This document shows positions 1-64,000 of a stretch of DNA of 64,000 bases, piece after piece (the stretch's first letter is position 1; every line of letters starts with the position of its first letter). The DNA lies in the NCBI GenBank assembly GCA_016200005.1, contig JACQFP010000022.1, forward strand, positions 248,001 through 312,000. Direction: 5' to 3'. A program made the position numbers and the translations under genes. The notes below the pieces were generated by a model that ran no database searches, was not told the DNA's origin, and worked only from the letters and a program-made list of their open reading frames with translations. The DNA comes from Verrucomicrobiota bacterium. Lineage in GTDB: Bacteria; Verrucomicrobiota; Verrucomicrobiia; Limisphaerales; PALSA-1396.

Positions 1-1
1 C

Positions 2-1402
2 CGTGACAACGTGAATTCCTTCTCTTCGGGTCCTGGCCCGGACAGCGTGGTCAGTACGCGGGAAGGTTTCGAACACACCCAAGGCATGAACGCGCTGCGC
101 CTGGAGCGACAGGTCAATGACTGGCTGTTTCTCTCCGGCGGTTACCTCTACTCGCGTCTGGATGGCAGTGCGTCGCTCAATCAGATGACGGTGGATGCCG
201 CGGGAACACCGGTCATGGGCAATCTGACCCATGGTGGTTTTTGGTCGAGTGAGGAAATTCTGCTTCAGCGCGAAACCCACATCGTGAGCCTGGGCGGTTC
301 ATTGTTGCCCCTGGAAGGTTTCACGACGTCGCTCGGCCTGCAAACCGAATGGACGCAGCAGGAGGGCTTCGGCAATGTCAACCTGGATGAAGGCGACCCG
401 TATCAACCGGACAACTTTGTGCATCCCGCGACGCTTCGATCGGACTTGGACAAACAGAAACTTTCGGGCGAGCTTTCGTTGCGCTTCTCCAAGATTCCGT
501 GGACCGTGTTGTTCGCCGAGGCCCGCATCGACCACGAGAGCATCGGCCAGTTTGAGCGGGAACTCGGACAGCAGGAGGATCAGTTTGGGCCGCTGGACAG
601 CGCCTTTTTGCGCGACACGGATTTCACCAACCTCAGCGGGGATTATCGCTTTGGTTTTAACACTTCGCCGTGGCGCTGGCTCAGTTTGAGCGCGCATTAC
701 CGGATTCAGGCCAGCGACAGTGACTACGATCATCGGCTGGATTTCAGCGACCCGCCAACGAACAGCATTCCGAACGAAGGTTATTCAGCTTTTATTCGTA
801 ATCGGAAAATCGACGGCGATGAGGTTCAAACCAAACTCGCGCTCAAGCCCGCCAAGTGGTTGAAGACGACCTTCACCTATAAATTGTTATCCACCGACTA
901 CCACACCACGACCGATCCCGTTTCCACCACGACCGCTGTGCCGGGCGGCGGAATCCAAGCGGGCAATTACGACGCCCATGTGTACAGTGTCAACGCCGCG
1001 CTCACGCCGTTTCAGCGACTTTACCTAGCCACGACCTTTTCCTACAGCGATACCCGGACATTGACCGCCCAACTCAGCGAGCCGTCGGTCGTTCCGTATC
1101 GCGGAGACGTGTACACAATCATTTCGTCAGCAACCTTCGCGCTGGACAAATCCACCGACCTGAATGCTGCGTATTCCTTTTCGCAGGCGAATTACGATCA
1201 GAACAATTATGCGTACGGACTTCCGTTGGGACTGAATTACGCCCGCCACGGAGTGATCGCCGGAGTGACCCGACGTTTGACGAGCAACCTCACGACCAAT
1301 GTGCGTTACGCCTACTATCGGTACGACGAACCCAGTTCCGGTGGCGTGAATAATTACGCGGCGCATGGAGTGTTTGCGACGCTGACAATGAGGTGGCCGT
1401 GA
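2..1402 (+). CDS. Outer-membrane beta-barrel protein, 5' truncated by window edge
   Basis: The frame is open to the left edge, so the true start lies outside the window; a GTG at 11 is only an internal candidate. At least 463 residues are present. The protein has regular alternating hydrophobic/polar strands separated by Asn/Asp/Gly-rich turns, many Tyr and Trp residues, and ends in an aromatic-rich strand finishing in RWP, the pattern of an outer-membrane beta-barrel. There is no plug domain or TonB box in the visible part. The strand pattern resembles the large porins that work with multihaem cytochromes (MtrB/PioB type), but this is only an impression and the partner would lie upstream. 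A secreted-protein gene follows after a short gap on the same strand. Confidence 0.6.
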   Translation, partial: RDNVNSFSSGPGPDSVVSTREGFEHTQGMNALRLERQVNDWLFLSGGYLYSRLDGSASLNQMTVDAAGTPVMGNLTHGGFWSSEEILLQRETHIVSLGGSLLPLEGFTTSLGLQTEWTQQEGFGNVNLDEGDPYQPDNFVHPATLRSDLDKQKLSGELSLRFSKIPWTVLFAEARIDHESIGQFERELGQQEDQFGPLDSAFLRDTDFTNLSGDYRFGFNTSPWRWLSLSAHYRIQASDSDYDHRLDFSDPPTNSIPNEGYSAFIRNRKIDGDEVQTKLALKPAKWLKTTFTYKLLSTDYHTTTDPVSTTTAVPGGGIQAGNYDAHVYSVNAALTPFQRLYLATTFSYSDTRTLTAQLSEPSVVPYRGDVYTIISSATFALDKSTDLNAAYSFSQANYDQNNYAYGLPLGLNYARHGVIAGVTRRLTSNLTTNVRYAYYRYDEPSSGGVNNYAAHGVFATLTMRWP

Positions 1403-1483
1403 ATTTTTGCAACCGCGGTCCGATTAATGCCGCTCGGTAAATCCCCGTTGCAGTTAGAGTGTGGAAACTGTGGAAATAAAAAT

Positions 1484-4237
1484 GTGAATTGGCTGAAGTT
1501 CATTTTCAGACTGTGTCTCCTCCTGGGCGGCGCGGCGGTCGCGTTGAGCCATGCGTCCGCGGACACGGTCACCTTGAGCCCGGTGGCGGACGCCGAAATC
1601 CGTCAGTTTTCTCCCACCAGCAATTTTGGCAGTGATGTGACAATGGTTCCGGGTGTCCTGGGCTTTACCGCCGGTCAGGAAATCAGGCGTGCCTTGCTTC
1701 GGTTTGATTTTGGCGGGCCAACAATCCCAGCCGGCGCCATCATCAATTCGGTCACGGTGAAGGTCAAAGTGGTCAAAGTGCCGTCCGGAGCGGCCAACTC
1801 CACGTTTGATCTGCGTCGGCTCCTGCAGTCGTGGAGCGAAGCTGGCGTCACGTGGAACTCTCGTTCCTCTCCCAACACACCCTGGCAGTTGCCCGGCGCC
1901 ACGGGTGCGGCTGATTCAATTCCCTCGGCCAGTTCAACCGTATTCGTCACCGGGCGGGGCACGTACACATTCCCTTCCACGACGAGTTTGGTGAACGACA
2001 TCCAGAGCTGGGTCAACAATCCGGGCACAAACTTCGGCTGGCTGCTCATCAGTGAAAATGAAACGACGGCCAAAACCGCCCGGCACTTCGGCACGCACGA
2101 AGATCCCAACAACACTCCGACCCTTGTCATTGATTTTTCGGTGCCGCCGGGTATTTCGGTTCAACCCCGGTCTCAGACCGTTTCCGAAGGCGACACGGTC
2201 ACCAATACCGTTCAAGCCACGGGCACGCCGCCGCTGAGTTACCAGTGGCAATTCAACACCAATGACATTCCGGGTGCCACCAACAGCGTCCTGGTGTTGC
2301 CGAATGTTCAAACGAACGACACCGGCTTTTATACGGTCATCGTCCGCAACTCAGCCGGCTCGGTGGTGAGTCAGCCGGCCACACTAAATGTATTCCCGCG
2401 ATCCGCGTTCCAGCCCATGGTAACAGTTATCAGCCCGGCCAACGGCGCGTTATTTCCGCTTAACTCCAACGTGCTGGTGGTTGCGGTAGCAACCGTCAGC
2501 GAACTGGCGAGCAACGCAACGATCACTCAGATGGAATTCTTCACCAACGGAATTTCCGTTGGCATCACCACCAACAATCCCGCGAGTCTGGTTCTGAGCA
2601 ATCTCGCGGCGGGGGATTTCGATTTGACGGCGCACGCAACTGATTCGCAGGGCCATGTCGGCCTCTCCACCAATCCTGTGGCGATTCGTGTGCTGGCTCC
2701 TCCACTGCCACTTCTGGTTGCGCCGCCGTCCGGGGTACGGTTTGCGCTCGGCACAAACATTGCCGTGACCACCGCGATCTTGCCGCCGGCGTTGTCCGCT
2801 GACGTAGCGCGAGTCCAATTTTTCGCCAACGGGTCGTTCGTCGGCGAATCGTTGTCTGCGTCTTCCAATCTTTTCAGCATCCACTGGACGCCAACCGTGG
2901 AGCAAGACTATGTGCTGACCGCCGTCGCGACGGATATTCTGGGACAAACCGGAAGCTCTGCGCCGGTGACGAATCGGGTCCTGGTCTTCGAGTTCGTCAA
3001 ACCAACCATCGCCATCACCAATTCACCGCCCAACTTCGCCCGTCTGATGTCGTCGCAGGTTTTTCTGTCCGGCACAGCGGATGACAATCAACATCTGGAA
3101 TTCGTTGAACTGGTGGTCAACGGCGTGGTTGCGAAGGCCATCGGCACAACCAACTGGCAGGCGGAAATCACCCTGATACCGGGACCCAACACCATTCGGG
3201 TGCACAGCGTGGATTTCAACGGCAACGTATCTTTCGACGCCACCCGCTTTTTCTTTTATGTCGTCACCAGCCCGTTGCAGGTGGAAACGCGCGGCGCCGG
3301 AACGGTCACGCCGGACCTCACTCCCCGCCCGCTGGAAATCGGTCAGGTGTACACCCTCAGCGCCGTTCCCGATGTGGGCAGCGTGTTTGACGGTTGGGAG
3401 GCCGCCATCAACTCGATTTGGGAGAAGGTGGCCAATTCAAATAACGCGACCCTGAGTTTCGTGATGCAGTCCAACCTGACGTTGAGGGCGAATTTTATTT
3501 CCAATCCGTTTAGCTCCCTCCTGGGAACTTACGCCGGTCTGTTTTACGACCACGACACCAACACCATCGCACCGGAAAGTTCGGGCGTGTTCACCTTGCA
3601 AGTCGGCGGCCTGGGCGAATTCAGTGGGAAGCTGACAATCAACGGCGCGAGTTATTCCTACCGCGGTCGATTCAACAATCAGCGTCAGGCGACGCTGCCG
3701 GTCTTGCGCCGCCAGCTCGCCCCGGCGGTCTTGAATTTCTACTTTGATCCGGCTGACACCGCCGGCCAGATTCACGGCACCGTAACGGTGTTGATCAACG
3801 TCAATGTGACGAACGTTGTGGATGGCACCAACATCATCACGCTGACGAATATTCTTCGGACGGCGGAATTGTTGGGATACCGCAGTGTCTTTCAATTCTC
3901 ATCGCCGCCCGCGCCCCAAGCCGGCGCGTACCCTTTTCATTTGGTGCGCGAAGACAACGCGCTCGAGGTCGGAACCGGCATGGCGAAAATCAATTCGTCA
4001 GGCCAGGTGCGCCTGCGTGGGAGTCTGGACGGACGCAAATTCAGTGCGGCGACTTCACTCGGGCAAAACGGTGATTGTCCCTTCTACGTCTCGCCGCGGG
4101 GCGGCAGCGAAACGGTGCTCGGCTGGTTGAATTTCACGAACGCACCGCCCGTTTCAGTCGCTGGCAAACTGTTTTGGATTGAATCCGGAGCCGGCGGCCC
4201 GCTCTTTCAGGTTGATGTTGTTCCCAGCCAGCCTTGA
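1484..4237 (+). CDS. Secreted multidomain protein: DNRLRE, Ig-like and InlB-type repeats
   Basis: About 917 residues from a GTG at 1484, chosen because it gives a clean signal peptide (MNWLKF, a Leu-rich core, then ASA before DTVTL) with a GGAAA about 8 bases upstream. An in-frame ATG at 1427 would add a 19-residue cysteine-containing leader and has no Shine-Dalgarno sequence. Domains in rough order: DNRLRE-like beta domain (27-218) with the typical LLRFDF and SWSEAGVTWN motifs; an immunoglobulin fold (222-303, YQWQFNTNDIPGATN and DTGFYTVIV); three further bacterial Ig-like modules (310-595); a divergent InlB B-repeat (598-670, GTVTPD, FDGWE, LRANF); and a C-terminal beta domain (675-917). 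The last two regions are shared with the next gene, so the two are paralogues. No catalytic motif is visible; adhesion or carbohydrate binding at the surface is an inference. Confidence 0.8.
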   Translation: MNWLKFIFRLCLLLGGAAVALSHASADTVTLSPVADAEIRQFSPTSNFGSDVTMVPGVLGFTAGQEIRRALLRFDFGGPTIPAGAIINSVTVKVKVVKVPSGAANSTFDLRRLLQSWSEAGVTWNSRSSPNTPWQLPGATGAADSIPSASSTVFVTGRGTYTFPSTTSLVNDIQSWVNNPGTNFGWLLISENETTAKTARHFGTHEDPNNTPTLVIDFSVPPGISVQPRSQTVSEGDTVTNTVQATGTPPLSYQWQFNTNDIPGATNSVLVLPNVQTNDTGFYTVIVRNSAGSVVSQPATLNVFPRSAFQPMVTVISPANGALFPLNSNVLVVAVATVSELASNATITQMEFFTNGISVGITTNNPASLVLSNLAAGDFDLTAHATDSQGHVGLSTNPVAIRVLAPPLPLLVAPPSGVRFALGTNIAVTTAILPPALSADVARVQFFANGSFVGESLSASSNLFSIHWTPTVEQDYVLTAVATDILGQTGSSAPVTNRVLVFEFVKPTIAITNSPPNFARLMSSQVFLSGTADDNQHLEFVELVVNGVVAKAIGTTNWQAEITLIPGPNTIRVHSVDFNGNVSFDATRFFFYVVTSPLQVETRGAGTVTPDLTPRPLEIGQVYTLSAVPDVGSVFDGWEAAINSIWEKVANSNNATLSFVMQSNLTLRANFISNPFSSLLGTYAGLFYDHDTNTIAPESSGVFTLQVGGLGEFSGKLTINGASYSYRGRFNNQRQATLPVLRRQLAPAVLNFYFDPADTAGQIHGTVTVLINVNVTNVVDGTNIITLTNILRTAELLGYRSVFQFSSPPAPQAGAYPFHLVREDNALEVGTGMAKINSSGQVRLRGSLDGRKFSAATSLGQNGDCPFYVSPRGGSETVLGWLNFTNAPPVSVAGKLFWIESGAGGPLFQVDVVPSQP

Positions 4238-4321
4238 TTCTTTGCCGGCGGACAACGCCACGAAGACGCGCCGGCTTGAAAACTTCGAAGAAGTCCGTTA
4301 CACTCCTCGTGTCGCCAAACG

Positions 4322-6382
4322 ATGAAACAATTCCTGATGCTGCTCCTCGCCGGTTTGGGCTGGTTTGGCGTGCTTGACGCTCAACGGGCGTTGAGTGCGA
4401 CGGTGATCGTCAACATGAGCGGCTACCAGTTTGTCCCGCGCGATTTGACAATCAACGTCGGCGACACGGTGACCTGGACGAATCTGGACTTCACGACGCA
4501 CGACACGGTGAGTGGCGTCAATGGCATTCCGAGCAATCCGCTCATTTGGAAAAGCCCGTTGTTCGGATTCGGTGGGAGATATTCCTTTACCTTCACCAAC
4601 ACACCCGTTGGAAAGCGCATTCCCTATTACTGCACGCCGCATTGGCGCACGTTTGGGATGATTGGATCGATCACGGTCGTCGTGCCGAACGCGCCACCGT
4701 TGGTTTCAATCGACAGTCCCACCAACGGCGCGTCGTTCATTGCGGGCGACGACGTGTTTGTCCAGGCGTTCGCCTCGGACAGCGATGGCACAGTCGCCCG
4801 TGTCGATCTTTCTGTGAATGGCAACTTGTTGCTCTCGCTTACCAATCCGCCTTACACCATGACGCTGACCAATATCGCCGTTGGCAGTTACTCACTGAGC
4901 GCGGTTGCGGTGGACAATCAAGGCGCGTCCTCCAGCCCCGCAGTCGTCAACTTTGGCGTGGGGCCGCCGGTGCCGCCCGCAATCATTTCCCAACCACAGA
5001 ATCTTGTTGTTCGAGTCGGCGCGTCCAATGCTTTCGCCGTTGTTGCGACGGGCGTACCGCCGCCAACCTACCAATGGCGATTTGAGAACAACGATATTCC
5101 CGGCGCTACCAACTCCGTTTATCAAATCACCAATAGCCAGCCAACGGATGCCGGCACCTACTCCGTCATCGTCAGCAATCGCGCCGGCTTTACGAACAGT
5201 CAACCCGCGACGCTTCGCCTGGATTCGACGCCGCCCACATTCCTCCTCACCACTTCGCCGCCAAACTTCGACCGTCGCCGCTCGTCCCAAATCACCTTGG
5301 CCGGTACTGCCAACGACGACATTGGCTTGGCTCAAGTGGAACTTATCATCAACGGTGCGACCAACCTTGCCGTCGGCACCACCAACTGGGTGTTTACGAA
5401 CGATTTGCCGGCCGGCCCCAACGCGATCCTTTTGCACAGTGTCGATCTGGCCGGCAATGTTTCGTCCGACGACTTCCGCTTTTTCACTTATGTTGTCGAG
5501 GCGCCACTGACCGTACGCACGAACGGGCCGGGGAGCGTCACGCCTGACCTCGATGACCGCGACCTGGAGATCGGACAGGTTTACGGCCTCAGAGCCGTTC
5601 CGGGTTTTGGATTTATTTTTGGTGGGTGGGAAGGCGTGGCCAATTCCAATTACGCGAGCGTTAATTTTGTGATGCAGTCCAATCTCGTTCTGACGGCCAA
5701 TTTTATTTCCAATCCGTTCGCGACGATCAATGGGACTTACGCCGGGCTGTTCTATGACACCAACGGCGTTGCGTCGAAGAGTTCAGGATTCTTTTCACTG
5801 CACGTTGACGGCTTCGGCGCGTTCAGCGGCGGGCTGGTTGTCGATGGCGGTCGTTCCCTGTTTCGCGGCCGGTTCGATGCGCACGGCCATGTCAAAGTTC
5901 CGGTGCTGCGGCGGCAACTTGCTCCCGTGGTGCTCACCCTTAATCTCGATTTGAGCAATACAACCGGGCGAATGGATGGCCAGGTCACTGCCGGCCAATG
6001 GTCGGCTGAATTGCGAGGAGACCGCTGCGTATTCCCAGCGCTCGCCAGTTCCCCATTGCCGACCGGAGCGGGGCCGTTCCTGCTGCGACGCCATGACAAC
6101 TCGATGGAAATCGCACGGGGCGTTGCGAAGATCAACCCATTCGGCCGCGTGCGCCTTCGCGGCAGTCTGAGCGATGGACCCAAGTTCAATATGACGACGT
6201 TCCTCACACCGAATGGCGATTGTCCTTTCTACGTTTCGCTCCAGGTCGGCAGCGAGACAATGATCGGCTGGCTGAATTTCGCGAACGTCTCGACTCCCGT
6301 TTACGGAACAAATCTGTTTTGGGTCAGTTCGGGAACCAACGGCTTCTCATTTCAGCTCGACGCTCTTTCCGCTCAACCCTGA
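4322..6382 (+). CDS. Secreted cupredoxin-Ig-InlB-repeat protein, paralogue of upstream gene
   Basis: 686 residues with a signal peptide (about 1-25). Residues 26-121 form a plastocyanin/cupredoxin domain: GDTVTWTN precedes His60, and Cys104, His107 and Met113 follow in YYCTPHWRTFGM, so all four type 1 copper ligands are present. After it come a bacterial Ig-like module (124-215), an Ig fold (218-300, YQWRFENNDIPGATN), a further Ig-like module (302-395), a divergent InlB B-repeat (398-460) and a C-terminal beta domain (462-686). The region from the Ig fold to the end parallels the previous protein (VLRRQLAP and GDCPFYVS occur in both), so this is a tandem duplication in which the N-terminal module differs: DNRLRE there, cupredoxin here. 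Copper binding is likely; electron transfer or copper capture outside the cell is inference. Confidence 0.82.
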   Translation: MKQFLMLLLAGLGWFGVLDAQRALSATVIVNMSGYQFVPRDLTINVGDTVTWTNLDFTTHDTVSGVNGIPSNPLIWKSPLFGFGGRYSFTFTNTPVGKRIPYYCTPHWRTFGMIGSITVVVPNAPPLVSIDSPTNGASFIAGDDVFVQAFASDSDGTVARVDLSVNGNLLLSLTNPPYTMTLTNIAVGSYSLSAVAVDNQGASSSPAVVNFGVGPPVPPAIISQPQNLVVRVGASNAFAVVATGVPPPTYQWRFENNDIPGATNSVYQITNSQPTDAGTYSVIVSNRAGFTNSQPATLRLDSTPPTFLLTTSPPNFDRRRSSQITLAGTANDDIGLAQVELIINGATNLAVGTTNWVFTNDLPAGPNAILLHSVDLAGNVSSDDFRFFTYVVEAPLTVRTNGPGSVTPDLDDRDLEIGQVYGLRAVPGFGFIFGGWEGVANSNYASVNFVMQSNLVLTANFISNPFATINGTYAGLFYDTNGVASKSSGFFSLHVDGFGAFSGGLVVDGGRSLFRGRFDAHGHVKVPVLRRQLAPVVLTLNLDLSNTTGRMDGQVTAGQWSAELRGDRCVFPALASSPLPTGAGPFLLRRHDNSMEIARGVAKINPFGRVRLRGSLSDGPKFNMTTFLTPNGDCPFYVSLQVGSETMIGWLNFANVSTPVYGTNLFWVSSGTNGFSFQLDALSAQP

Positions 6383-6392
6383 TTTGCTGTCC

Positions 6393-7094
6393 ATGACAAC
6401 GCTGATAATCGCCACGCGCAACGCCCACAAGGTCCAGGAAATCCGCGCCATTCTCGGCGAGAACCTCGATTACCTGACCCTGAGTGATTTTCCGAACGCA
6501 CCCGCTGTTGTGGAAGATGCCGGCAGCTTTGCGGGCAACGCCACAAAGAAGGCAGCTCAACTCGCCCGATGGATTTCCAACTCACGCATCACGCATGGCG
6601 CATCACGCATCAACTTGCCCGCCTTCGTGCTGGCTGACGATTCCGGCCTGGAAGTGGACGCCCTCAACGGCGCGCCCGGCGTGCATTCAGCGCGGTTTGC
6701 CACCAACGGCGGCGCTGCCAATTCATCCGACGTGGCGAATAACACCAAACTGCTTGGCTTGCTCCAGAACGTTCCGACGGAGAAACGCGCCGCCCGCTTT
6801 CGCTGTGTGCTCGCGTTGACGCCAGTCCTCGAGCCTGCTGCTGGAACTGCCTCACCCGTTTGCAGCGCGGATGAATTTGAACTGAACACCGAATTGTTCG
6901 ACGGCACGTGTGAAGGCCGAATTGGATTTTCGCCAAGCGGGCAGGGGGGATTCGGTTACGATCCGCTTTTCATTCCCGGAGGCCATCAACAGACCTTTGC
7001 TGAACTGGGCGAGAGCGTCAAAAACCAACTGAGCCACCGCGCGAAAGCACTGCTGAAACTGAAAATCCGATTGCATGCGAGATCGGTTGGCTGA
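6393..7094 (+). CDS. rdgB: RdgB/HAM1 family XTP/dITP pyrophosphatase
   Basis: Hydrolyses non-canonical purine nucleoside triphosphates (XTP, dITP, ITP) to the monophosphates, keeping them out of DNA. The 233-residue protein begins TLIIATRNAHKVQEI, the nucleotide-binding start of the family, and carries FVLADDSGLEVDALNGAPG (catalytic Asp region), a GFGYDPLF motif and a C-terminal SHRAKAL. The ATG at 6393 was taken; the TTG at 6384 adds three residues without reason. It starts 10 bases after the preceding stop. Residues around 63-74 contain an extra Ser/His/Arg stretch encoded by tandem TCACGCATC units (about 6577-6615) that the family lacks; the frame is preserved, so it is probably a harmless surface insertion. 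Confidence 0.93.
   Translation: MTTLIIATRNAHKVQEIRAILGENLDYLTLSDFPNAPAVVEDAGSFAGNATKKAAQLARWISNSRITHGASRINLPAFVLADDSGLEVDALNGAPGVHSARFATNGGAANSSDVANNTKLLGLLQNVPTEKRAARFRCVLALTPVLEPAAGTASPVCSADEFELNTELFDGTCEGRIGFSPSGQGGFGYDPLFIPGGHQQTFAELGESVKNQLSHRAKALLKLKIRLHARSVG
6577..6615. repeat. Tandem TCACGCATC-type short repeat inside rdgB
   Basis: Three near copies of CGCATCACGCAT-like units in about 39 bases, translated as part of RdgB. The same wording, reverse complemented, occurs inside suhB at 7723-7762. Confidence 0.6.
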
Positions 7095-7160
7095 CGGATG
7101 GTTCGCAGTGACGATTGAACCCATCCCAACCGCTCCAAGCAGGGGAGCAATGCACGGTGG

Positions 7161-7200
7161 CTTGTTCCCCTCTTGGGAGGGGCCACGGGGTGGGTGAGTG
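7161..7200. repeat. Hairpin-forming GC-rich element between rdgB and suhB
   Basis: CCCCTC (7167-7172), loop TTGG, GAGGGG (7177-7182) forms a strong short hairpin in the 194-base space between two convergent genes, followed by CCACGGGGTGGGTGAGTGGG, which resembles the ends of the CCCTCACCC repeat family. No T-run follows, so terminator function is possible but unproven. Nothing else recognisable lies in 7095-7288. Confidence 0.45.
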
Positions 7201-7288
7201 GGTCGGCTGCGGCTTCATGAAGAGGGCACGGTGAGGTGGAGTGTGAACACGTGTTGGCAGACCTGATGAAGAAATCACTTCACTCCGT

Positions 7289-8128
7289 TCAAAAATCCAC
7301 ACGCAGCTTGGGCCGCAGCAACCCGTTCGTAGCAATCAGTTGGAAAGCATGTTCGCCACGAACTGCACGATGCCAGAATTCTCCGCCGGCGCATTCCAGG
7401 ATCAACCCACCCGCGGCGATGTCCCACAACCGGATGTTCGCTTCGATGTAGGCATCGAATCGTCCGCTCGCCACATAGACCAAGGCCAACGCTGCCGATC
7501 CCATCGAACGCACCTTGTGCGTCCGACGGGCGAGTTGATTGAAAACCGGCAGCATCGTGTCCAGTGTCGCCTTACTCTTTGCGAAACCCATCACGACGAT
7601 CGCTTCTTCGAGACGCCGACGGTCGCTGACTTTGATGATCCGTCCATTTAAACGCGCTGGCTGTCCGCGAATCGCCGTCCAGAGTTCATTGCAAAACGGA
7701 TCATAGACAACGCCGGCGATGGTTTCGTGATGCGTGAACCGTGAAGCGTGATGCGTGGTGACCCCATGGGGTGAATTCCGCTCTTCGCGCTCCGCCCTCC
7801 TCGCCTGTAACGCGATGGACACGCAGGCGTGCGGAATCCCGCGGGCGAAATTGACCGTGCCATCAATCGGATCAACCACCCAGCGCTGCTCGGCGTTCAG
7901 ATCGCCAACGACACCTTCCTCGCCGAGAATCGGGATGTTTGGGAAGGCCGTAAGCAGAATCTTCTCAATCAATTTCTGGCAACGAACATCGAGGGCAAGC
8001 CGGATGTCGTATCGCGTGGCCGCGTGAACTTCTTTGGTCCGATACCGGTGCTGACGCATCAACCCTCCGGCCGCGTGCGCCGCTTTGACGGCGCAGGCGA
8101 GGAACTTGTTTTGTTCGGTAAGTTTCAT
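7289..8128 (-). CDS. suhB: Inositol monophosphatase family protein
   Basis: 279 residues from an ATG at 8128 (MKLTEQNKF); a longer frame starts at a TTG at 8161 that nearly abuts valS. The family motifs are complete: GEEG (metal-binding Glu), DPIDGTVNFARGIP (the Asp-Pro-Ile-Asp-Gly-Thr core) and WDIAAGGLILECAGG. It is a magnesium-dependent sugar/inositol phosphate phosphatase of the cytosol; the exact substrate (myo-inositol-1-phosphate or another) cannot be read from the sequence. Just before GVVYDPFCNELW there is an unusual HGVTTHHASRFTHHE stretch encoded by the TCACGCATC-type repeat at 7723-7762; it lies between the second and third motifs and probably forms a loop. It follows valS on the same strand with about 30 bases between and may be co-transcribed. 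Confidence 0.9.
   Translation of the reverse strand: MKLTEQNKFLACAVKAAHAAGGLMRQHRYRTKEVHAATRYDIRLALDVRCQKLIEKILLTAFPNIPILGEEGVVGDLNAEQRWVVDPIDGTVNFARGIPHACVSIALQARRAEREERNSPHGVTTHHASRFTHHETIAGVVYDPFCNELWTAIRGQPARLNGRIIKVSDRRRLEEAIVVMGFAKSKATLDTMLPVFNQLARRTHKVRSMGSAALALVYVASGRFDAYIEANIRLWDIAAGGLILECAGGEFWHRAVRGEHAFQLIATNGLLRPKLRVDF
7723..7762. repeat. Short GTGATGCGTG-type repeat inside suhB
   Basis: About 40 bases with GTGATGCGTG twice (7727-7736 and 7748-7757) around GTGAACCGTGAAGC. It is the reverse complement of the unit seen in rdgB and is translated as a His/Ser/Thr-rich insert. Confidence 0.6.
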
Positions 8129-8157
8129 CCTGGTTTGGCGCGACCGACGAAATTCGC

Positions 8158-11100
8158 TCAACCTGCCAGGCTCTCCAAAGCCGTCTTGACGTGAACGAGT
8201 TTCGCCTGCCAGCCGGCGAGGCGTTGCTGATGTTCCAGGAGAACCTGGGGCGGAACTTTCTGGGTGAAGCCTGGGTTGGCGAGTTTCTGTTCTACCTTCA
8301 CGATCTCGGCTTCATACTTTTCCTTCTCCTTCGTCAGACGGGCGCGTTCGGCTTCGACATCAACGAGTCCTTCCAGGGGCAGGAACAATTCGCCCATCGG
8401 CGTGTGCGCGGTGGGTGTGCCCTTCTTCGCGGCGTAGTTCTCGTTGATCTCGATGTTTTCGGCGTTCAACAGAATCCTGATGACTTCGCGGTCGTGCGGG
8501 AGAATTTCACGGCTCGGCTTGAGGACGAACTTTACTTTCTTACCGGACTGGATATTGCCGATGCGACGCAGGTTGCGTCCTTGCGTGACCACCTCGTATT
8601 TATCGTTGGCGAATTCGAGATAACAATCATCGAGCCCGTAGGCATCGCGGAACTCGCCTTCAAACGGCTTGGGCCAAGGCGCATTCATAATGGTCTGGCC
8701 GCCTTGACTCTCTGGCATGTCCTCGGCGTAACCCATTCCGTGCCACAACTCTTCCGTGATAAACGGTAGAAATGGATGGAACAACCGCAGCGTGTGCGAG
8801 AGCACAAAATCAATCACCGCGAGCGTGTTGGCCTTTCGCGCAGCATCGTTGCCCCTCACCCCGTCCCTCTCCCCATCGGATGGGGAGAGGGTGGCCGAAG
8901 GCCGGGTGAGGGGAGCTTCGGACAGTTGCCTGCTCAACACCGCTTTGCTCGCCTCGACATACCAATCGCAATACTCGCTCCAGAAGAAACGATAGAGCAC
9001 TTGCACGGCAGCACTGAAATTGTATTCGGCCAGCGCGGTGGTGATTTCTCGGATGGCGTCGTTAAGCTTCAGCAGAATCCACTTGTCGTCGCTTGTGAGC
9101 AAGCGCGGGTCAATTTCACCCTGAATCTCGAATTCGGCGGACGAGGCGTCCGCCGCTGCGCCCGGGGCGGGCGCGCTCCCCTGCATTTGGCGGAAGCGGC
9201 AGGCGTTCCAGAGCTTGTTGCAGAAATTGCGGCCCAGTTCCACGTCCTTCTCGTCGAAGAGCACGTCCTGGCCGAGCGGCGCGCTGCGCATCGTGCCGAA
9301 ACGAATCGCGTCCGCGCCGTACTTCGCGATCAGATCGAGCGGATCGGGCGAGTTGCCAAGGGACTTCGACATCTTGCGGCCCTGCTTGTCGCGGACGATG
9401 CCGGTGAAATAGACGTTGCGGAACGGCAGGTCGCCCATGAACTCGTAGCCTGCCATGATCATGCGCGCGACCCAGAAGAAAATAATTTCCGGCGCGGTGA
9501 CGAGGTCGGTGGTCGGGTAGAAGGCTTGAAGTGTTGCGTTCTTGGAGTCTTGAGATTTGTCACCCGTCCAACCCATCGTGGCGAACGGCCAGAGCCAGGA
9601 ACTGAACCACGTGTCGAGGACGTCTGGGTCTTGGGTGAAACCTGCCTGATCTAATTCTTTTGCCATGGAAGGATTCGTCGTCAGCGCGTGAAGAATAAAT
9701 CCATCAGAAGTCTTTAGAACCTCGAAAGTAATTTCTGAAACTGTCACTGTTTTGCCGTGACGTTCTAACGTTTTTGAATCTGGGCTGACGCGAGGCTTTG
9801 ACAATCGTTTGCCGTCAGGAATTTCAACTCCGCAAAGCACAAACGCATTCTCAACCATATTTTCACGAACGGGATGGTCACGAAAATTTGCACCATCAAT
9901 CTTTAAACTCCACACCGGAATCCGATGCCCCCACCAAAGCTGGCGGCTGATGCACCAGTCCTGAATGTTCGTCAGCCAGTGGTCATAAACCTTCGCCCAC
10001 CGCTGCGGGTGGAAACGCATTTTGCTGGGGAGCGCGCCCGCCCCGGGCGCAGCGGCGGACGCCCCGTCCGCCGCATCGTGGCGTACGGAAGAACCAGCCG
10101 TCGCCAAAGTCTCGACGCGCTCGGTGCTGCCCGCGAGGGCGCGGGCAGCGACGCCCGAGGCGGGCGTGCTCCCTTCCTGCTCCTCGCACGCCTTGGATTG
10201 CTCCACCGCCGGATACTTCAAAAACCATTGCTCGCTCAAGCGTGGCTCGATCGGCACACACGCGCGCTGACTGAAACCAATTTTGTTTTCGTACGGCTCC
10301 TCCTTCTCCAACGCGCCAAGTTCCTTGAGCTTTTCCACCGCGACTTTGCGCGCCTCGAAACGATCAAGACCCGCGAGGTCTTTGCCCGCCAGATCATTCA
10401 TCGAACCGTTTGGATTCATGATGTCCACGGCGGCGAGCTTGTGGCGTTGGCCGATCTCGAAGTCGTTTTTGTCGTGCGCGGGTGTCACCTTGAGCACGCC
10501 CGTGCCGAACTCGAAGTCCACGTATTCGTCGCCGATGATCGGGATGAGCTTCTTCTCCATCGGTAATTCCGCCGGCAGCGGACGAATTGCGTGCTTGCCG
10601 ATGAGGTGCGCGTAGCGCGGGTCTTTCGGATTCACCGCGATGGCGGTGTCGCCGGGAATCGTTTCCGGCCGCGTCGTGGCGATGGTGAGCCAGATTTTTC
10701 CATCTGGTCCGGGGAGCGCGCCCGCCGCGGGCGCAGTCGAATGCGCCCCGCGTTCGACATCGGGCGGCGCGAGAGTTCCGGTCAGCGGGGCGCTGACCGG
10801 TGCAGCCGGGGCGGCTGCGCTCCCCATTTCAACCTCGACTTTGAAGTAGTAGAGAAAACCTTTCTGCGATTCCATGTCCACCTCCTCGTCCGAGAGCGCG
10901 GTGAGTGATGCCGGACACCAGTTCACCATGCGTTTGCCGCGATAGATGAGGCCCTTCTTGTAAAGTTCGACGAAAACCTTTTGCACGCAGCGCGAATACT
11001 CCGGGTCCATCGTGAAGCGTTCGCGCGTCCAATCGCACGAGCAGCCGAGCTTCTTGAGTTGCTGGATGATGATGCCGCCGTGCTTTTCCTTCCACGCCCA

Positions 11101-11460
11101 AACGCGCTTGAGGAATTCCTCGCGCCCGAGATCATGCTTGGTTTTTCGTTCCTCCTTCTTGAGCGCCCTCTCGACCTGCACCTGCGTGGCGATGCCGGCG
11201 TGGTCCGTGCCGGGCAGCCAGAGGACTTCCTTGCCGTCCATCCGCGCCTTGCGGGCGAGGATGTCCTGGATGGTGTTGTTGAGCACGTGCCCCATGTGCA
11301 ACACGCCGGTGACGTTCGGCGGCGGGATGACGATCGAATACGCCGGGCGCTTCTCGCTCACGCGCGCCGGGTCGGCGGTGAAGCAAGCGTTGCGCTGCCA
11401 GAAGTCATACCATTTGTCCTCGACGGACTGCGGTTCGTAGGCTTTGGGAATTTCTGCCAT
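8158..11460 (-). CDS. valS: Valine-tRNA ligase with four repeat-derived insertions
   Basis: Charges tRNA-Val with valine in the cytosol. 1100 residues from the ATG at 11460 (MAEIPKAYEP; the TTG at 11466 is rejected). Class I signatures are HMGH at 55-58 (PPNVTGVLHMGH) and KMSKS at about 696-700; the C-terminal coiled coil (VDVEAERARLTKEKEKYEAE) is present. Bacterial ValRS is usually 880-960 residues. The excess is explained by Ala/Gly/Pro-rich or low-complexity inserts at about 213-250, 430-479, 760-775 and 851-871, each matching a GC-rich palindromic repeat in the DNA (10711-10825, 10027-10173, 9136-9181, 8852-8913). The reading frame stays open through all four and conserved motifs flank them, so the enzyme is likely active. 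It is essential in bacteria and there is no second copy here. Confidence 0.96.
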   Translation of the reverse strand: MAEIPKAYEPQSVEDKWYDFWQRNACFTADPARVSEKRPAYSIVIPPPNVTGVLHMGHVLNNTIQDILARKARMDGKEVLWLPGTDHAGIATQVQVERALKKEERKTKHDLGREEFLKRVWAWKEKHGGIIIQQLKKLGCSCDWTRERFTMDPEYSRCVQKVFVELYKKGLIYRGKRMVNWCPASLTALSDEEVDMESQKGFLYYFKVEVEMGSAAAPAAPVSAPLTGTLAPPDVERGAHSTAPAAGALPGPDGKIWLTIATTRPETIPGDTAIAVNPKDPRYAHLIGKHAIRPLPAELPMEKKLIPIIGDEYVDFEFGTGVLKVTPAHDKNDFEIGQRHKLAAVDIMNPNGSMNDLAGKDLAGLDRFEARKVAVEKLKELGALEKEEPYENKIGFSQRACVPIEPRLSEQWFLKYPAVEQSKACEEQEGSTPASGVAARALAGSTERVETLATAGSSVRHDAADGASAAAPGAGALPSKMRFHPQRWAKVYDHWLTNIQDWCISRQLWWGHRIPVWSLKIDGANFRDHPVRENMVENAFVLCGVEIPDGKRLSKPRVSPDSKTLERHGKTVTVSEITFEVLKTSDGFILHALTTNPSMAKELDQAGFTQDPDVLDTWFSSWLWPFATMGWTGDKSQDSKNATLQAFYPTTDLVTAPEIIFFWVARMIMAGYEFMGDLPFRNVYFTGIVRDKQGRKMSKSLGNSPDPLDLIAKYGADAIRFGTMRSAPLGQDVLFDEKDVELGRNFCNKLWNACRFRQMQGSAPAPGAAADASSAEFEIQGEIDPRLLTSDDKWILLKLNDAIREITTALAEYNFSAAVQVLYRFFWSEYCDWYVEASKAVLSRQLSEAPLTRPSATLSPSDGERDGVRGNDAARKANTLAVIDFVLSHTLRLFHPFLPFITEELWHGMGYAEDMPESQGGQTIMNAPWPKPFEGEFRDAYGLDDCYLEFANDKYEVVTQGRNLRRIGNIQSGKKVKFVLKPSREILPHDREVIRILLNAENIEINENYAAKKGTPTAHTPMGELFLPLEGLVDVEAERARLTKEKEKYEAEIVKVEQKLANPGFTQKVPPQVLLEHQQRLAGWQAKLVHVKTALESLAG
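8852..8913. repeat. Palindromic CCCTCACCC element inside valS
   Basis: 62 bases with terminal inverted repeats CCCCTCACCC / GGGTGAGGGG and an inner palindrome CCCTCTCCCCATC / GATGGGGAGAGGG. Translated as part of ValRS (LTRPSATLSPSDGERD). Relatives occur at 17374-17531, 17771-17812 and, degenerate, 25168-25222. Confidence 0.85.
9136..9181. repeat. GC-rich repeat inside valS, copy 1 (half element)
   Basis: GGCGGAC-GAG-GCGTCCGCC hairpin followed by GCTGCGCCCGGGGCGGGCGC and GCTCCCC. It is a reverse-complement match to the first part of the element at 10027-10173. It encodes GSAPAPGAAADASSAE in ValRS. Confidence 0.8.
10027..10173. repeat. GC-rich repeat inside valS, copy 2 (full element)
   Basis: 147 bases beginning GGGGAGCGCGCCCGCCCCGG and ending GGCGGGCGTGCTCCC, so the ends are inverted repeats. 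Inner hairpins include GGCGGACG/CGTCCGCC-like and GCTGCCCGC/GCGGGCAGC arms. The insert encodes about 49 Ala/Gly/Ser-rich residues. Confidence 0.82.
10711..10825. repeat. GC-rich repeat inside valS, copy 3
   Basis: 115 bases bounded by GGGGAGCGC (10711-10719) and GCGCTCCCC (10817-10825), with an inner CCGGTCAGCG/CGCTGACCGG palindrome. It shares its outer ends with the element at 10027-10173 but differs inside. Translated as an Ala/Pro-rich insert at about 213-250 of ValRS. Confidence 0.82.
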
Positions 11461-11517
11461 TTGCAAGCGCGAACGCTACCGAAATATTTTCCGTCGTGCA
11501 ACTGTCGCGGCAACTTT

Positions 11518-12216
11518 TCAATGATGCATCGGTGCCGGACAACAACCCGGCGCGTCGCTGGAGAGCATCGGACTGACGTAAGGGATACCCAGTTCCATAC
11601 CGCGAAGAATGAGGAGTGAGCCGAGAAGGAAGACGGTGACCGGTACTGCTTTGAGAAGTTTCAGCCGCAGGGAGAACGGAACAAGTTTTCCGGAGAGACT
11701 GATCGCGAGCATCATCGGAATCGTACCCACGCCGAACGCCAGCATGTAGAGCGCGCCATTGAGGAGATCGCCGGTGGCGGTCGCGCCTGCACCGGCGACA
11801 TAGACGAGTCCGCAGGGCAGGAGGCCGTTCAACAAGCCGAGCACGAGCAGCGCGTCGGCAGAGCGGCGGCGCAGCAGAAAGCTCATGCCGGTTTTGACTT
11901 GGGTAACTAATGCGCCGATGGGCCGCCACAGAGCCAGTTTATGCGACGTGATCAGTCCGACCAGGAGTAGAACTCCAAGTGTAATCGACAGCCAACGTTG
12001 GATGCCGGCGAGCAAAAGCGTTTTGCCGAGCAGACCGAAGATCAAGCCGAGCATACAATAGGTAACGATCCGGCCAGTGTTGTAGGCGACGCGACCGACG
12101 AAGAAACTCGCCGCCCGATTTCCCGTTTGAGGCAATGCAAGCGCGAGCGGGCCGCACATGCCCGCGCAATGCAGGCTGCCAACCAGTCCGAGCATGAATG
12201 CTGTCAACAGTTCCAT
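11518..12216 (-). CDS. TauE/SafE-like (DsbD_2 type) membrane protein of the cbb3 cluster
   Basis: 232 residues with about six membrane segments. The N-terminus MELLTAFMLGLVGSLHCAGM continues CGPLALA, the His/Cys/Met signature of the cytochrome c biogenesis transmembrane/sulfite exporter-like family that commonly sits at the end of cco/fix operons. The second half repeats the pattern with GLLNGLLPCGLVYVAGAGA. The tail is rich in Cys, Met and His (GCCPAPMHH). Family members of this subgroup are linked to copper handling or redox steps in cbb3 oxidase assembly; the actual substrate is unknown. It follows fixH by 15 bases on the same strand as the last gene of the cluster. Confidence 0.8.
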   Translation of the reverse strand: MELLTAFMLGLVGSLHCAGMCGPLALALPQTGNRAASFFVGRVAYNTGRIVTYCMLGLIFGLLGKTLLLAGIQRWLSITLGVLLLVGLITSHKLALWRPIGALVTQVKTGMSFLLRRRSADALLVLGLLNGLLPCGLVYVAGAGATATGDLLNGALYMLAFGVGTIPMMLAISLSGKLVPFSLRLKLLKAVPVTVFLLGSLLILRGMELGIPYVSPMLSSDAPGCCPAPMHH

Positions 12217-12231
12217 GGGTTCAATTCAGCA

Positions 12232-12720
12232 TCACGCGCCGCGTTTCACGACGATGCTTTTGTCGGCGAAGTAATCCTGGCCTTGTGTGGTCCAATGCAC
12301 GCGGACTTTCCAGAAGCCGGGCAGCAGCGAAGCCGCGTCCACGGTTTGTGATCCGCTGGCATCAATCTGGAGTTTCAATTCGCGGTCGCGGTCGGTGGCG
12401 GAGGGGCGATAGAGTTCGATGCGCCCGGACGTCACGCTCGACGTCTGACCAGCGGGCAGTGAAATGCTGATGCTTTGTTTCGCCGCATCGTAGGCTACGA
12501 CAACCTGGTTGCTGAGCGGCGCAGTGCGGTTGAGTTGATCGAGCCGGCTTTGGAATTTGATCTCGTCCTCGTAATAGTTTGGCGTGATGAGATCGGTCTG
12601 ATGTGTGCAGGCGATGGCGATCAGCGCCGCCGTGCCGCAGATGAAGATTACGAACGTGGCAATGATGGCGTGAGGCCAGAGGTTGCGGAGGGGAGCGGTG
12701 GAATGGTCAGTCGTGTTCAT
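12232..12720 (-). CDS. fixH: FixH/CcoH family cbb3 oxidase assembly protein
   Basis: 162 residues from the ATG at 12720 (MNTTDHSTAPLRNLWPH), which overlaps the end of ccoG by 14 bases; the longer frame to 12855 merely runs through ccoG. One membrane segment (HAIIATFVIFICGTAALIAI) is followed by the family motif PNYYEDEIKFQSRLDQ and an extracytoplasmic beta domain ending in VHWTTQGQDYFADK. FixH works with the CcoI pump in maturing the cbb3 oxidase. Position between ccoG and the TauE/SafE-like gene fits the usual fixGHIS order, although here the I and S genes lie at the head of the cluster. Confidence 0.88.
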   Translation of the reverse strand: MNTTDHSTAPLRNLWPHAIIATFVIFICGTAALIAIACTHQTDLITPNYYEDEIKFQSRLDQLNRTAPLSNQVVVAYDAAKQSISISLPAGQTSSVTSGRIELYRPSATDRDRELKLQIDASGSQTVDAASLLPGFWKVRVHWTTQGQDYFADKSIVVKRGA

Positions 12721-14203
12721 GTTTGTCGTCATGGTCGCGGTCGTCGCGCGGGCCGATGAAGGTGGTATAGATCGCTTCAATGTGTTTGCCGTTTGAGTAA
12801 ACGCCGATGACCAGCGGAAGTTTGCCGTGCCGGATGAGTTTGGGATCGAGACCAATCAGCACGGAATTCTCCGCGAGTTGTTGCGGCGGTACGACGATGT
12901 GGCCGCCCATGACTTGCAATTCGCCTTTCACGTTTTCTAGTTTGAACTCGATGGGAATCTCCCGCGACGTTTTGTTCACAACCTTGACGGTGTAGAGGTT
13001 GCTCAGGTGACCGTCAGGCATCATCTGAAACATCGAACCAGGCGCGCGCAGCATCGTGGCTTCGACATCGGAGCGCGTGAAGACGAGCACCATCCACAAC
13101 GCGATGAGGGCAAGCAGCACGATCGCGTAGCCGACGAGCCGCGGCGTGACGCGCAATCGTTCGCCACGCTCGATGCCGTTGAGTGACGCGAAGCGGATCA
13201 GGCCGCGCGGGCGCTTGATCTTGTCCATCACGTCGTCGCAGGCATCAATGCACGCGGTGCAGTTCACGCATTCCATTTGGGTGCCGTCGCGGATGTCAAT
13301 GCCGGTCGGGCAGACGGTCACGCATTGATAACAGTCGATGCAGTCGCCGAAGCCGTCGTGCCGGCGTTGCATCGGCGGGACGTTGCGCCGGAGCGTGCCG
13401 CGTTTCTCGCCGCGCTTGTAATCGTACGCAACGACGATCGTGTTCTCGTCGAGCAACGTGGATTGCAACCGGCCATAAGGGCAGATGAAGGTGCAGGCCT
13501 GTTCGCGGAAGCGGGCGAAGATGCCATAGAACAACAGGGTGAACAGGATCATGAACGTCAGCCCGCTGAGATGATTCATCGGATCGTCGGCGATGATGTG
13601 GAACAACTGCTCCGTGCCGATGAAGTAAGCAAGCAGCGTGTTGCCGATGAGGAAAGACAGCGCGAAGAAGATCGCGTGCTTGCCGAGCTTCTTGATGATC
13701 TTGGTGGCGGTCCACGGCGCCTTGTTCAACGCGCGCTGTTCGTGGGCGTCGCCTTCGATAAAATATTCGATCTTGCGAAAGACCATTTCCATGAGCACGG
13801 TCTGCGGGCAGGTCCAACCGCACCAGAGCCGGCCGAACGCCGTCGTGAAGATCACAATGCCAACCAGAAACACCAGCATCGTGACTGCCGAAATGATCAT
13901 GTCCTGCGGCCAGAAGATTTGTCCGAGGATGACGAACTTGCGCTCGAGGAAGTTGAGCAGGAGCAGCGGGTTGCCGTTGATCCTGACAAACGGGCCGATG
14001 AACATCACCGCCAGCAGCAGCCAACTTACCCAGGTGCGCGCGCGGGTGAAGCGGCCATGCGGCTTGCGCGGATAAATCCATACGCGATGCCCTTCCTGGT
14101 CGGCGGTCGCGAGATGGTCGCGATAATCCTTCCAGTCCACGGGTTTCACCGCCTCTTCAGGGAGCGGAGTCGGCACTGGCTTTTTTTCCGGCGGGGGCAG
14201 CAT
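12707..14203 (-). CDS. ccoG: CcoG/FixG family polyferredoxin, cbb3 oxidase assembly
   Basis: 498 residues from the ATG at 14203 (MLPPPEKKPVP); the TTG at 14224 is not plausible. Features in order: a cytosolic N-terminus with GHRVWIYPRKPHGRFTR, membrane segments, the GRLWCGWTCPQTVLMEMVF motif with the NapH/CcoG cysteines, further membrane segments and ACTFICPYGRLQ, then two ferredoxin-type clusters, CIDCYQCVTVCP (about 288-299) and CVNCTACIDACDD, a final membrane segment and an extracytoplasmic Ig-like C-terminus. In other bacteria CcoG reduces copper for delivery to the cbb3 oxidase. It overlaps fixH and is separated from ccoP by a 142-base repeat-bearing gap. Confidence 0.93.
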   Translation of the reverse strand: MLPPPEKKPVPTPLPEEAVKPVDWKDYRDHLATADQEGHRVWIYPRKPHGRFTRARTWVSWLLLAVMFIGPFVRINGNPLLLLNFLERKFVILGQIFWPQDMIISAVTMLVFLVGIVIFTTAFGRLWCGWTCPQTVLMEMVFRKIEYFIEGDAHEQRALNKAPWTATKIIKKLGKHAIFFALSFLIGNTLLAYFIGTEQLFHIIADDPMNHLSGLTFMILFTLLFYGIFARFREQACTFICPYGRLQSTLLDENTIVVAYDYKRGEKRGTLRRNVPPMQRRHDGFGDCIDCYQCVTVCPTGIDIRDGTQMECVNCTACIDACDDVMDKIKRPRGLIRFASLNGIERGERLRVTPRLVGYAIVLLALIALWMVLVFTRSDVEATMLRAPGSMFQMMPDGHLSNLYTVKVVNKTSREIPIEFKLENVKGELQVMGGHIVVPPQQLAENSVLIGLDPKLIRHGKLPLVIGVYSNGKHIEAIYTTFIGPRDDRDHDDKHEHD

Positions 14204-14204
14204 G

Positions 14205-14345
14205 GTCAATGCTCCAAATTCCAAGCTCCAAATTCCAGAGAAGCATCAAGCTTTGAATTCCAAATAACTCCGCTAAGCGGGACTATCGCTTTGCAGTTTG
14301 GTGCTTGGAATTTCTCTGGCGCTTGGATGTTGGTGCTTGGATATT
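14205..14345. repeat. Imperfect inverted-repeat element between ccoP and ccoG
   Basis: The gap is filled with runs of CCAAATTCCAAGCTCCAAAT on the left and the inverted sense on the right (GGTGCTTGGAATTTCTCTGG, GCGCTTGGATGTTGGTGCTT). The arms pair imperfectly around CCGCTAAGCGG. It looks like a non-coding repeat element inserted into the operon; only one copy is in the window, so repeat status rests on internal symmetry. Confidence 0.55.
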
Positions 14346-14930
14346 TCATTCGAATTCACTGGGTCCGGTTTTTGTCGGCGCGAGATTTTCCGGCGGCTTC
14401 GGATTCGGCGGTTTCGTACCGCGGAACGTATAGATGAAACTCGCGACTTCATGGATCTGTTTAGGGTTGAGGGTTGTCTTCCAGGTGATCATGCCTTTCT
14501 CCGGCACGCCGTTCCAGATGGTTTTCACGTTGTCCACGAAGTTCGAACCGTGAATCCAGTAGTCGTCGCACAGGTTCGGGCCGACCAGTCCGCCGCCATC
14601 CGGTCGATGGCAAGGTGCGCAGAGCGTCATGAAGGTTTGGCGTCCAGCATTGAGCACGGCAGGTTCCTTGGACGGCTCGAGGCTGCCGATCGTGGATTCA
14701 AATTTCGTCATCGTAGCACTTTTGAGTTTCTCGCCGGCGGCCCGTTCTTCCTCATACTCGGCGGCGGAGAGCTTGCCGAGGTCGAATACGTGGTAGTAAC
14801 TCAGATAGATAGCTGCGAAAATGATGGTGATGTAAAACAGCCACACCCACCAGCGCGGCAGCTTGTTGTCGAGCTCGCGGATGCCGTCGGCCTCGTGGTC
14901 GAGCAGCAGGGGATCGTTTTGGTCGTTCAT
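14346..14930 (-). CDS. ccoP: cbb3-type cytochrome c oxidase subunit III, one haem
   Basis: 194 residues. An N-terminal segment DGIRELDNKLPRWWVWLFY is the classic CcoP entry into its single membrane helix (26-46), followed by a periplasmic linker and one cytochrome c domain with CAPCH at 104-108 and a probable Met ligand in EKGMITWK. CcoP usually has about 290 residues and two CxxCH motifs; only one is here, so this is a single-haem form. It passes electrons from soluble donors into the cbb3 oxidase. It lies 4 bases after ccoQ. The C-terminus after IYTFRGTKPPNPKPPENL is a short Pro-rich tail. Confidence 0.92.
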   Translation of the reverse strand: MNDQNDPLLLDHEADGIRELDNKLPRWWVWLFYITIIFAAIYLSYYHVFDLGKLSAAEYEEERAAGEKLKSATMTKFESTIGSLEPSKEPAVLNAGRQTFMTLCAPCHRPDGGGLVGPNLCDDYWIHGSNFVDNVKTIWNGVPEKGMITWKTTLNPKQIHEVASFIYTFRGTKPPNPKPPENLAPTKTGPSEFE

Positions 14931-14934
14931 AGGC

Positions 14935-15132
14935 TCAAGGTTTGCAATCGGATTCAGGTTTATTTTGGGGCGCGCTGTCTTCGAGCGGCAACTGGCTCAT
15001 CGTGTTCAAGTGCGACTTCTTCATCCGCGCCGCCCAGACCAATACGCCGATGAAGAACGCGAAGAAAATGCTGATCGAGAGGACGCCATAGGCGCCCACT
15101 CCGCCGATGTGTTCGAGAACTTGTTTGATCAT
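14935..15132 (-). CDS. ccoQ: CcoQ-type small cbb3 oxidase subunit
   Basis: 65 residues with one membrane segment (GAYGVLSISIFFAFFIGVLV) followed by a basic stretch WAARMKKSHL, then a polar tail. Size, position between ccoNO and ccoP, and the membrane-then-basic layout match CcoQ, which stabilises the complex. Spacing is 7 bases from ccoNO and 4 bases to ccoP, so translation is likely coupled. Confidence 0.85.
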   Translation of the reverse strand: MIKQVLEHIGGVGAYGVLSISIFFAFFIGVLVWAARMKKSHLNTMSQLPLEDSAPQNKPESDCKP

Positions 15133-15139
15133 GGTTGCC

Positions 15140-17302
15140 TCATTTGGTTGTTGCCGAAGCCACCGGCGCAGGCGTGGCGGGCGCGGATTTGATGTCTTTG
15201 CCGAGCCGTTGCAGATACGCGATCAGCGCGATGACCTCACGATTCGTCTCGGTGTTTACCATGCCGGCTTTCAGGCCGAGCACGATCTGGCTGGCTTGCG
15301 CCGTCAGATCTTTCTGTGCCGCACCATTCTCATAGCCGGCGGGATAGGGCACGCCGATCTTGCGCAGTGCGCCGAGGCGCGAGGGCAATGAGGTCGTGTC
15401 GAGTCTTTGCGTCAACAGCCATGAATAGCGCGGCATGATCGAGCCGGGCGAAGTGCTGCGCGGATCGTCCATGTGATTGTAATGCCAGGCGTCGGGATAC
15501 TTGCCGCCTTCGCGATGCAGGTCCGGCCCGGTGCGCTTCGAGCCCCAGAGAAATGGGTGATCGTAGATGTATTCGCCGGACTTCGAGTATTCGCCGTAGC
15601 GTTCGGTCTCGGAGCGGAACGGGCGCACCATCTGCGAGTGACAGCCGACGCAACCTTCGCGAATGTAGATGTCGCGACCCAAAACTTCGAGCGGTGTGTA
15701 GGGTTTCACCGACGAAATCGTCGGCACGTTTTCCTTGATGAGATACATCGGGATGATTTCGATCAATCCGCCAACGAGAACCGCGACCACTGCCAGCGCG
15801 GTGAACAACAACGGTTTGGCTTCGAGGAAGCGATGGCCTTTGTAGGGGCCATGTTCCATGGCGGAAGTTTTCTCCAGCGCGGGTGCGTGCGCCTCCTGAT
15901 CTTCCACGAACTTGCCACTCCTGGCCGTGCGGTAGAGATTGAACGCCATCAACACCGCGCCGATGATGTAAAGCGAGCCACCGATGGCGCGCAACCGATA
16001 CAGCGGCACAATCTGCAAAACCGTTTCCAGAAAGTTCGGATATTGCAGGAAGCCGTCCTGGTTGAATTGCTTCCACATCAAACCTTGCGTCACACCGCTG
16101 GCATACATCGGCACGACGTAGAAAATCATTCCCATGACCGCGATCCAGAAGTGATAGTTCGCGAGTTTGTTCGACCAGAGCTTGGTGTTGTAGAGCCGCG
16201 GGAACAGCCAATAGAGCACCGAGAAGGTGAGAAACCCGTTCCAACCGAGCGCGCCGGTGTGGACGTGCGCGATGGTCCAGTCGGTATAATGCGAAAGCGA
16301 GTTGATGCTCTTGATTGCGAGCGTCGGGCCTTCGAGTGTCGCCATGCCATAAGCGGTGACGGCGACGACCATGAATTTCAGCATTGGTTCGGTGCGAAGC
16401 TTGTCCCAGGCCCCGCGCAAGGTGAGCAAACCGTTCAACATGCCGCCCCAACTCGGCGCGATGAGCATCAATGAGAACACCATTCCCAGCGATTGCGCCC
16501 AGTCCGGCAATGCGGTGTAAAGCAAGTGGTGCGGCCCGGCCCAGATATAGATGAAAATCAGCGCCCAAAAATGAATGATCGAAAGCCGGTAACTGAACAC
16601 CGGACGCTCCGCCGCTTTCGGCAGGAAATAATACATCAAGCCGAGATACGGCGTGGTGAGAAAGAACGCGACGGCGTTGTGGCCGTACCACCATTGCACG
16701 AGCGCATCCTGCACACCGGCATACATCGAGTAGCTCTTGAACAGGCTCGCAGGAATTTCCAGCGAGTTGATGATGTGCAGCACAGCGACCGTGAACGCCG
16801 TGGCAATGTAGAACCAGATCGCCACATACATGTGCTGCTCGCGGCGCTTGATGATCGTGCCCATCAGGTTCACGGTGAACGCGACCCACACGACCGCGAT
16901 GGCGATGTCAATGGGCCATTCCAATTCCGCATACTCCTTGCTGGTGGTGAGCCCGAGCGGCAAGGTGATCGCCGCGCTGACAATGATCGCCTGCCAGCCC
17001 CAGAAGTTGAACCAGCTCAAGAAATCGCTGAACATGCGCGCCTTGCAGAGTCGTTGCAGCGAATAATAAATGCCCATGAACATACCGTTGCCGACGAAGG
17101 CGAAGATCACGGCGTTCGTGTGCAGCGGGCGCAATCGGCCGAACGTGGTGAATTGCAGGTTGAGGTTCAGGTCCGGCCAAAACAACTGGCACGCGATCAA
17201 GAGGCCTGCGCTGAAACCCACGAGTCCCCAGATGACCGTGGCGATGGCGAACGCGCGCACGATTCTGTTGTCGTATTTGAATGTTTCTACGTTTGAGTTC
17301 AT
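15140..17302 (-). CDS. ccoNO: Fused cbb3-type cytochrome c oxidase subunits I and II (CcoNO)
   Basis: 720 residues from the ATG at 17302 (MNSNVETFKYDNR). Residues 1 to about 480 are CcoN: HTNAVIFAF with a haem b ligand, WWYGHNAVAFFLTTPYLG with the copper-B histidine, AGPHHLLYTALPDW, and DWTIAHVHTGALGWNGF for the remaining haem ligands. Residues from about 505 are CcoO: a membrane anchor (LLFTALAVVAVLVGGLIEII), GRDIYIREGCVGCHSQMVRP with CVGCH at 551-555, YDHPFLWGSKRTGPDLHREG, and the Met ligand in GSIMPRY. The two are continuous in one frame with a polar linker of about 45 residues (EDQEAHAPALEKTSAMEH). CcoN and CcoO are usually separate genes; natural fusions are known in some phyla. It reduces O2 to water with proton pumping at low oxygen. 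Confidence 0.96.
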   Translation of the reverse strand: MNSNVETFKYDNRIVRAFAIATVIWGLVGFSAGLLIACQLFWPDLNLNLQFTTFGRLRPLHTNAVIFAFVGNGMFMGIYYSLQRLCKARMFSDFLSWFNFWGWQAIIVSAAITLPLGLTTSKEYAELEWPIDIAIAVVWVAFTVNLMGTIIKRREQHMYVAIWFYIATAFTVAVLHIINSLEIPASLFKSYSMYAGVQDALVQWWYGHNAVAFFLTTPYLGLMYYFLPKAAERPVFSYRLSIIHFWALIFIYIWAGPHHLLYTALPDWAQSLGMVFSLMLIAPSWGGMLNGLLTLRGAWDKLRTEPMLKFMVVAVTAYGMATLEGPTLAIKSINSLSHYTDWTIAHVHTGALGWNGFLTFSVLYWLFPRLYNTKLWSNKLANYHFWIAVMGMIFYVVPMYASGVTQGLMWKQFNQDGFLQYPNFLETVLQIVPLYRLRAIGGSLYIIGAVLMAFNLYRTARSGKFVEDQEAHAPALEKTSAMEHGPYKGHRFLEAKPLLFTALAVVAVLVGGLIEIIPMYLIKENVPTISSVKPYTPLEVLGRDIYIREGCVGCHSQMVRPFRSETERYGEYSKSGEYIYDHPFLWGSKRTGPDLHREGGKYPDAWHYNHMDDPRSTSPGSIMPRYSWLLTQRLDTTSLPSRLGALRKIGVPYPAGYENGAAQKDLTAQASQIVLGLKAGMVNTETNREVIALIAYLQRLGKDIKSAPATPAPVASATTK

Positions 17303-17315
17303 AGGTTGTTGGAAA

Positions 17316-17705
17316 TCATTTCTTCGGCTGGCTGTGTTCGGAGGCGAGAGAACGTCGCTGGTTTTTGTCCGGTTCCCCCTCACCCCGGCCCTCTCCCGCT
17401 GGGAGAGGGAGAATTGCTGTCAGGTTTTGGAGATGGCGTGAGTCGGAGATGGCCGGACGCGCGTTCGCCAAATCAGAAGCTCGCGCTTGCTGTTCCCTCT
17501 CCCGGCGGGAGAAGGTCAGGGTGAGGGGGAGTCGTGAATCGTGAGCGTGCTCAGGATTTACTCCGCCGGTTTCCTCCATCAGCACCCGCATCGAAGGCGT
17601 GAGCGTGTCCTCGTATTGACCGGAACGCACGGACCAGATGAAGCCAAAGAGAAATAGCGTCGCCATAACCAGGCTCGCGAGGATGAGAATCAGGATCACG
17701 CTCAT
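17316..17705 (-). CDS. ccoS: CcoS family protein with repeat-derived C-terminal extension
   Basis: 129 residues starting at the ATG at 17705, which overlaps the ccoI stop codon (ATGA). The first 45-50 residues are a complete CcoS: a membrane helix (ILILASLVMATLFLFGFIWS) and the motif VRSGQYEDTLTPSMRVL. CcoS is usually 45-70 residues. The remaining 75-80 residues coincide with a composite palindromic repeat (17374-17531) and read as LPLTLTFSRREREQQ and LPLPAGEGRGEGEP. CcoS is needed for haem/copper insertion into cbb3 oxidase. It ends 13 bases before ccoNO begins. Confidence 0.85.
   Translation of the reverse strand: MSVILILILASLVMATLFLFGFIWSVRSGQYEDTLTPSMRVLMEETGGVNPEHAHDSRLPLTLTFSRREREQQARASDLANARPAISDSRHLQNLTAILPLPAGEGRGEGEPDKNQRRSLASEHSQPKK
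17374..17531. repeat. Composite palindromic CCCTCACCC element inside ccoS
   Basis: Outer ends are inverted: CCCCCTCACCCCGGCCCTCT at the left and AAGGTCAGGGTGAGGGGGA at the right. Each is linked to an inner hairpin (CCCTCTCCCGCTGGGAGAGGG-like and CCCTCTCCCGGCGGGAGAA-like) with about 78 bases between. It is the same family as the element in valS. Confidence 0.82.
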
Positions 17706-20371
17706 GACACCGCCTCCGGAATCGAGCGACCGCCGAGCGCGCGGAACTCGCCGACGTTTGCAGAATGATTCTCCCTCTCCCTTTCGGAAAGGGAGAGGGA
17801 CGGGGTGAGGGTTTGCTCTGAGTTGTCCGAAACAACACGATCCGCGAGAAGCCCGCTCCGTCGCGCCGCCCAAGTCGTCACGCCGCACGCAAACAAAACC
17901 ACACTCGCCGAACTCAGCGGCATCAACACCGCGCAAGTGAGTGGCGAAAGCAATCCCGCCGCCGCGATGCTCACGCCAACGATGTTGTAGAGCGACGAAA
18001 TGCCGAAGCTGATCCGCACAATCCATGCGCTGCGCCGGGCCAGAGTGAGAATTTCGAAAAGCTGCGGTACGTGTCCGGCATCGAGAATCACATCGCTCGC
18101 GGGCGAGAACGCGCCGATCTTCTCCACCACCGCCACGCCCACGTCGGCCTGCTTGAGCGCGCCCGCGTCGTTCAACCCGTCACCCACCATCATCACCGTC
18201 TTGCCGCATTCCTGCAGGCGACGAATAAAGCCGAGTTTGTCGAGCGGGCTTTGATTGAAATTCAACTTCGCGTCGTTGCCGAACAGCTCAAGGAAACACG
18301 CGCGCTCGCGTTCGTTGTCACCGGAAAGCAACGCCAGTTCGTAACGACCTGCCAGCCGGCGGATGAGTTGATCTGCCTCCGGCCGCAGCGAACTCGATAG
18401 CACGAACGCGCCGCGATGCCGGCCATCAATCGCCACGTGGACGACGCTGCCGCTTCCCTCGTAGCAGCCGACGTGAGGAGGCTCTGACTTAATGTCTTGG
18501 TAGGTGGAAGTTAGAGCCTCCTTACGTTGGCTGCTACCAAGCGCGCCGCGCGACTCCAGCCACACCCGCGAGCCAAGCCAGATTTCGCGTCCGTTGACCT
18601 GGCCTTCGATACCACAGCCGGGAGTTTCGAGAAACGAGCGCACTGGTTCAGGAAATAGCCTGCTCCCGAATGATTCGCTGATACGCACCGAGTGCGGATG
18701 TGTCGAGTGCCGGGTAAGTGAAAAAATGCAGGTCCGCTCCGCCTCGTTTAGCTCCGCGCCTTCAAACTTCACGGCCTTCGCGCCCGTCGAAGTGAGCGTG
18801 CCAGTCTTGTCGAAGACAATGGCGTCCACCAGCGCGAGACGTTCCAGCACAAGCGCGTTCTTGAGAAACACGCTGATCTGCGCGAGCCAGCGTTGCGCTG
18901 TGCCGAGCGTGAACGGCGCGGCCAACGCCAACGCACATGGACACGCAACGATCAGCACGGACGTGAATGCCTTGACACCGCGCGGCAAGTTGCCCGAGGC
19001 AATCCAAAAAGCCGCCACCGCTACCGCGATTGAAATCACGATCAGCGTGAAGCGGCGGCTGTAACGGTTTGTAAGCGTATTGAAGTCTTGATTGCGGTTT
19101 TTGCGGAACGTTTCGTGATTCCAGAGTGAAGTGAGATAGCTTTGCGAAACCGCCTTGAGCGTTTCGATTTCGATGGCCGAGCCGATCTGCTGGCCGCCCG
19201 CGTAAAGATGATCGCCCTCACTTCTAGCCACGGGTTCAGATTCGCCGGTGACGAAGCTGTAATCGATGAACGCCGGCCCGCTGATGAGTTTCGCATCGGC
19301 TGGAACCAATTCACCATTCCGGATGATGATGCGGTCACCGATCTGGAGTTGGGAGAGCGGGACACGTTCTTCAGTTTTGTTCTGACTCCTGCGCGTCACC
19401 GAGAGTGGGAAGAAAGATTTGTAATCGCGATCAAAGGCCATTCGCTCATAGGTCTTCGCTTGGAACATACGACCGCAGAGCAGAAAGAATATCAATCCCG
19501 TCAGCGAATCGCAGTAGCCTTCGCCAGTGCGTGTGATGATCTCGTAGGCGCTCTCGCCGTAAATCGCGGCGAGGCCAAGGGCGATGGGCACATCGAGCGT
19601 GAGAACGCGCTGACGCAGCGAGAGCAGTGCGGACTTCCAATAATCCGACGCGCTGAAAATCACAACCGGCAGCGCGAGCGCGAGACTGGCCCAGCCGAAG
19701 AGAGTTTTGAAATTGCCGCCGTTGAAGCTATTCAACCCAAAGTATTGTGGGATGCTGAACAGCATGATATTGCCGAACGCAAATCCCGCTATGCCGACTT
19801 GCAACCAGGCTCGCTTGCGGGCGGGGCCGCCTTTCGGCTTATCCAATTCGTCGAAGGTGAGCGTCGGCTCATAGCCGATGGACGCGAGCAGCGCCACCAG
19901 TTCGCTGAGTTTGAGTTTCCTCGTCGCGAACGTGATGGCGACTTCGCGTCGGGCGAAGTTGACTTGTGAACGGCCAACGGCGGGATGCAGCCGGAATAGA
20001 TTTTCCAGCAACCACACGCAGGCGATGCAGTGAATGGCCGGCACGTGGAACGTGACCTTGCTTTGCTTGCCGTCCGTGAAATCCAGCAAGCGTTGCAGCA
20101 AAGCCAGCTCGTCGAGGTAAGCCCATTGCTCGCTGGGCGTGGTTTTCTGGATGCGCGCGCCGGGATTCCGCCTTAGATCGTAGTAGTGGCCGAGGCCAGT
20201 CTCGGTCAGCAGATCGTGAACCACCAGACAGCCGTTGCAGCAGAACAGTTTTTCATTCCTTGCGAACGAGTCGTCCCGACAACGCTGTCCGCAATGGAAG
20301 CACGCTGCCTTCTCCGACGATTCTCCGTCGCAGACGGTCGTGTTGATTCTATTCGCTGTTACCTTTGTCAC
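17702..20371 (-). CDS. ccoI: CcoI/FixI family copper-translocating P-type ATPase
   Basis: 889 residues from a GTG at 20371. An N-terminal Cys-rich module (CFHCGQRC and FCCNGC, 24-48) and a heavy-metal-associated domain with CIAC at 115-118 precede eight membrane segments, the CPC metal-transport motif at 477-479, the phosphorylation site DKTGT at 521-525 and GDGLND at about 730. This is the complete CcoI set; the pump exports copper for cbb3 oxidase maturation. Two repeat insertions are translated: residues about 611-638 (palindrome at 18461-18537, between DKTGT and GDGLND in the nucleotide-binding domain) and the C-terminal end (LTPSLSLSERERENH, 17771-17812). The stop overlaps the ccoS start. 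It is the first gene of the cco cluster; 294 bases separate it from cimA and hold nothing I recognise. Confidence 0.95.
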   Translation of the reverse strand: MTKVTANRINTTVCDGESSEKAACFHCGQRCRDDSFARNEKLFCCNGCLVVHDLLTETGLGHYYDLRRNPGARIQKTTPSEQWAYLDELALLQRLLDFTDGKQSKVTFHVPAIHCIACVWLLENLFRLHPAVGRSQVNFARREVAITFATRKLKLSELVALLASIGYEPTLTFDELDKPKGGPARKRAWLQVGIAGFAFGNIMLFSIPQYFGLNSFNGGNFKTLFGWASLALALPVVIFSASDYWKSALLSLRQRVLTLDVPIALGLAAIYGESAYEIITRTGEGYCDSLTGLIFFLLCGRMFQAKTYERMAFDRDYKSFFPLSVTRRSQNKTEERVPLSQLQIGDRIIIRNGELVPADAKLISGPAFIDYSFVTGESEPVARSEGDHLYAGGQQIGSAIEIETLKAVSQSYLTSLWNHETFRKNRNQDFNTLTNRYSRRFTLIVISIAVAVAAFWIASGNLPRGVKAFTSVLIVACPCALALAAPFTLGTAQRWLAQISVFLKNALVLERLALVDAIVFDKTGTLTSTGAKAVKFEGAELNEAERTCIFSLTRHSTHPHSVRISESFGSRLFPEPVRSFLETPGCGIEGQVNGREIWLGSRVWLESRGALGSSQRKEALTSTYQDIKSEPPHVGCYEGSGSVVHVAIDGRHRGAFVLSSSLRPEADQLIRRLAGRYELALLSGDNERERACFLELFGNDAKLNFNQSPLDKLGFIRRLQECGKTVMMVGDGLNDAGALKQADVGVAVVEKIGAFSPASDVILDAGHVPQLFEILTLARRSAWIVRISFGISSLYNIVGVSIAAAGLLSPLTCAVLMPLSSASVVLFACGVTTWAARRSGLLADRVVSDNSEQTLTPSLSLSERERENHSANVGEFRALGGRSIPEAVS
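17771..17812. repeat. CCCTCACCC-family half element at the 3' end of ccoI
   Basis: A perfect inner palindrome CCCTCTCCCTTTC / GAAAGGGAGAGGG followed by ACGGGGTGAGGGT. One terminal repeat is present and the other is missing, so it is a half copy of the valS-type element. Confidence 0.8.
18461..18537. repeat. Long inverted repeat inside ccoI
   Basis: Two 30-base arms, 18461-18490 (starting GTAGCAGCCGACGT) and 18508-18537 (ending ACGTTGGCTGCTAC), are near-perfect reverse complements around a 17-base loop. The left arm differs at only about two positions from the sequence at 57016-57045. Confidence 0.88.
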
Positions 20372-20665
20372 ATCACAAAACCATCGTTATTATTTCCAGA
20401 AGCGTGCTGAAATGAACGCGCCCTGACGCTCGGTTCATAACCAAGCCAGGTATCGTCAGGAGAAATCCTTCATCCGCTTGGGGAATAAAATGTGGCATTC
20501 GAGGCGAATGAACCAAACCTTCCTTGCCAAAAACTTGCCATATTTTGCGAACCAACTGGCGTCACGTCTGATGACGACCAATAGGGTGTGAATAGAGAAG
20601 AGGATGGCAACCGTGCGTTTCAACGGCGGCTAACGCTATGGAACGGATTGGATAAGGTTCCGACT

Positions 20666-22231
20666 TTACCAACGTTGCACCAACCGATATTCCATGCTGT
20701 CCACCAACGCTTGCAAGCTGGCTTCGATGATGTTCTCGCTCACACCGACCGTGCCCCACTCGCGTTTTCCGTCCGTGGATTGAATCAGCACTCGAGTTCG
20801 GGCCGCAGTCCCCGCGACGCCATCCAGGATGCGCACCTTGTAGTCGGTGAGCGAAACATTCTTGACCTTCGGAAAGGATTTGCTGAGCGCGAGGCGCAGC
20901 GCGGAGTCGAGCGCATTCACCGGCCCGTCGCCTTCCGCCACCTCGTGATGGACCTGCTTGCCGACCCGCACTCGTACCGTCGCTTCACAAACGGATTCCT
21001 TTACGTCGCGGCGCATCGAGACGTGATAGGTCTCCACTGTGAACAGCAGTTCCGGGTTGTGATCGAGCACGCCGCGAATCAGCAAGGCCAGTGACGCCTC
21101 GGCAGCTTCGTACTCGTAACCCTGCGACTCCAACTCCTTTACGCGCGTGGTGATCGTCTTCAACTCCGGCATGTCGGCCGTAAGCTTGAAGCCGAGTTCT
21201 GCCGCTTTCATCAGAATGTTGGTGCGTCCGGACATGTCACTGATCAGCACGCGGCGGAAATTGCCCACGCTCGCGGGGTCAATGTGCTCATAGCTCCTCG
21301 CGGCGCGGCCAATGGCGTGGACGTGCATCCCGCCTTTGTGTGCGAAGGCGGTTTGCCCGACCCACGGCCGGCGCGGGTCGTGCCGCACGTTGGCGATTTC
21401 GTCCACGAACTCGGAGAGTTCCTTCAACTTGGGCAAAGACTTCGCGGGCACGCCGGTTTTCTTTAGCTTGAAATGCACGAGCGGGATCACGCTGGTGAGA
21501 CTGCAATTACCCGTGCGTTCGCCATAACCGTTGATCGTGCCTTGAACGTGCGTCGCGCCGGCCTCCAAACCGGCGAGCGCGTTGGCCACGCCGACGCCGA
21601 TGTCGTCGTGAGTGTGGATGCCGAGGCGCGCCGTCAGCTTGTTCCTGGCCACGGCAGTGATGTGTGCGATCTCGGACGGCAGACAACCGCCATTCGTGTC
21701 GCAAAGGACGACACATTGCGCCCCGGCTTTTTCCGCAGCCTGCCAGGTGGCGAGGGCGTACTCCGGTTCATCCTTGTAGCCATCGAAACTGTGTTCCGCG
21801 TCGTAGATGACCACTTTGCCATGGTCCTTGAGATAGCGAATCGTATCGGCGATCATGGCTAGATTCTCGTCCGGTTTGGCGCGCAGGACTTCAGTGACGT
21901 GCAGCAGCCAGGTTTTGCCGACGATGGTGACGACCGGCGTGTTCGCCTCGAGCACCTGCCGCATCAAATCATCCTTCTCCACGGCCACGCCTTTGCGCCG
22001 GGTCATGCTGAAGGCAGCGATTCGGGCGGACTTCCATTTGCGTCGGGCGGCCTGCTTGAAGAATTCCAGGTCTTTGGGGTTTGATCCGGGCCAGCCGCCT
22101 TCAATGTAATGAACCCCAAAATCGTCCAGTTTGTCCGCAATGCTGAGCTTGTCCATCACCGAGAAATTGATGCCTTCGCCCTGACTGCCGTCGCGCAGGG
22201 TTGTATCGTATATTTCAACTTCGGGTTTCAT
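20666..22231 (-). CDS. cimA: (R)-citramalate synthase
   Basis: 521 residues. It condenses pyruvate and acetyl-CoA to (R)-citramalate, an entry to 2-oxobutyrate and isoleucine that bypasses threonine. The N-terminus has the HMGL-like catalytic motif YDTTLRDGSQGEGI, then GVHYIEGGWPGSNPKD, VLCDTNGG and GIHTHDDIGVGVANALAG (metal-binding His pair), GYGERTGN, and a C-terminal LeuA-type dimer domain (from about 400) ending in VSENIIEASLQALVDS. The GGWPGSNPKD wording and length fit CimA rather than LeuA, but 2-isopropylmalate synthase cannot be wholly excluded without alignment. The ATG at 22231 begins MKPEVEIYDTT. It stands alone, divergent from the following regulator. Confidence 0.9.
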   Translation of the reverse strand: MKPEVEIYDTTLRDGSQGEGINFSVMDKLSIADKLDDFGVHYIEGGWPGSNPKDLEFFKQAARRKWKSARIAAFSMTRRKGVAVEKDDLMRQVLEANTPVVTIVGKTWLLHVTEVLRAKPDENLAMIADTIRYLKDHGKVVIYDAEHSFDGYKDEPEYALATWQAAEKAGAQCVVLCDTNGGCLPSEIAHITAVARNKLTARLGIHTHDDIGVGVANALAGLEAGATHVQGTINGYGERTGNCSLTSVIPLVHFKLKKTGVPAKSLPKLKELSEFVDEIANVRHDPRRPWVGQTAFAHKGGMHVHAIGRAARSYEHIDPASVGNFRRVLISDMSGRTNILMKAAELGFKLTADMPELKTITTRVKELESQGYEYEAAEASLALLIRGVLDHNPELLFTVETYHVSMRRDVKESVCEATVRVRVGKQVHHEVAEGDGPVNALDSALRLALSKSFPKVKNVSLTDYKVRILDGVAGTAARTRVLIQSTDGKREWGTVGVSENIIEASLQALVDSMEYRLVQRW

Positions 22232-22309
22232 GGTTGCCGCCGTAGCGGGAAGGGATTTCTACGATAGTCGGCCGGAGTTGGAAAGCTCAAACCGGGGAAA
22301 ACATTCCGC

Positions 22310-22337
22310 TTGACGGCATCTGTTATTATTGTACGTT
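22310..22337 (+). promoter_or_regulatory. Probable sigma-70-type promoter of the GbsR-like operon
   Basis: TTGACG at 22310-22315 and TACGTT at 22332-22337 with 16 bases between. The start codon at 22365 lies at a fitting distance. The -10 falls inside the dyad operator. Confidence 0.5.
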
Positions 22338-22359
22338 CTGAACAGACAGAAATAACAGA
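22319..22359. promoter_or_regulatory. 41-bp dyad operator upstream of the GbsR/MarR-type gene
   Basis: Outer arms TCTGTTATT (22319-22327) and AATAACAGA (22351-22359) are perfect reverse complements. The inner GTTCTGAAC (22335-22343) is itself a palindrome with the same centre at 22339. The site overlaps the -10 and ends 5 bases before the start codon, as expected for autoregulation by the encoded regulator. Confidence 0.65.
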
Positions 22360-22364
22360 ACACT

Positions 22365-22901
22365 ATGAAGAAGCTCACACCGGTTCAACAAAAATTCATC
22401 CTTCACTGGGGCAAGATGGGGACGCAGTGGGGCATCAACCGCACGGTCGCCCAGATTCATGCGCTGCTTTACCTTTCGCCCAAACCGCTGAACGCCGAAG
22501 AGATTGCGGATACCCTGTCCGTGGCCCGTTCAAACGTCAGTTCGAGCCTGTGGGAGCTGCAAGGGTGGAGGATCGTCAAGACGGTTCATGTCCTGGGCGA
22601 CCGGCGCGATCACTTTGAATCGGTAAAGGACGTTTGGGAGATGTTTCGCACTGTGCTGGACGAACGGAAACGGCGCGAGATCGATCCCACGCTGGCGATG
22701 CTGCAGGAATGTGTCACGGAAGCCGACAACACCAAACCAGCCGACGCTCACACGAAAGAGCGCCTGGCCGCATTGCTCGATTTCTTTGAAACCACGACGA
22801 CGTGGTACTCGCAGATAGCCAAACTGCCGGTTAGCGCCACGATCAAGTTCATGCGGATGGGCGACAAGCTGCTCAAATTGCTGGGTGTTGGCTCGGACTG
22901 A
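22365..22901 (+). CDS. GbsR/MarR family transcriptional regulator
   Basis: 178 residues. A winged helix-turn-helix is visible in GINRTVAQIHALLYLSPKPL through LNAEEIADTLSVARSNVSSS and LWELQGWRIVKTVHVLGDRR, the layout of the GbsR-type branch of the MarR family. A helical C-terminal half ends FMRMGDKLLKLLG. Family members bind DNA as dimers and often control their own operon. The dyad at 22319-22359 immediately upstream is the obvious target. It is the first gene of a five-gene co-directional group. The ligand is unknown. Confidence 0.87.
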   Translation: MKKLTPVQQKFILHWGKMGTQWGINRTVAQIHALLYLSPKPLNAEEIADTLSVARSNVSSSLWELQGWRIVKTVHVLGDRRDHFESVKDVWEMFRTVLDERKRREIDPTLAMLQECVTEADNTKPADAHTKERLAALLDFFETTTTWYSQIAKLPVSATIKFMRMGDKLLKLLGVGSD

Positions 22902-22932
22902 CGGCGGCTCATTGTTTTGGAAATTGATTTCT

Positions 22933-23421
22933 GTGAATGCTGAAATTACCGAAATAAGAGACGACCAAACCATCCGCGGTTGGATCTTCTATGATGCCGC
23001 TTTTGCGCTTTGTGTGCGTGGACGAGAGCGCGTTGGTCGGCTTTTTGAATCTCGCGGGTTTGAATGGGTGCCACTGCAAACGCCTGGGGTTGCGGTGCGG
23101 TTGGGGGTGCCGGCGTCCGCCTTCGAGACCCGCATGCACCTGCTCACGGTGGACGGTCGCGTGCTTCATAACGCGGACGCACTTGGTGTGCTTTGCCGGA
23201 GTGTGTGGTGGCTGTGGCCGTTGGGGTTTCTCCTGTTCGTGCCCGGGTTCCGGGAACTCGGGCGACTGGCCTATGATTGGTTTGCTCGCAACCGCTACTG
23301 CGTCGGCGGAGCATCTCTCGTGGACCGGAACCTGCGGGGTCGCGTCGAGTTCCTGGACTGGGCAGTCGCGCTTTTGCCGGTGATCTACGGATGGGCTGCT
23401 ATCGCGGGAGGTGCGCTTTGA
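22933..23421 (+). CDS. DCC family (DUF393) protein with altered active-site motif
   Basis: About 162 residues from a GTG at 22933; a GTG at 22885 would overlap the regulator. The start GWIFYDAAFALCVRG matches the DCC/thiol-disulphide oxidoreductase-like family, whose hallmark is FYDGDCxxC. Here the first Cys is replaced (DAAFALC), leaving only the second. The middle part (FEWVPLQTPGVAVRLG and MHLLTVDGRVLHNADAL) and the hydrophobic LWPLGFLLFVPGFRELGRLA segment follow the family. Whether the protein still has redox activity is doubtful. Its stop overlaps the start of the next gene (TTGA), so translation is coupled. Confidence 0.75.
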   Translation: MNAEITEIRDDQTIRGWIFYDAAFALCVRGRERVGRLFESRGFEWVPLQTPGVAVRLGVPASAFETRMHLLTVDGRVLHNADALGVLCRSVWWLWPLGFLLFVPGFRELGRLAYDWFARNRYCVGGASLVDRNLRGRVEFLDWAVALLPVIYGWAAIAGGAL

Positions 23422-24200
23422 ACGCCCTGATCCCCGCCGTTCACGCCGTCATGGCGCGGCGCATTCTCGTCAACTTCCGCGTGCGACCGGAGGTCATCAC
23501 CGAATCGCTGCCGGACCCATTCCGGCCCAAGCTGGTCAACGGTTGGGCCATGGCAGGCATCTGTCTCATTCGCCTGGAAGACATGCGACCAGCCTGGATG
23601 CCGCGTTTGTGTGGTGTGGCATCCGAAAACGCCGCGCACCGCATCGCGGTGGAATGGACGGAGAACGGTCGCACGCGCGAGGGCGTTTTCATCCCGCGGC
23701 GCGATACCAATTCGCTGCTCAACCGCGTGGCTGGCGGCCGGTTGTTTCCCGGAATCCATCACCCGGCTGAGTTTTGCTGCGCGCAAAGCGGTAATCGGTT
23801 CAAAGTGGAGTTGCGCAGTCGGGACGGCAAGACGCGCGTAAATGTCGTGGCGCGACTGGCGGACGGTTGGCCGGCTGGCTCGGTGTTCGAATCGCTGGAG
23901 GAAGCGAGCGTTTTTTTCCGCAATGGCGGTTGCGGCTGGTCGCCATCGAGGAATTGTGCGCTTGAAGGCGTAGAGCTTCACACGGAGCACTGGGCGATGG
24001 ACGCGCTCGCCGTCGAACAAGTCGAGTCGAGCTTCTTCGGCGATCGTCGTCGGTTTCCGCCGGGGTCGGTCGAGTTTGATTGCGCATTGTTGATGCGCTG
24101 CATCGGACACGAGTGGCGGGCGTTGGGCCGATTCGGAAAATCGCCGCGCTTCCGGTCGCACAGGCATCACGGGCCAGGCGGCGTCTTCGAAATGCCATGA
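23418..24200 (+). CDS. DUF2071/YqjF-like protein
   Basis: 260 residues from a TTG at 23418 preceded by a strong GGGAGG at 23406-23411; the TTGA overlap with the previous stop supports this start. The N-terminus (ARRILVNFRVRPEVITESLP, then PFRPKLVNGWAMAGICLIRL) has the beta-strand layout of the acetoacetate decarboxylase-like fold. Overall size and neighbourhood suggest a relative of the DUF2071 protein two genes downstream. No catalytic Lys is evident. Function is unknown. Its stop overlaps the ATG of the epimerase (ATGA). Confidence 0.6.
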   Translation: MNALIPAVHAVMARRILVNFRVRPEVITESLPDPFRPKLVNGWAMAGICLIRLEDMRPAWMPRLCGVASENAAHRIAVEWTENGRTREGVFIPRRDTNSLLNRVAGGRLFPGIHHPAEFCCAQSGNRFKVELRSRDGKTRVNVVARLADGWPAGSVFESLEEASVFFRNGGCGWSPSRNCALEGVELHTEHWAMDALAVEQVESSFFGDRRRFPPGSVEFDCALLMRCIGHEWRALGRFGKSPRFRSHRHHGPGGVFEMP

Positions 24201-25156
24201 ATACCGCGCGTATCATTCTCGCAGGTGGATCGGGTTTTCTGGGCGGTGTATTGGCGAAACACTTTCATGCCTCCGGACAGGAAGCAGTGGTTCTGACGCG
24301 CACGCCGAAATCCGGCGCAAGTGTTGCGCGCGAGGTCGCATGGGACGGGGACACGCTCGGCGGATGGACGCGCGAACTGGAGGGCGCGGAGGCGGTGATC
24401 AATCTCGCCGGGCGTTCGGTGAACTGCCGCTACCACGCCCGCAATCGCCGTGAGATTCTCGAATCACGCATCCACTCAACACGCGTTCTGGGCGAGGCCA
24501 TCGCTCAATGCGCCAAGCCACCGCGCGTCTGGCTCAATTTCAGTACGGCGACAATTCACAGGCACACGTACGGTCCAGCTTGGGATGAAGCAGGCGAGAT
24601 CGGTGGTACGCCGGAAGCCAAGGATGAATTTTCCGTCGAAGTCGCGACCGCATGGGAACGTGTTTTTGCCGAAGCGAAAACACCCTCTACCCGCAAGCTC
24701 GCGCTCCGGAGTGCCATGGTGCTGGCGAACGCAAGGAACAGCGTCTTTCCGGTGCTGCGGCGGCTCGCGCGATTTGGGTTGGGAGGAAAAATGGGGAGTG
24801 GCAAGCAATTCGTTTCGTGGATTCATGAAACTGATTTCTGTCGTGCCGTCGAATGGCTGATCGACCATGACGATTTCATCGGACTGGTGAATTTGGCGTC
24901 GCCCAATCCAGTGCCGAACCACGAAATGATGCGAACCCTACGTGAAATTTGCGGCGTGCCGTTCGGATTGCCAGCGACGCTCTGGATGCTTGAGGTCGGC
25001 GCATTCTTTCTGCGAACGGAAACGGAGTTGATCATCAAGAGCCGGCGCGTCGTGCCGGGACGGTTGTTGGCCTCGGGCTTTGAGTTTTGTTATCCGCAGT
25101 TGCGTGAAGCGTTTGAGGATTTGATTGCCGAACGAGATCGGGACAATCGTGCATGA
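24197..25156 (+). CDS. TIGR01777 family NAD(P)-dependent epimerase-like protein
   Basis: 319 residues from the ATG at 24197, overlapping the preceding stop. An N-terminal Rossmann motif GGSGFLGGVLA (9-19), LTRTPKSG, VAWDGDTLGGWTRELEGAEA and INLAGRSVNCRY are diagnostic for the TIGR01777/YfcH branch of extended short-chain dehydrogenases, as are FGLGGKMGSGKQFVSWIHE and a C-terminal region with GVPFGLPATLWMLEVGAFFL. The catalytic Ser/Tyr region is STATIHRHTYG, where the usual YxxxK is not obvious. The substrate is unknown. It sits between two DUF2071-like genes. Confidence 0.88.
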   Translation: MNTARIILAGGSGFLGGVLAKHFHASGQEAVVLTRTPKSGASVAREVAWDGDTLGGWTRELEGAEAVINLAGRSVNCRYHARNRREILESRIHSTRVLGEAIAQCAKPPRVWLNFSTATIHRHTYGPAWDEAGEIGGTPEAKDEFSVEVATAWERVFAEAKTPSTRKLALRSAMVLANARNSVFPVLRRLARFGLGGKMGSGKQFVSWIHETDFCRAVEWLIDHDDFIGLVNLASPNPVPNHEMMRTLREICGVPFGLPATLWMLEVGAFFLRTETELIIKSRRVVPGRLLASGFEFCYPQLREAFEDLIAERDRDNRA

Positions 25157-25166
25157 AATCATCCCT

Positions 25167-26096
25167 ATGCGGCCTTCGGTCAGACTCTCTCCGTCGGATG
25201 GTGAAACGGACGGAAAGCCGAACCCTTTGAGTTACGCGGCGGGGCGGCGCATTTTGTCGCGACGTGGCGAGCCGTTGTTCGTTGCGGATTGGGAACGCGT
25301 GTTGATGATCCATTTTGAAGTGGACGCCGAAGAGTTGCAACGCGACGTGCCGTTTCAACTGGATTTGCGCGACGGCCGTGCGTTCGTCAGTCTTGTCGCA
25401 TTCACGATGCGCGGGATGCGACCGCGTTTCGGAGGCCGGTTTGCGGCCTGGTTGTTCCGTCCCATCGCCACGCATCATTTTCTCAATGTGCGGACGTACG
25501 TGCGGCATGGCGACGAAGCGGGTATTCATTTTCTTGCCGAATGGTTGTCGAACTGGCTGGCCACACGCCTTGGCCCGGCTACGTTTGGTCTGCCGTATCG
25601 CTACGGGAGAATCTCCTACCAGAATGTCTGGTCGAGACGTCCTTTACGCGGGTTTGTGGAGGACGAAGAGACGGGCGCGAACCTTGGGTACGAGGCAAGG
25701 CTGTCAGACGATGCGGACAAGTTGTTGTTGCATATGCAACATGAAACTGTCCGCTTCAACGGCGGGGCGACATCCGGTGCTCCGAACTTTGCGCCGTGCT
25801 CAAGCGGCTCGCTGGACGAGTGGTTGATGGAACGTTACACGGCGTTCAATTGTGCGGCGGGCCGTCGCCGGTTCTTTAGAATCTGGCATCCGCCGTGGCG
25901 GCAATCGCCGGTCGAGCTAACCGTGCTGAACGATAGCCTGCTGACTTCAACCTGGCCTTGGTTCAAACACGCGCGGTTCGTGGGTGCGAATTTCTCGCCG
26001 GGCGTCCGCGATGTCTGGATGGGACGGCCGCAAAGATTGGTCAGCGGGGCGACGAAACGGCGTCGCGGCACGCTCAGCACTTTCTGTGAGATGTAA
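25167..26096 (+). CDS. YqjF/DUF2071 family protein
   Basis: 309 residues from the ATG at 25167; a GTG at 25149 is also possible. The family core is clear: FVADWERVLMIHFEVDAEEL, VPFQLDLRDGRAFVSLVAFT, MRGMRPRFGG, HHFLNVRTYVRHGDEAGIHF, LEWLS-like LAEWLS, and a Trp-rich C-terminal half (FFRIWHPPW, LTSTWPWFKHARFVGANFSP). The biochemical function of the family is unknown. The first 20 or so codons (RPSVRLSPSDGETDG) read like the palindromic element found in valS, so the original start may have been lost or displaced; an ATGA overlap with the upstream stop at 25153 opens a frame that ends after 25 codons. Confidence 0.82.
   Translation: MRPSVRLSPSDGETDGKPNPLSYAAGRRILSRRGEPLFVADWERVLMIHFEVDAEELQRDVPFQLDLRDGRAFVSLVAFTMRGMRPRFGGRFAAWLFRPIATHHFLNVRTYVRHGDEAGIHFLAEWLSNWLATRLGPATFGLPYRYGRISYQNVWSRRPLRGFVEDEETGANLGYEARLSDDADKLLLHMQHETVRFNGGATSGAPNFAPCSSGSLDEWLMERYTAFNCAAGRRRFFRIWHPPWRQSPVELTVLNDSLLTSTWPWFKHARFVGANFSPGVRDVWMGRPQRLVSGATKRRRGTLSTFCEM
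25168..25222. repeat. Degenerate CCCTCACCC-family element at the start of the DUF2071 gene
   Basis: CGGCCTTCGGTCAGACTCTC, TCCGTCGGATGGTGAAAC and GGACGGAAAGCCGAACC align base by base, with changes, to the reverse complement of the valS element (CGGCCTTCGGCCACCCTCTC and so on). The outer palindrome is eroded. Confidence 0.6.
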
Positions 26097-26182
26097 AGAC
26101 CGGTGCGCATCATTGGGAGGAAGGGTGATCGCCGCGGACACAAATCTTGTAAACGCCACCTGACTTCCTCTAAGTTGAATCC

Positions 26183-27148
26183 ATGAATCACGCCGCTCGC
26201 GTTTACAACGATGTCTTCGAGATGCTGCCCAGTGAACAGAATCCGACGCCGATGGTGCGCTTAAATCGTTTGAATCCATCGCCGGACTTTCAACTCTTCG
26301 CGAAGCTGGAATGGATGAACCCGTTTGGGTCGGTCAAGGACCGTGCGGCGTGGGCGATGTTGCGCGATCTGGAGGAGCGGAAGGAAGTCGGCAACAGTCG
26401 TGGCGTGGTGGAGCCGACGTCGGGCAACACGGGGATCAGCCTAGCGGCGATGGCGCGGGCGCGGGGTTATCACATGCGCGCCGTCGTGCCGAACAAGGTG
26501 CCGCTCGAAAAGAAAATCCTGTTGAAGATTGCAGGCGCGGACTTGGACGTTGTTTCCGACGAGCTTTGCCCGGCGCCCGGCTTGGGCGATGGTTCCATTA
26601 ACATCGCCAAGACGCACGCGAAGGCGTCGAAGCACAAATACGCGATGCCGAATCAGTACGAGAGCCAGCAAAACGTGCTGGCGCATCTGACCACGACCGG
26701 CCCGGAAATCTGGCGGCAGACCCAGGGCAAGATCACTCATTTGTTTGTCTCGCTCGGTACCTGCGGCACGGTGACGGGCACGGGCCAGTTTTTGCGCGGG
26801 CAGAATCCTGATGTGAAGGTCATCGCCGTTCAACCGACCGAGGGTCACGACGTGCCGGGGTTGCGAAACATCAATCAGTTGAGTGTTTCAAAATTGTTCG
26901 ATGCGTCGTTGATCGACGACATCCTGGAAGTTGATTTCAAACTGGCGTACACCCGGGCGCTGGAGTTATGTCAGAACGAGGGGTTGCTCGCCGGGCCGAG
27001 TTCCGGGTTGATTTTGGAAGGGGCGCGGAAAATAATTGAGCGTGACAAAAAGGGACTGGGTGTGATGATTTTTCCCGATAACATATTCAAATACACCTCG
27101 AACATGGTGAAACATATTCCCGACCTGTTGGCCGGGACGACAGCGTAG
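26183..27148 (+). CDS. Cysteine synthase-like PLP-dependent enzyme
   Basis: 321 residues. It belongs to the beta family of PLP enzymes (O-acetylserine sulphhydrylase / cystathionine beta-synthase type). Motifs: TPMVRLNRL, the PLP lysine in NPFGSVKDRAA, the substrate loop PTSGNTGISLAAMA, the glycine-rich phosphate loop GTCGTVTGTG, and GPSSGLILEGA near the end. Compared with CysK the wording GDGSINIAKT and KYAMPNQYESQQN suggests a branch related to cysteine synthases that may use O-phosphoserine or another acceptor; the exact substrate is not decidable here. The rhodanese gene follows after 12 bases, so the pair probably serves sulphur assimilation. Confidence 0.85.
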   Translation: MNHAARVYNDVFEMLPSEQNPTPMVRLNRLNPSPDFQLFAKLEWMNPFGSVKDRAAWAMLRDLEERKEVGNSRGVVEPTSGNTGISLAAMARARGYHMRAVVPNKVPLEKKILLKIAGADLDVVSDELCPAPGLGDGSINIAKTHAKASKHKYAMPNQYESQQNVLAHLTTTGPEIWRQTQGKITHLFVSLGTCGTVTGTGQFLRGQNPDVKVIAVQPTEGHDVPGLRNINQLSVSKLFDASLIDDILEVDFKLAYTRALELCQNEGLLAGPSSGLILEGARKIIERDKKGLGVMIFPDNIFKYTSNMVKHIPDLLAGTTA

Positions 27149-27160
27149 AAAAGAAATCGT

Positions 27161-28012
27161 ATGGCAAGATATGCGCAAATGGAAGTGCTGGTCGAAACCG
27201 ACTGGGTCAAGACGAACCTCGGCAAACCCGGCATCAAACTCACCGAAATCGACGTGGACACGAAAGCCTACGAGGCGGGACACATCCCCGGCGCCATCGG
27301 CTTTAACTGGCAGACGCAACTTCAGGATCAGGTCAAGCGCGACATCATCAGCAAGGAAGCGTTTGAGAAACTGGTGGGTGGCGCGGGCATTTCACCGAGC
27401 GACACCGTCATTGTTTATGGCGACAACAACAACTGGTTCGCCGCTTATGGCTTCTGGTTGTTCAAAATCTACGGGCACAAGGACGTGCGTCTGATGAATG
27501 GCGGGCGGGTGAAGTGGCTGAATGAATCCGACAAGCCAATGACCACCGACAAACCCAAGGTGACCCCCACACAATACAAAGCGGGCAAAGTCGATCTGAA
27601 TTTGCGCGCGTTCGTGCCGCAAGTGTTTGAAGCGTCGAAGGGCGGTAACTGGAATCTGGTGGATGTGCGGAGTCCGGACGAGTTCACCGGCAAGGTGATC
27701 GCCCCGCCCGGCATGAGCGAGACCGCGCAACGCGGCGGTCACATTCCCGGCGCGAAGAGCATCCCGTGGAGCACAGCGGTCAACACGACGGACGGAACTT
27801 TCAAATCAGCCGATGAACTTCAGCGGATTTATCTGCAAGAGAAGGGCGTTGATCCGAAGAAGGACACGATTGCTTATTGCCGCATCGGTGAACGCAGCAG
27901 CCACACGTGGTTCGTGCTGAAATATCTCCTCGGCCTCAACAACGTGAAGAACTACGACGGCAGTTGGACGGAATATGGCAACCTCGTCGCCGCGCCGATT
28001 GAGAAAGGTTAA
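27161..28012 (+). CDS. Thiosulfate sulfurtransferase (two-domain rhodanese)
   Basis: 283 residues in two rhodanese domains. The N-terminal one (about 8-125) contains TKAYEAGHIPGAIGFNW and lacks the catalytic Cys (VIVYGDNNNWFAAYGF). The C-terminal one (about 150-280) has NLVDVRSPDEFTG, GGHIPGAKSIPW and the active loop YCRIGERSSHTWFVL, with Cys and the CRxGxRS substrate-binding signature of thiosulphate sulphurtransferases. It transfers sulphane sulphur from thiosulphate to an acceptor such as cyanide or a thiol. There is no signal peptide, so it is cytosolic. It probably shares a transcript with the cysteine synthase-like gene. Confidence 0.92.
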   Translation: MARYAQMEVLVETDWVKTNLGKPGIKLTEIDVDTKAYEAGHIPGAIGFNWQTQLQDQVKRDIISKEAFEKLVGGAGISPSDTVIVYGDNNNWFAAYGFWLFKIYGHKDVRLMNGGRVKWLNESDKPMTTDKPKVTPTQYKAGKVDLNLRAFVPQVFEASKGGNWNLVDVRSPDEFTGKVIAPPGMSETAQRGGHIPGAKSIPWSTAVNTTDGTFKSADELQRIYLQEKGVDPKKDTIAYCRIGERSSHTWFVLKYLLGLNNVKNYDGSWTEYGNLVAAPIEKG

Positions 28013-28105
28013 GCGGCGTCACGGCACACCGGACAACTTGGCATCGGCAGACCATACGTGTCGCAGTGCGGTGGTTTGGTTTAATCTCGAAAACCCGCGC
28101 TGTCG

Positions 28106-31100
28106 TCATTTTGGAACCCAAGGCACCGGTGACACTCTCGGGCCGCTGATATCGACTCCGGGCGAAACCCATGGTGAAGGCGACACTCGCGGCGGTTGGG
28201 GGCTGGGCGGCGGCACAGGTGGTTTTGGAGGTGTAATAGTGATCGGCATGCACGAGTGCAGTTCAAGTTGCAGCATTTCAATCGGCACCACTGGCTGCGT
28301 TGGTGGTCCACCGCGATCGAACGGGGACAAAGGATCGCTCCTGCGCACTTCTGTGTCAGTAGCCCCCGGCTCGTCGCAAAATACAACGGTGTCCTTGCCG
28401 TCCCCTGCGGTGACGGAGTAGAAAATCCCTTCGTGTTCCAACAGGCGTGAGACGAAAGACAAAGCCGCATCGTTATATTGAATGGCGTATTCACGCCTGG
28501 GATGGATAGAAGAAACCGGATTGTTGTCTGCGAAGGCAGTCGCTGCTTGGACAATGTCGGAATCGTTCCAAATCCGGGGGTCGTGATGAAGCCGGCTGAT
28601 GGTTCGGCCGGTGCGCGGATCCAGGGCTCCGCCCAGGCTTGCCCACAAGGCGGAACCCGTGGGACGATAGGGTTCGGACTTTGCCTCATTCGCTTGATAG
28701 AACAGCATTTCCGGATCGAATCGCATGGCTTGGAAGAGATACGGATTGCCGATGGTTGAGCTTGCCATGGCACCACCGCCGCCGTTGAAGAATGATGGCA
28801 ATCCAAAATCCAGATATTGATATTGCTCGACGATGTTGCCAACTGGATCCGTCACTTTCATCACGCTGCCAAGATCGTCTGGGTGCAGGAAGTAGTTCGA
28901 ACCGCCGCGTTGCATCTGTGTGAGAGAACAAAACACAACTTCCGCGTCGTCATTGTCCACATAGACGTAACTGGCGACAGTGGTGTTGTCGGCGTTCTGT
29001 TCCTCGAGGACGGTCGCGTTGTCGTGGTAGAAACGCGTCGTTTCACCGTTGACAAATGATTCGATTCGCCGGCCCAGACAATCGTAGCGGTAAAGCGCAT
29101 TGATGCCGGCACCGAAATCGTTGAAGCCGACGAGCTGATCGCGGCAATCGAAAAAGAAACGTCGTTGACCGCTGGCGGCGATGCTGAGGTTTCCATTCTC
29201 ATCGTATTGGCGGAGATCGAACGGCGTTTGCGTGTATTGGTTCATCTGGAAATCCGCCGGCTGCGGTAAAGTCGGGTCCATGAGATAATTTCCCGGATCA
29301 ATATTGCCGGTGACGCTGCGGCGATTGCCGAGGTCATCCAGATCGCAGGTGACAGGCTGACCGAAACTCACGCTTTGAACCAGGCGGTTGGCCGAATCAT
29401 ACGAATACGAGTGTTGTTCCGCCGGGTTCAACGGTGCTTGCGCGGCAATTCTGTTGTGCGTCGAGTCCCACGCGTAAAAACGCATGTCCAGCGGGACGTT
29501 CCCGGCGACGCGGACGTGGGCGATGCTGGACACGCGGCGGATGCCATCGTAACCCACGTTCATTCTCGTGCCGTTGCCGTAGTCGCGCTGTTCAAGGCGG
29601 GACGGGCCAATATACTTGTTGCTGGCAATCACGCCGCCGGCGTCCGAAACGACGGCGATGCGATTGAGCGAGTCGCAGGTATTGGTGATCGTGCGCCCGC
29701 CGGGATAGACCTGCTGAGTCTTGTTACCCACGCCGTCGTAGGTGGCCGAGTTGGTGCGCGTCGGACCGCCCGGCAATATCTGCTGGGTTTCAGTGACGAT
29801 GCGCGACAAGGAATCGTAACTGCGCGTGACCAGCGAGTCATCGTCCAGCGCGCGCACCAAACGCGAGACGCCGTCGTATTGATACACTTCATTGGTGTTG
29901 CCTTGGATGGACGGGCCGCGGAGAACGGTTTTGTTGGTGATGCGATTCAGCGAATCGTAAGCGCGGGTGATGACGTTGCTGTTGGGGTCGGTATTGGTAA
30001 CCAAGTTGAAGTGCGGATCATACACGCAATAATTCGTCGTCGTGTCAGGGTGCTCCGTGCGGATGCGGCGGTCGAGCGAATCGTAAGCATAAACCGTCCG
30101 GTTGGAATTGGCGTCAGTGACGCTTATGAGACGTGAGGAATCGTCCCAATCCTGGAGCGTGATAATGTTGTTGGTGACCGTACCCGCGCCGGTGCCAGTG
30201 TCGGTCATCGCGCGCGTGGTCCGAGTAAGCCGGCTCAGGCCATCGTAAGCGTAGCGGGTCGTGTTGCCGCGCGCGTCGGTGTCGAGCACAAGATTGTGGC
30301 GTGAATCGTACGACCAGCGGTTTGTGTTGTTGAGGTTATCCACGGAGCGGATGAGGCGGTCGAGATTATCGTAGGCGTAAGTCGTCACGAACGTCTGTTC
30401 GGGATCGCCCAAGTCGGACTTGTCCACATTGATTTTGCTCACGACACTCCCGTTGGCGTCGTAGGCGTAGGCGACAGTGTTGCTCTTGGCGTCGGTCACT
30501 TGCAGCAGGCGGTTGGCCATGTCATATCTCGCGAACATCTGATTAAAGAGATCGTCACTGAGAACGATGAACTGCGAGCAATCGTTGTAACCATACTGGG
30601 TCGTGGACTGCCCGTCTCCGATGGGAAGTTGCGTGGCGGTGTCGAAGAAGGATCGATCGCGCCGGATGAGCCGGTTCATCGCGTCGTACTGATACACTGT
30701 TTCCCTCAAACGCACATTGCCGGCGCTGCCGGGCGCATCGGTCGTCTCTCCGTCAGTGCGGTTGGTCACGATGTTGCCGTTCGCGTCATAGTGCGCGGTC
30801 GTCACGTTGCCCATTGCGTCGGTCGTTTGCGTCAGTCGATTGTAGCCGTCGTAGGTGTAATCCGTGACACGCGGCGTGCTTTCCAGTCCCTGGCTCATGC
30901 GGCGCATGCTGCCGTTGAGGTCGTAATCAAACTGTGTTGTGGACTGATCGGCACTGCCAGGTGCACGGATTTGACCGAAGGGCAGGTCGCGCTCGTCGTA
31001 GAGCATCTGGACGACGTTGTTGGAGTCCGCGCCGGACGTAGCCGCGCCGAAACGCACGAGCGTGCGGTTGCGGTTCGCGTCGTATTGGTATTGGGTGACG

Positions 31101-33643
31101 ACGTCGTATCCGACTTCTTCCTCTTCCATGCGGGCGGTGAGAAAATTGAGACTGTCGTAGGCAAACGTCGTCGTGAGCGGCGAGCCGGGGCGGAGCGCGC
31201 CGGTTTCGTCTTTGTCCTCGATGTCCACGCGCACGAGATTGTTGTTCGCGTCGTAGAAATAATCGCGTTGATAGCGGACGCCGCTGCCGTTGGTCGTTTC
31301 GCGCGAGGTGCGGCGGACGATTTGATTGAGCGCGTTGACGGCGTAGAGCGTGTCATTAGTCCGGGGATCAACCCGGCGCACGAGATTGCCCACCGCGTCG
31401 TATTCGTAAGTGGTCGTGAGATTGAAACCGCCCGCATCCACCACCTGCTGCTGCAAGTAACCCGTTTGCGGGCCGGCGCTGTAGTAAGAATATTCATCCC
31501 GCCGCCGCGAGCCGCTGCCGTTGTCCGGTAGCACGTGGGCGGTGAGTTGGCCGGAGGAGTTGTATTCCCAATCTTCAATGACGGTTGCGATCCGGTTCGT
31601 CGCGTGAATCCGGTTGCCGCGCGAGTCGTAGGCGTATTGAATGAAGTTGCTGCGGGCGTCGGTGTGCTGCGTGCAATAAATGTTTTGGTTCCTCATGCCT
31701 TCCCGGCCATTAATTGATATTTCAACGGTATCGACGTAAACAATCCTGAAGCCGAGAAGCGGGATGTTTGGATCCGCCGGGGGCTCGCTTCCCTGCTGGA
31801 GTGTCGAGTGGTCGCCACCGGCTGCGTATGCTGCGTATGTGAATGTGATGTTGTTGTGATCGCGCAGATAAGACGAAAGCTGGTCGGGATTCCCGTCATT
31901 GTCGGTGTCCGCGTCCATTGCGAGCACGCCCGCGCGCGACGTGCCAAAGCCGGGAGCGTATTCGAATTGTTCGGAACGCACCGGCTGATCCCCGCCAAGG
32001 GGACCGGGCAACCGGTGCAACGCGCGCAGATTTCCGCGCAATCGCGGCGACGCGGAGGGATTGATCGCACTTTCGTAAACAAATTGCGTCTCGTTCGTGT
32101 TCGGATGAACCACACGCGTGGGCAGCGAATCGGCGTTCCATTCGATGCGCTTTTCGAAATATGGCGGGTCGCCCGGGCGCATCGGATTGATCGGGCGGTT
32201 CACCGATTCGGTCGTCGGTTGCGTCGGGTCGGCGCGGCCGGTGAAGGCGCGGTGCATCACCAGCCGGTTCAGGCCATCGTAATAATACTCCCGCACGTTG
32301 CCCACGCGGTCGTTGACGATGGCTTTCTTCAGCGCGCCATTGTTGGTCGGGCCGGGCGTCTGCGCGGCGTACTCGATTTTGATTTTCTCGTAGCTGAAGC
32401 CGACGCTTTCGCTTTCCAAATGGTCGAAATTCACATTCGTCGCGGTGAGCGTGGCCGCGTAACGATTGCTCAACCACGTCTGGCCAAGCGGGTCCGTGAT
32501 GGTCAGCAGGTTGTGATTGAGCGCGTTGAGGGGTTGGCCTTTCGAGTAGGTGTAGCGATTGGTCTTGCCGCCGGGGAAATCATTGGCGTTCGGCGTGCCA
32601 GTCACGGCGGGCGAGATGGCCAGCTTCAAATCGCCGGGCGAACCGTCCGGGTCGGCATTCCCGTAGTACTCGTAGCGCACCTGCCGTCCGGTAAAATCGA
32701 TGACCGCGCTGATGAAGCCGTTGCCGTCGTAACTCACCGTGTTCGTGCGGCCCAGCGTGTCAATCACCCGCACGAGCCGGCTCAAATCGTCGTATTGAAA
32801 TTCCATCGCGTTGCCGTTGCGGTCGGTGCTGCGTCGGAGTTTACCCGGCGACGTTGGATGATCGAATGGATGGAATTCCCAAGTGCCTTTGTCCGCGAAC
32901 ATCAGTGTGAAAGCGTTGTTCGCGATTGAGCCTTCGCGGAAAAAGCTGTCGAGCGCGAACGTGCCATCGGGTTGCAGGAGGAAAACATCACGCCGCGAGT
33001 TGCCGTCGTGAACTTCAACGTGTGAACCGACACGGCGCGCGAAAATGTTGTATGAATAATCCCAGCCGTTGCCCTGCGCGGTGTCCGGCCCGACGCGCGA
33101 CCGGTATTTGCGCGCCCAGATGAAATCCGGGCCACGACCGGAGATATGGAGATCCACCGACGCGAGCACAAATTCTCCGGAAAAACCATTGACGCCTCCA
33201 CGACCGCTGACTGGCGGGACCGAAAACCACCAGATCTCGGATTCACCCATCGGAGTTCGGTCTGAAAACGCAGGTAAGGCCCACGGCATTTCCGGCGGAA
33301 ACTCAAAAAGCGTCTGTTCGCCGTTTGGCATCAGCAACCGATAGAACCGCGTGCTGTCCAGCGGGTCGGGGTCGGCCCAATTCGCGGTGTTATCCTCGGC
33401 GATGATCGTTTCATTGGTTGTCCACGTTCCGGTCGCGAGATTGCTCCGGCTCTGGACCTCGTACGTGGTGCCGGGGGAAGCGTTCCAACTGAGAGTGACG
33501 TTGGCGCCGTGGTAGGCGATCGAGATGTGAGTCGTTGCTCGTGCGGTAGAGGTCAGGTGCAGTCCGATCATCGAAACCATCAAGACTAACAACCACGAAG
33601 TACTTCTACCGCTGGAACGAGCGCCGGGTGGGCGGCTGTTCAT
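28106..33643 (-). CDS. Large secreted RHS/YD-repeat protein with a VgrG-like C-terminal segment
   Basis: 1845 residues. Signal peptide about 1-36. Residues 40-115 form a fibronectin-like module (LSWNASPGTTYEVQSRSNLA). From about 130 an RHS entry region (DLHISGRGPDFIWARKYRSR) leads into dozens of YD repeats (YDGLNRL, YDALNRL and YDANGNIV types) to about 1560, the shell-forming part of RHS toxins. The usual LYYYRARYYDP core end is altered to FQAMRFDPEMLFYQ and LDPRTGRTISR. Residues 1717-1765 (AIQYNDAALSFVSRLLEHEG, IFYSVTAGDGKDTVVFCDEP) resemble the VgrG N-terminal barrel region. The last 60 residues are rich in Pro, Ser and Val with PRVSPSPWV and PRVSPVPWV repeats. No recognisable toxin domain or immunity gene follows. 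The frame is intact. Confidence 0.9.
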   Translation of the reverse strand: MNSRPPGARSSGRSTSWLLVLMVSMIGLHLTSTARATTHISIAYHGANVTLSWNASPGTTYEVQSRSNLATGTWTTNETIIAEDNTANWADPDPLDSTRFYRLLMPNGEQTLFEFPPEMPWALPAFSDRTPMGESEIWWFSVPPVSGRGGVNGFSGEFVLASVDLHISGRGPDFIWARKYRSRVGPDTAQGNGWDYSYNIFARRVGSHVEVHDGNSRRDVFLLQPDGTFALDSFFREGSIANNAFTLMFADKGTWEFHPFDHPTSPGKLRRSTDRNGNAMEFQYDDLSRLVRVIDTLGRTNTVSYDGNGFISAVIDFTGRQVRYEYYGNADPDGSPGDLKLAISPAVTGTPNANDFPGGKTNRYTYSKGQPLNALNHNLLTITDPLGQTWLSNRYAATLTATNVNFDHLESESVGFSYEKIKIEYAAQTPGPTNNGALKKAIVNDRVGNVREYYYDGLNRLVMHRAFTGRADPTQPTTESVNRPINPMRPGDPPYFEKRIEWNADSLPTRVVHPNTNETQFVYESAINPSASPRLRGNLRALHRLPGPLGGDQPVRSEQFEYAPGFGTSRAGVLAMDADTDNDGNPDQLSSYLRDHNNITFTYAAYAAGGDHSTLQQGSEPPADPNIPLLGFRIVYVDTVEISINGREGMRNQNIYCTQHTDARSNFIQYAYDSRGNRIHATNRIATVIEDWEYNSSGQLTAHVLPDNGSGSRRRDEYSYYSAGPQTGYLQQQVVDAGGFNLTTTYEYDAVGNLVRRVDPRTNDTLYAVNALNQIVRRTSRETTNGSGVRYQRDYFYDANNNLVRVDIEDKDETGALRPGSPLTTTFAYDSLNFLTARMEEEEVGYDVVTQYQYDANRNRTLVRFGAATSGADSNNVVQMLYDERDLPFGQIRAPGSADQSTTQFDYDLNGSMRRMSQGLESTPRVTDYTYDGYNRLTQTTDAMGNVTTAHYDANGNIVTNRTDGETTDAPGSAGNVRLRETVYQYDAMNRLIRRDRSFFDTATQLPIGDGQSTTQYGYNDCSQFIVLSDDLFNQMFARYDMANRLLQVTDAKSNTVAYAYDANGSVVSKINVDKSDLGDPEQTFVTTYAYDNLDRLIRSVDNLNNTNRWSYDSRHNLVLDTDARGNTTRYAYDGLSRLTRTTRAMTDTGTGAGTVTNNIITLQDWDDSSRLISVTDANSNRTVYAYDSLDRRIRTEHPDTTTNYCVYDPHFNLVTNTDPNSNVITRAYDSLNRITNKTVLRGPSIQGNTNEVYQYDGVSRLVRALDDDSLVTRSYDSLSRIVTETQQILPGGPTRTNSATYDGVGNKTQQVYPGGRTITNTCDSLNRIAVVSDAGGVIASNKYIGPSRLEQRDYGNGTRMNVGYDGIRRVSSIAHVRVAGNVPLDMRFYAWDSTHNRIAAQAPLNPAEQHSYSYDSANRLVQSVSFGQPVTCDLDDLGNRRSVTGNIDPGNYLMDPTLPQPADFQMNQYTQTPFDLRQYDENGNLSIAASGQRRFFFDCRDQLVGFNDFGAGINALYRYDCLGRRIESFVNGETTRFYHDNATVLEEQNADNTTVASYVYVDNDDAEVVFCSLTQMQRGGSNYFLHPDDLGSVMKVTDPVGNIVEQYQYLDFGLPSFFNGGGGAMASSTIGNPYLFQAMRFDPEMLFYQANEAKSEPYRPTGSALWASLGGALDPRTGRTISRLHHDPRIWNDSDIVQAATAFADNNPVSSIHPRREYAIQYNDAALSFVSRLLEHEGIFYSVTAGDGKDTVVFCDEPGATDTEVRRSDPLSPFDRGGPPTQPVVPIEMLQLELHSCMPITITPPKPPVPPPSPQPPRVSPSPWVSPGVDISGPRVSPVPWVPK

Positions 33644-33972
33644 TTTTTGACCCTTTCATAAACAAGGTTGTGCGAGAATGCTTCCGAACTCGCCGGATGG
33701 TTGGCTGGTCGAAGGTCCAATTACCAAAACTTGGATCAAGGGTCAGTCAGAGCGGCTCATCTGACGAGAGTGTGGAAGTTGGTAGCATGATGACTTCCAG
33801 ATTACAAGCCAAAACAATGTGAGAAAATATGGCGGCTGTTCAATGGATCATGGCAAATTGGCATGTCGATCGAGAAACGTTGAACGAAGCTTCGTCATTT
33901 CAATGTGGCGTCCATTGCCAAGCTCTTCGTGTCGGACTTCCTCGGGTGTTGACGCTTGAGACGGGTCCTCCG
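33644..33972. other. Gene-free stretch upstream of the RHS gene
   Basis: 329 bases between the RHS start and the end of the small membrane protein gene. I see no gene, no strong dyad and no RNA fold. A promoter for the RHS gene must lie here or further upstream but is not recognisable. Confidence 0.5.
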
Positions 33973-34290
33973 CTAAACATCAATCACCGGGCCTTGGTTG
34001 GGCGGTTTGTCGGGTTGCCGCTTTTTTCGAAGCGATACGACCAAGGCGACACAGCCGGTCCACGTGGGCAGCATGTCGAGCACGGGAATGAACTCGATGA
34101 TGAATGTCGGTAACAGCAGTGGATGGAAACCGAGCAACGCTGTTGTCAAGATCATCGCAACCACATCAATCACCTGATCCACAAACGTCCAGCCAAACGG
34201 CCCGAGTAATAGCTGGAGGGCGTCTGCCGTGATCGCCACGGCATAGGCCAGGCGGATTCGTCTGCGTGTGAGTATCGGGGTTTGAAACAT
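33973..34290 (-). CDS. Small multi-pass membrane protein of unknown function
   Basis: 105 residues from the ATG at 34290 (MFQTPILTRRRIRLAYAVAI); a TTG at 34302 is less likely. Three hydrophobic stretches are visible: LAYAVAITADALQLLLGPFG, VIDVVAMILTTALLGFHPLL, and LPTFIIEFIPVLDMLPTWTG, ending in VALVVSLRKKRQ. The strings DQVIDVVAM and FHPLLLPTF look conserved in type, as in small membrane proteins of many proteobacteria and Verrucomicrobiota annotated only as hypothetical. It lies 37 bases downstream of the hydrolase gene on the same strand and may be read with it. Confidence 0.7.
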   Translation of the reverse strand: MFQTPILTRRRIRLAYAVAITADALQLLLGPFGWTFVDQVIDVVAMILTTALLGFHPLLLPTFIIEFIPVLDMLPTWTGCVALVVSLRKKRQPDKPPNQGPVIDV

Positions 34291-34327
34291 AACTGGGATC
34301 AAAGGATTGAGACGATCAACGACGGTC

Positions 34328-36679
34328 TTACCTTGGTGGTTGCCAATTCAAGTGCTTCTCCAAAAACTCATACGTCCCCATGCCATTGATGGTATGCGGG
34401 CCGTTGAACACTTCAAGTGCAGTGCGGTCGCCGATGCCGAGTTGATCGTAGAACCGCCGCACCTTCGCGTATTCGTAGGCGACCCATTCGTCCGGCGCGA
34501 CGCCATCGCCGTGACCGCGCTCCACCATGAAGGGGCGAGGCGCAATCAACGCCGCCATCTCCGCGTAGTTGAAGGTGTGGCCGAGGTTGAATTCGACCAT
34601 CTCGTATTCGCCGCTGAACATGTAGCTGTAGGGCGAGTCCACCGTCACGTTCTTCACAATCCATTCATTGAAATCGGCAGAGCAGATTGAAAGGCAGTAA
34701 CGATCGAGCAACGACGGCACGCGCATTGCCGTCTTGCCGCCGTAGGACAATCCGTAGAAACCGATGCGCTTGGGGTCAACAAACGGTTGCTCAGAAAGCC
34801 AGTCCAGGATGCGGTCGTGCTGCGCGAGGATAACAGAGAAAAGCGATTTCTTCAGCGGGTTGGCCTTGCGCTGCAGCACGCGGAACTTGTCCTGCCCGCG
34901 ATACGGATTGTGCGGAGCGAAAACAACGAATCCCTTTTCAGCCAATCGCGCGGAAAACGCCTTGTAGTAAGGGTAACCGCCGCCTTTCGGGTCTTCGCTG
35001 ACCGTGTCGTCCGGCACGCCTTCCAATCCGTGCTGGCAAACAACCACCGGACGACGTTCGCCGGGTTTGATGTCCTTGGGCAACAATAAATATCCCCACG
35101 CATAAACATCGGGCCAGACATCGAGCACGACTTCGTAGGCGGTCCACTTAGAATTCTCGCGGAGTTTGCGACTGCGCGGATTGGCCGGCAGACTGGCGGC
35201 GGGAAACTTGCCGATGACCTCCTCCCAGAAATTAGTTTTCAATTCCTTGCTCGCCGACGCCCACTCGTCAGGCGAGCGAACTTTCGTCCAGTTCCAGAAA
35301 AATGAAGTGCGGACCCGCTCCGACTGGCGGAGAAGCCGCTGAGTGTGATCCTCCAACTGTTTGACCTGCCGTTGTTGTCGTTGCGCCGGATCAAAGTCCT
35401 TGCGTGCGTCAGCGGGAACAGTGGCGGACTCCTTGACCTGTTCAATCTTCAACCCCAACTGCTTCAGGAACGCTGTCAATGCCCGATCCGAACCCGGGCC
35501 GGTTGCCATCCCCTCGGTGCCGGTAATCAATTCCAACCGCACAAATTTTTCCCCACCGCTTTTCAACAACATTTTTGCCCGGTTAAACTCCACCTCGACC
35601 GATTCGTAATCGGGCGTTTTCAATTTACCGGGGGCGGCGCCGCCACGTCCGTCGTGTGGTTTCGGCGGCCCATCGACTTTGGGAACGATGCTGTGCTCGA
35701 CGATCAAACTGCGCGGGGCGATGAGACTGGCGATTTCAGCGTCGCCGAATTCATGGAGGAGTCCAAACACGTTGCGGTAAATCGGTTCTTCCCAAAGATG
35801 CTGTCGCGAATCGAAGTAACCACTCACGAGCGTAGCATCAATACGTGTGTCCAGTGCCGCACTGTAAAACGCAATGAGGCCGCCCTCGGCGTAGCCAGCC
35901 ACTCCGATGGGGAGCGAAGGCCCGCCGGAATTCTCATGGGCAAACCAATCGACAGCCGCCAATACCTTCTGCACTTCGTAACCAATGATGTGCCGCCCCA
36001 TCTCGAAAGCCTGCCGGTAAATCCATTCGCGATGCGGTTGATTGGTGAAGCGTTTCAGCTTCTCACTTCCCGACGAGGTATCTTCGCGATTGATCAACGT
36101 CGGCACGAGCACCTGGCAGCCGCTCTCCGCCAGTCGTCGCGCGAATTGCCGCTCTCGCGCGATGTCCGGTGACAATCCCACCAGCATTTCTGGCGTTTGA
36201 TCGGCGTCAGGAATGGCGACGACGCGAGCCAGCGGCGCGTTCTTGGGCTGCAGCAGCAACCCTTCGCCATAAACATTCTCAAACACCGGCCAGCGAACGG
36301 CGAACACCGTGAAGGCGTCGGTCTCGGCGAGCTTCAAGGGGCTTGTCGTGCTGCTGACGTATTCAAGCGCAATGACCGACAGGCGTGGATCAACCGCGCC
36401 GATGTATTTGCCAAAGCGCTCGCGATTCGGCTGGACTGATTTTTCATACACCTCGCGCGAGGAAAAATCGCGTTGCCATAGTTTCTGCCGCTCAACAATG
36501 GAGCGGTCAATCTCACGCATCAAGAATTTGTCGATGCCCGCCACCATCTGCGCGGAGAGATCACCTTCCATGGTGAGCGGTTGGGTTCCGGGCAGTGTGG
36601 TCGTTTCCTCCGCAAACAGTGTCCCTGGCAACAGGCTTGTCACCAGAATCAGCGAACTCAGGAAACATTTTGGGCTCAT
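34328..36679 (-). CDS. Secreted tandem alpha/beta hydrolase (acetylxylan-esterase-like), one domain degenerate
   Basis: 783 residues with a signal peptide (about 1-23, ending TLFAEE). Two related alpha/beta hydrolase domains follow one another. The first (about 95-400) has GVAGYAEGG at the nucleophile elbow, with Ala264 where Ser is expected, so it is probably inactive. The second (about 500-780) has the intact elbow GFYGLSYGG (Ser645), preceded by KPGERRPVVVCQHGLEG and followed by the likely His region ERGHGDGVAPDEW and ALEVFNGPHTINGMGTYEFL. It resembles esterases of the dienelactone hydrolase/acetyl xylan esterase superfamily found in polysaccharide-degrading bacteria. The substrate is not known; a plant or algal acyl ester is plausible. 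Confidence 0.85.
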   Translation of the reverse strand: MSPKCFLSSLILVTSLLPGTLFAEETTTLPGTQPLTMEGDLSAQMVAGIDKFLMREIDRSIVERQKLWQRDFSSREVYEKSVQPNRERFGKYIGAVDPRLSVIALEYVSSTTSPLKLAETDAFTVFAVRWPVFENVYGEGLLLQPKNAPLARVVAIPDADQTPEMLVGLSPDIARERQFARRLAESGCQVLVPTLINREDTSSGSEKLKRFTNQPHREWIYRQAFEMGRHIIGYEVQKVLAAVDWFAHENSGGPSLPIGVAGYAEGGLIAFYSAALDTRIDATLVSGYFDSRQHLWEEPIYRNVFGLLHEFGDAEIASLIAPRSLIVEHSIVPKVDGPPKPHDGRGGAAPGKLKTPDYESVEVEFNRAKMLLKSGGEKFVRLELITGTEGMATGPGSDRALTAFLKQLGLKIEQVKESATVPADARKDFDPAQRQQRQVKQLEDHTQRLLRQSERVRTSFFWNWTKVRSPDEWASASKELKTNFWEEVIGKFPAASLPANPRSRKLRENSKWTAYEVVLDVWPDVYAWGYLLLPKDIKPGERRPVVVCQHGLEGVPDDTVSEDPKGGGYPYYKAFSARLAEKGFVVFAPHNPYRGQDKFRVLQRKANPLKKSLFSVILAQHDRILDWLSEQPFVDPKRIGFYGLSYGGKTAMRVPSLLDRYCLSICSADFNEWIVKNVTVDSPYSYMFSGEYEMVEFNLGHTFNYAEMAALIAPRPFMVERGHGDGVAPDEWVAYEYAKVRRFYDQLGIGDRTALEVFNGPHTINGMGTYEFLEKHLNWQPPR

Positions 36680-36779
36680 GGAACTCCAGAGACAGTATCT
36701 CCAAAGTCAGACCTGCGTCGAGTCCCGACTTTGATCGTGCAAATGGTGCACTAAGAATCAGGAAAGGACGTTTGACTGG

Positions 36780-37475
36780 TCAGGTCGCGAGTTTGTAACC
36801 GACCCCGTGCACGGTGAGTAGATGTCTTGGCTCACCGCTGTTGTCCCCCAGTTTTTTTCGCAGGGAAACGATTACCTGGTCCAGTGTGCGTGTCGTGCCG
36901 TAATAGTTGTAACCCCAAACCTCGCTCAACAACCGGTCGCGCGACAGGACCTCGCCGGGATGCGCGTGAAACAGTTGCAGCAGCTTCAACTCCTTTGCCG
37001 TCAATTCCTCGACGTTCCTGCCGCGCTTGAGTTGAAAAGTTTTCGAGTCAATCGTCGTCTCGCCGATATTGAATACCATGTCGCTTGCGGTCGAAGCCCC
37101 AACGTCCCGCGCGCCGCGCCGCAGCAGCGCGTGGATGCGCGCCAGCAATTCGCGCACACCGAACGGCTTGGTCACATGATCGTCCGCACCCAGTTCGAGG
37201 CCCACGACCTTGTCAATCTCCTGACCTTTGGCCGTGAGCATCAAAACCGGCGTGCCGATTTTTTTGGCGCGAAGCTGTTTGCAGATGTCGTAACCGCTCA
37301 GACCGGGGAGCATCACGTCCAGCACGATGAGCGACGGACGATGTTTGCCGACGGCTTCAACCGCGCGATCGCCGCGATTGCAAACCGCCACGTCGAAGGC
37401 TTCACTTTTCAGAATCTCTTCCAACCCCAGGAGAATGTGAGGATCATCTTCAACGACGAGAATCTTGGTCTTCAT
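36780..37475 (-). CDS. OmpR/PhoB family response regulator
   Basis: 231 residues. The receiver domain has the acidic pair EDD (9-11), phospho-acceptor Asp53 in LIVLDVMLPG, Thr in MLTAKG and Lys in TKPFG. The C-terminal winged helix (from about 130) has ELTAKELKLLQLFHAHPGEV, LSRDRLLSEVWGYNYYGTTR and TLDQVIVSLRKKLGD, then HLLTVHGVGYKL. The gene starts 7 bases after the histidine kinase stop, so the two form a two-component system. The target genes are unknown; the secreted hydrolase and the unknown secreted protein on either side are candidates. Confidence 0.95.
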   Translation of the reverse strand: MKTKILVVEDDPHILLGLEEILKSEAFDVAVCNRGDRAVEAVGKHRPSLIVLDVMLPGLSGYDICKQLRAKKIGTPVLMLTAKGQEIDKVVGLELGADDHVTKPFGVRELLARIHALLRRGARDVGASTASDMVFNIGETTIDSKTFQLKRGRNVEELTAKELKLLQLFHAHPGEVLSRDRLLSEVWGYNYYGTTRTLDQVIVSLRKKLGDNSGEPRHLLTVHGVGYKLAT

Positions 37476-37482
37476 TTGCGGC

Positions 37483-39477
37483 TTAAATCGGCTTCAGCGG
37501 CACGCGTAACACAAAACAACTTCCTCCGCCTGCGCGCCGCTCGTAGGTCACATCCCCACCATGCGCCCGCGCCATCTGCCGCGCGAGCGTCAGCCCGAGG
37601 CCGGAGCCCTGGATGCCGCTCGCCAGCGAATCGTGGGCGCGATAGAAATTCTCAAAAATCTTTTCCTCGCAACCAGCCGGCACGCCCAACCCGCGATCCA
37701 GTACGCGCACTTCCGCGTAGGGCAGGGGAGTCTCGTGCCGAGCCGTCTCGATCTCGATCTGCTTGCTTTCGTTGGAATACTTCTCTGCGTTGGACAGCAG
37801 GTTCACGAGAATTTGCGCCAGGGCGTCGGCATCGCCGCGAACCTTGAGCGGCGCGTCACCGAGCCGGCGCTCGAGCGTGAAGCCGTTGTTCTCAAGGTGC
37901 GGCCGGTAGCTTTCCGCCGTCTCGCGAGCCACCTCGACGAGGTCGCAATCCCGGAAGTTGTATTTTTTCTCGCCGCGCTCGAGCCGGGCGAAGTCGAGCA
38001 CGTTGTTGATGAGCCGCGTGAGCCGGGCGGCTTCCGCGGTGATGATGTGCAGATAGGAACGCTGCTTGGCCGGGTCGCTGATGCGCCCATCGGCGAGCAG
38101 CTCGGAAAACATGCGGATGGACGTTAGCGGTGTTTTCAGTTCATGCGAGACGTTGCTGACGAAATCGGTTTTCTGGCGCGCGAGCGTCACCTGGCGGTTG
38201 AGGTCGTTCACGATCAGCCAGCTTCCGACGATCATGGCGATAAGGAGCACGGCGATGAGCAGGCCCAGCGATATGCGGATCGTCAACGCCGTCTTTTTCA
38301 GTGCTTCGGGATTCATCAGATACGCCGCCACTTCCCAATGTGGCAACGCTTCGCCGATTTCGGTGGCCACAAAGGGATGTTTCAATGAGGTTTTGAACTG
38401 CTTACGAAAAGTTGAATCAATCGGCTCTGTTGACTTGATGCCGGAATGTAAATCCAAATGCATTGCAAGCCATGGATCCGACGTTGCGACGGGTTTCGCG
38501 TTGTCGTCGAGCACCACCAAACAAATCTCATCGGGTAGCGTGGGCAAAGTGGGATTGAACTTGGAGAAATTGTGAAGGCTATTCACACTTCTACCTTGCC
38601 CAGACATTATTATGTAGTTCGACTTGGCCTTGCTCTTCACCATCAGGCGAATAATGCTGGTGATGCTGTCCAAATCCACCTGCGCGCCGAAGACCAGTTG
38701 TGGATCGCGGGCCAGGCGATGCCAGAACATCAGGCGGAGCTTGTTTTGGACGAAGCGCGCCACGCTGCCGTCGTTCGCGTCGCCGATCAGTTGGCGGAAC
38801 TCCGCTTCCGTGGACATAACCTTCGAAGCGTTGAACAGCGAGGGGTCCGGCTCGTTCTGGGCAGGGACCTGGGCCAACTGCTGCGCGGGATTCACTTTGC
38901 GCGACTGCGACTTGAGATTGGCGACGGGCGGGGAATAGTTCGTAACCTCTCCGCGCGCAGAATTGAGGCCGTAGCGGTTGGCGAATGATTGTTGTGCCTC
39001 GGCCTGCTGTTCGCCGCCGCGGAGGGCGATTTGGTTCTGGCCTTTGGTGTAGTTGTCATTCCAGTACACCTCCACGCTTTCGCGGTTGGCCAGGAAGCCG
39101 CCGTTGTCCAGACAGAACGACCGCGTCTCCGGTCGCGCGGTCGGCGAGGGACAAAGGAGGTTGCCGCCAAGCGTGACGCAGAAACCGACTTCAGCCAGCG
39201 GCCAGGCGGCGCGCAAGCGGTCGTCGAAGGTCGCCGCGGCGGCGCGGGGTTGCGGATTCGTCACAAGGTTCTCGACCAGCTCATTGAACTGCCGTTGCTG
39301 CTCGGTGAGGTAGTCGTTGATATCCTTGGCCAGCGCATCAGTCACCGCCTGGTAGAGCAAGGATTGCTGGCGCTCGACGACGAACTGCTGGTCGCGCAGG
39401 GTGCGCGCCGCCAGAAATGCGAGCAACACGCTCGGCACCAACACGGCGAGCACAAACAATAGTGCGACCTTTTTCAT
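37483..39477 (-). CDS. Membrane sensor histidine kinase
   Basis: 664 residues. A first membrane segment (VALLFVLAVLVPSVLLAFLA, 3-25) and a second (ISLGLLIAVLLIAMIVGSWL, about 400-420) flank a long periplasmic sensor of about 370 residues with no family I recognise; it contains many Gln/Asn and two Cys (FCVTLGGNLLC). The kinase core is complete: H-box FVSNVSHELKTPLTSIR with His445, N-box ILVNLLSNAEKYS, G1 LDRGLGVP, F-box and G2 GSGLGLTLARQMARAHGG. It pairs with the OmpR-type regulator 7 bases downstream. The start has MKKVALLF. The secreted-protein gene upstream ends 84 bases before it. Confidence 0.94.
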   Translation of the reverse strand: MKKVALLFVLAVLVPSVLLAFLAARTLRDQQFVVERQQSLLYQAVTDALAKDINDYLTEQQRQFNELVENLVTNPQPRAAAATFDDRLRAAWPLAEVGFCVTLGGNLLCPSPTARPETRSFCLDNGGFLANRESVEVYWNDNYTKGQNQIALRGGEQQAEAQQSFANRYGLNSARGEVTNYSPPVANLKSQSRKVNPAQQLAQVPAQNEPDPSLFNASKVMSTEAEFRQLIGDANDGSVARFVQNKLRLMFWHRLARDPQLVFGAQVDLDSITSIIRLMVKSKAKSNYIIMSGQGRSVNSLHNFSKFNPTLPTLPDEICLVVLDDNAKPVATSDPWLAMHLDLHSGIKSTEPIDSTFRKQFKTSLKHPFVATEIGEALPHWEVAAYLMNPEALKKTALTIRISLGLLIAVLLIAMIVGSWLIVNDLNRQVTLARQKTDFVSNVSHELKTPLTSIRMFSELLADGRISDPAKQRSYLHIITAEAARLTRLINNVLDFARLERGEKKYNFRDCDLVEVARETAESYRPHLENNGFTLERRLGDAPLKVRGDADALAQILVNLLSNAEKYSNESKQIEIETARHETPLPYAEVRVLDRGLGVPAGCEEKIFENFYRAHDSLASGIQGSGLGLTLARQMARAHGGDVTYERRAGGGSCFVLRVPLKPI

Positions 39478-39561
39478 GGCTCGGTGACCATACTCAAACT
39501 TTTGACCGATTCCGTCCAGTCTGCGATTGAGCCACAGCTTGATTTGGCGTCGGCTTCAATC

Positions 39562-40926
39562 CTATTCGGTCTTTGAATTAATGTAGAGCAAGGCCATGAG
39601 CTTGTTGCGCTCGGTCCAGTCCAGTGCGGTCTTTCGCGTCGCACGTTGCAGGGCCGGTTCAGCAAATCGCCCGAGTCGCTTGAGTGCAATTTGCACACGC
39701 TCGCGCGCCTGGTTGTTCCCGCGGTTGACCTCGGTGAGTTGGGTGACGAGTTCAGCTTCCACGCGGGGCGCGATGATTTCAGCGCGTCCGATCATAACGC
39801 GTACCAATTCGCGCGGTTGAGGATCGAGTTTCATGGGCAAGGTTCGGTCTGTCCAGGCGCGCGGCAACACATACAAGACGCGCAAGCCTTCCTCAGCAAA
39901 CCAGGAATCCTTCCAAGTGTTGACCATCGCGATGGCTTCACGCCGATACAAACCTGCCTTCACGAGAGACTCGACCATCGCGTTGCTGATTTGGCTCGCG
40001 ATCCGGTCGAGCGGCAGGGTTTGGTTTTCCAAAGCAACTTGAACTGTTTGCTGCTCGCCGGGCTGAAGTTGATCGAGGTAAATGAACTGACCCTGGCGGC
40101 TTTGCACTTGCAAAAGGAAAAGATGCGTGAGCGTTTCTGCGCCAGAATTGGCCAGAGTGACTTCGTCGTTCGATTTCATTGTGACTCGCAGTGGCGTGGC
40201 AAAGCTTCCGACGCCACGATAAAAAAGAAATTTCTCGTGTTCGGGCATGGGATTGGTCGGCGAGAGCGAGTTCATGCGCACAAAGGCAGCATCGGTTTCA
40301 CGCGCGGCGAAGTAATGACTGCCCGAAGCGTCGCCCGGCAACAATCCGGCGACATCGTGGTTCTGATCAATCGGCAAGATGTGGAGATCTTTCCAGTGAA
40401 TCATGCTGTCCTTGATTCCGGCGTTGCCGAACGTCGAAACAAAACTAAAAGTGGACGGGAAACCGCTTTTGCGAACGGCATTGTCCAGCGCCACAAATGC
40501 CGGATGAGGCGGGAGTGTTGACGGGCCGATCTCGTGCGCTTGCGGATACCATTCGGTGAGCAACCCTTTGGGAAAGCGAACGGAAAGATCAACGGTTTGT
40601 TCCTTGTCCGCGTAAAAGTAAATCACAGGCGTTTCCATTCGTTGCAGCGTGACCAGCGAGCCTTTGCCAAGCCCCAGCGGCCTTGCTGCCCTTCGATTCA
40701 ACCCCGGCTTCGTCCAGTCATAAACGAACCTCGGCAGGCGACTCGTTTGCAATGGCCGCCAATCCAGCAAGACGCCGTCGCCGCCCTGCACTGAGGTGAA
40801 TGTTCCCCATTCGTGAGCGACAATGCCATTGTCGTTGCTGGCTGCGATGCCAAGCGTTGAAAAGGCCGCAATGACGAGACAGAAACTTACAGTTGTTTTG
40901 GCGAGACGTCGCTGTGAAGTGGTCAT
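39562..40926 (-). CDS. Secreted protein of unknown function
   Basis: About 454 residues from the ATG at 40926, chosen because it gives a signal peptide (MTTSQRRLAKTTVSFCLVIA, then AFSTLGIAASND). Upstream ATG codons at 40965 and 41013 would place a long charged leader before it. The mature start GIVAHEWGTFTSVQGGDGV is notable; similar openings occur in uncharacterised secreted proteins of Planctomycetota and Verrucomicrobiota, by recollection. Features: METPVIYFYAD, LLTEWYPQA, GVGSFATPLRV, an Ig-like middle, and a helical C-terminal third with Arg/Glu-rich repeats. No catalytic motif is recognised. It sits directly upstream of the histidine kinase and may be part of the same operon. Confidence 0.75.
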   Translation of the reverse strand: MTTSQRRLAKTTVSFCLVIAAFSTLGIAASNDNGIVAHEWGTFTSVQGGDGVLLDWRPLQTSRLPRFVYDWTKPGLNRRAARPLGLGKGSLVTLQRMETPVIYFYADKEQTVDLSVRFPKGLLTEWYPQAHEIGPSTLPPHPAFVALDNAVRKSGFPSTFSFVSTFGNAGIKDSMIHWKDLHILPIDQNHDVAGLLPGDASGSHYFAARETDAAFVRMNSLSPTNPMPEHEKFLFYRGVGSFATPLRVTMKSNDEVTLANSGAETLTHLFLLQVQSRQGQFIYLDQLQPGEQQTVQVALENQTLPLDRIASQISNAMVESLVKAGLYRREAIAMVNTWKDSWFAEEGLRVLYVLPRAWTDRTLPMKLDPQPRELVRVMIGRAEIIAPRVEAELVTQLTEVNRGNNQARERVQIALKRLGRFAEPALQRATRKTALDWTERNKLMALLYINSKTE

Positions 40927-41294
40927 CAACCGATCGGACTTCGAGGAATAAAAGCGTGATTTCATGCGGCGAATGTCACCAATCCTCCGGAGAGAGTTGT
41001 CAGATTCACGCAAAAGAATTGTAAAAGAAATGTGATAGTGTCCCGTGGCGCCAGACTGAACCAGGGATCGGAATCCCGTATCAGTAAAAGTTCCATGTAA
41101 ACTCTAGCGGTTAGTGCGTCCACATTGGCGTGCGCGCATTTGTTCAAACAACCAAAGTAATGAAGTAGCGAAAATACTTGCAGGCGTTGGCGGGCGGCAG
41201 ACAATGAGGCTGCACCACCTATCGGGTTGGTCGCGTCGACCAACCGGGGCGATGAACCAAGTCTTGTTGAAACAACTCAAATGAGAGGACTCCT
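40927..41294. other. Gene-free divergent intergenic region
   Basis: 368 bases between divergent genes. It contains a perfect 8-bp dyad GGTTGGTC / GACCAACC (41225-41232 and 41238-41245) with a GCGTC spacer and the AGAGGA ribosome site ahead of 41295. Nothing else is recognised. Confidence 0.5.
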
Positions 41295-42314
41295 ATGTCA
41301 GAACCAACGAATCCGAGCAATGATCGTTCGACAACTTCCCCGATGGACCGCCGCGATTTTCTCAAGGGCGCAATGCTGGCCGCCGGCGCGGCTGGCACCG
41401 TGCTGGCCACATCGGTGAGCGAGACGGCCCAGGCGGCTCCGGCAAGCAAGCCCGGCGCGCCGTGGGACCCCAACGGCCGCATCGGCATCGGCGTCAACCT
41501 CGAATACGTCCGGCACGCCGACAAGAATCTCGCCTACGGGATCAAGTGCGCGGGCCAGATCGGTTATCAGTACGTCGAACCTTGCATGCTCGATGGCCGC
41601 TGCCTGCTCTCCAACGCCGGCTATTGCCACGTGACCAGCATGGATACTGATCCGAAGATCATCAAAGACCTGTGCGCGGAAGCCGGCGTGAAGATCAGCG
41701 GGTTGTCATCGCACTCGGACCTCCTCAATCCCGAATACGGCGTGCTCTATGCCCGGCGCGGCATCCGCTACGCCCGGGCGCTCGGCGTGAACGTCGTCCA
41801 GATCACTGAAGACATGTATCCGCCCAAGTGGATTGACGAGACCGAGGCGTACAACATCATGCGCATCACGCTTCGCTCAATCGCCGAGACGTGCGAGGAG
41901 AACGGCGTTTATATCGCCGTCGAGCAGCACGGGCCGTACACCGCGAAGATCGAGCGCATGAAGCGCATTCTGTCGCTCGTGGACTCGCCGTGGATCAAAT
42001 GCAATTTCGATTGCGGCAATACCTTTCTGGCCGGCTCCGATCCGTACGAAATGCTCGAAGCCGTCATTGACAAGGTCGTGCACGTGCATGCGAAGGACAT
42101 CTCGGTCAAGCAGGCGGAGGCGGAGCGGGGCAAGGTCACCGGCACGGCGGTCGGCTGCGCGTGCGGCGACGGCGTCATTGACTGGAAAAAACTCGTGGTC
42201 CGATTGAAGAAGGCCGGTTACAAAGGCGTGCTCTCGGTCGAGTGCGGCACCGAGGAACAGGCGGTTCGATCACATGCGCATCTGACGAAAGTGCTGCAGG
42301 AACTGGGAGCCTGA
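41295..42314 (+). CDS. Tat-exported TIM-barrel sugar phosphate isomerase/epimerase-like protein
   Basis: 339 residues from the ATG at 41295 with AGAGGA about 8 bases upstream. A twin-arginine signal (MDRRDFLKGAMLAAGAAGTV) marks Tat export to the periplasm. The mature part is an AP endonuclease 2-type TIM barrel (xylose isomerase-like superfamily): GIGVNLEYVRH, GLSSHSDLLNPE, IAVEQHGPYTAK, KCNFDCGNTFLAGSDP, VVHVHAKDI and LSVECGTEEQ, which supply the Glu, Asp and His expected for a divalent-metal site. The substrate is unknown; many such exported homologues occur in Verrucomicrobiota and Planctomycetota. A strong stem-loop lies just after the stop. Confidence 0.85.
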   Translation: MSEPTNPSNDRSTTSPMDRRDFLKGAMLAAGAAGTVLATSVSETAQAAPASKPGAPWDPNGRIGIGVNLEYVRHADKNLAYGIKCAGQIGYQYVEPCMLDGRCLLSNAGYCHVTSMDTDPKIIKDLCAEAGVKISGLSSHSDLLNPEYGVLYARRGIRYARALGVNVVQITEDMYPPKWIDETEAYNIMRITLRSIAETCEENGVYIAVEQHGPYTAKIERMKRILSLVDSPWIKCNFDCGNTFLAGSDPYEMLEAVIDKVVHVHAKDISVKQAEAERGKVTGTAVGCACGDGVIDWKKLVVRLKKAGYKGVLSVECGTEEQAVRSHAHLTKVLQELGA

Positions 42315-42334
42315 ACTTGCTGAACAAATAGAAA

Positions 42335-42357
42335 GGGCCGGCGTGGTGTGCCGGCCC
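42335..42357. terminator. Stem-loop between convergent genes
   Basis: GGGCCGGC (42335-42342), loop GTGGTGT, GCCGGCCC (42350-42357): an 8-bp all-GC stem in the 60-base gap between convergent genes, so it could stop both transcripts. It has only an AAA flank on the left and no long T-run, so strength is uncertain. Confidence 0.6.
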
Positions 42358-42374
42358 GCGAGCGCAAACCGGGC

Positions 42375-43415
42375 TTACTTACCCATCAGATGTTCGAGGA
42401 CCATCTGGTCGAGCGCTTGGTAGTTGCGGTCGGCGATAAGTTCCTTCGCCTTCGCTTCGTTGAAGGTGCGCGCTTTTTGGACCAGACGGAGAAACGTGCG
42501 GCGGCTGTTGTCGAGGTGCGCCAGCCAATGCTCGACCTTGGTGGTGCGGAAGGGATGCACGTCGAGGCCTACGTATTCGCCGTGGTGACCGTAACCGTTC
42601 CGTTCCAATGCGCGGACCTGGTCGAAGGCGCTGCGAAGGTTGGCGCTGCCGAAAGGTTTGTCCTGGTCGAATTTCAATCCGTTTTGATCGTTAAGATGCA
42701 GCGACCAAAGTTTGCCGAAAGTCATCGCGAAATCAATTTCATCGGCGGGATCAAGTCCGGCGAGAATGCAGTGGGCGGTTTCGATCAACGCCCCGACGCG
42801 TTTTGGATCACGGGTCAATTGTCCGACGGCCAGCGCGTGACCGATGGTTGGAAGGTAGGCGTGATCCATCGGCTCGTTGGGTTTTGGTTCGATGGCCAGA
42901 CGCACTTTGCGGTCGTGCGCCAGCATGGCGTCGAAAGCCTCGACCAAAAGCTCAACGCTGCGTTTCCCGCTTTTAGCTTCGCGCAGATACGTGCCTTCAC
43001 GAGCGAGCCAGAGAACGAGGAGATCCGTGCCCAGGATCTTACCGATGTCAATGGCGCGACGGGTGCGGTCAATGGCGTACTGGCGACATTTCTTGTCATT
43101 GCTCGTGTACGCACCGTCGATGGTCTGCGGGGCGAACCATAACCGCGGTGCGACAAACTCCGCGACGATGCCTTCACCATCCAGTCGCCTCTTGAGTTCG
43201 CGGGCTTCCTTGCGAACTTGCGCATCCGATTTGAGATCGAGGTCTGGCACCGCGTCGTCGTCGTGGAACATCATCGCCTCAAAGCCGAGCTGCTTGAGTT
43301 GGGCGAGTTTCCAGTCAAAGTTTTGGGGCGGGCGGGTCGTGGGGCCGTAAGGGTCCTGACCTTCACTGATGTTCCACGGGCCGAAACAGAATTTGTATTG
43401 AAATGATTTGGACAT
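42375..43415 (-). CDS. xylA: Xylose isomerase (class I type)
   Basis: 346 residues from the ATG at 43415 (MSKSFQYKFCFGPWNI); the longer frame to 43676 is not needed. It interconverts D-xylose and D-xylulose using divalent metal. Signatures of the short (Actinobacteria-like) xylose isomerases are present: FHDDDAVP with the catalytic His/Asp, LAIEPKPNEPMDHAYLPTIG with the metal-ligand Glu and KPN, ETAHCILAGL, LWSLHLNDQNGLKFDQDKPF with metal-binding Asp residues, and YVGLDVHPFRTT. Family members of this class are usually about 385-395 residues, so the C-terminal dimer arm appears shorter. An activity shift to another aldose cannot be excluded. It faces away from the mutarotase gene, with which it may share a sugar pathway. 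Confidence 0.8.
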   Translation of the reverse strand: MSKSFQYKFCFGPWNISEGQDPYGPTTRPPQNFDWKLAQLKQLGFEAMMFHDDDAVPDLDLKSDAQVRKEARELKRRLDGEGIVAEFVAPRLWFAPQTIDGAYTSNDKKCRQYAIDRTRRAIDIGKILGTDLLVLWLAREGTYLREAKSGKRSVELLVEAFDAMLAHDRKVRLAIEPKPNEPMDHAYLPTIGHALAVGQLTRDPKRVGALIETAHCILAGLDPADEIDFAMTFGKLWSLHLNDQNGLKFDQDKPFGSANLRSAFDQVRALERNGYGHHGEYVGLDVHPFRTTKVEHWLAHLDNSRRTFLRLVQKARTFNEAKAKELIADRNYQALDQMVLEHLMGK

Positions 43416-43517
43416 AATGTTTGCCGGCGACGTTACCAGGATTCCTTTCGAATGAAAGCGGAAAAAAATTGTGGGCGAGGCGCCGTGGGCTGATATACTC
43501 CCGACCGTCAAGACTCT

Positions 43518-44420
43518 ATGACGGAAGCCAGGCAATCCGAATCGGCAGCAAGCTCCAACCTCTCCGGGCGGGTGACGTTCCTGGATGGCAATGGCGGGCT
43601 GCCCATGATCGAAGTCGAAACGCCATGGAGCACGGCGGAGATTTATCTGCACGGCGCGCAGGTCACTCACTTCCAAAGAAGGAACGAGCCGCCGGTATTA
43701 TTTTTAAGTCATGTGAGCCGGTTTGCCGAAGGGCAGCCCATTCGCGGCGGCATTCCGATCGTGCTGCCTTGGTTTGGACCGCGAGAAGGTGAGCCCACGC
43801 ACGGATTTGCCCGGCTGAAAGCCTGGGAGCTGAAGGACATTTTTCAATCGCCGGATGGCAGCACCAGTCTGCGGCTGCGGTTGGCGGAATGCGCGGAAGC
43901 CGCCAGCTTCCCGCCGTTCACGGCGGATTACGTTGTCACGGTCAGCGAAGTGTTGAAATTGCGTCTCACCATCACCAATGCGTCGCCGGAGGCCGAATTG
44001 ACTTTCGAGAATTGTCTTCATACTTACTTCAGCGTGGGCGATGTGGAGGCGATCTCCCTCACCGGACTGGCGGGCGTGCGCTATCTCGACAAGTGCGACA
44101 ACCTTGTGGAGAAAACGGAAATCGCCGCGCCGTTGAAAATCACTCAGGAAGTGGACCGCGTTTATCTCGACGCCCCAGGCGCGGTGGAAATCCTGGATGC
44201 GAAGTTGCGCCGAAGAATTCGCGTTGAAAAGACGGGTTCGGCTTCGACGGTGTTGTGGAATCCCTGGATCGCCAAGGCGCAACAAATGCCGGATTTCGGC
44301 AACGAGGAGTATCAGCAGATGGTTTGCGTCGAGTCCGGCAACGTCGGCCGGAACAAAATCACCCTGCCGCCGGGCAAGTCCTCCACCATGAAAGTCACTT
44401 TGACAAGCGCCCCCGCGTAA
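43518..44420 (+). CDS. D-hexose-6-phosphate mutarotase (aldose 1-epimerase family)
   Basis: 300 residues. It belongs to the YeaD-type branch of aldose 1-epimerases, which speed interconversion of alpha and beta hexose 6-phosphates. Motifs: IYLHGAQVTHFQ, GQPIRGGIPIVLPWFGPREG, PTHGFARLKAWEL (active-site His and Arg), ENCLHTYFSVGDVEAISLTG (second His), STVLWNPWIAKAQQMPDFG and VCVESGNVGRNKITLPPGKS (catalytic Glu). The set is complete. The gene is divergent from xylA with about 100 bases between start codons. Confidence 0.93.
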   Translation: MTEARQSESAASSNLSGRVTFLDGNGGLPMIEVETPWSTAEIYLHGAQVTHFQRRNEPPVLFLSHVSRFAEGQPIRGGIPIVLPWFGPREGEPTHGFARLKAWELKDIFQSPDGSTSLRLRLAECAEAASFPPFTADYVVTVSEVLKLRLTITNASPEAELTFENCLHTYFSVGDVEAISLTGLAGVRYLDKCDNLVEKTEIAAPLKITQEVDRVYLDAPGAVEILDAKLRRRIRVEKTGSASTVLWNPWIAKAQQMPDFGNEEYQQMVCVESGNVGRNKITLPPGKSSTMKVTLTSAPA

Positions 44421-44596
44421 CCCGACGGCGAGGCGGTTGTGGTTCTAAATGGTGAATTTTGTTTACGCCGGAGCATGAGTTTGGTTTAGTCGCCGGTGTC
44501 CATCGACGAGCGCTTTGCCTGGAAGGACGGCAGCCACTCTTCGCACGGACGCCATGATCCGCTAAATTCAACCGCGGGTTGACCGCCAACCGAACC

Positions 44597-46561
44597 ATGA
44601 AATCCTGTGTCCCACATCCCTCGTCGGTCAGCCAGCAAGGCGGCCGGCACAAGCAATGGCGTTTGCGTTTGGCGATTCTGATATTGGGGTGCGCGGGGCT
44701 AACGACGCTTGTCGCTGACGAGACAAACCGTGTTGATTTGAAAAAATTATCACTTTCCGATCTCGCCAACCTCGAAGTGACGTCGGTCTCGCGCAAGGTG
44801 GAGAAATTATCAGAGGCGGCGTCGGCCATCACAGTCATCACCCAGGAGGACATCCACCGTTCCGGGGCCACCAGTTTGCCGGAGGCCTTGCGGCTGGCGC
44901 CCAATCTGGAAGTGGCACAGGTCGATTCGCGTCAATGGGCGATCAGCGCGCGCGGGTTCAACAGCACGACGGCCAACAAGTTTCTGGTGCTGATGGATGG
45001 CCGCACGGTTTATACGCCACTGTTTTCGGGAGTGTTTTGGGACGCGCAGGACACGCTGTTGGAGGACATTGACCGGATTGAAGTCATCAGCGGGCCGGGG
45101 GCCACGGTCTGGGGCGCCAACGCCGTCAATGGGGTGATCAACATTCTGACCAAAAGCGCCCGGGAGACGCAGGGCTTGTTGCTCTATGGCGGCGGCGGCA
45201 CTGAGGAACGAGCCTTCGGGGGTTTGCGTTATGGCGGTCAACTGGGCACGAACGCGTACTACCGGGTTTACACCAAATATTTTAATCGGGATGAAACTCC
45301 GCTCCCGCACGGCGCGGACGGCCAAGACAACTGGCAGATGGGGCAGGGCGGTTTTCGAGTGGATTGGTATCCGACGGAGATAAATCAACTGACCTTGCAA
45401 GGTGATGGTTACGGTGCCGCCATCAATCAAATTGCCAAGGGAGACATTCGCATTGGCGGCGGCAATCTGCTCGGTCGCTGGTCGCACACGTTTTCGGAGG
45501 AGAGCGAACTGAAGGTTCAATTGTATTACGACCGGACGCACCGGCGGATTCCCGACACCTTCGCCGAGGACTTGGACACGTATGACTTGGATCTGCAACA
45601 TCGCTTTCCCCTGGGTGAACGACAGGACATCGTCTGGGGACTGGGTTACCGGCTCGCCGAGGATCGCGTGGGGAACACGGCCAATCTGGCGTTTCTCCCG
45701 GCCCACCTCTCATTCCAACTGTTCAGCGGCTTTCTCCAGGACGAAATCACGCTCGTGCCTGATCGTTTGCGGCTGACGCTGGGATCGAAATTTGAGCACA
45801 ACGATTTCAGCGGGTTTGAATTTCAGCCCAGCGCACGGCTTTCGTGGACGGTGACGCAGCGACAAACCCTCTGGGCCGCCGTTTCGCGGGCGGCGCGGAC
45901 ACCGTCGCGGATTGATCAGGATTTTTTCGTGCCCGGCAATCCGCCATTTGCCTTCGCCGGCGGACCGAAATTTGTTTCCGAAGAGTTGCTGGCTTATGAA
46001 CTGGGCTATCGCGTTCAACCTTTCGAGCGGCTGTCGGCATCGATTGCCGCGTTTTACAATGACTATGACAAATTGCGGAGTTTGGAGCCTGGGCCGCCGT
46101 TTACAATCGCCAACGGCCTGACCGGAGAGGCGTATGGCGCCGAACTGGCGGCCAGGTATCAATTGACGAGTTGGTGGCGCTGGCAGGCCGGCTACACCTA
46201 CTTGCAGAAACACATCCGGCTGAAACCGGGCAGCATGGACTTCAACCAGGCGCGCGGCGAGGGCAGCGATCCCGAGAACCAGTTTTCCGTGCGCTCGTCG
46301 ATGGACTTGCCGGGGAACTTGATGCTGGACGGCGCGCTACGCTATGTCGATCTGCTGCACAACATCGCCAATGGGGTGAGAGGCACCGTGCCGGGTTACG
46401 TTGAACTGGATGTCCGGTTGAGCTGGATGCCGACCAAAAACCTGGAGTTGTCGGTCGTCGGCCAAAATCTTCTGGATCGTCAGCATCCGGAATTTGGGTT
46501 TCCCACCTCGCGCCACGAGATGGAACGCGGCGTTTTCGGAAAGGTCACATGGCGTTATTAG
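44597..46561 (+). CDS. TonB-dependent outer-membrane receptor
   Basis: 654 residues from the ATG at 44597 (MKSCVPHPSS) with a signal segment (LRLAILILGCAGLTTLVADE). The TonB box/plug follows: LKKLSLSDLANLEVTSVSRK, then ASAITVITQEDIHRSGATSL, ALRLAPNLEVAQVDSRQWAI, MDGRTVYTPLFSGVFWDAQD and IDRIEVISGPGATVWGANAV, all typical plug-domain motifs. A barrel of about 20 strands follows, ending in FGKVTWRY with a terminal aromatic. It imports an unknown ligand (siderophore, vitamin or glycan) using the proton motive force. The next gene (YfiR-like) starts 13 bases before its stop, so the two are translationally linked. Confidence 0.93.
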   Translation: MKSCVPHPSSVSQQGGRHKQWRLRLAILILGCAGLTTLVADETNRVDLKKLSLSDLANLEVTSVSRKVEKLSEAASAITVITQEDIHRSGATSLPEALRLAPNLEVAQVDSRQWAISARGFNSTTANKFLVLMDGRTVYTPLFSGVFWDAQDTLLEDIDRIEVISGPGATVWGANAVNGVINILTKSARETQGLLLYGGGGTEERAFGGLRYGGQLGTNAYYRVYTKYFNRDETPLPHGADGQDNWQMGQGGFRVDWYPTEINQLTLQGDGYGAAINQIAKGDIRIGGGNLLGRWSHTFSEESELKVQLYYDRTHRRIPDTFAEDLDTYDLDLQHRFPLGERQDIVWGLGYRLAEDRVGNTANLAFLPAHLSFQLFSGFLQDEITLVPDRLRLTLGSKFEHNDFSGFEFQPSARLSWTVTQRQTLWAAVSRAARTPSRIDQDFFVPGNPPFAFAGGPKFVSEELLAYELGYRVQPFERLSASIAAFYNDYDKLRSLEPGPPFTIANGLTGEAYGAELAARYQLTSWWRWQAGYTYLQKHIRLKPGSMDFNQARGEGSDPENQFSVRSSMDLPGNLMLDGALRYVDLLHNIANGVRGTVPGYVELDVRLSWMPTKNLELSVVGQNLLDRQHPEFGFPTSRHEMERGVFGKVTWRY

Positions 46562-47229
46562 CATGGGAGGGTAGCGCCGATTCGTGTTTGAAGTCCGCGT
46601 CCGCGGCGCCGGTGTGCGCCCGGGTTGCGGCTGCGCTGGCAACGGACCTTGCGGGGCGACGCGCGAGGATTCTCCGCGCGGTGCTGCTCTGCCTCTGGAG
46701 CATGGTGGGGCTGTCAACGCAGAGTCAGATTGCCGAGTATGACGTGAAGGCGGAATATTTGTACCGATTTGCTCTGTTTGTCGATTGGCCGCCCGAGGCG
46801 TTTCCAGGTGCGAATACCCCGATTACGATCGGCGTGCTGGGCAACGATCCATTCGGAAAACGTCTCGATGAAGTCGTGAAAAACGAAAAGGTTCATGGCC
46901 GTGAACTGCACGTTGAACGCTTTGGTCGCGTGGAAGAGATAATCCGGCTGGCTGCGGAAAAGAATAAAGTGTGTCATATCCTTTTCATCAGCCAGTCTGA
47001 GTCGGGAAAGCTCGACAACATCCTGGCCGGCTTGAAGGGCCGGCACATTTTGACGGTGGGCGAGAGCAACCGCTTCGCTGAACGCGGCGGCATTGTCGGT
47101 TTTGTGATGAAAGAAAGGAAAGTTCGGTTCAAGCTCAACATGGTCATTGCGACCGGGGAAAAGCTGACCATCAGCGCGCAGTTGCAGGGCGTCGCGGCGG
47201 AGTTGATCCAAGAGAAAAAGGACGAGTAA
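46549..47229 (+). CDS. YfiR/DUF4154 family periplasmic protein
   Basis: 226 residues from the ATG at 46549, overlapping the receptor gene. The conserved domain begins at about residue 63 (AEYDVKAEYLYRFALFVDWP) and runs through ITIGVLGNDPFGKRLDEVV, RELHVERFGRVEEI, CHILFISQSES, HILTVGESNRFAERGGIVGF and VRFKLNMVIATGEKLTISAQ, matching DUF4154. YfiR in Pseudomonas is a periplasmic repressor of a membrane diguanylate cyclase; here the downstream gene is a membrane histidine kinase instead. The N-terminal 60 residues are Ala/Arg-rich with a hydrophobic core (ILRAVLLCLWSMVGLS) that probably is the signal peptide, so the true start may lie further in. Confidence 0.87.
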   Translation: MALLAWEGSADSCLKSASAAPVCARVAAALATDLAGRRARILRAVLLCLWSMVGLSTQSQIAEYDVKAEYLYRFALFVDWPPEAFPGANTPITIGVLGNDPFGKRLDEVVKNEKVHGRELHVERFGRVEEIIRLAAEKNKVCHILFISQSESGKLDNILAGLKGRHILTVGESNRFAERGGIVGFVMKERKVRFKLNMVIATGEKLTISAQLQGVAAELIQEKKDE

Positions 47230-49095
47230 ATGACGTTTCGGGACGTGCCCATCAAGCGGAAGTTGACCGCGGTCATCATGTTGACCAGCACCATTGTCTT
47301 GCTGTTGACCTGCGCGGCGTTTGCCACTTATGAGCTGATCACGTTTCGCAAGGCAATGAAGCGAAATCTGGCGACGCTGGCGCAGGTGATTGCGGCGAAC
47401 AGCACTGGCGCGATCACTTTTGATGACCCAAAGCTTGCGCGAGAAACGCTGGCCGCGCTGAAGGTCGAGCCGCACATCGTGGCGGCGGCGCTTTATCGTC
47501 CGAACGGAATGCTTTTCGCCAAGTTTCCGGCCGGGCAACCCGACGAGTCGTTCCCACCGCGCCCCGGGCCTGACGGCCCGCGCTTCCGGGAAGGCAGCCT
47601 GATTTTTTTTGAGCCCGTGCTGAAGGAGGGTGAGCGCTTGGGGACGCTTTATCTCAACTCGAATCTGGAGGAGTTGCATGGTTTAATGCGGCTTTACGGC
47701 GGCATTGTGGTGCTGGTGATGGCCAGTTCATTTCTGATTGCCTTCGCCCTTTCGACCGCGTTGCAGAAAGGCATTTCCGAACCGATTCTGGAACTGGCCA
47801 GCACCGCCAAAACCGTGTCGGACCGCAAGGACTATTCCGTACGGGCCAAAAAATATGGGCGCGATGAGTTGGGCCAATTGACCGATTCGTTCAACAACAT
47901 GCTCAGTTTGATTCACGAGCGCGACGCTTCCCTGCGCGAAGGCGCCGAGCGACTGCGCCTGGCGCTCGAAGCGGCGCAAACCGGCACCTGGGACTGGAAC
48001 ATGATCACGAAGAAGCTGAGTTGGGACGAATACATGTATCCTCAGTTCGGTCTCCGCCGGAACGAATTCGACGGCACCTACGAAGGATTTCTGAAACACG
48101 TTCACCCAGACAACCGGGAACAGGTCAATCGCGCGATCGCGCTGGCGGTGGACCAGAAACGGGAGTTTAACCTGGAGTTCCGGGTCCTCTGGCCGGACGC
48201 CACCGTTCATGACATCGCCGCGCGCGGCAAAGCATTTTACGATGATCAGGGCCAGGCGGTGCGCATGGCTGGCGTGAGCCTGGACGTGACCCAACGGCGC
48301 CGGGCGGAGGAGGAGATTCGCCGGTTGAATGCCGAACTCGAACAGCGCGTCCAGGAGCGCACCGCGGAACTGGCGGCCACCAACAAGGAGTTGGAAGCAT
48401 TCACCTACTCGGTCGCCCATGATCTGCGGGCGCCGCTGCGGCACGTCGATGCCTATTCGCAGGTGGTGCAGGATGTGTTTGCGCCTCAGTTGCCGGCCGA
48501 GGCCCAGAAATATTTGGGCCGCATCCGGCACGGCGTCCAGAACATGGGATTGCTGGTGGATGATCTGCTCAACCTGGCGCGCGTCGGCAGGCAGGAACTC
48601 AACCGGACTGTGACAGGATTGAACACCATTGTTGAAGAAGTCGTGGCGGAATTAAAACCGGAGACGCGCCATCGCCAGATCGAATGGCAGATCGGCCAGC
48701 TTCCCTACGTGGAATGCGACCCCGGACTCATCAAACAAGTCTTCGCCAACCTCCTTTCCAACGCCGTCAAATACACCCGGCCCCGTGAGAAGGCCGTCAT
48801 CCAGATCGGGCAGACGACGGCCAATGGTCAAACCGCCATTTTCGTCCGCGACAACGGTGTCGGCTTCAGCATGAAGTATGTCGATAAAATATTTGGTGTC
48901 TTCCAGCGGCTGCATCGCCCGGAGGATTTTGAGGGGACGGGCGTGGGGCTGGCCACGGTGGACCGCATCATCCGCAAACACGGCGGGCGCGTCTGGCCGG
49001 AAGCAGAACTGGACAAAGGCGCCACTTTCTATTTCACTTTGCAGGCAGCGGCAGATGAAGCCACGGGGAACCGTCTGCCCCTGCAAGTTCAATGA
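47230..49095 (+). CDS. Membrane sensor histidine kinase with HAMP and PAS domains
   Basis: 621 residues beginning immediately after the YfiR stop. First membrane segment about 12-38; periplasmic CHASE8-like region about 40-150 (ITFDDPKLARETLAALKVEP and VAAALYRPNGMLFAKFPA); second membrane segment about 156-178; HAMP (SEPILELASTAKTVSDRKDY); PAS fold about 240-355 (TWDWNMITKKLSWDE); coiled coil; HisKA with EAFTYSVAHDLRAPLRHVDA (His397); HATPase with KQVFANLLSNAVKYTRP, IFVRDNGVGFSM and FEGTGVGLATVDRIIRKHGG. The layout resembles phytochrome-type kinases that pair with stand-alone receivers. The partner receiver gene overlaps its stop by 4 bases. Confidence 0.93.
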   Translation: MTFRDVPIKRKLTAVIMLTSTIVLLLTCAAFATYELITFRKAMKRNLATLAQVIAANSTGAITFDDPKLARETLAALKVEPHIVAAALYRPNGMLFAKFPAGQPDESFPPRPGPDGPRFREGSLIFFEPVLKEGERLGTLYLNSNLEELHGLMRLYGGIVVLVMASSFLIAFALSTALQKGISEPILELASTAKTVSDRKDYSVRAKKYGRDELGQLTDSFNNMLSLIHERDASLREGAERLRLALEAAQTGTWDWNMITKKLSWDEYMYPQFGLRRNEFDGTYEGFLKHVHPDNREQVNRAIALAVDQKREFNLEFRVLWPDATVHDIAARGKAFYDDQGQAVRMAGVSLDVTQRRRAEEEIRRLNAELEQRVQERTAELAATNKELEAFTYSVAHDLRAPLRHVDAYSQVVQDVFAPQLPAEAQKYLGRIRHGVQNMGLLVDDLLNLARVGRQELNRTVTGLNTIVEEVVAELKPETRHRQIEWQIGQLPYVECDPGLIKQVFANLLSNAVKYTRPREKAVIQIGQTTANGQTAIFVRDNGVGFSMKYVDKIFGVFQRLHRPEDFEGTGVGLATVDRIIRKHGGRVWPEAELDKGATFYFTLQAAADEATGNRLPLQVQ

Positions 49096-49565
49096 TGAAA
49101 CACGACGAAGTTGAAATCCTGTTGGTCGAAGACAATCCCGACGACGTGGAACTGGCGATGATCGCGTTCCAGCGGAACAATCTCGCCAACAAACTCCACG
49201 TGGTGCGCGACGGCGAGGAGGCGCTGGACTTCTTTTTTTGCCGCGGAGCCTACAGCGACCGCAGCTTCGACACGCCGCCCAAACTGGTATTGCTCGATCT
49301 CAAACTGCCCAAGGTGGACGGGCTGGATGTGCTGCGCGAAGTCAAAGCCGATCGCCGCACCAAATCCGTTCCCATCGTGGTGATGACTTCCTCCACGCAG
49401 CAAAGGGACATGGTGGAAGGCTATCAACTGGGCGTGAACAGCTACATTCAAAAGCCGGTGAATTTCGACCAGTTTCAAAAACTGATCAAAGACCTGGGTT
49501 TCTATTGGCTGGTCGTCAACCAGTTCCCGCCGCCCGGCGCGTTCGCGGCGCTCAACAACGGCTGA
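49092..49565 (+). CDS. Stand-alone response regulator (Rcp1-like receiver)
   Basis: 157 residues, starting at the ATG overlapping the kinase stop (ATGATGA). A single receiver domain: LVEDNPDDVELAMIAFQRNN with the acidic cluster, Asp69 in LVLLDLKLPKVDG, Thr/Ser in VVMTSS and Lys in IQKPVNFDQF. The NPDDVELAMIAFQ and DFFFCRGAY wording is that of the Rcp1 family, which acts with histidine kinases of phytochrome type. There is no output domain, so it must act by phosphotransfer or protein contact. It is the last gene of the receptor-YfiR-kinase-regulator operon. Confidence 0.93.
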   Translation: MMKHDEVEILLVEDNPDDVELAMIAFQRNNLANKLHVVRDGEEALDFFFCRGAYSDRSFDTPPKLVLLDLKLPKVDGLDVLREVKADRRTKSVPIVVMTSSTQQRDMVEGYQLGVNSYIQKPVNFDQFQKLIKDLGFYWLVVNQFPPPGAFAALNNG

Positions 49566-49593
49566 TCACCTCGCGCAAATCGCTTCCCGCCAG

Positions 49594-50613
49594 CTAGCCG
49601 ACTTCACTCACCTTCACCGGTCGGTTTTCCTGCAAAGATTTGTTCGCAGCCAGACCCAACACGACGGCCATGCGTCCATCCTCGGCGCTGACCGAAGGGG
49701 CGGTATCGCTGCGAATACAATTCACAAATTGATGCAGCTCGGCGACAAAGGCTTCCTGGTATCGCTCCAGGAAAAAGTATTGCGGCTTGGCCGAGGTTAC
49801 GCTCTCTGCGTCGAGAAGTAAGTGATTGTCAGGCGTGCGGTTCGAGACTGCCACCATTCCCGCCGAGCCGAAAACCTCTACACGTTGGTCGTACCCATAA
49901 ACGGCTTTGCGACTGTTATCGATCGTCGCCAAAGCGCCCTTTTTCAAGCGCATCGTCACGATGCAAGTGTCGATGTCGCCCGCGCGACCGATTTCCGGAT
50001 CCACCAAAGCGTCGCCCACTGCAAAAAGTTCCTCAATCTCGCTGCCGCTCAGAAAGCGCACCATGTCGAAGTCGTGAATCGTCATATCGAGAAAGATGCC
50101 TCCGGAGACTTTCACATACGAAATCGGCGGCGGCGCGGGATCACGACTGGTGATGCGCACCAGATGCGGTGTGCCAATCTTGCCGGCGGCAACCAGCTCG
50201 CGCGCCCTGGCAAAACTGGGGTCGAAGCGGCGGTTGAAACCAATTTGGAATTTGACTCTGGTTTTGCTGACCGCATTGAGCGCTTGTTGGATGCGCTTCA
50301 AATCAAGGTCGATGGGCTTTTCGCAAAAGATGTGCTTCCCGCGCGCGGCGGCCTCTTGAATGATTTGGGCATGAGTGTCGGTCGCCGAACAAATCGCGAT
50401 GGCTTCGATGTCGGGCGACTCGAGCAATTGGCGGTAATCGACGGTGACAAGCTGAACGTGGAACTGGCTGGCCACCGTCTGGGCCGCCGCGAGATTGACA
50501 TCCGCCACTCCGGCCAGGCGCGCACCGGGGATACGCGTGGCGAGGTTCTCCGCGTGGAGTTTGCCGATTCTTCCCGCGCCGATGAGTCCGACGTTGATGG
50601 TCTTGATGGACAC
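49594..50613 (-). CDS. iolG: Gfo/Idh/MocA family dehydrogenase, inositol 2-dehydrogenase-like
   Basis: 339 residues from a GTG at 50613. The N-terminal Rossmann motif is VGLIGAGRIGKLHAENLATR, followed by AICSATDTHAQIIQEAAARG, the catalytic-site EKPIDLD (Glu-Lys-Pro), and RRFDPSFARARELVAAGKIG. The C-terminal substrate domain has GGIFLDMTIHDFDMVRFLSG, with the Asp and His expected for myo-inositol dehydrogenases, and VYGYDQRVEVFGSAGM. This wording is close to IolG, which oxidises myo-inositol to scyllo-inosose using NAD. The IolE-like gene starts 9 bases upstream, supporting an inositol pathway. Other sugar dehydrogenases of the family remain possible. Confidence 0.82.
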   Translation of the reverse strand: MSIKTINVGLIGAGRIGKLHAENLATRIPGARLAGVADVNLAAAQTVASQFHVQLVTVDYRQLLESPDIEAIAICSATDTHAQIIQEAAARGKHIFCEKPIDLDLKRIQQALNAVSKTRVKFQIGFNRRFDPSFARARELVAAGKIGTPHLVRITSRDPAPPPISYVKVSGGIFLDMTIHDFDMVRFLSGSEIEELFAVGDALVDPEIGRAGDIDTCIVTMRLKKGALATIDNSRKAVYGYDQRVEVFGSAGMVAVSNRTPDNHLLLDAESVTSAKPQYFFLERYQEAFVAELHQFVNCIRSDTAPSVSAEDGRMAVVLGLAANKSLQENRPVKVSEVG

Positions 50614-50622
50614 AGAATTGTT

Positions 50623-51546
50623 TTAGAGATTGCAGCTTCGCAGAAACTCGCGGTTGCGCCGCGCGAATTCCTTGGGCGCACCCATGCCGGGCAACACGTC
50701 TTGTTCGACGACGATCCAGCCCGGATACTTCTCCCTCTGCAATTCAGCAGCAAAGGTCTTGAAGTCGACGTCGCCTTTGCCGAGTTCGCAAAAGATGCCG
50801 TGCTTGAGCGATTCAAAATAATTCCACTCATTTTTGCGCGCCTGTTCATGCGTCTGGGGACTGCAATCCTTGAAGTGCACGTGCCAGATGCGGTCCTTGA
50901 ACTGCCGGTAAGCCAGAAGCGGGTCGCCACCGCCGCCGAATCGATAGTGTCCCGTGTCGAAACAAAGCCCGACGAGTTTCGGGTCGGTCGATTTCATCAG
51001 TTGCTCGATCTCCCACGGCGTCTCGACAAAACCGGCGCAGTGATGATGGAACACGCTGCGCAATCCGGTCTGGCGCCGCACCGCTTCAGCGACGCGGTTC
51101 ACGCCCCGGCTGAATGTGTCCCATTTCGCCGGCGACAGGCTGTGTTGCGGCTTGATGCGGCCGGCAAGTTTGGTGCGCGTCGCGTCCTTGCCGTTGTCGT
51201 CAGCGAGGACAATAAACGGAAGTGTGCCCACGGCATCGGCCATCAAGCGCGCGGTTTTGACGGCGCGCGCTGCTCCGTCCGCGTGGGCGGATTCCTCCGC
51301 GAACGCCACGGGCACAAACGCGCCGAGCAACGCCAGTCCCCTCACATTCAACTCGCGCTTCAGTGCCACCGGCTCGGTCGGCATGAAACCCCAATCCCCC
51401 AACTCGGTGCCGGCGTAACCGGTTTCGTGGATTTCATCCAGAACCTGGGCGAAGCCGAGCGCGGCGCCCGGCAAATCGAATTCGAGCACGCCCCAGGAAC
51501 AGGGTGCGTTGGCGACTGGGATGACGGTTGATTTTTTTGTCGTCAT
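50623..51546 (-). CDS. iolE: IolE-like TIM-barrel protein, probable inosose dehydratase
   Basis: 307 residues from the ATG at 51546 (MTTKKSTVIPVANAPCSWGV); the frame to 51582 adds only a short leader. The N-terminus ANAPCSWGVLEFD is close to the NAPCSWGV seen in inosose dehydratases and related sugar isomerases. Metal-site motifs include GYAGTELGDWGFMPTE, SVFHHHCAGFVETPWEIEQL, GLCFDTGHYRFGGGGDP, RIWHVHFKDCSP and WIVVEQDVLPGMG. Paired with the IolG-like gene 9 bases downstream it would convert scyllo-inosose to the next inositol intermediate. No other iol genes are in the window, so the pathway assignment is probable rather than certain. Confidence 0.8.
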   Translation of the reverse strand: MTTKKSTVIPVANAPCSWGVLEFDLPGAALGFAQVLDEIHETGYAGTELGDWGFMPTEPVALKRELNVRGLALLGAFVPVAFAEESAHADGAARAVKTARLMADAVGTLPFIVLADDNGKDATRTKLAGRIKPQHSLSPAKWDTFSRGVNRVAEAVRRQTGLRSVFHHHCAGFVETPWEIEQLMKSTDPKLVGLCFDTGHYRFGGGGDPLLAYRQFKDRIWHVHFKDCSPQTHEQARKNEWNYFESLKHGIFCELGKGDVDFKTFAAELQREKYPGWIVVEQDVLPGMGAPKEFARRNREFLRSCNL

Positions 51547-51973
51547 GCTTGGCAGATGGAACGTGCAGCGCGATACAGTCACCCAGAACCACTTTCTCTC
51601 CGCCGGCAGGGCATCGTCATTTCTTTGGAGCGTGGCAGAGAGGAGCGCCGGCTGTCAATTTCACCTTGGCGGATTCCAAGTATTCAACGAAGGTGTTGCC
51701 CCGTGGCTTCGCTGTCCTGCATCGTCTTACGCGCCCTCGCTCGGCCGCGTTCCGAGCGCGGTCTTTCGTTTACGGTTTCCAGGTTTGGAGACGGACAGCA
51801 GACGAGACTTCGCGAAATATTCTTGCGAAACGTTCTAGTCAATCATGGTTTTCTTTTCGTTGGGTCGTGATGGGGTGGAGTCCCTTTCTATGTTGAATAG
51901 GATTCTGAAACGAGGCTGATCGAGGAACGCAGAAGCTAATAAAACCCTTGGAAAAATTGAATGGAATTGAGGT
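51547..51973. other. Gene-free stretch between the IolE-like gene and tRNA-Ser
   Basis: 427 bases containing several short overlapping open frames in all phases with no family resemblance. I see no RNA fold or clear dyad. It probably holds the promoter of the IolE/IolG pair. Confidence 0.5.
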
Positions 51974-52064
51974 TGGCGGAGAGAGGGGGATTCGAACCCC
52001 CGGTGGGGTTTTAGCCCACTCACGCTTTCCAGGCGTGCGCTTTAAACCACTCAGCCATCTCTCC
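51974..52064 (-). tRNA. tRNA-Ser (anticodon GGA), CCA encoded
   Basis: The reverse strand folds as a class II tRNA: acceptor GGAGAGA / TCTCTCC, D arm TGGCTGAGTGG, anticodon arm CACGC-CTGGAAA-GCGTG with anticodon GGA, a long variable arm (GAGTGGGCTAAAACCCCAC region) and T arm GGGGGTTCGAATCCCCC. The 3' CCA is encoded (TGG at 51974-51976). It reads UCC and UCU serine codons. No integrase or duplicated 3' end is seen beside it. Confidence 0.96.
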
Positions 52065-52276
52065 ACCTGAACCGATCGTAATGTGAAGGAGCAGGGACAG
52101 AATCGCAATGCTTTTCGGATTCAACCGCGACCGGGAAAATCCGGGAACAAAGTTCGCCCTGCCGACTCTCAAAGATGTCGAAATGCTCCTCTCAAATCTG
52201 GAACGAACAAGAAAAAATACGGTTGATTCTCCGATTAATGAACTACCACTGTTAACCTAAACCAACATCAAGACCT

Positions 52277-53101
52277 ATGGACACCTTACCTCAATTTTTT
52301 CGCCACGCTGTGGCGCTTGGCGGACGCTGGGTGAAAACTTTCGGAACTCTGAGTCGCGACGCCGCATTGACCTGCCTGGCTTTTTTGTTGCTGTTGGGTC
52401 AGGCCCAGGCCAGTTTTCACTTGTGGAATGTGAATGAGATTTATTCAAGCGGCGACGGCAGTGTTCAATTTATTGAATTGCGGGAAACGTCGGGCGGCTT
52501 TGGCGGTGAAAATGGACTTAATACGTACGGAGCCAGCATTCGGGTAACCAGTCCGCTGGCGACCAATGAATACTTCTTTGACCACGATCTGGTCGGGAAT
52601 ACCGCTAACAAGACACTTATCATCGGTACGGCCAACCTGAGTTCAATTCCCGGCGGTCTGACGCCCGACTACACCATTCCGCCCAACTTCATTTTGCCCA
52701 GCAGTGGCAATGTGAGCTTTGTGGGGTTTGGTATTAATTACGACTTCATCTCTTACAGTAACCTTCCCACGGATGGCGACGCTTCGCTCGTTCGTTCGGG
52801 TGGCAGCATGGTTCTATCGACCACCAATACGCCCAAGAATTTCAATGACGAATCCAATTCCATTGTGCCAGTGAAAATGAAATCCATCAGCCGCAGTGGA
52901 AATGATTTCAACCTTACTTTCGCCACAGCCACGGGTCCAAACGGAACCGCCGGGCCGAATTATGATGTGGAGTTCAACAACACCATCACTGGCACGAATT
53001 GGCTGACGCTGACAAGTGTCGGTGGCGATGGAACGGCGAAAACAGTGACCGATTCGAATCCGCCGGACCCGCAACGAATTTATCGACTACGGGTGCCGTA
53101 G
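52277..53101 (+). CDS. Secreted protein of unknown function, tandem paralogue 1
   Basis: 274 residues with a signal peptide (ALTCLAFLLLLGQAQA, about 34-50). The mature start SFHLWNVNEIYSSGDGSVQF, then IELRETSG, is repeated almost word for word in the next gene (TFHLWDISEVYSSADGTVQF). The rest is beta-rich: HDLVGNTANKTLIIGTANLS, GLTPDYTIPPNFILPSSGN, NLPTDGDASLVRSGGSM, and a C-terminal module ending PPDPQRIYRLRVP, the verrucomicrobial tail seen at the end of many secreted proteins. It may be a lamin-tail-like surface protein; no enzyme motif is visible. The start at 52277 has no strong ribosome site. Confidence 0.75.
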   Translation: MDTLPQFFRHAVALGGRWVKTFGTLSRDAALTCLAFLLLLGQAQASFHLWNVNEIYSSGDGSVQFIELRETSGGFGGENGLNTYGASIRVTSPLATNEYFFDHDLVGNTANKTLIIGTANLSSIPGGLTPDYTIPPNFILPSSGNVSFVGFGINYDFISYSNLPTDGDASLVRSGGSMVLSTTNTPKNFNDESNSIVPVKMKSISRSGNDFNLTFATATGPNGTAGPNYDVEFNNTITGTNWLTLTSVGGDGTAKTVTDSNPPDPQRIYRLRVP

Positions 53102-53222
53102 CCCATGAGTCGAGACTGGTTGCCGCACACCGCGAGCTTCGTTCCGTCAGTTGCATTCAGTTTACCAGGACAGAATTCCAAGTTGTGAAGGAATTAAGGA
53201 TTCAATCTAGTCGGCGAGAAAT

Positions 53223-54026
53223 ATGAACGCCATGCGCCCTCAATCCAGCATCGCGACGCTTCATGCTCAAGCCCGACACGCGAGATTAATATCCAAGCTG
53301 GTCTTGTTGGCCGGCATGTCTCTGGTGATCTTATTCGAGACCGATGCGGCGTATGCAACGTTTCACCTCTGGGACATCAGCGAGGTGTATTCAAGTGCGG
53401 ATGGGACGGTTCAGTTCATCGAGTTGACGAATAATTCGTCGGCCACCATCGAGGGTTCACTCTCGGGCATTACCATCACCTGCTACAACGCGCAACGCAC
53501 AAATAGTTATACCTTCCCGAACGATTTATTGGGCAGCACGCTCAACAAGACGTTTTTGATTGGCACCACCAATTCGGCGTCTGTGCCCGCTGGTGTCACG
53601 CCTGATTATTTCGTTCCTGATAACTTTCTTTTACTGGAGGGCGGAACAATCAACTATGGCGATGTTGACATTGTTGTTTACACGAACTTGCCGACGAATG
53701 GAGTGGCTTCCTTGGTGCGTTCTGGCGCGAGCATGATTTTTTCCATCACGAACTCACCCAAGAATTTCGAAAACGTTTCGAACTCAATCGTGCCTGTTAG
53801 GCTGCAATCCCTCACCCAGACTGGAAACGCTTTCGTCCTCTCTTTCGCCACGGCCAGAGGCACCAACGGAGCGGCCGGGCCAAATTATGCCGTTGAATTC
53901 AACACCGCCATCGCGAGCACTGGTTGGCAGAAGCTGGCCAACGTCGGCGGCGATGGCACAATCAAGGCCGTCACCAACACAAATCCGCCCGATCCTCAAC
54001 GATTTTATCGACTGCGCGTGCCCTGA
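53223..54026 (+). CDS. Secreted protein of unknown function, tandem paralogue 2
   Basis: 267 residues with a signal peptide (LISKLVLLAGMSLVILFETD, then AAYA). It aligns with the preceding protein along its whole length: HLWDISEVYSSADGTVQFIE, NDLLGSTLNKTFLIGTTNSA, VTPDYFVPDNFLLLEGG, NLPTNGVASLVRSGASM, NSPKNFENVSNSIVPVRLQS and the tail NPPDPQRFYRLRVP. The two genes are a tandem duplication with 121 bases between. There is no catalytic motif. The GNAT gene faces it with 15 bases between stops. Confidence 0.75.
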   Translation: MNAMRPQSSIATLHAQARHARLISKLVLLAGMSLVILFETDAAYATFHLWDISEVYSSADGTVQFIELTNNSSATIEGSLSGITITCYNAQRTNSYTFPNDLLGSTLNKTFLIGTTNSASVPAGVTPDYFVPDNFLLLEGGTINYGDVDIVVYTNLPTNGVASLVRSGASMIFSITNSPKNFENVSNSIVPVRLQSLTQTGNAFVLSFATARGTNGAAGPNYAVEFNTAIASTGWQKLANVGGDGTIKAVTNTNPPDPQRFYRLRVP

Positions 54027-54041
54027 CCAAAAGTCGCAATG

Positions 54042-54650
54042 TCACTGTGGGCGCTGCGTGCCAACCGTACTCAAAACGCAGCGCATGATGGGACGCGAGG
54101 GCGAACGCCGCACAACTTCTTTGAACCCCGCCTTGCGAAAGGCCGAGGCCAGTCCGGTATAAACAAACACGTCGGGCTGAACTTTTTTCGGCTCGACGGG
54201 ATAGCCCTCGACAAGTTTGGCGCCGTTCCGCCTGGCAAAATCAACCGCCGCTTTCAGCAACTGCACCGTTACGCCACGTCGCCGGTAAGGTCGCGCGACG
54301 AAAAAGCAGGTGATCGACCAGACCGGTTCGTCATCGATTGGCTTCAACGTTCGCGAGGTTGCCAGCCGCGGATAAACTACGCGCGGCGCGAGGGCGCACC
54401 AGCCAACCGGCTGGTCGCCGACAAACGCAAGTAACCCGGGAAACTCACCAGCCTTGACGATTGCTCGAATCGCCGTCTTATTTCCTGCGCCCTTCTGCTT
54501 TGTCCATTGTGCTCGCGGCAACCGCCACCACATACACCAACAACCAGCGCACGCGCCGCTCTTTCCGAAGAGAGCTTCAAAGTCGCGCCACCGCTCGGGA
54601 GTCAACGGATGGATTTTGACGTGCAATTGGCTCGGAGTGTTCGCTGTCAT
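54042..54650 (-). CDS. GNAT family N-acetyltransferase
   Basis: 202 residues from the ATG at 54650 (MTANTPSQLHVKIHPLTPER); the longer frame to 54899 runs into the macro-domain gene on the other strand. The acetyl-CoA-binding core is VWSITCFFVARPYRRRGVTV followed by QLLKAAVDFARRNGAK, the expected beta4-alpha3 with RxxG. The Cys/Trp-rich N-terminal stretch ACAGCWCMWWRLPR marks a known subgroup of unknown substrate. GWCALAPRVVYPRL lies in the middle. Confidence 0.87.
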   Translation of the reverse strand: MTANTPSQLHVKIHPLTPERWRDFEALFGKSGACAGCWCMWWRLPRAQWTKQKGAGNKTAIRAIVKAGEFPGLLAFVGDQPVGWCALAPRVVYPRLATSRTLKPIDDEPVWSITCFFVARPYRRRGVTVQLLKAAVDFARRNGAKLVEGYPVEPKKVQPDVFVYTGLASAFRKAGFKEVVRRSPSRPIMRCVLSTVGTQRPQ

Positions 54651-54774
54651 AGCTTGTGCCACATGACTTGCCGATTCGGTGTAAACACGCGGTCTCTTTT
54701 TGACAACTCTAATGTCTTTCACCAAACAGGTTTCAGTCTCAACGATGGGAGTGACAGTGCGCAAGACTTGAGCT

Positions 54775-55308
54775 ATGAGAAGGATCATGCTGGAGAGAAT
54801 CTCAATCGTCGAAGGCGACATCACGAAACAAGACGTGGACGCGATTGTGAATGCGGCGAACACGTCGTTGTTGGGTGGCGGCGGTGTGGACGGCGCCATT
54901 CATCGGGCCGCGGGGTCGGAGTTGTTGGAGGAATGTCGCTTGTTGAATGGTTGCGCCACCGGCTCGGCGAAGATCACCAAGGGATACAAGCTGGCCGCGC
55001 GCTGGGTCATTCACACCATCGGTCCGGTGTGGCGCGATGGGGGGCGCGGCGAAGACGAATTGCTCGCCAGTTGTTATCGGAGTTGCCTGGCCTTGGCCAT
55101 TCAGCACAGCATTCGCACCATCGCTTTTCCGTCCATCAGCACCGGCGCGTATCGTTTCCCGTTGGAACGTGCGACCGCCATCGCCGTGCGGGAGGTCAAA
55201 AACTTTCTGGAGCAGAATTCGACCGTTGAGAAAGTTGTCTTCGTTTGCTTCGGCGACGTCGCCTGCCAATGTTACTCGAACGCCTTGGCGGCTTCTGCGC
55301 CGCGCTGA
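54775..55308 (+). CDS. ymdB: Macro-domain protein, O-acetyl-ADP-ribose deacetylase-like
   Basis: 177 residues. The macro-domain signature [20 protein letters not shown] followed by AAG binds ADP-ribose. [17 protein letters not shown] and [20 protein letters not shown], the second phosphate loop, complete the YmdB-type site. It removes the acetyl group from O-acetyl-ADP-ribose and may act on ADP-ribosylated targets. The start at 54775 gives [20 protein letters not shown]; the second ATG at 54787 (MLERIS) is equally plausible. It is divergent from the GNAT gene with about 125 bases between. Confidence 0.94.
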
Positions 55309-55312
55309 GGAG

Positions 55313-57055
55313 TCATTGCAATTTCACTTCAATGACTGTGCCGCCGGTCGCAGGCGGGTGAACGGTGACGAGCGGATATTTTTGGCCGGCTGGATCCGAC
55401 AGCGGCAGCAATCCGTTGCCCACCGAGAGCTTCAGCACATAACCGATTTGATCAAACGCTGCAATCTCGCCAGACTTCGCCGTGAGCGTGACCTGCTTTC
55501 CCCAGTGTAACGCATTGCCGTCGCGCTTGGGATTTCCCTGACACCACCAGGACCAATCACCAGCACTACGTCGCCGGATCATGAGGCGACGCTCGCGGCG
55601 ATTCAGTTCGACGGTGAGCGTCATCTCATTTGAGCTGCCACAGTGGACGACGGCGACGTTACCGTTGTCTTCCAGACTTTGGATGGTGATGTTGGTTTGG
55701 CTCGTAGAAGTAACACCGGGTTCGATCAGAACTGGCTGCCCGCCGGCGTGCACAACGAGTTCGCCTTTGCGGACACCGACCAGCAAATCGCCCGGCTTCC
55801 ATGACGCGCGCAGATACGCCTCGTCCACCGATGGAAAGCGATAGGAAAGTTTTTTCTCGTTCGCTTTGGCCGTCACCTTCGGGTCGTACCAGAGATACGC
55901 GTAACCGCCCAACTCGAATAAAAGTTTCTCGCCATGCGGCGTGACGTAACGCGTGTGTTGAATGTGGCCAAGCGAATGATCCCAAAGCGCGAGACGTTGG
56001 TAAATTGGCCGGCGATATTCCCGCGCGAGCGCCAGCAGCACCGGCGCGTAATAATCAAGCTGGCCGTAGGACGGTTCCAGGACCACGTTGCTATTGTATT
56101 CATCGTAACCGGGATTCTTTTCCGTGGCAACGGACGCCAAAGCCAGATCCGCGTTCATGCTCTTGGCAAATCCTTGGAATAGGTCGCGCCCAGTGACACG
56201 GCGCAAGGCGTCTATGAAAAACAAGCGGTAATGCATCGTGGATGCCCAGAATGTTCCGCCTTCGGACTGTGCGCCGTCGTCGGCAAGACCGGTGGGCAAC
56301 AGGTGTTCCTCGAACTTTTTGGTCGTCACATCGAGCCAGATTTTGGCTTCTGGCGTTTCATCCAGCAGCGCCAGCGCCGTGACCCCGAATGATCCCCATT
56401 CCACGATGGCGTGATGCGTGTGAAAGCCCGGCCCGGCAATCGTGGGTGTGCTGAAATAATCAGTGAAATATTTTTGCGCGATGCGGGTGAGAGTTTCCCG
56501 GATTTCCTTACGCTCGGCATCCGTGAAACGGTCATAGACGATGTCGTAGCCAACGGCGACGCCTTTCAATAGACGCGCGACGGCGTAAGCTTTGCCGCCG
56601 TCCGGTTTGTCGTCGGCCTCGTGTGACCACGCGCGACAACTGGCCAGCACCCACTGGCGCGCCGCGTTGCCGTATTTCTCGTTGCCGCTGAACGCATACG
56701 CGAACGCCAGATGTTCGGTGATCGCCAGGTCACCCATGATGGCGTAAAAGCGATCGTAAAGATTTTCGTAGCGCGGATCGGGCGTGACCGGTGCGATCCA
56801 GTCGGCACGCGGCGTTTGGGTCAGACACCAATCGGCAGACTGGGCGAGGTTGCGCCAGATGAACTTTCGTTCGCCGTGGAATCTGTCCGCGCGCAATGCC
56901 GGCAAATCGTTCGCGGTAAAATAAAGCCGCGGGTGACTCAAATTCGTAGCCGCGTCAACGTGGAAAGCCGCGGCCAGCAAAGACAAGATTGCCGGCAATC
57001 CGCAACCAACGGAACGTAGCAGCCGACGTAAGGAGGCTCTAACTTGCTTCTTCAT
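55313..57055 (-). CDS. Secreted heparinase II/III-like protein
   Basis: 580 residues from the ATG at 57055. A signal-like segment (CGLPAILSLLAAAFHVDAA, about 18-36) precedes SHPRLYFTANDLPALRADRF, the usual opening of heparinase-type alginate-lyase-fold proteins, then an all-helical toroid (about 60-370) with TIAGPGFHTHHAIVEWGSFG (likely catalytic His) and DGAQSEGGTFWASTMHYRLF, and a C-terminal beta-sandwich (from about 390) with GDLLVGVRKGELVVHAGGQP. Such proteins cleave acidic polysaccharides by beta-elimination; the glycan is unknown. The first 13 codons lie inside a palindromic repeat (57016-57107), so the start codon itself may have been supplied by the repeat. Confidence 0.83.
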   Translation of the reverse strand: MKKQVRASLRRLLRSVGCGLPAILSLLAAAFHVDAATNLSHPRLYFTANDLPALRADRFHGERKFIWRNLAQSADWCLTQTPRADWIAPVTPDPRYENLYDRFYAIMGDLAITEHLAFAYAFSGNEKYGNAARQWVLASCRAWSHEADDKPDGGKAYAVARLLKGVAVGYDIVYDRFTDAERKEIRETLTRIAQKYFTDYFSTPTIAGPGFHTHHAIVEWGSFGVTALALLDETPEAKIWLDVTTKKFEEHLLPTGLADDGAQSEGGTFWASTMHYRLFFIDALRRVTGRDLFQGFAKSMNADLALASVATEKNPGYDEYNSNVVLEPSYGQLDYYAPVLLALAREYRRPIYQRLALWDHSLGHIQHTRYVTPHGEKLLFELGGYAYLWYDPKVTAKANEKKLSYRFPSVDEAYLRASWKPGDLLVGVRKGELVVHAGGQPVLIEPGVTSTSQTNITIQSLEDNGNVAVVHCGSSNEMTLTVELNRRERRLMIRRRSAGDWSWWCQGNPKRDGNALHWGKQVTLTAKSGEIAAFDQIGYVLKLSVGNGLLPLSDPAGQKYPLVTVHPPATGGTVIEVKLQ

Positions 57056-57107
57056 GCATCATCCTACCTTCGTCCTTTTGAATGAGGCTTCTCACGTCAG
57101 TTGCTAC
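57016..57107. repeat. Inverted-repeat element at the start of the heparinase-like gene
   Basis: Left arm 57016-57045 (starting GTAGCAGCCGACGT) is about 28/30 identical to the arm inside ccoI at 18461-18490. The right arm 57081-57107 (ending CACGTCAGTTGCTAC) is its inverted partner with changes. About 35 bases lie between, including the gene's ATG. Confidence 0.8.
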
Positions 57108-57127
57108 AAAGTTCATACAGTTAACGG

Positions 57128-59152
57128 CTATCTGTGTTTGCCGGATTTCAAAATCGGCTTCACGCGCCAGTCGGCGTTGTCCCCGAAGCGCACATTGTTT
57201 CCGCCCCAGCCAATCCACTTGTTGCCGTAAAGCGCGCGGATGCCCGCCGTGTAAATCGTCATGGTTGCCAGCAGCGAAATGCAAACCAGCGCCGCCGACT
57301 TACGGGTGAGCAGCCCGAAATTGGCCGGGCGGATTTCCGGCGTTTCATCCTGCTGGCGCGCGAAGCCGAGAATCAGCACGGTACAGATGAGGGCGTTGAC
57401 CATGACCATGCCTTCGGTCGCGATGCGGCTCTCGTGAAAAGCCACCACAGCCTTGGTGAAGTTGGCGATGACGATCAGCCAAAGAAACATCAGGTAGAGG
57501 AGTTGCCCTTTGCCGAGCCAGGTCGTCGGCAGCAACGCGACCGGCTGCTTGCGATGTCGCACCAACACCCACACGGTGCAGGCTGTGAACGCCAGCCACA
57601 TCAACGTGAACCAGCTCCAGGCCGAGAAAGTGATGTTGCCGATGAGCGGTGCACGGAGAAATTCCGCCACCGAATGGAACACGCCTTGCCCGACCGTGCG
57701 CACTTCCGTCCAGTCCCGGACGTTTTTGACGATGTTGATGTAGGCAAGAATGTTGAAGATGAACACCACCGCGAAGATTTCTGTCCACGGACGCACGCGC
57801 GGTTCGTCGCGCCGGACGGGCAGCCGCGAGGCGAGAATGCCGAGCGGAATGACGATGGCGAGGCCGTAGAGGAAACCCGCAAATTGTTCGAGCGCGATGC
57901 TGTGCCAGTTGGCGCCGCGCCAGTGCTTCCAGAATTCAATGACCGCGGCGTTGTTGGTCAGCACGGGATTGCCGGGTGAGATGCAGAGAAGCTTGACGAT
58001 TTGGGCAGTCGCCAACGCCAGTCCACCGAGTGCTCCCGAAAGCAGTGCGGCGAATACCACCGGCTTCTGGCCGGTCTTGCGGAAGTGGAGAACCAGCCCG
58101 ATGTAACATCCGAGAATGTTCGCCCAACTGTCGCCGCGTGGCGGCGCGAGCCGGAATCCGCCGACGTCTTGGAACAGCGGCAAATTGGACAACAACACCG
58201 GTCCGACAAGGAACACGATGAAGCTCCACAACGCCATGCGAACGAGCAGCGCGGAGCCGGATCGCCATGCGCCGTAGCGCCAGAAATAAATCGCGCCGCC
58301 GCCAATCGCGCCGAACAGCCAGCCCAGATGCGCGCTGAGTTTGTAAAACACCACCGGCCAGTTGGTGATCATGTCCTCGGCCAAAAATTTCGGAGCACCG
58401 GTCGCGGAATCAAGCATCGTCACATCGCCTTGCGGGTGAACGAGCGCGCCTACGACGGTGGCTTGCCAACCCGTTGCCGCGAGCAACTGTTGAATTCCCC
58501 AGCCCACAGCCGCGCCGCCGAGCAGGCACAACAACAATTGCGGGAGTTTGCTGAAACGTCGATCCCACAAATCGAACGCGCACAGGGCAATCAAGGCAAG
58601 GACCGCTTCCAGCCATTCGCTGTCCAGCCAGTAAAGTGGATCACGCTGGCGAAAATCGGAGCGATCAGCGCCGAACGCCGCGAACAACCGGTCTTGAAAG
58701 TCAAAGGGCGTATCTTGAATGACATATTGCACCGCCCAGATTCCAAAGACCCAAAGCATCGGACGGAAAATGGCCGTGAGCTTTTCGCCCTCCTCGACCG
58801 CTGCGTAAGCCGTGGCCGCCCCGCCGATTCCCGCCCAAAGAAACGCCTCCAGGAACGTCGCGAAGAAACCGTACACCTGCGTCGGCAAATGGCCGGAGAA
58901 GGTGTAGGAAACGGGAACCATGTAGGCGATTGAACCGCCGAAGCCCCAACCCAGCGCGCCGAAGAACGCGAAATAAGGAACACGCCGCCGCCAATCCTCG
59001 CGTCCCGACATCAGCGCCGCAGCGATGGCAGCCAAGGCCCCGGGGATCATGGCGCCGGCTTCGTGACCGTAATTGCCCCGGATGCCCCAGCCGATGGACA
59101 GCGACAACAAAACCAGAAGAACAGACGAGGCGCGAAATGATGGTGGTTTCAT
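57128..59152 (-). CDS. Large polytopic membrane protein of unknown function
   Basis: 674 residues from the ATG at 59152 (MKPPSFRASSVLLVLLSLSI); the frame to 59224 is formed by a palindromic repeat. About 15-17 membrane segments are predicted by eye. Notable strings are IGWGIRGNYGHEAGAMIPGA near the N-terminus, FGALGWGFGGSIAYM, TPFDFQDRLFAAFGADRSD, AVGWGIQQLLAA, SWANILGCYIGLVLHF and a C-terminal GNKWIGWGGNNVRFGDNADW. The WGIRGNYGHE and Gly-rich pattern does not match any transporter family I can name; similar proteins are hypothetical in Planctomycetota/Verrucomicrobiota as far as I recall. It precedes the heparinase-like gene in transcription order (72 bases) and may take part in handling its product. 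Confidence 0.75.
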   Translation of the reverse strand: MKPPSFRASSVLLVLLSLSIGWGIRGNYGHEAGAMIPGALAAIAAALMSGREDWRRRVPYFAFFGALGWGFGGSIAYMVPVSYTFSGHLPTQVYGFFATFLEAFLWAGIGGAATAYAAVEEGEKLTAIFRPMLWVFGIWAVQYVIQDTPFDFQDRLFAAFGADRSDFRQRDPLYWLDSEWLEAVLALIALCAFDLWDRRFSKLPQLLLCLLGGAAVGWGIQQLLAATGWQATVVGALVHPQGDVTMLDSATGAPKFLAEDMITNWPVVFYKLSAHLGWLFGAIGGGAIYFWRYGAWRSGSALLVRMALWSFIVFLVGPVLLSNLPLFQDVGGFRLAPPRGDSWANILGCYIGLVLHFRKTGQKPVVFAALLSGALGGLALATAQIVKLLCISPGNPVLTNNAAVIEFWKHWRGANWHSIALEQFAGFLYGLAIVIPLGILASRLPVRRDEPRVRPWTEIFAVVFIFNILAYINIVKNVRDWTEVRTVGQGVFHSVAEFLRAPLIGNITFSAWSWFTLMWLAFTACTVWVLVRHRKQPVALLPTTWLGKGQLLYLMFLWLIVIANFTKAVVAFHESRIATEGMVMVNALICTVLILGFARQQDETPEIRPANFGLLTRKSAALVCISLLATMTIYTAGIRALYGNKWIGWGGNNVRFGDNADWRVKPILKSGKHR

Positions 59153-59170
59153 GATGGCTGGCCTCCGGAC

Positions 59171-59240
59171 AGGAGCGCGGACAGCCTTGTCCGCGAGTTT
59201 CGAGGATGGGGTTCGCGCGGACATGGCTGGCCGCGCTCCT
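59171..59240. repeat. Inverted repeat upstream of the large membrane protein gene
   Basis: Left arm AGGAGCGCGGACAGCCTTGT plus CCGCG (59171-59195) and right arm 59214-59240 (ending GGCTGGCCGCGCTCCT) are reverse complements with about two mismatches over 25 bases. The loop is about 18 bases. It sits 20 bases upstream of the gene's ATG. Confidence 0.75.
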
Positions 59241-59372
59241 GGCGTTGATTCATGGCAAGGACGAGCGGCTGATTGCGAAAATACGCCGCTGCGATCTGAG
59301 TCATGAGCGAATTCTTACCAACGCGTCGCGGTGATGGCGAGACTGGATTCGTCAAATAAAGAAATTCAGCAA

Positions 59373-60125
59373 TCAGAAATCGAACGGCGTGGTGTCCTGA
59401 ACGCGGCTGAGATCAGGATCGTTTCGCGGGGCGGATTGACCATACGAGAGAAACTTGAGAACGCTCGTCCCTCGCCAGCGCCAGTTCTCAGCGTGTCCGT
59501 CCATGAACGAGAGCACACAGGATTTGTTGTGGCGGCTGGCCGGCAGATTCCACCAACTGGGGTCGCGACGCGGCGCGATTCCAAAACCGCCGTTGTCGAT
59601 GCTGTCCTCCTGCTCATCCCAAAAGACGGACTTGACGGTCGGCGGCGGGGCGATGATCTGGGTCGACTTGACCAACCGCGCACCGTCGCCACTCAGCGCG
59701 TAATCAATCGCGTAACTGCGGGTGCGAGGAACGCTTTTCGGCGGGAGCGTCAGGGAGCGATCACCGGGGCAACGGTAGATGGCGACCGAACGGTTGTATT
59801 TAAAAAGCACTCCTTGTTCGATGTTCGTGGTCGTGGTGTCGCGCTTCGCATCGCCCACGACCCACGAGTCCGCCAGGCTGGCCGTGGGCACGGCGTGGTT
59901 CATCGGCAGCACGTCACGGTTGTCGTCCGCATACATGATGTAGCAGACCTGGAGTTGCTTCAAATTATTGAGGCAGCTTGTCTGTTGACCTTTGATCTTT
60001 GCCTTCGAGAGCGCGGGCAACAACAGCCCGGCCAGAATCGCGATGATGGCAATGACCACCAACAGTTCAATCAGCGTGAAACCGCGCCTACCGGTTCCGT
60101 TCGTGATGCAAAGTTGGTCGTTCAT
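59373..60125 (-). CDS. Prepilin-type N-terminal cleavage/methylation protein (pseudopilin-like)
   Basis: 250 residues. The type IV prepilin motif [20 protein letters not shown] places the cleavage after Gly15 with Glu at +5, followed by [20 protein letters not shown] and [19 protein letters not shown], the typical verrucomicrobial/planctomycetal opening. The C-terminal part carries [16 protein letters not shown], close to the H-X9-DG motif of the DUF1559-like group. Such proteins are exported and assembled or anchored by type II secretion/pilus machinery; dozens of copies per genome are common in this phylum. The stop lies within a gene-poor gap before the membrane protein. Confidence 0.9.
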
Positions 60126-60246
60126 GAAACCGGCTGAACTTCAGCATCAAGTTGCTGGTCGGTCAATGACTCAAATCGGGCTGTTGGAAAAAGAAGAAAA
60201 CCTCGGACAAAAACGGGTGGCGAATGAAGTCCGATTAGCAATTTGA

Positions 60247-60501
60247 TTATCCCTCTCGTTTAGCGTTCTGAATCCCTTCGGCTTCCTTTATCAATTGAGC
60301 AAGGGAAACTTCCAAACCTTTGGCAATAGCTTTTGCCGTATCTAAATTCGGGCTTCGCTCTCCGCGTTCCAAAAGACCGATATACGTTTGGTGGAGTCCC
60401 GATTTTTCTGCCAAGGCCGCACGGCTGAGACCTCGTGTCTCTCGGTGTCCTTTAACGACCTGAGAAAAGGCATCAGACAATTCCAAAGGGACGCGCCGCA
60501 T
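60247..60501 (-). CDS. XRE family transcriptional regulator
   Basis: 84 residues from the ATG at 60501 (MRRVPLELSDAFSQVVKGHR); a TTG at 60534 is possible. The helix-turn-helix is RGLSRAALAEKSGLHQTYIG followed by LLERGERSPNLDTAKAIAKG and LEVSLAQLIKEAE, a minimal Cro/CI-type DNA-binding domain with no other domain. It is divergent from the LamG gene with about 105 bases between the start codons, so it may control that gene or itself. Orphan XRE genes of this size often derive from mobile elements, but none is visible here. Confidence 0.9.
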   Translation of the reverse strand: MRRVPLELSDAFSQVVKGHRETRGLSRAALAEKSGLHQTYIGLLERGERSPNLDTAKAIAKGLEVSLAQLIKEAEGIQNAKREG

Positions 60502-60550
60502 CCCGTGAAAAATGCCCCGCAGAAATGAAAACAAGCATAAGACATTTGTA

Positions 60551-60579
60551 TTGACTAGGATTCAAAAAACGGTTTTGAT
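60551..60579 (+). promoter_or_regulatory. Possible promoter of the LamG gene
   Basis: TTGACT at 60551-60556 and TTTGAT at 60574-60579, 17 bases apart, with the ATG at 60607. The -35 is good; the -10 matches at four of six positions. Confidence 0.4.
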
Positions 60580-60606
60580 TAAAACAAACCAAGAGCCAAA
60601 GAAACC

Positions 60607-61578
60607 ATGAACCCTAAATACCTCGCTATTCTAGCGGCGTGCTCTCTAGCCGCCGTTTCACTCCAAGCCCAAGATCAGTTCACCAACGGGCTGGTGGCAT
60701 ATTATCCGTTCAACGGGAACGTGAATGATGAGAGTGGATTTGGGAGAAACGAAATCATTTACGGGGATGCGACACTAACTTCTGACCGTTTTGGTGTATC
60801 AGGGAGGGCTTATGCCTTCGATGGCACGAATGACTGGCTTCGTTCCTCCTCTCCTATCAACGATGTCACAAATAATTTCACGATGACTATATGGTTCAGA
60901 GCCAGCGAGGTACATCGGACAAATGAGTTCGGGCCTTGCATCATTTTCCCTGCTCACGGTGCCGCAACTTGGGGCGACTCTAGCGTTGGCGCGGGAATAT
61001 CGGCAGGCACTAATCAAATAGGCGTGTGGGAACATACTCATAATTACAACCCCAAGGTAATGCAGTTGGACGGCTATTTTCCAAATTGGACAATGGTGAC
61101 GTTGGTTTACTCGAATCGAATACCATTCTTATACACAAACGGTATTTTGGCCGCAGTGGGCAACCAGAGTTCACAGAGTCCAGTCAGACCTTCAAACGGT
61201 CAGGCGTTGACCTCGTCGCTTTATGGGAACGAAGAGGGCGGGTTCGGAGGATATCATCAGGTAGGTGGAGGGGGGTCTTTTTTCAAAGGAAGTTTGGACG
61301 ACATCCGAATCTACAATCGGACGCTCTCCGATCAAGAAGTGCAGCAGCTCTATAATTACGAGGTAAATCCCATTCCGTTTCTGACTGTTGCGGTAAAGAC
61401 GATCCGGTTAAGTATGTTTGTTGCACTGGGCAAAACGAATCAGCTTGAATCCTCCAGTAATTTGATTACTTGGACAAACTACGGCTCACCGTTCACGGCT
61501 ACTAATTCCGTTATGTATCAGGATGTGGACGTTTCGAACGGCCAGCGATTCTTCCGAATTAAGGAAGTTGGACCGTGA
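60607..61578 (+). CDS. Secreted LamG/concanavalin-like domain protein
   Basis: 323 residues with a signal peptide (MNPKYLAILAACSLAAVSLQ, then AQ). The LamG domain is typical: GLVAYYPFNGNVNDESGFGR, YAFDGTNDWLRSSSP, NNFTMTIWFRAS, NWTMVTLVYS and SLDDIRIYNRTLSDQEVQQL followed by YNYE. A second short module (about 260-320) has LESSSNLITWTNYGSPFTAT and a final RFFRIKEVGP, the tail common to secreted verrucomicrobial proteins. Carbohydrate or surface binding is likely, with no enzymatic motif. The region is AT-richer than its surroundings. Confidence 0.85.
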   Translation: MNPKYLAILAACSLAAVSLQAQDQFTNGLVAYYPFNGNVNDESGFGRNEIIYGDATLTSDRFGVSGRAYAFDGTNDWLRSSSPINDVTNNFTMTIWFRASEVHRTNEFGPCIIFPAHGAATWGDSSVGAGISAGTNQIGVWEHTHNYNPKVMQLDGYFPNWTMVTLVYSNRIPFLYTNGILAAVGNQSSQSPVRPSNGQALTSSLYGNEEGGFGGYHQVGGGGSFFKGSLDDIRIYNRTLSDQEVQQLYNYEVNPIPFLTVAVKTIRLSMFVALGKTNQLESSSNLITWTNYGSPFTATNSVMYQDVDVSNGQRFFRIKEVGP

Positions 61579-61598
61579 AAGCCATGTTTGGTTTGTCC

Positions 61599-62114
61599 CT
61601 ATAAAACAGCCACCGCCTCGATTTCGATTTGGTTGCCCGGTGGCGCAAGTTCCGTCACGCCCACGGCGGTCGAGGCGGGATAAGGCTTCACGAGATATTC
61701 CTTGCGCACTTTGCGATAGACCGGCAGGTCACGGCTGAAGTGCGTGAAGTAAGCGCGCAGGATCACAATGTTCGCCATCGAGCCACCGGCCTGTTCGACG
61801 ATCACCTTGATGCGCTCGAACGTCTGGCGGAACTGCGTCTCCATGTCGGCGTTGTAATCGCGCGGGCCTTGCCCGGAGATGAACACCAGACGCTGGCCTT
61901 CGGCAAGGATGCCCGGCGTGTAACCCACATCAGCTGCGGGAGCATCGGGCGGATTCAGACCTTTGATCTTCATTGCGGGAGAGGAAGCAGTCCTCGGCTT
62001 GGCGTCGCCGGCTGCGTTGGCGATTGACGGAAGTCCACCTGCAAGCCCGAGCAGCCCGGCGGCGAGAAACGTTCGACGGTCGTGTGAACGGTTGCGTGAA
62101 CGTTTGGATTTCAT
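61599..62114 (-). CDS. RidA family protein with Tat signal
   Basis: 171 residues from the ATG at 62114 (MKSKRSRNRS). A twin-arginine signal (SHDRRTFLAAGLLGLAGGLP, ending SIANAAGD) precedes a RidA/YjgF domain: GQRLVFISGQGPRDYNADME, TQFRQTFERIKVIVEQAGGS, ILRAYFTHFSRDLPVYRKVR, YPASTAVGVTELAPPGNQIE and IEAVAVL. RidA proteins in the cytosol hydrolyse reactive enamines; export by Tat is unusual and suggests another substrate or role. The key Arg normally found in the ARSAVQV-like position is not clearly matched (STAVGVTELA), so deaminase activity is uncertain. It faces the LamG gene. Confidence 0.88.
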   Translation of the reverse strand: MKSKRSRNRSHDRRTFLAAGLLGLAGGLPSIANAAGDAKPRTASSPAMKIKGLNPPDAPAADVGYTPGILAEGQRLVFISGQGPRDYNADMETQFRQTFERIKVIVEQAGGSMANIVILRAYFTHFSRDLPVYRKVRKEYLVKPYPASTAVGVTELAPPGNQIEIEAVAVL

Positions 62115-62225
62115 TTTAGCACTAGTATGGCCTTGCGCCATGCCCCGATTCATTCGCACCTTGGTATGTGGCGAGCCGCGAATTCAAAGGGAAGCGTCTT
62201 CGACCGTCGAATTTCTTCGTAATAA

Positions 62226-63632
62226 TCATAACGGCAGTTTGATGCCCGACAAGCGCTGATACATTTCTATCGCGTACCTATCCGTCATTCCTGACACAAA
62301 GTCTGTAAGGGCGAGGATTCTTTCATATCTGGTCAATTTATCGATTACTTTCTCGTTGGACTCTTTCGAGAATTTGTTGTCTTTGAAGAGCATCCCCCTC
62401 GGGAAGATTTGCCTCAGCTTTTCATTTTCTTTCCCGGTTCCATTTAACACAACAGCGCCCCAAAATATATCCAATAAGCCGCCTAGGGTTTTGAAACCGG
62501 CCAGTTCAATCTGCAAAACTCTTTGGTCAGTGTAAACGTGCCGTTCGATAAGCGCTCGAATCGTTTTGAATGAGCCTCTATAGTTCTTGTCAATCCGTGC
62601 GATCAGTTCGTCCTTCATCGTGCCACTTTCAATCACCGCCAAATTACGCATGAACACACGGACGCATTCTTTAACCAGCGTGTTTACGGCGGCTGCGCGC
62701 AGTTTTCGGATCAAAACATCCTCTGGTGCGCCATTCCTTCGCGCGTAATCATAATCCCTTCTGCTTTCAGCGTCCATTAGAGCCCTCATCGGCGGCGCAA
62801 TCGTCTTGAACCCCAGCAGGTTCAGCTTGTGAGCATCCTCCAAGTCAACCAGCCCATAGCAGATGTCGTCTGCAGCTTCGAGTAAAAACGCCAGAGGGTG
62901 TCGCGCATATACTCCGTCACTACGGCGGATCATCCGAAGATGGTTAAACGCCTTTATTGCCCACGGTCGTTCAGCATTGAAATACCCGAATTTCTTTTTT
63001 GAAACGTCCTTATCATTTTTGTCGCTCCCATGTGGAAGGGTTGAAGGACAGGGATATTTCATCATGGCTCCGATGAGCGCGAATGTAGGAGAAACGCCGC
63101 CCATCCTGCGGAAATGTCTCGTAAGGATTCGAAAGCCTTGCGCATTTCCCTCGAACGATTGCAGATCGTTTACCTCATGGTTCGATTCTAGTGAGCTGGT
63201 ATGGTTCTCAGCCCACTTCCGAATCGCATCTTCTCCTGAGTGGCCGAAAGGGGGATTGCCGAGATCATGGGCCAAGCAGGCCGATGCCACAAGAGTTCCA
63301 AATTCTTGAGGGGAGGGTAAATGCTTGTCTGTGATCTGGCGGCCATGCAGTGAAAGACGCAGGTGTAAATGCTTACCAGCCAAGATTCCTAGCGTCCTTC
63401 CAACGGATGCGACTTCTAAGGTATGTGTAAGCCGTGTGCGCGTATAGTCTGTGACTGAAAATGGGAAGACCTGTGTTTTGTCCTGCAACCGTCGGAACGC
63501 GCTGGAGTAGATGATTCGGCCATAGTCACGCTCAAATTCCGAACGAATCATGTCAGTTTGTCTTCTGGGCTCTCCACACAAACGCTCATCAGAAAGCAAG
63601 GACTGCCATAGTTTGAGTTTTTCGGAACTCAT
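62226..63632 (-). CDS. dgt: Deoxyguanosinetriphosphate triphosphohydrolase-like protein
   Basis: 468 residues from the ATG at 63632 (MSSEKLKLWQSLLSDERLCG). It belongs to the HD-domain dNTPase family: RSEFERDYGRIIYSSAFRRL and QDKTQVFP at the N-terminus, then the HD residues in THTLEVASVGRTLGILAG and ACLAHDLGNPPFGHSGEDAI, NHEVNDLQSFEGNAQGFRIL, and a later Asp in LEAADDICYGLVDLEDAHKL. It hydrolyses dGTP or other dNTPs to the nucleoside and triphosphate, and relatives act in nucleotide balance or phage defence. The body is longer than the short dGTPases and close to E. coli Dgt in size. A longer frame to 63740 is not needed. The base composition is more AT-rich than most neighbours. Confidence 0.9.
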   Translation of the reverse strand: MSSEKLKLWQSLLSDERLCGEPRRQTDMIRSEFERDYGRIIYSSAFRRLQDKTQVFPFSVTDYTRTRLTHTLEVASVGRTLGILAGKHLHLRLSLHGRQITDKHLPSPQEFGTLVASACLAHDLGNPPFGHSGEDAIRKWAENHTSSLESNHEVNDLQSFEGNAQGFRILTRHFRRMGGVSPTFALIGAMMKYPCPSTLPHGSDKNDKDVSKKKFGYFNAERPWAIKAFNHLRMIRRSDGVYARHPLAFLLEAADDICYGLVDLEDAHKLNLLGFKTIAPPMRALMDAESRRDYDYARRNGAPEDVLIRKLRAAAVNTLVKECVRVFMRNLAVIESGTMKDELIARIDKNYRGSFKTIRALIERHVYTDQRVLQIELAGFKTLGGLLDIFWGAVVLNGTGKENEKLRQIFPRGMLFKDNKFSKESNEKVIDKLTRYERILALTDFVSGMTDRYAIEMYQRLSGIKLPL

Positions 63633-63690
63633 CGCTGATTTGATATAACAACTGATCCAGTCTTGCGTGCTTCCGGTAAGGCGGCACCAT

Positions 63691-64000
63691 CTAACGCGGC
63701 GCGGCGGCAACTCGTTTTGCGATGGTGTCGAGGTCAACAATCGCGGCGCGGTTGCCGGCTTTCTTCACGAGTTCACAAACCAGTTCGATGGCTTTGAACT
63801 CCGGGTCGCTCGGATACAGCACGGAAGGATGCGAGAGCAGGTCGAACACGGCGCGATGTTCGATGGCCCATTCGACGCCGAGGCGGATCGCCTTGAGAAA
63901 ATGTTCCAGCTTCCAACGTCCGTTGCGGAACGCGCCGATGTCGCTGATGGGACTCATCGGAACATCAATCAGTCCGGTCGGATAGACGAACGGTTGCGCG
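63691..64000 (-). CDS. C-terminal part of a probable polysaccharide deacetylase, truncated by window edge
   Basis: The frame is open to the right edge; at least 102 residues are visible. The segment FVYPTGLIDVPMSPISDIGA followed by FRNGRWKLEHFLKAIRLGVE is the late part of polysaccharide deacetylase-type (NodB-like) proteins, where YP-G-hydrophobic-P-SP-SD is the usual wording. The rest, VLYPSDPEFKAIELVCELVK then NRAAIVDLDTIAKRVAA, is the usual helical tail. The true start is outside the window; an internal ATG at 63957 should not be taken as the start. The dgt start lies 58 bases downstream. Confidence 0.65.
   Translation of the reverse strand, partial: AQPFVYPTGLIDVPMSPISDIGAFRNGRWKLEHFLKAIRLGVEWAIEHRAVFDLLSHPSVLYPSDPEFKAIELVCELVKKAGNRAAIVDLDTIAKRVAAAPR

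Follow-up and report, generated by a model that had tools for sequence, protein, structure and literature searches.

How can an essential gene take up several palindromic repeats and still encode its protein? The question is posed by valS in the window analysed here, a 64,000-nucleotide stretch of a Verrucomicrobiota genome. We refer to the source genome of the window as G000 and to a same-genus relative as G001; other G and L numbers denote further genomes and loci. The gene (8158-11466, minus strand) encodes a valyl-tRNA synthetase (ValRS) of 1102 amino acids with the domains tRNA-synt_1, Anticodon_1 and Val_tRNA-synt_C. The original prediction held that valS stays open through four repeats, and the gene is indeed a single unbroken frame. 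The HMGH and KMSKS motifs are intact as predicted, and their positions match when numbering begins at the ATG located two residues past the listed TTG start. The excess length of the enzyme had been assigned wholly to the four repeats. They account for part of it, about 130 amino acids over the usual loop lengths, but not for all: a fifth place, residues 531-605, is about 64 amino acids longer than the same place of G035. Inserts at this fifth place are, as a rule, not accompanied by palindromic DNA.

The limits of all four repeats agree with the prediction. The site S1 holds a full but shorter element of a family we call A (10711-10825, 115 bp, residues ~215-255), and S2 a full family A element (10027-10173, 147 bp, residues ~431-480). 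S5 contains half a family A element, a GGGGAGC tag with two hairpins, on the minus strand (9136-9181, 46 bp, residues ~762-780). The insert at S6 is a palindrome of family C, CCCCTCACCC...GGGTGAGGGG (8852-8913, 62 bp, residues ~845-870), with the peptide ...PLTRPSATLSPSDGERDGV...; no strand is assigned to the elements at S1, S2 and S6. Inverted ends, expected of every repeat, are missing from the 46-bp one, which is half of the long element. The idea of one element entering valS four times did not hold, as the repeats belong to two unrelated families: the GGAG-tagged, hairpin-rich family A, with two full copies and one half copy, and family C, represented by the 62-bp repeat. Folded as DNA, the coding strands of the 62-, 46-, 147- and 115-bp repeats have z-scores of -6.75, -2.90, -6.58 and -4.11 against 200 dinucleotide shuffles; folded as RNA under the same scheme, the scores are -5.92, -1.46, -6.90 and -4.41, so that the 46-bp repeat is only weakly special as RNA.

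Both families are dispersed across the source genome. A full copy of family A runs from GGGGAGC through hairpins H1 and H2, a variable linker, H3 and H4 to GCTCCCC, and its pattern GGGGAGCGCGCCCGCC is found in 92 places against 12 for the reversed control (at most two mismatches). Copies were delimited by their two ends in 37 fetched loci out of these 92 places; 32 were found, and removal of a false match at C63:89165 left 31 full-length inverted doublets with a tag at either end. The two tagged ends were the search rule, but the common length was not, and 17 of the 31 copies measure 146 or 149 bp. On average 4.26 of the six frames of a full copy (71%) are open, compared with 2.79 in same-base shuffles, and many insertions would therefore not stop translation if they were in phase. 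The original prediction had proposed either selection for an open inserted frame or tolerance of the peptide as a surface loop; with 71% of frames open, strong selection is not needed, and the tolerated loop fits better. Only four of the 31 full copies lie in called genes, two in valS and one each in carB and metH, and the other 27 are outside. The pattern of family C, CCCTCACCCCGGCCCTCTCCC, occurs in 150 places against one in the control (200 against 148 under a looser pattern), and the GTAG-tagged family V in 180 against none. In many other genomes of the order, the short GC-rich pattern of family A is about as frequent as its control; exceptions include G003 (103 against 59), G011 (46 against 16) and G023 (44 against 13). 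These counts were therefore set aside as a measure of how far the family has spread.

A gene count over 620 kb (source contigs C22 and C6, home-made gene calls, weak ones included, coding fraction 0.884) placed 17 of 23 C copies, 16 of 32 V copies and 5 of 11 A copies inside called genes; by these counts the repeats lack the extragenic location of REPs and REPINs. Two further families on the same contigs, P and P2, were considered as gene-borne and set aside, since 1 of 4 and 4 of 7 copies lay in genes and every such call was weak. Scanning of 19 repeat-bearing proteins, ValRS included, returned a Pfam match for 17, among them a PrpD-like protein, an HrpB-like helicase, protein kinases and a P-type ATPase. 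In-frame repeats of the same families as in valS are found in carB, metH and other genes. Within the window, the metal P-type ATPase gene (17705-20386, minus strand) carries a family C repeat (17767-17811) and a GTAG-tagged family V repeat (18457-18537) in frame. The genes neighbouring valS contain in-frame repeats of the CACGCATCACGC type, at 6583-6612 in a Ham1/RdgB-like gene (6384-7094, plus strand) and at 7728-7757 in a gene of the inositol monophosphatase family (7289-8161, minus strand). In metH (L243:7527-12092, source contig C30), a family A element separates the first two domains, and ASRLTPHASR-like and SQPSTLKSQL-like peptides are encoded further on.

The GGGGAGC...GCTCCCC ends of family A are terminal inverted repeats, a feature of MITEs of DDE transposons. 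Target-site duplications, a further feature of such MITEs, were not detected at the 31 copies: flanking words of 1-8 bases are identical about as often as expected, the largest excess being 3 observed against 0.97 expected at 3 bases. The source genome has four matches to Y1_Tnp. At one of these loci (L128, source contig C43:5500-9146), a frame of 320 amino acids contains the Y1 transposase domain, and GGAG-tagged inverted hairpin doublets of ~120-130 bp lie on either side of the domain; the right-hand doublet overlaps the stop-to-stop frame in its upstream part. The tag-and-arm pattern of these doublets is present in 36 places in the genome, compared with 12 in the control, and their stems are other than those of family A. 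Exact motifs of families A, V or C were not found around the four Y1 matches within ~1.5 kb on each side, one of which ends at a contig edge; two GGGGAGC words in the Y1 loci are both in other contexts. By BLAST, a C-like stretch is ~1.4 kb distant from the Y1 domain of C43, and the domain on C6 has a C copy at ~2.1 kb, too far for either to be accepted as a flanking repeat. No copy was seen to be polymorphic.

To follow the sites through relatives, we collected 111 ValRS sequences; 31 come from 39 genomes (L104 of G019 was left out), and the other 80 are the best of 585 in named GTDB records. Of the 111 sequences, 103 are distinct. The closest relatives among those best 80 are labelled Verrucomicrobia, Pedosphaera or Limisphaerales. 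Complete sequences range from ~880 to over 1,300 amino acids, and some others end at contig edges. Insert positions cluster at a few sites in the 103 sequences, and the four loops are filled repeatedly by seven repeat classes. The class labels are pattern rules drawn up after viewing the sequences, and they leave 39 of the 112 occupied cells as "other". S1 is occupied in 22 of 102 rows (A 7, R 6, C 4, V 1, other 4) and free of inserts in 80; S2 is occupied in 40 of 103 (A 15, N 3, other 22, the last including inserts of just 6-7 residues) and free in 63. At S5, 20 of 102 rows bear an insert (half A 9, R 4, A 1, other 6) and 82 do not, and at S6 the numbers are 30 of 101 (T 7, V 6, E 5, C 4, A 1, other 7) and 71. 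Classes T and E consist of simple repeats and are not hairpins of the classic kind; L195 is unlabelled at S1 because of unread bases. The half copies at S5 recur in other genera, as in G000. On a FastTree tree built with insert columns removed, the labels require at least 17, 24, 18 and 26 changes at S1, S2, S5 and S6, counts that do not separate gain from loss.

Structured inserts are concentrated at the same four sites. Coding-strand RNA energies of insert segments of at least 12 amino acids, where one insert may yield two segments, were compared with 60 dinucleotide shuffles, and 60 of 110 segments at S1, S2, S5 and S6 had z below -2 (14/32, 23/32, 9/21 and 14/25, respectively), against 6 of 105 at other grouped sites (0/6, 2/35, 4/61 and 0/3). 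By this measure the segments of G000 score -7.7 at S2, -2.73 at S6, -1.6 at S5 and 0.11 for the scored part of S1; its S5 and S1 segments do not fall below -2, yet the whole elements do as DNA. The number of occupied sites rises with the density of C and V repeats (Spearman 0.71 over 30 genomes with G011 excluded, a correlation that is not phylogeny-independent): of the 21 genomes that carry more than one C or V copy, 15 have an insert at one or more sites, and so does one of the nine with one copy or none. A test on independent pairs found six, too few for power, with averages of 1.0 for the relation, 2.1 against and 2.9 equal, a balance that would point, if anywhere, away from the relation.

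Several sequences depart from this picture. The ValRS of L205 (Verrucomicrobiaceae) and L206 (Prosthecobacter) have ~320-330 extra residues at S1 without strong DNA structure, which are perhaps an additional domain, and L205 probably owes its R label at S1 to chance. The valS of L106 (G030) has an S2 insert of 179 amino acids, also without strong DNA structure. In G011 (L110) the frame is broken at ~621-684, outside the four sites, either by assembly error or in reality; the row was retained in the tree.

The placement of the inserts in the protein was addressed with an AlphaFold2 model based on 43 sequences (the window protein and 42 of 63 usable loci; mean pLDDT 70.3). The pLDDT falls below 50 at residues 216-248, 426-485, 765-777 and 848-869, and the four inserts are almost wholly coil. 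A HMMER alignment to ValRS of T. thermophilus (1GAX) breaks at 216/258, 419/482 and 844/877 and has gaps at ~768-781, which correspond to the four inserts. Neither property is confined to them: pLDDT is below 50 also at 487-501, 535-576, 617-633, 643-663 and in five short stretches, and the alignment breaks at 521/606 as well, the fifth, unstructured place. The very low model confidence, the coil and the alignment breaks or gaps agree with the predicted position of the inserts in loops, and by the model these would be surface loops.

In-frame palindromic repeats and intragenic REPs are already known. Rickettsia palindromic elements (RPEs) are described in PMC2229807 as palindromic repeats of 105-146 bp, located between genes and also, in frame, within conserved protein genes, with an RPE-interrupted Gmk being a translated and active enzyme. 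The predicted likeness to RPEs is supported in behaviour, as repeats inserted in frame and in loops of conserved proteins, here in valS, carB, metH and others. The host, however, is not a member of Rickettsiales, and in this comparison by description the present system differs by its phylum, its GC-richness and the use of four loops of one enzyme by several unlike families across the order. Another likeness is to REPs, since family V starts with GTAG and family A carries a GGAG tag ahead of its hairpins H1 and H2; Opitutus terrae, which figures in this comparison, is a verrucomicrobium. GTAG/CGTC-tagged REPs, as characterized in PMC3733652, consist of a tag and a hairpin, form head-to-head doublets and have subfamilies with complementary stem changes; intragenic REPs are reported there in genes including tRNA synthetases, O. 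terrae being the species with the most intragenic GTAG REPs, and two Xanthomonas species have different REPs at about the same site of recB. Family A differs from GTAG/CGTC REPs by its GGAG tag and two hairpins per half, and the valS inserts differ from intragenic REPs in that unlike families reuse the same sites across many genera and in the stem covariation at an orthologous coding site described below. REPINs are presented in PMC3116915 as inverted doublets of tagged hairpins placed in extragenic space. The Y1 domain with flanking GGAG-tagged doublets resembles a REPIN/RAYT system, whereas family A was not found beside a transposase and many copies here are intragenic. An open-access literature search retrieved no paper joining "valyl-tRNA synthetase", "repetitive extragenic palindromic" and "insertion", the nearest among the matches listed being PMC3733652; among these matches we found no report of many unlike families filling the same loops of one essential enzyme across an order, or of covariation at an orthologous coding site.

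The valS inserts are probably miniature non-autonomous REP-like hairpin elements that spread genome-wide, entered the gene in frame and were retained in four tolerant loops. The tags, the inverted doublets, the lack of target-site duplications, the four Y1 matches and the doublets on C43 lead us to propose that the elements were moved as single-stranded tagged hairpins by an HUH/Y1 transposase of RAYT type acting on the tag and the hairpin. Copies in rigid or conserved parts of valS would have been lost, and those in the four apparently disordered surface loops kept and presumably translated as 15-50 extra residues, near neutral for the enzyme. Whatever repeat families a lineage carries would then refill the same loops. 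Such inserts would scan an essential enzyme for insertion sites by natural means, in a record where separate lineages mark the same few tolerant loops and hint at where proteins accept foreign pieces. They also allow a long-standing question, whether palindromic repeats in frame are neutral passengers or give rise to new segments of proteins, to be asked of GC-rich elements in a host other than Rickettsia.

A different origin, in which the segments would be ancient extensions peculiar to ValRS and passed on by descent, with the palindromic DNA a side effect of coding rich in Ala, Gly and Pro, appears very improbable. Under the original prediction of insertion, relatives were not expected to share the same segments by descent with unrelated DNA, and they show empty sites or unlike peptides derived from other palindromes. 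In G001, where the orthologues of rdgB, suhB, valS and the open reading frame at 4322 lie together on one contig, S1 and S2 of valS are empty, S5 holds a half element with stems different from those of G000, and S6 a short tandem-like insert; the inositol monophosphatase gene has an insert in one loop in both genomes, with unlike peptides. Single sites hold unlike peptides and repeat classes, copies of the repeats exist elsewhere in the source genome, and folding exceeds that of dinucleotide shuffles, all of which speaks against descent. Part of S5 may nevertheless be inherited, as the same 15-residue excess is found in seven rows from at least five genera; for S1, S2 and S6 the descent explanation is largely refuted. 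Somewhat less unlikely, though still doubtful, is that the loops are hit by insertion into, or recombination with, resident palindromes and not as the sole tolerant places. The tail LPGPDGKI that follows the S1 insert in G000, G010, G018 and L133, while the palindromes of G000, G010 and G018 differ, would fit such exchange, as would the 94% complementarity of the S5 copy of G000 to part of the S2 copy in the same gene. It is countered by the rarity of structured inserts at other grouped ValRS sites, and by the position of all four sites in low-confidence loops at 1GAX breaks or gaps, as tolerance predicts.

In an alignment of 61 of 64 family A halves from the source genome (57 distinct; the C30 right-end half was left out), 93.0% of 855 cells are paired against a shuffled mean of 71.0%, with 218 two-sided changes against 78, a significance that shuffles overstate because the copies share descent. 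Sliding the partner abolishes the signal. At S5, seven half elements that share one position and come from at least five genera (7 of 9 rows; G037 and L170 were excluded for length) are paired in 92.3% of 91 cells against 74.1% in shuffles and have 17 two-sided changes against 6.5, while six pairs have a two-sided change, a number attained in 82 of 500 shuffles. The peptides at this site differ, being GSAPAPGAAADASSAEFE in G000 and GSAGDSPAVSGDSPEIFE in G001, and judging from these sequences the hairpin seems to be conserved more closely than the peptide. Pairing maintained despite changes in sequence and peptide would suit hairpins that are kept for use in valS mRNA or DNA, in translation pausing, mRNA processing or topology. 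We regard such a use as improbable, given that each of S1, S2, S5 and S6 is free of inserts in most ValRS rows, so that the gene works without them, and that the same families are present in unrelated genes. The loops of valS thus offer a place to separate the keeping of a nucleic acid fold from the keeping of a peptide.

Among hairpin elements retained in tolerant loops, covariation might arise through template switching between the arms of inverted repeats, which is described in PMC8794818 and PMC8604942 as homogenizing the arms and creating compensatory changes, in coding DNA too; by analogy it is a possible cause of the covariation of family A stems. The S5 stems of G001 were not found elsewhere in its assembly (82% complete). 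They were dismissed as a present G001 repeat family after their matches in seven genomes proved to be valS itself and the valS of G015 only. This favours change in place rather than a fresh copy of a present family; an extinct family is possible. More tentatively, and with some doubt on our part, hairpin elements in genes may not be frozen: both stem arms might be rewritten at once, by template switching or structure-based re-insertion, so that the DNA fold is inherited while the peptide is replaced, and the ValRS loops would be long-lived landing pads exchanged among unlike families. On the tag strand of the family A halves, G-T mismatches number 17 against 4 A-C mismatches (53 of the 61 rows in register), an excess that gives a weak hint that the fold of one strand matters.
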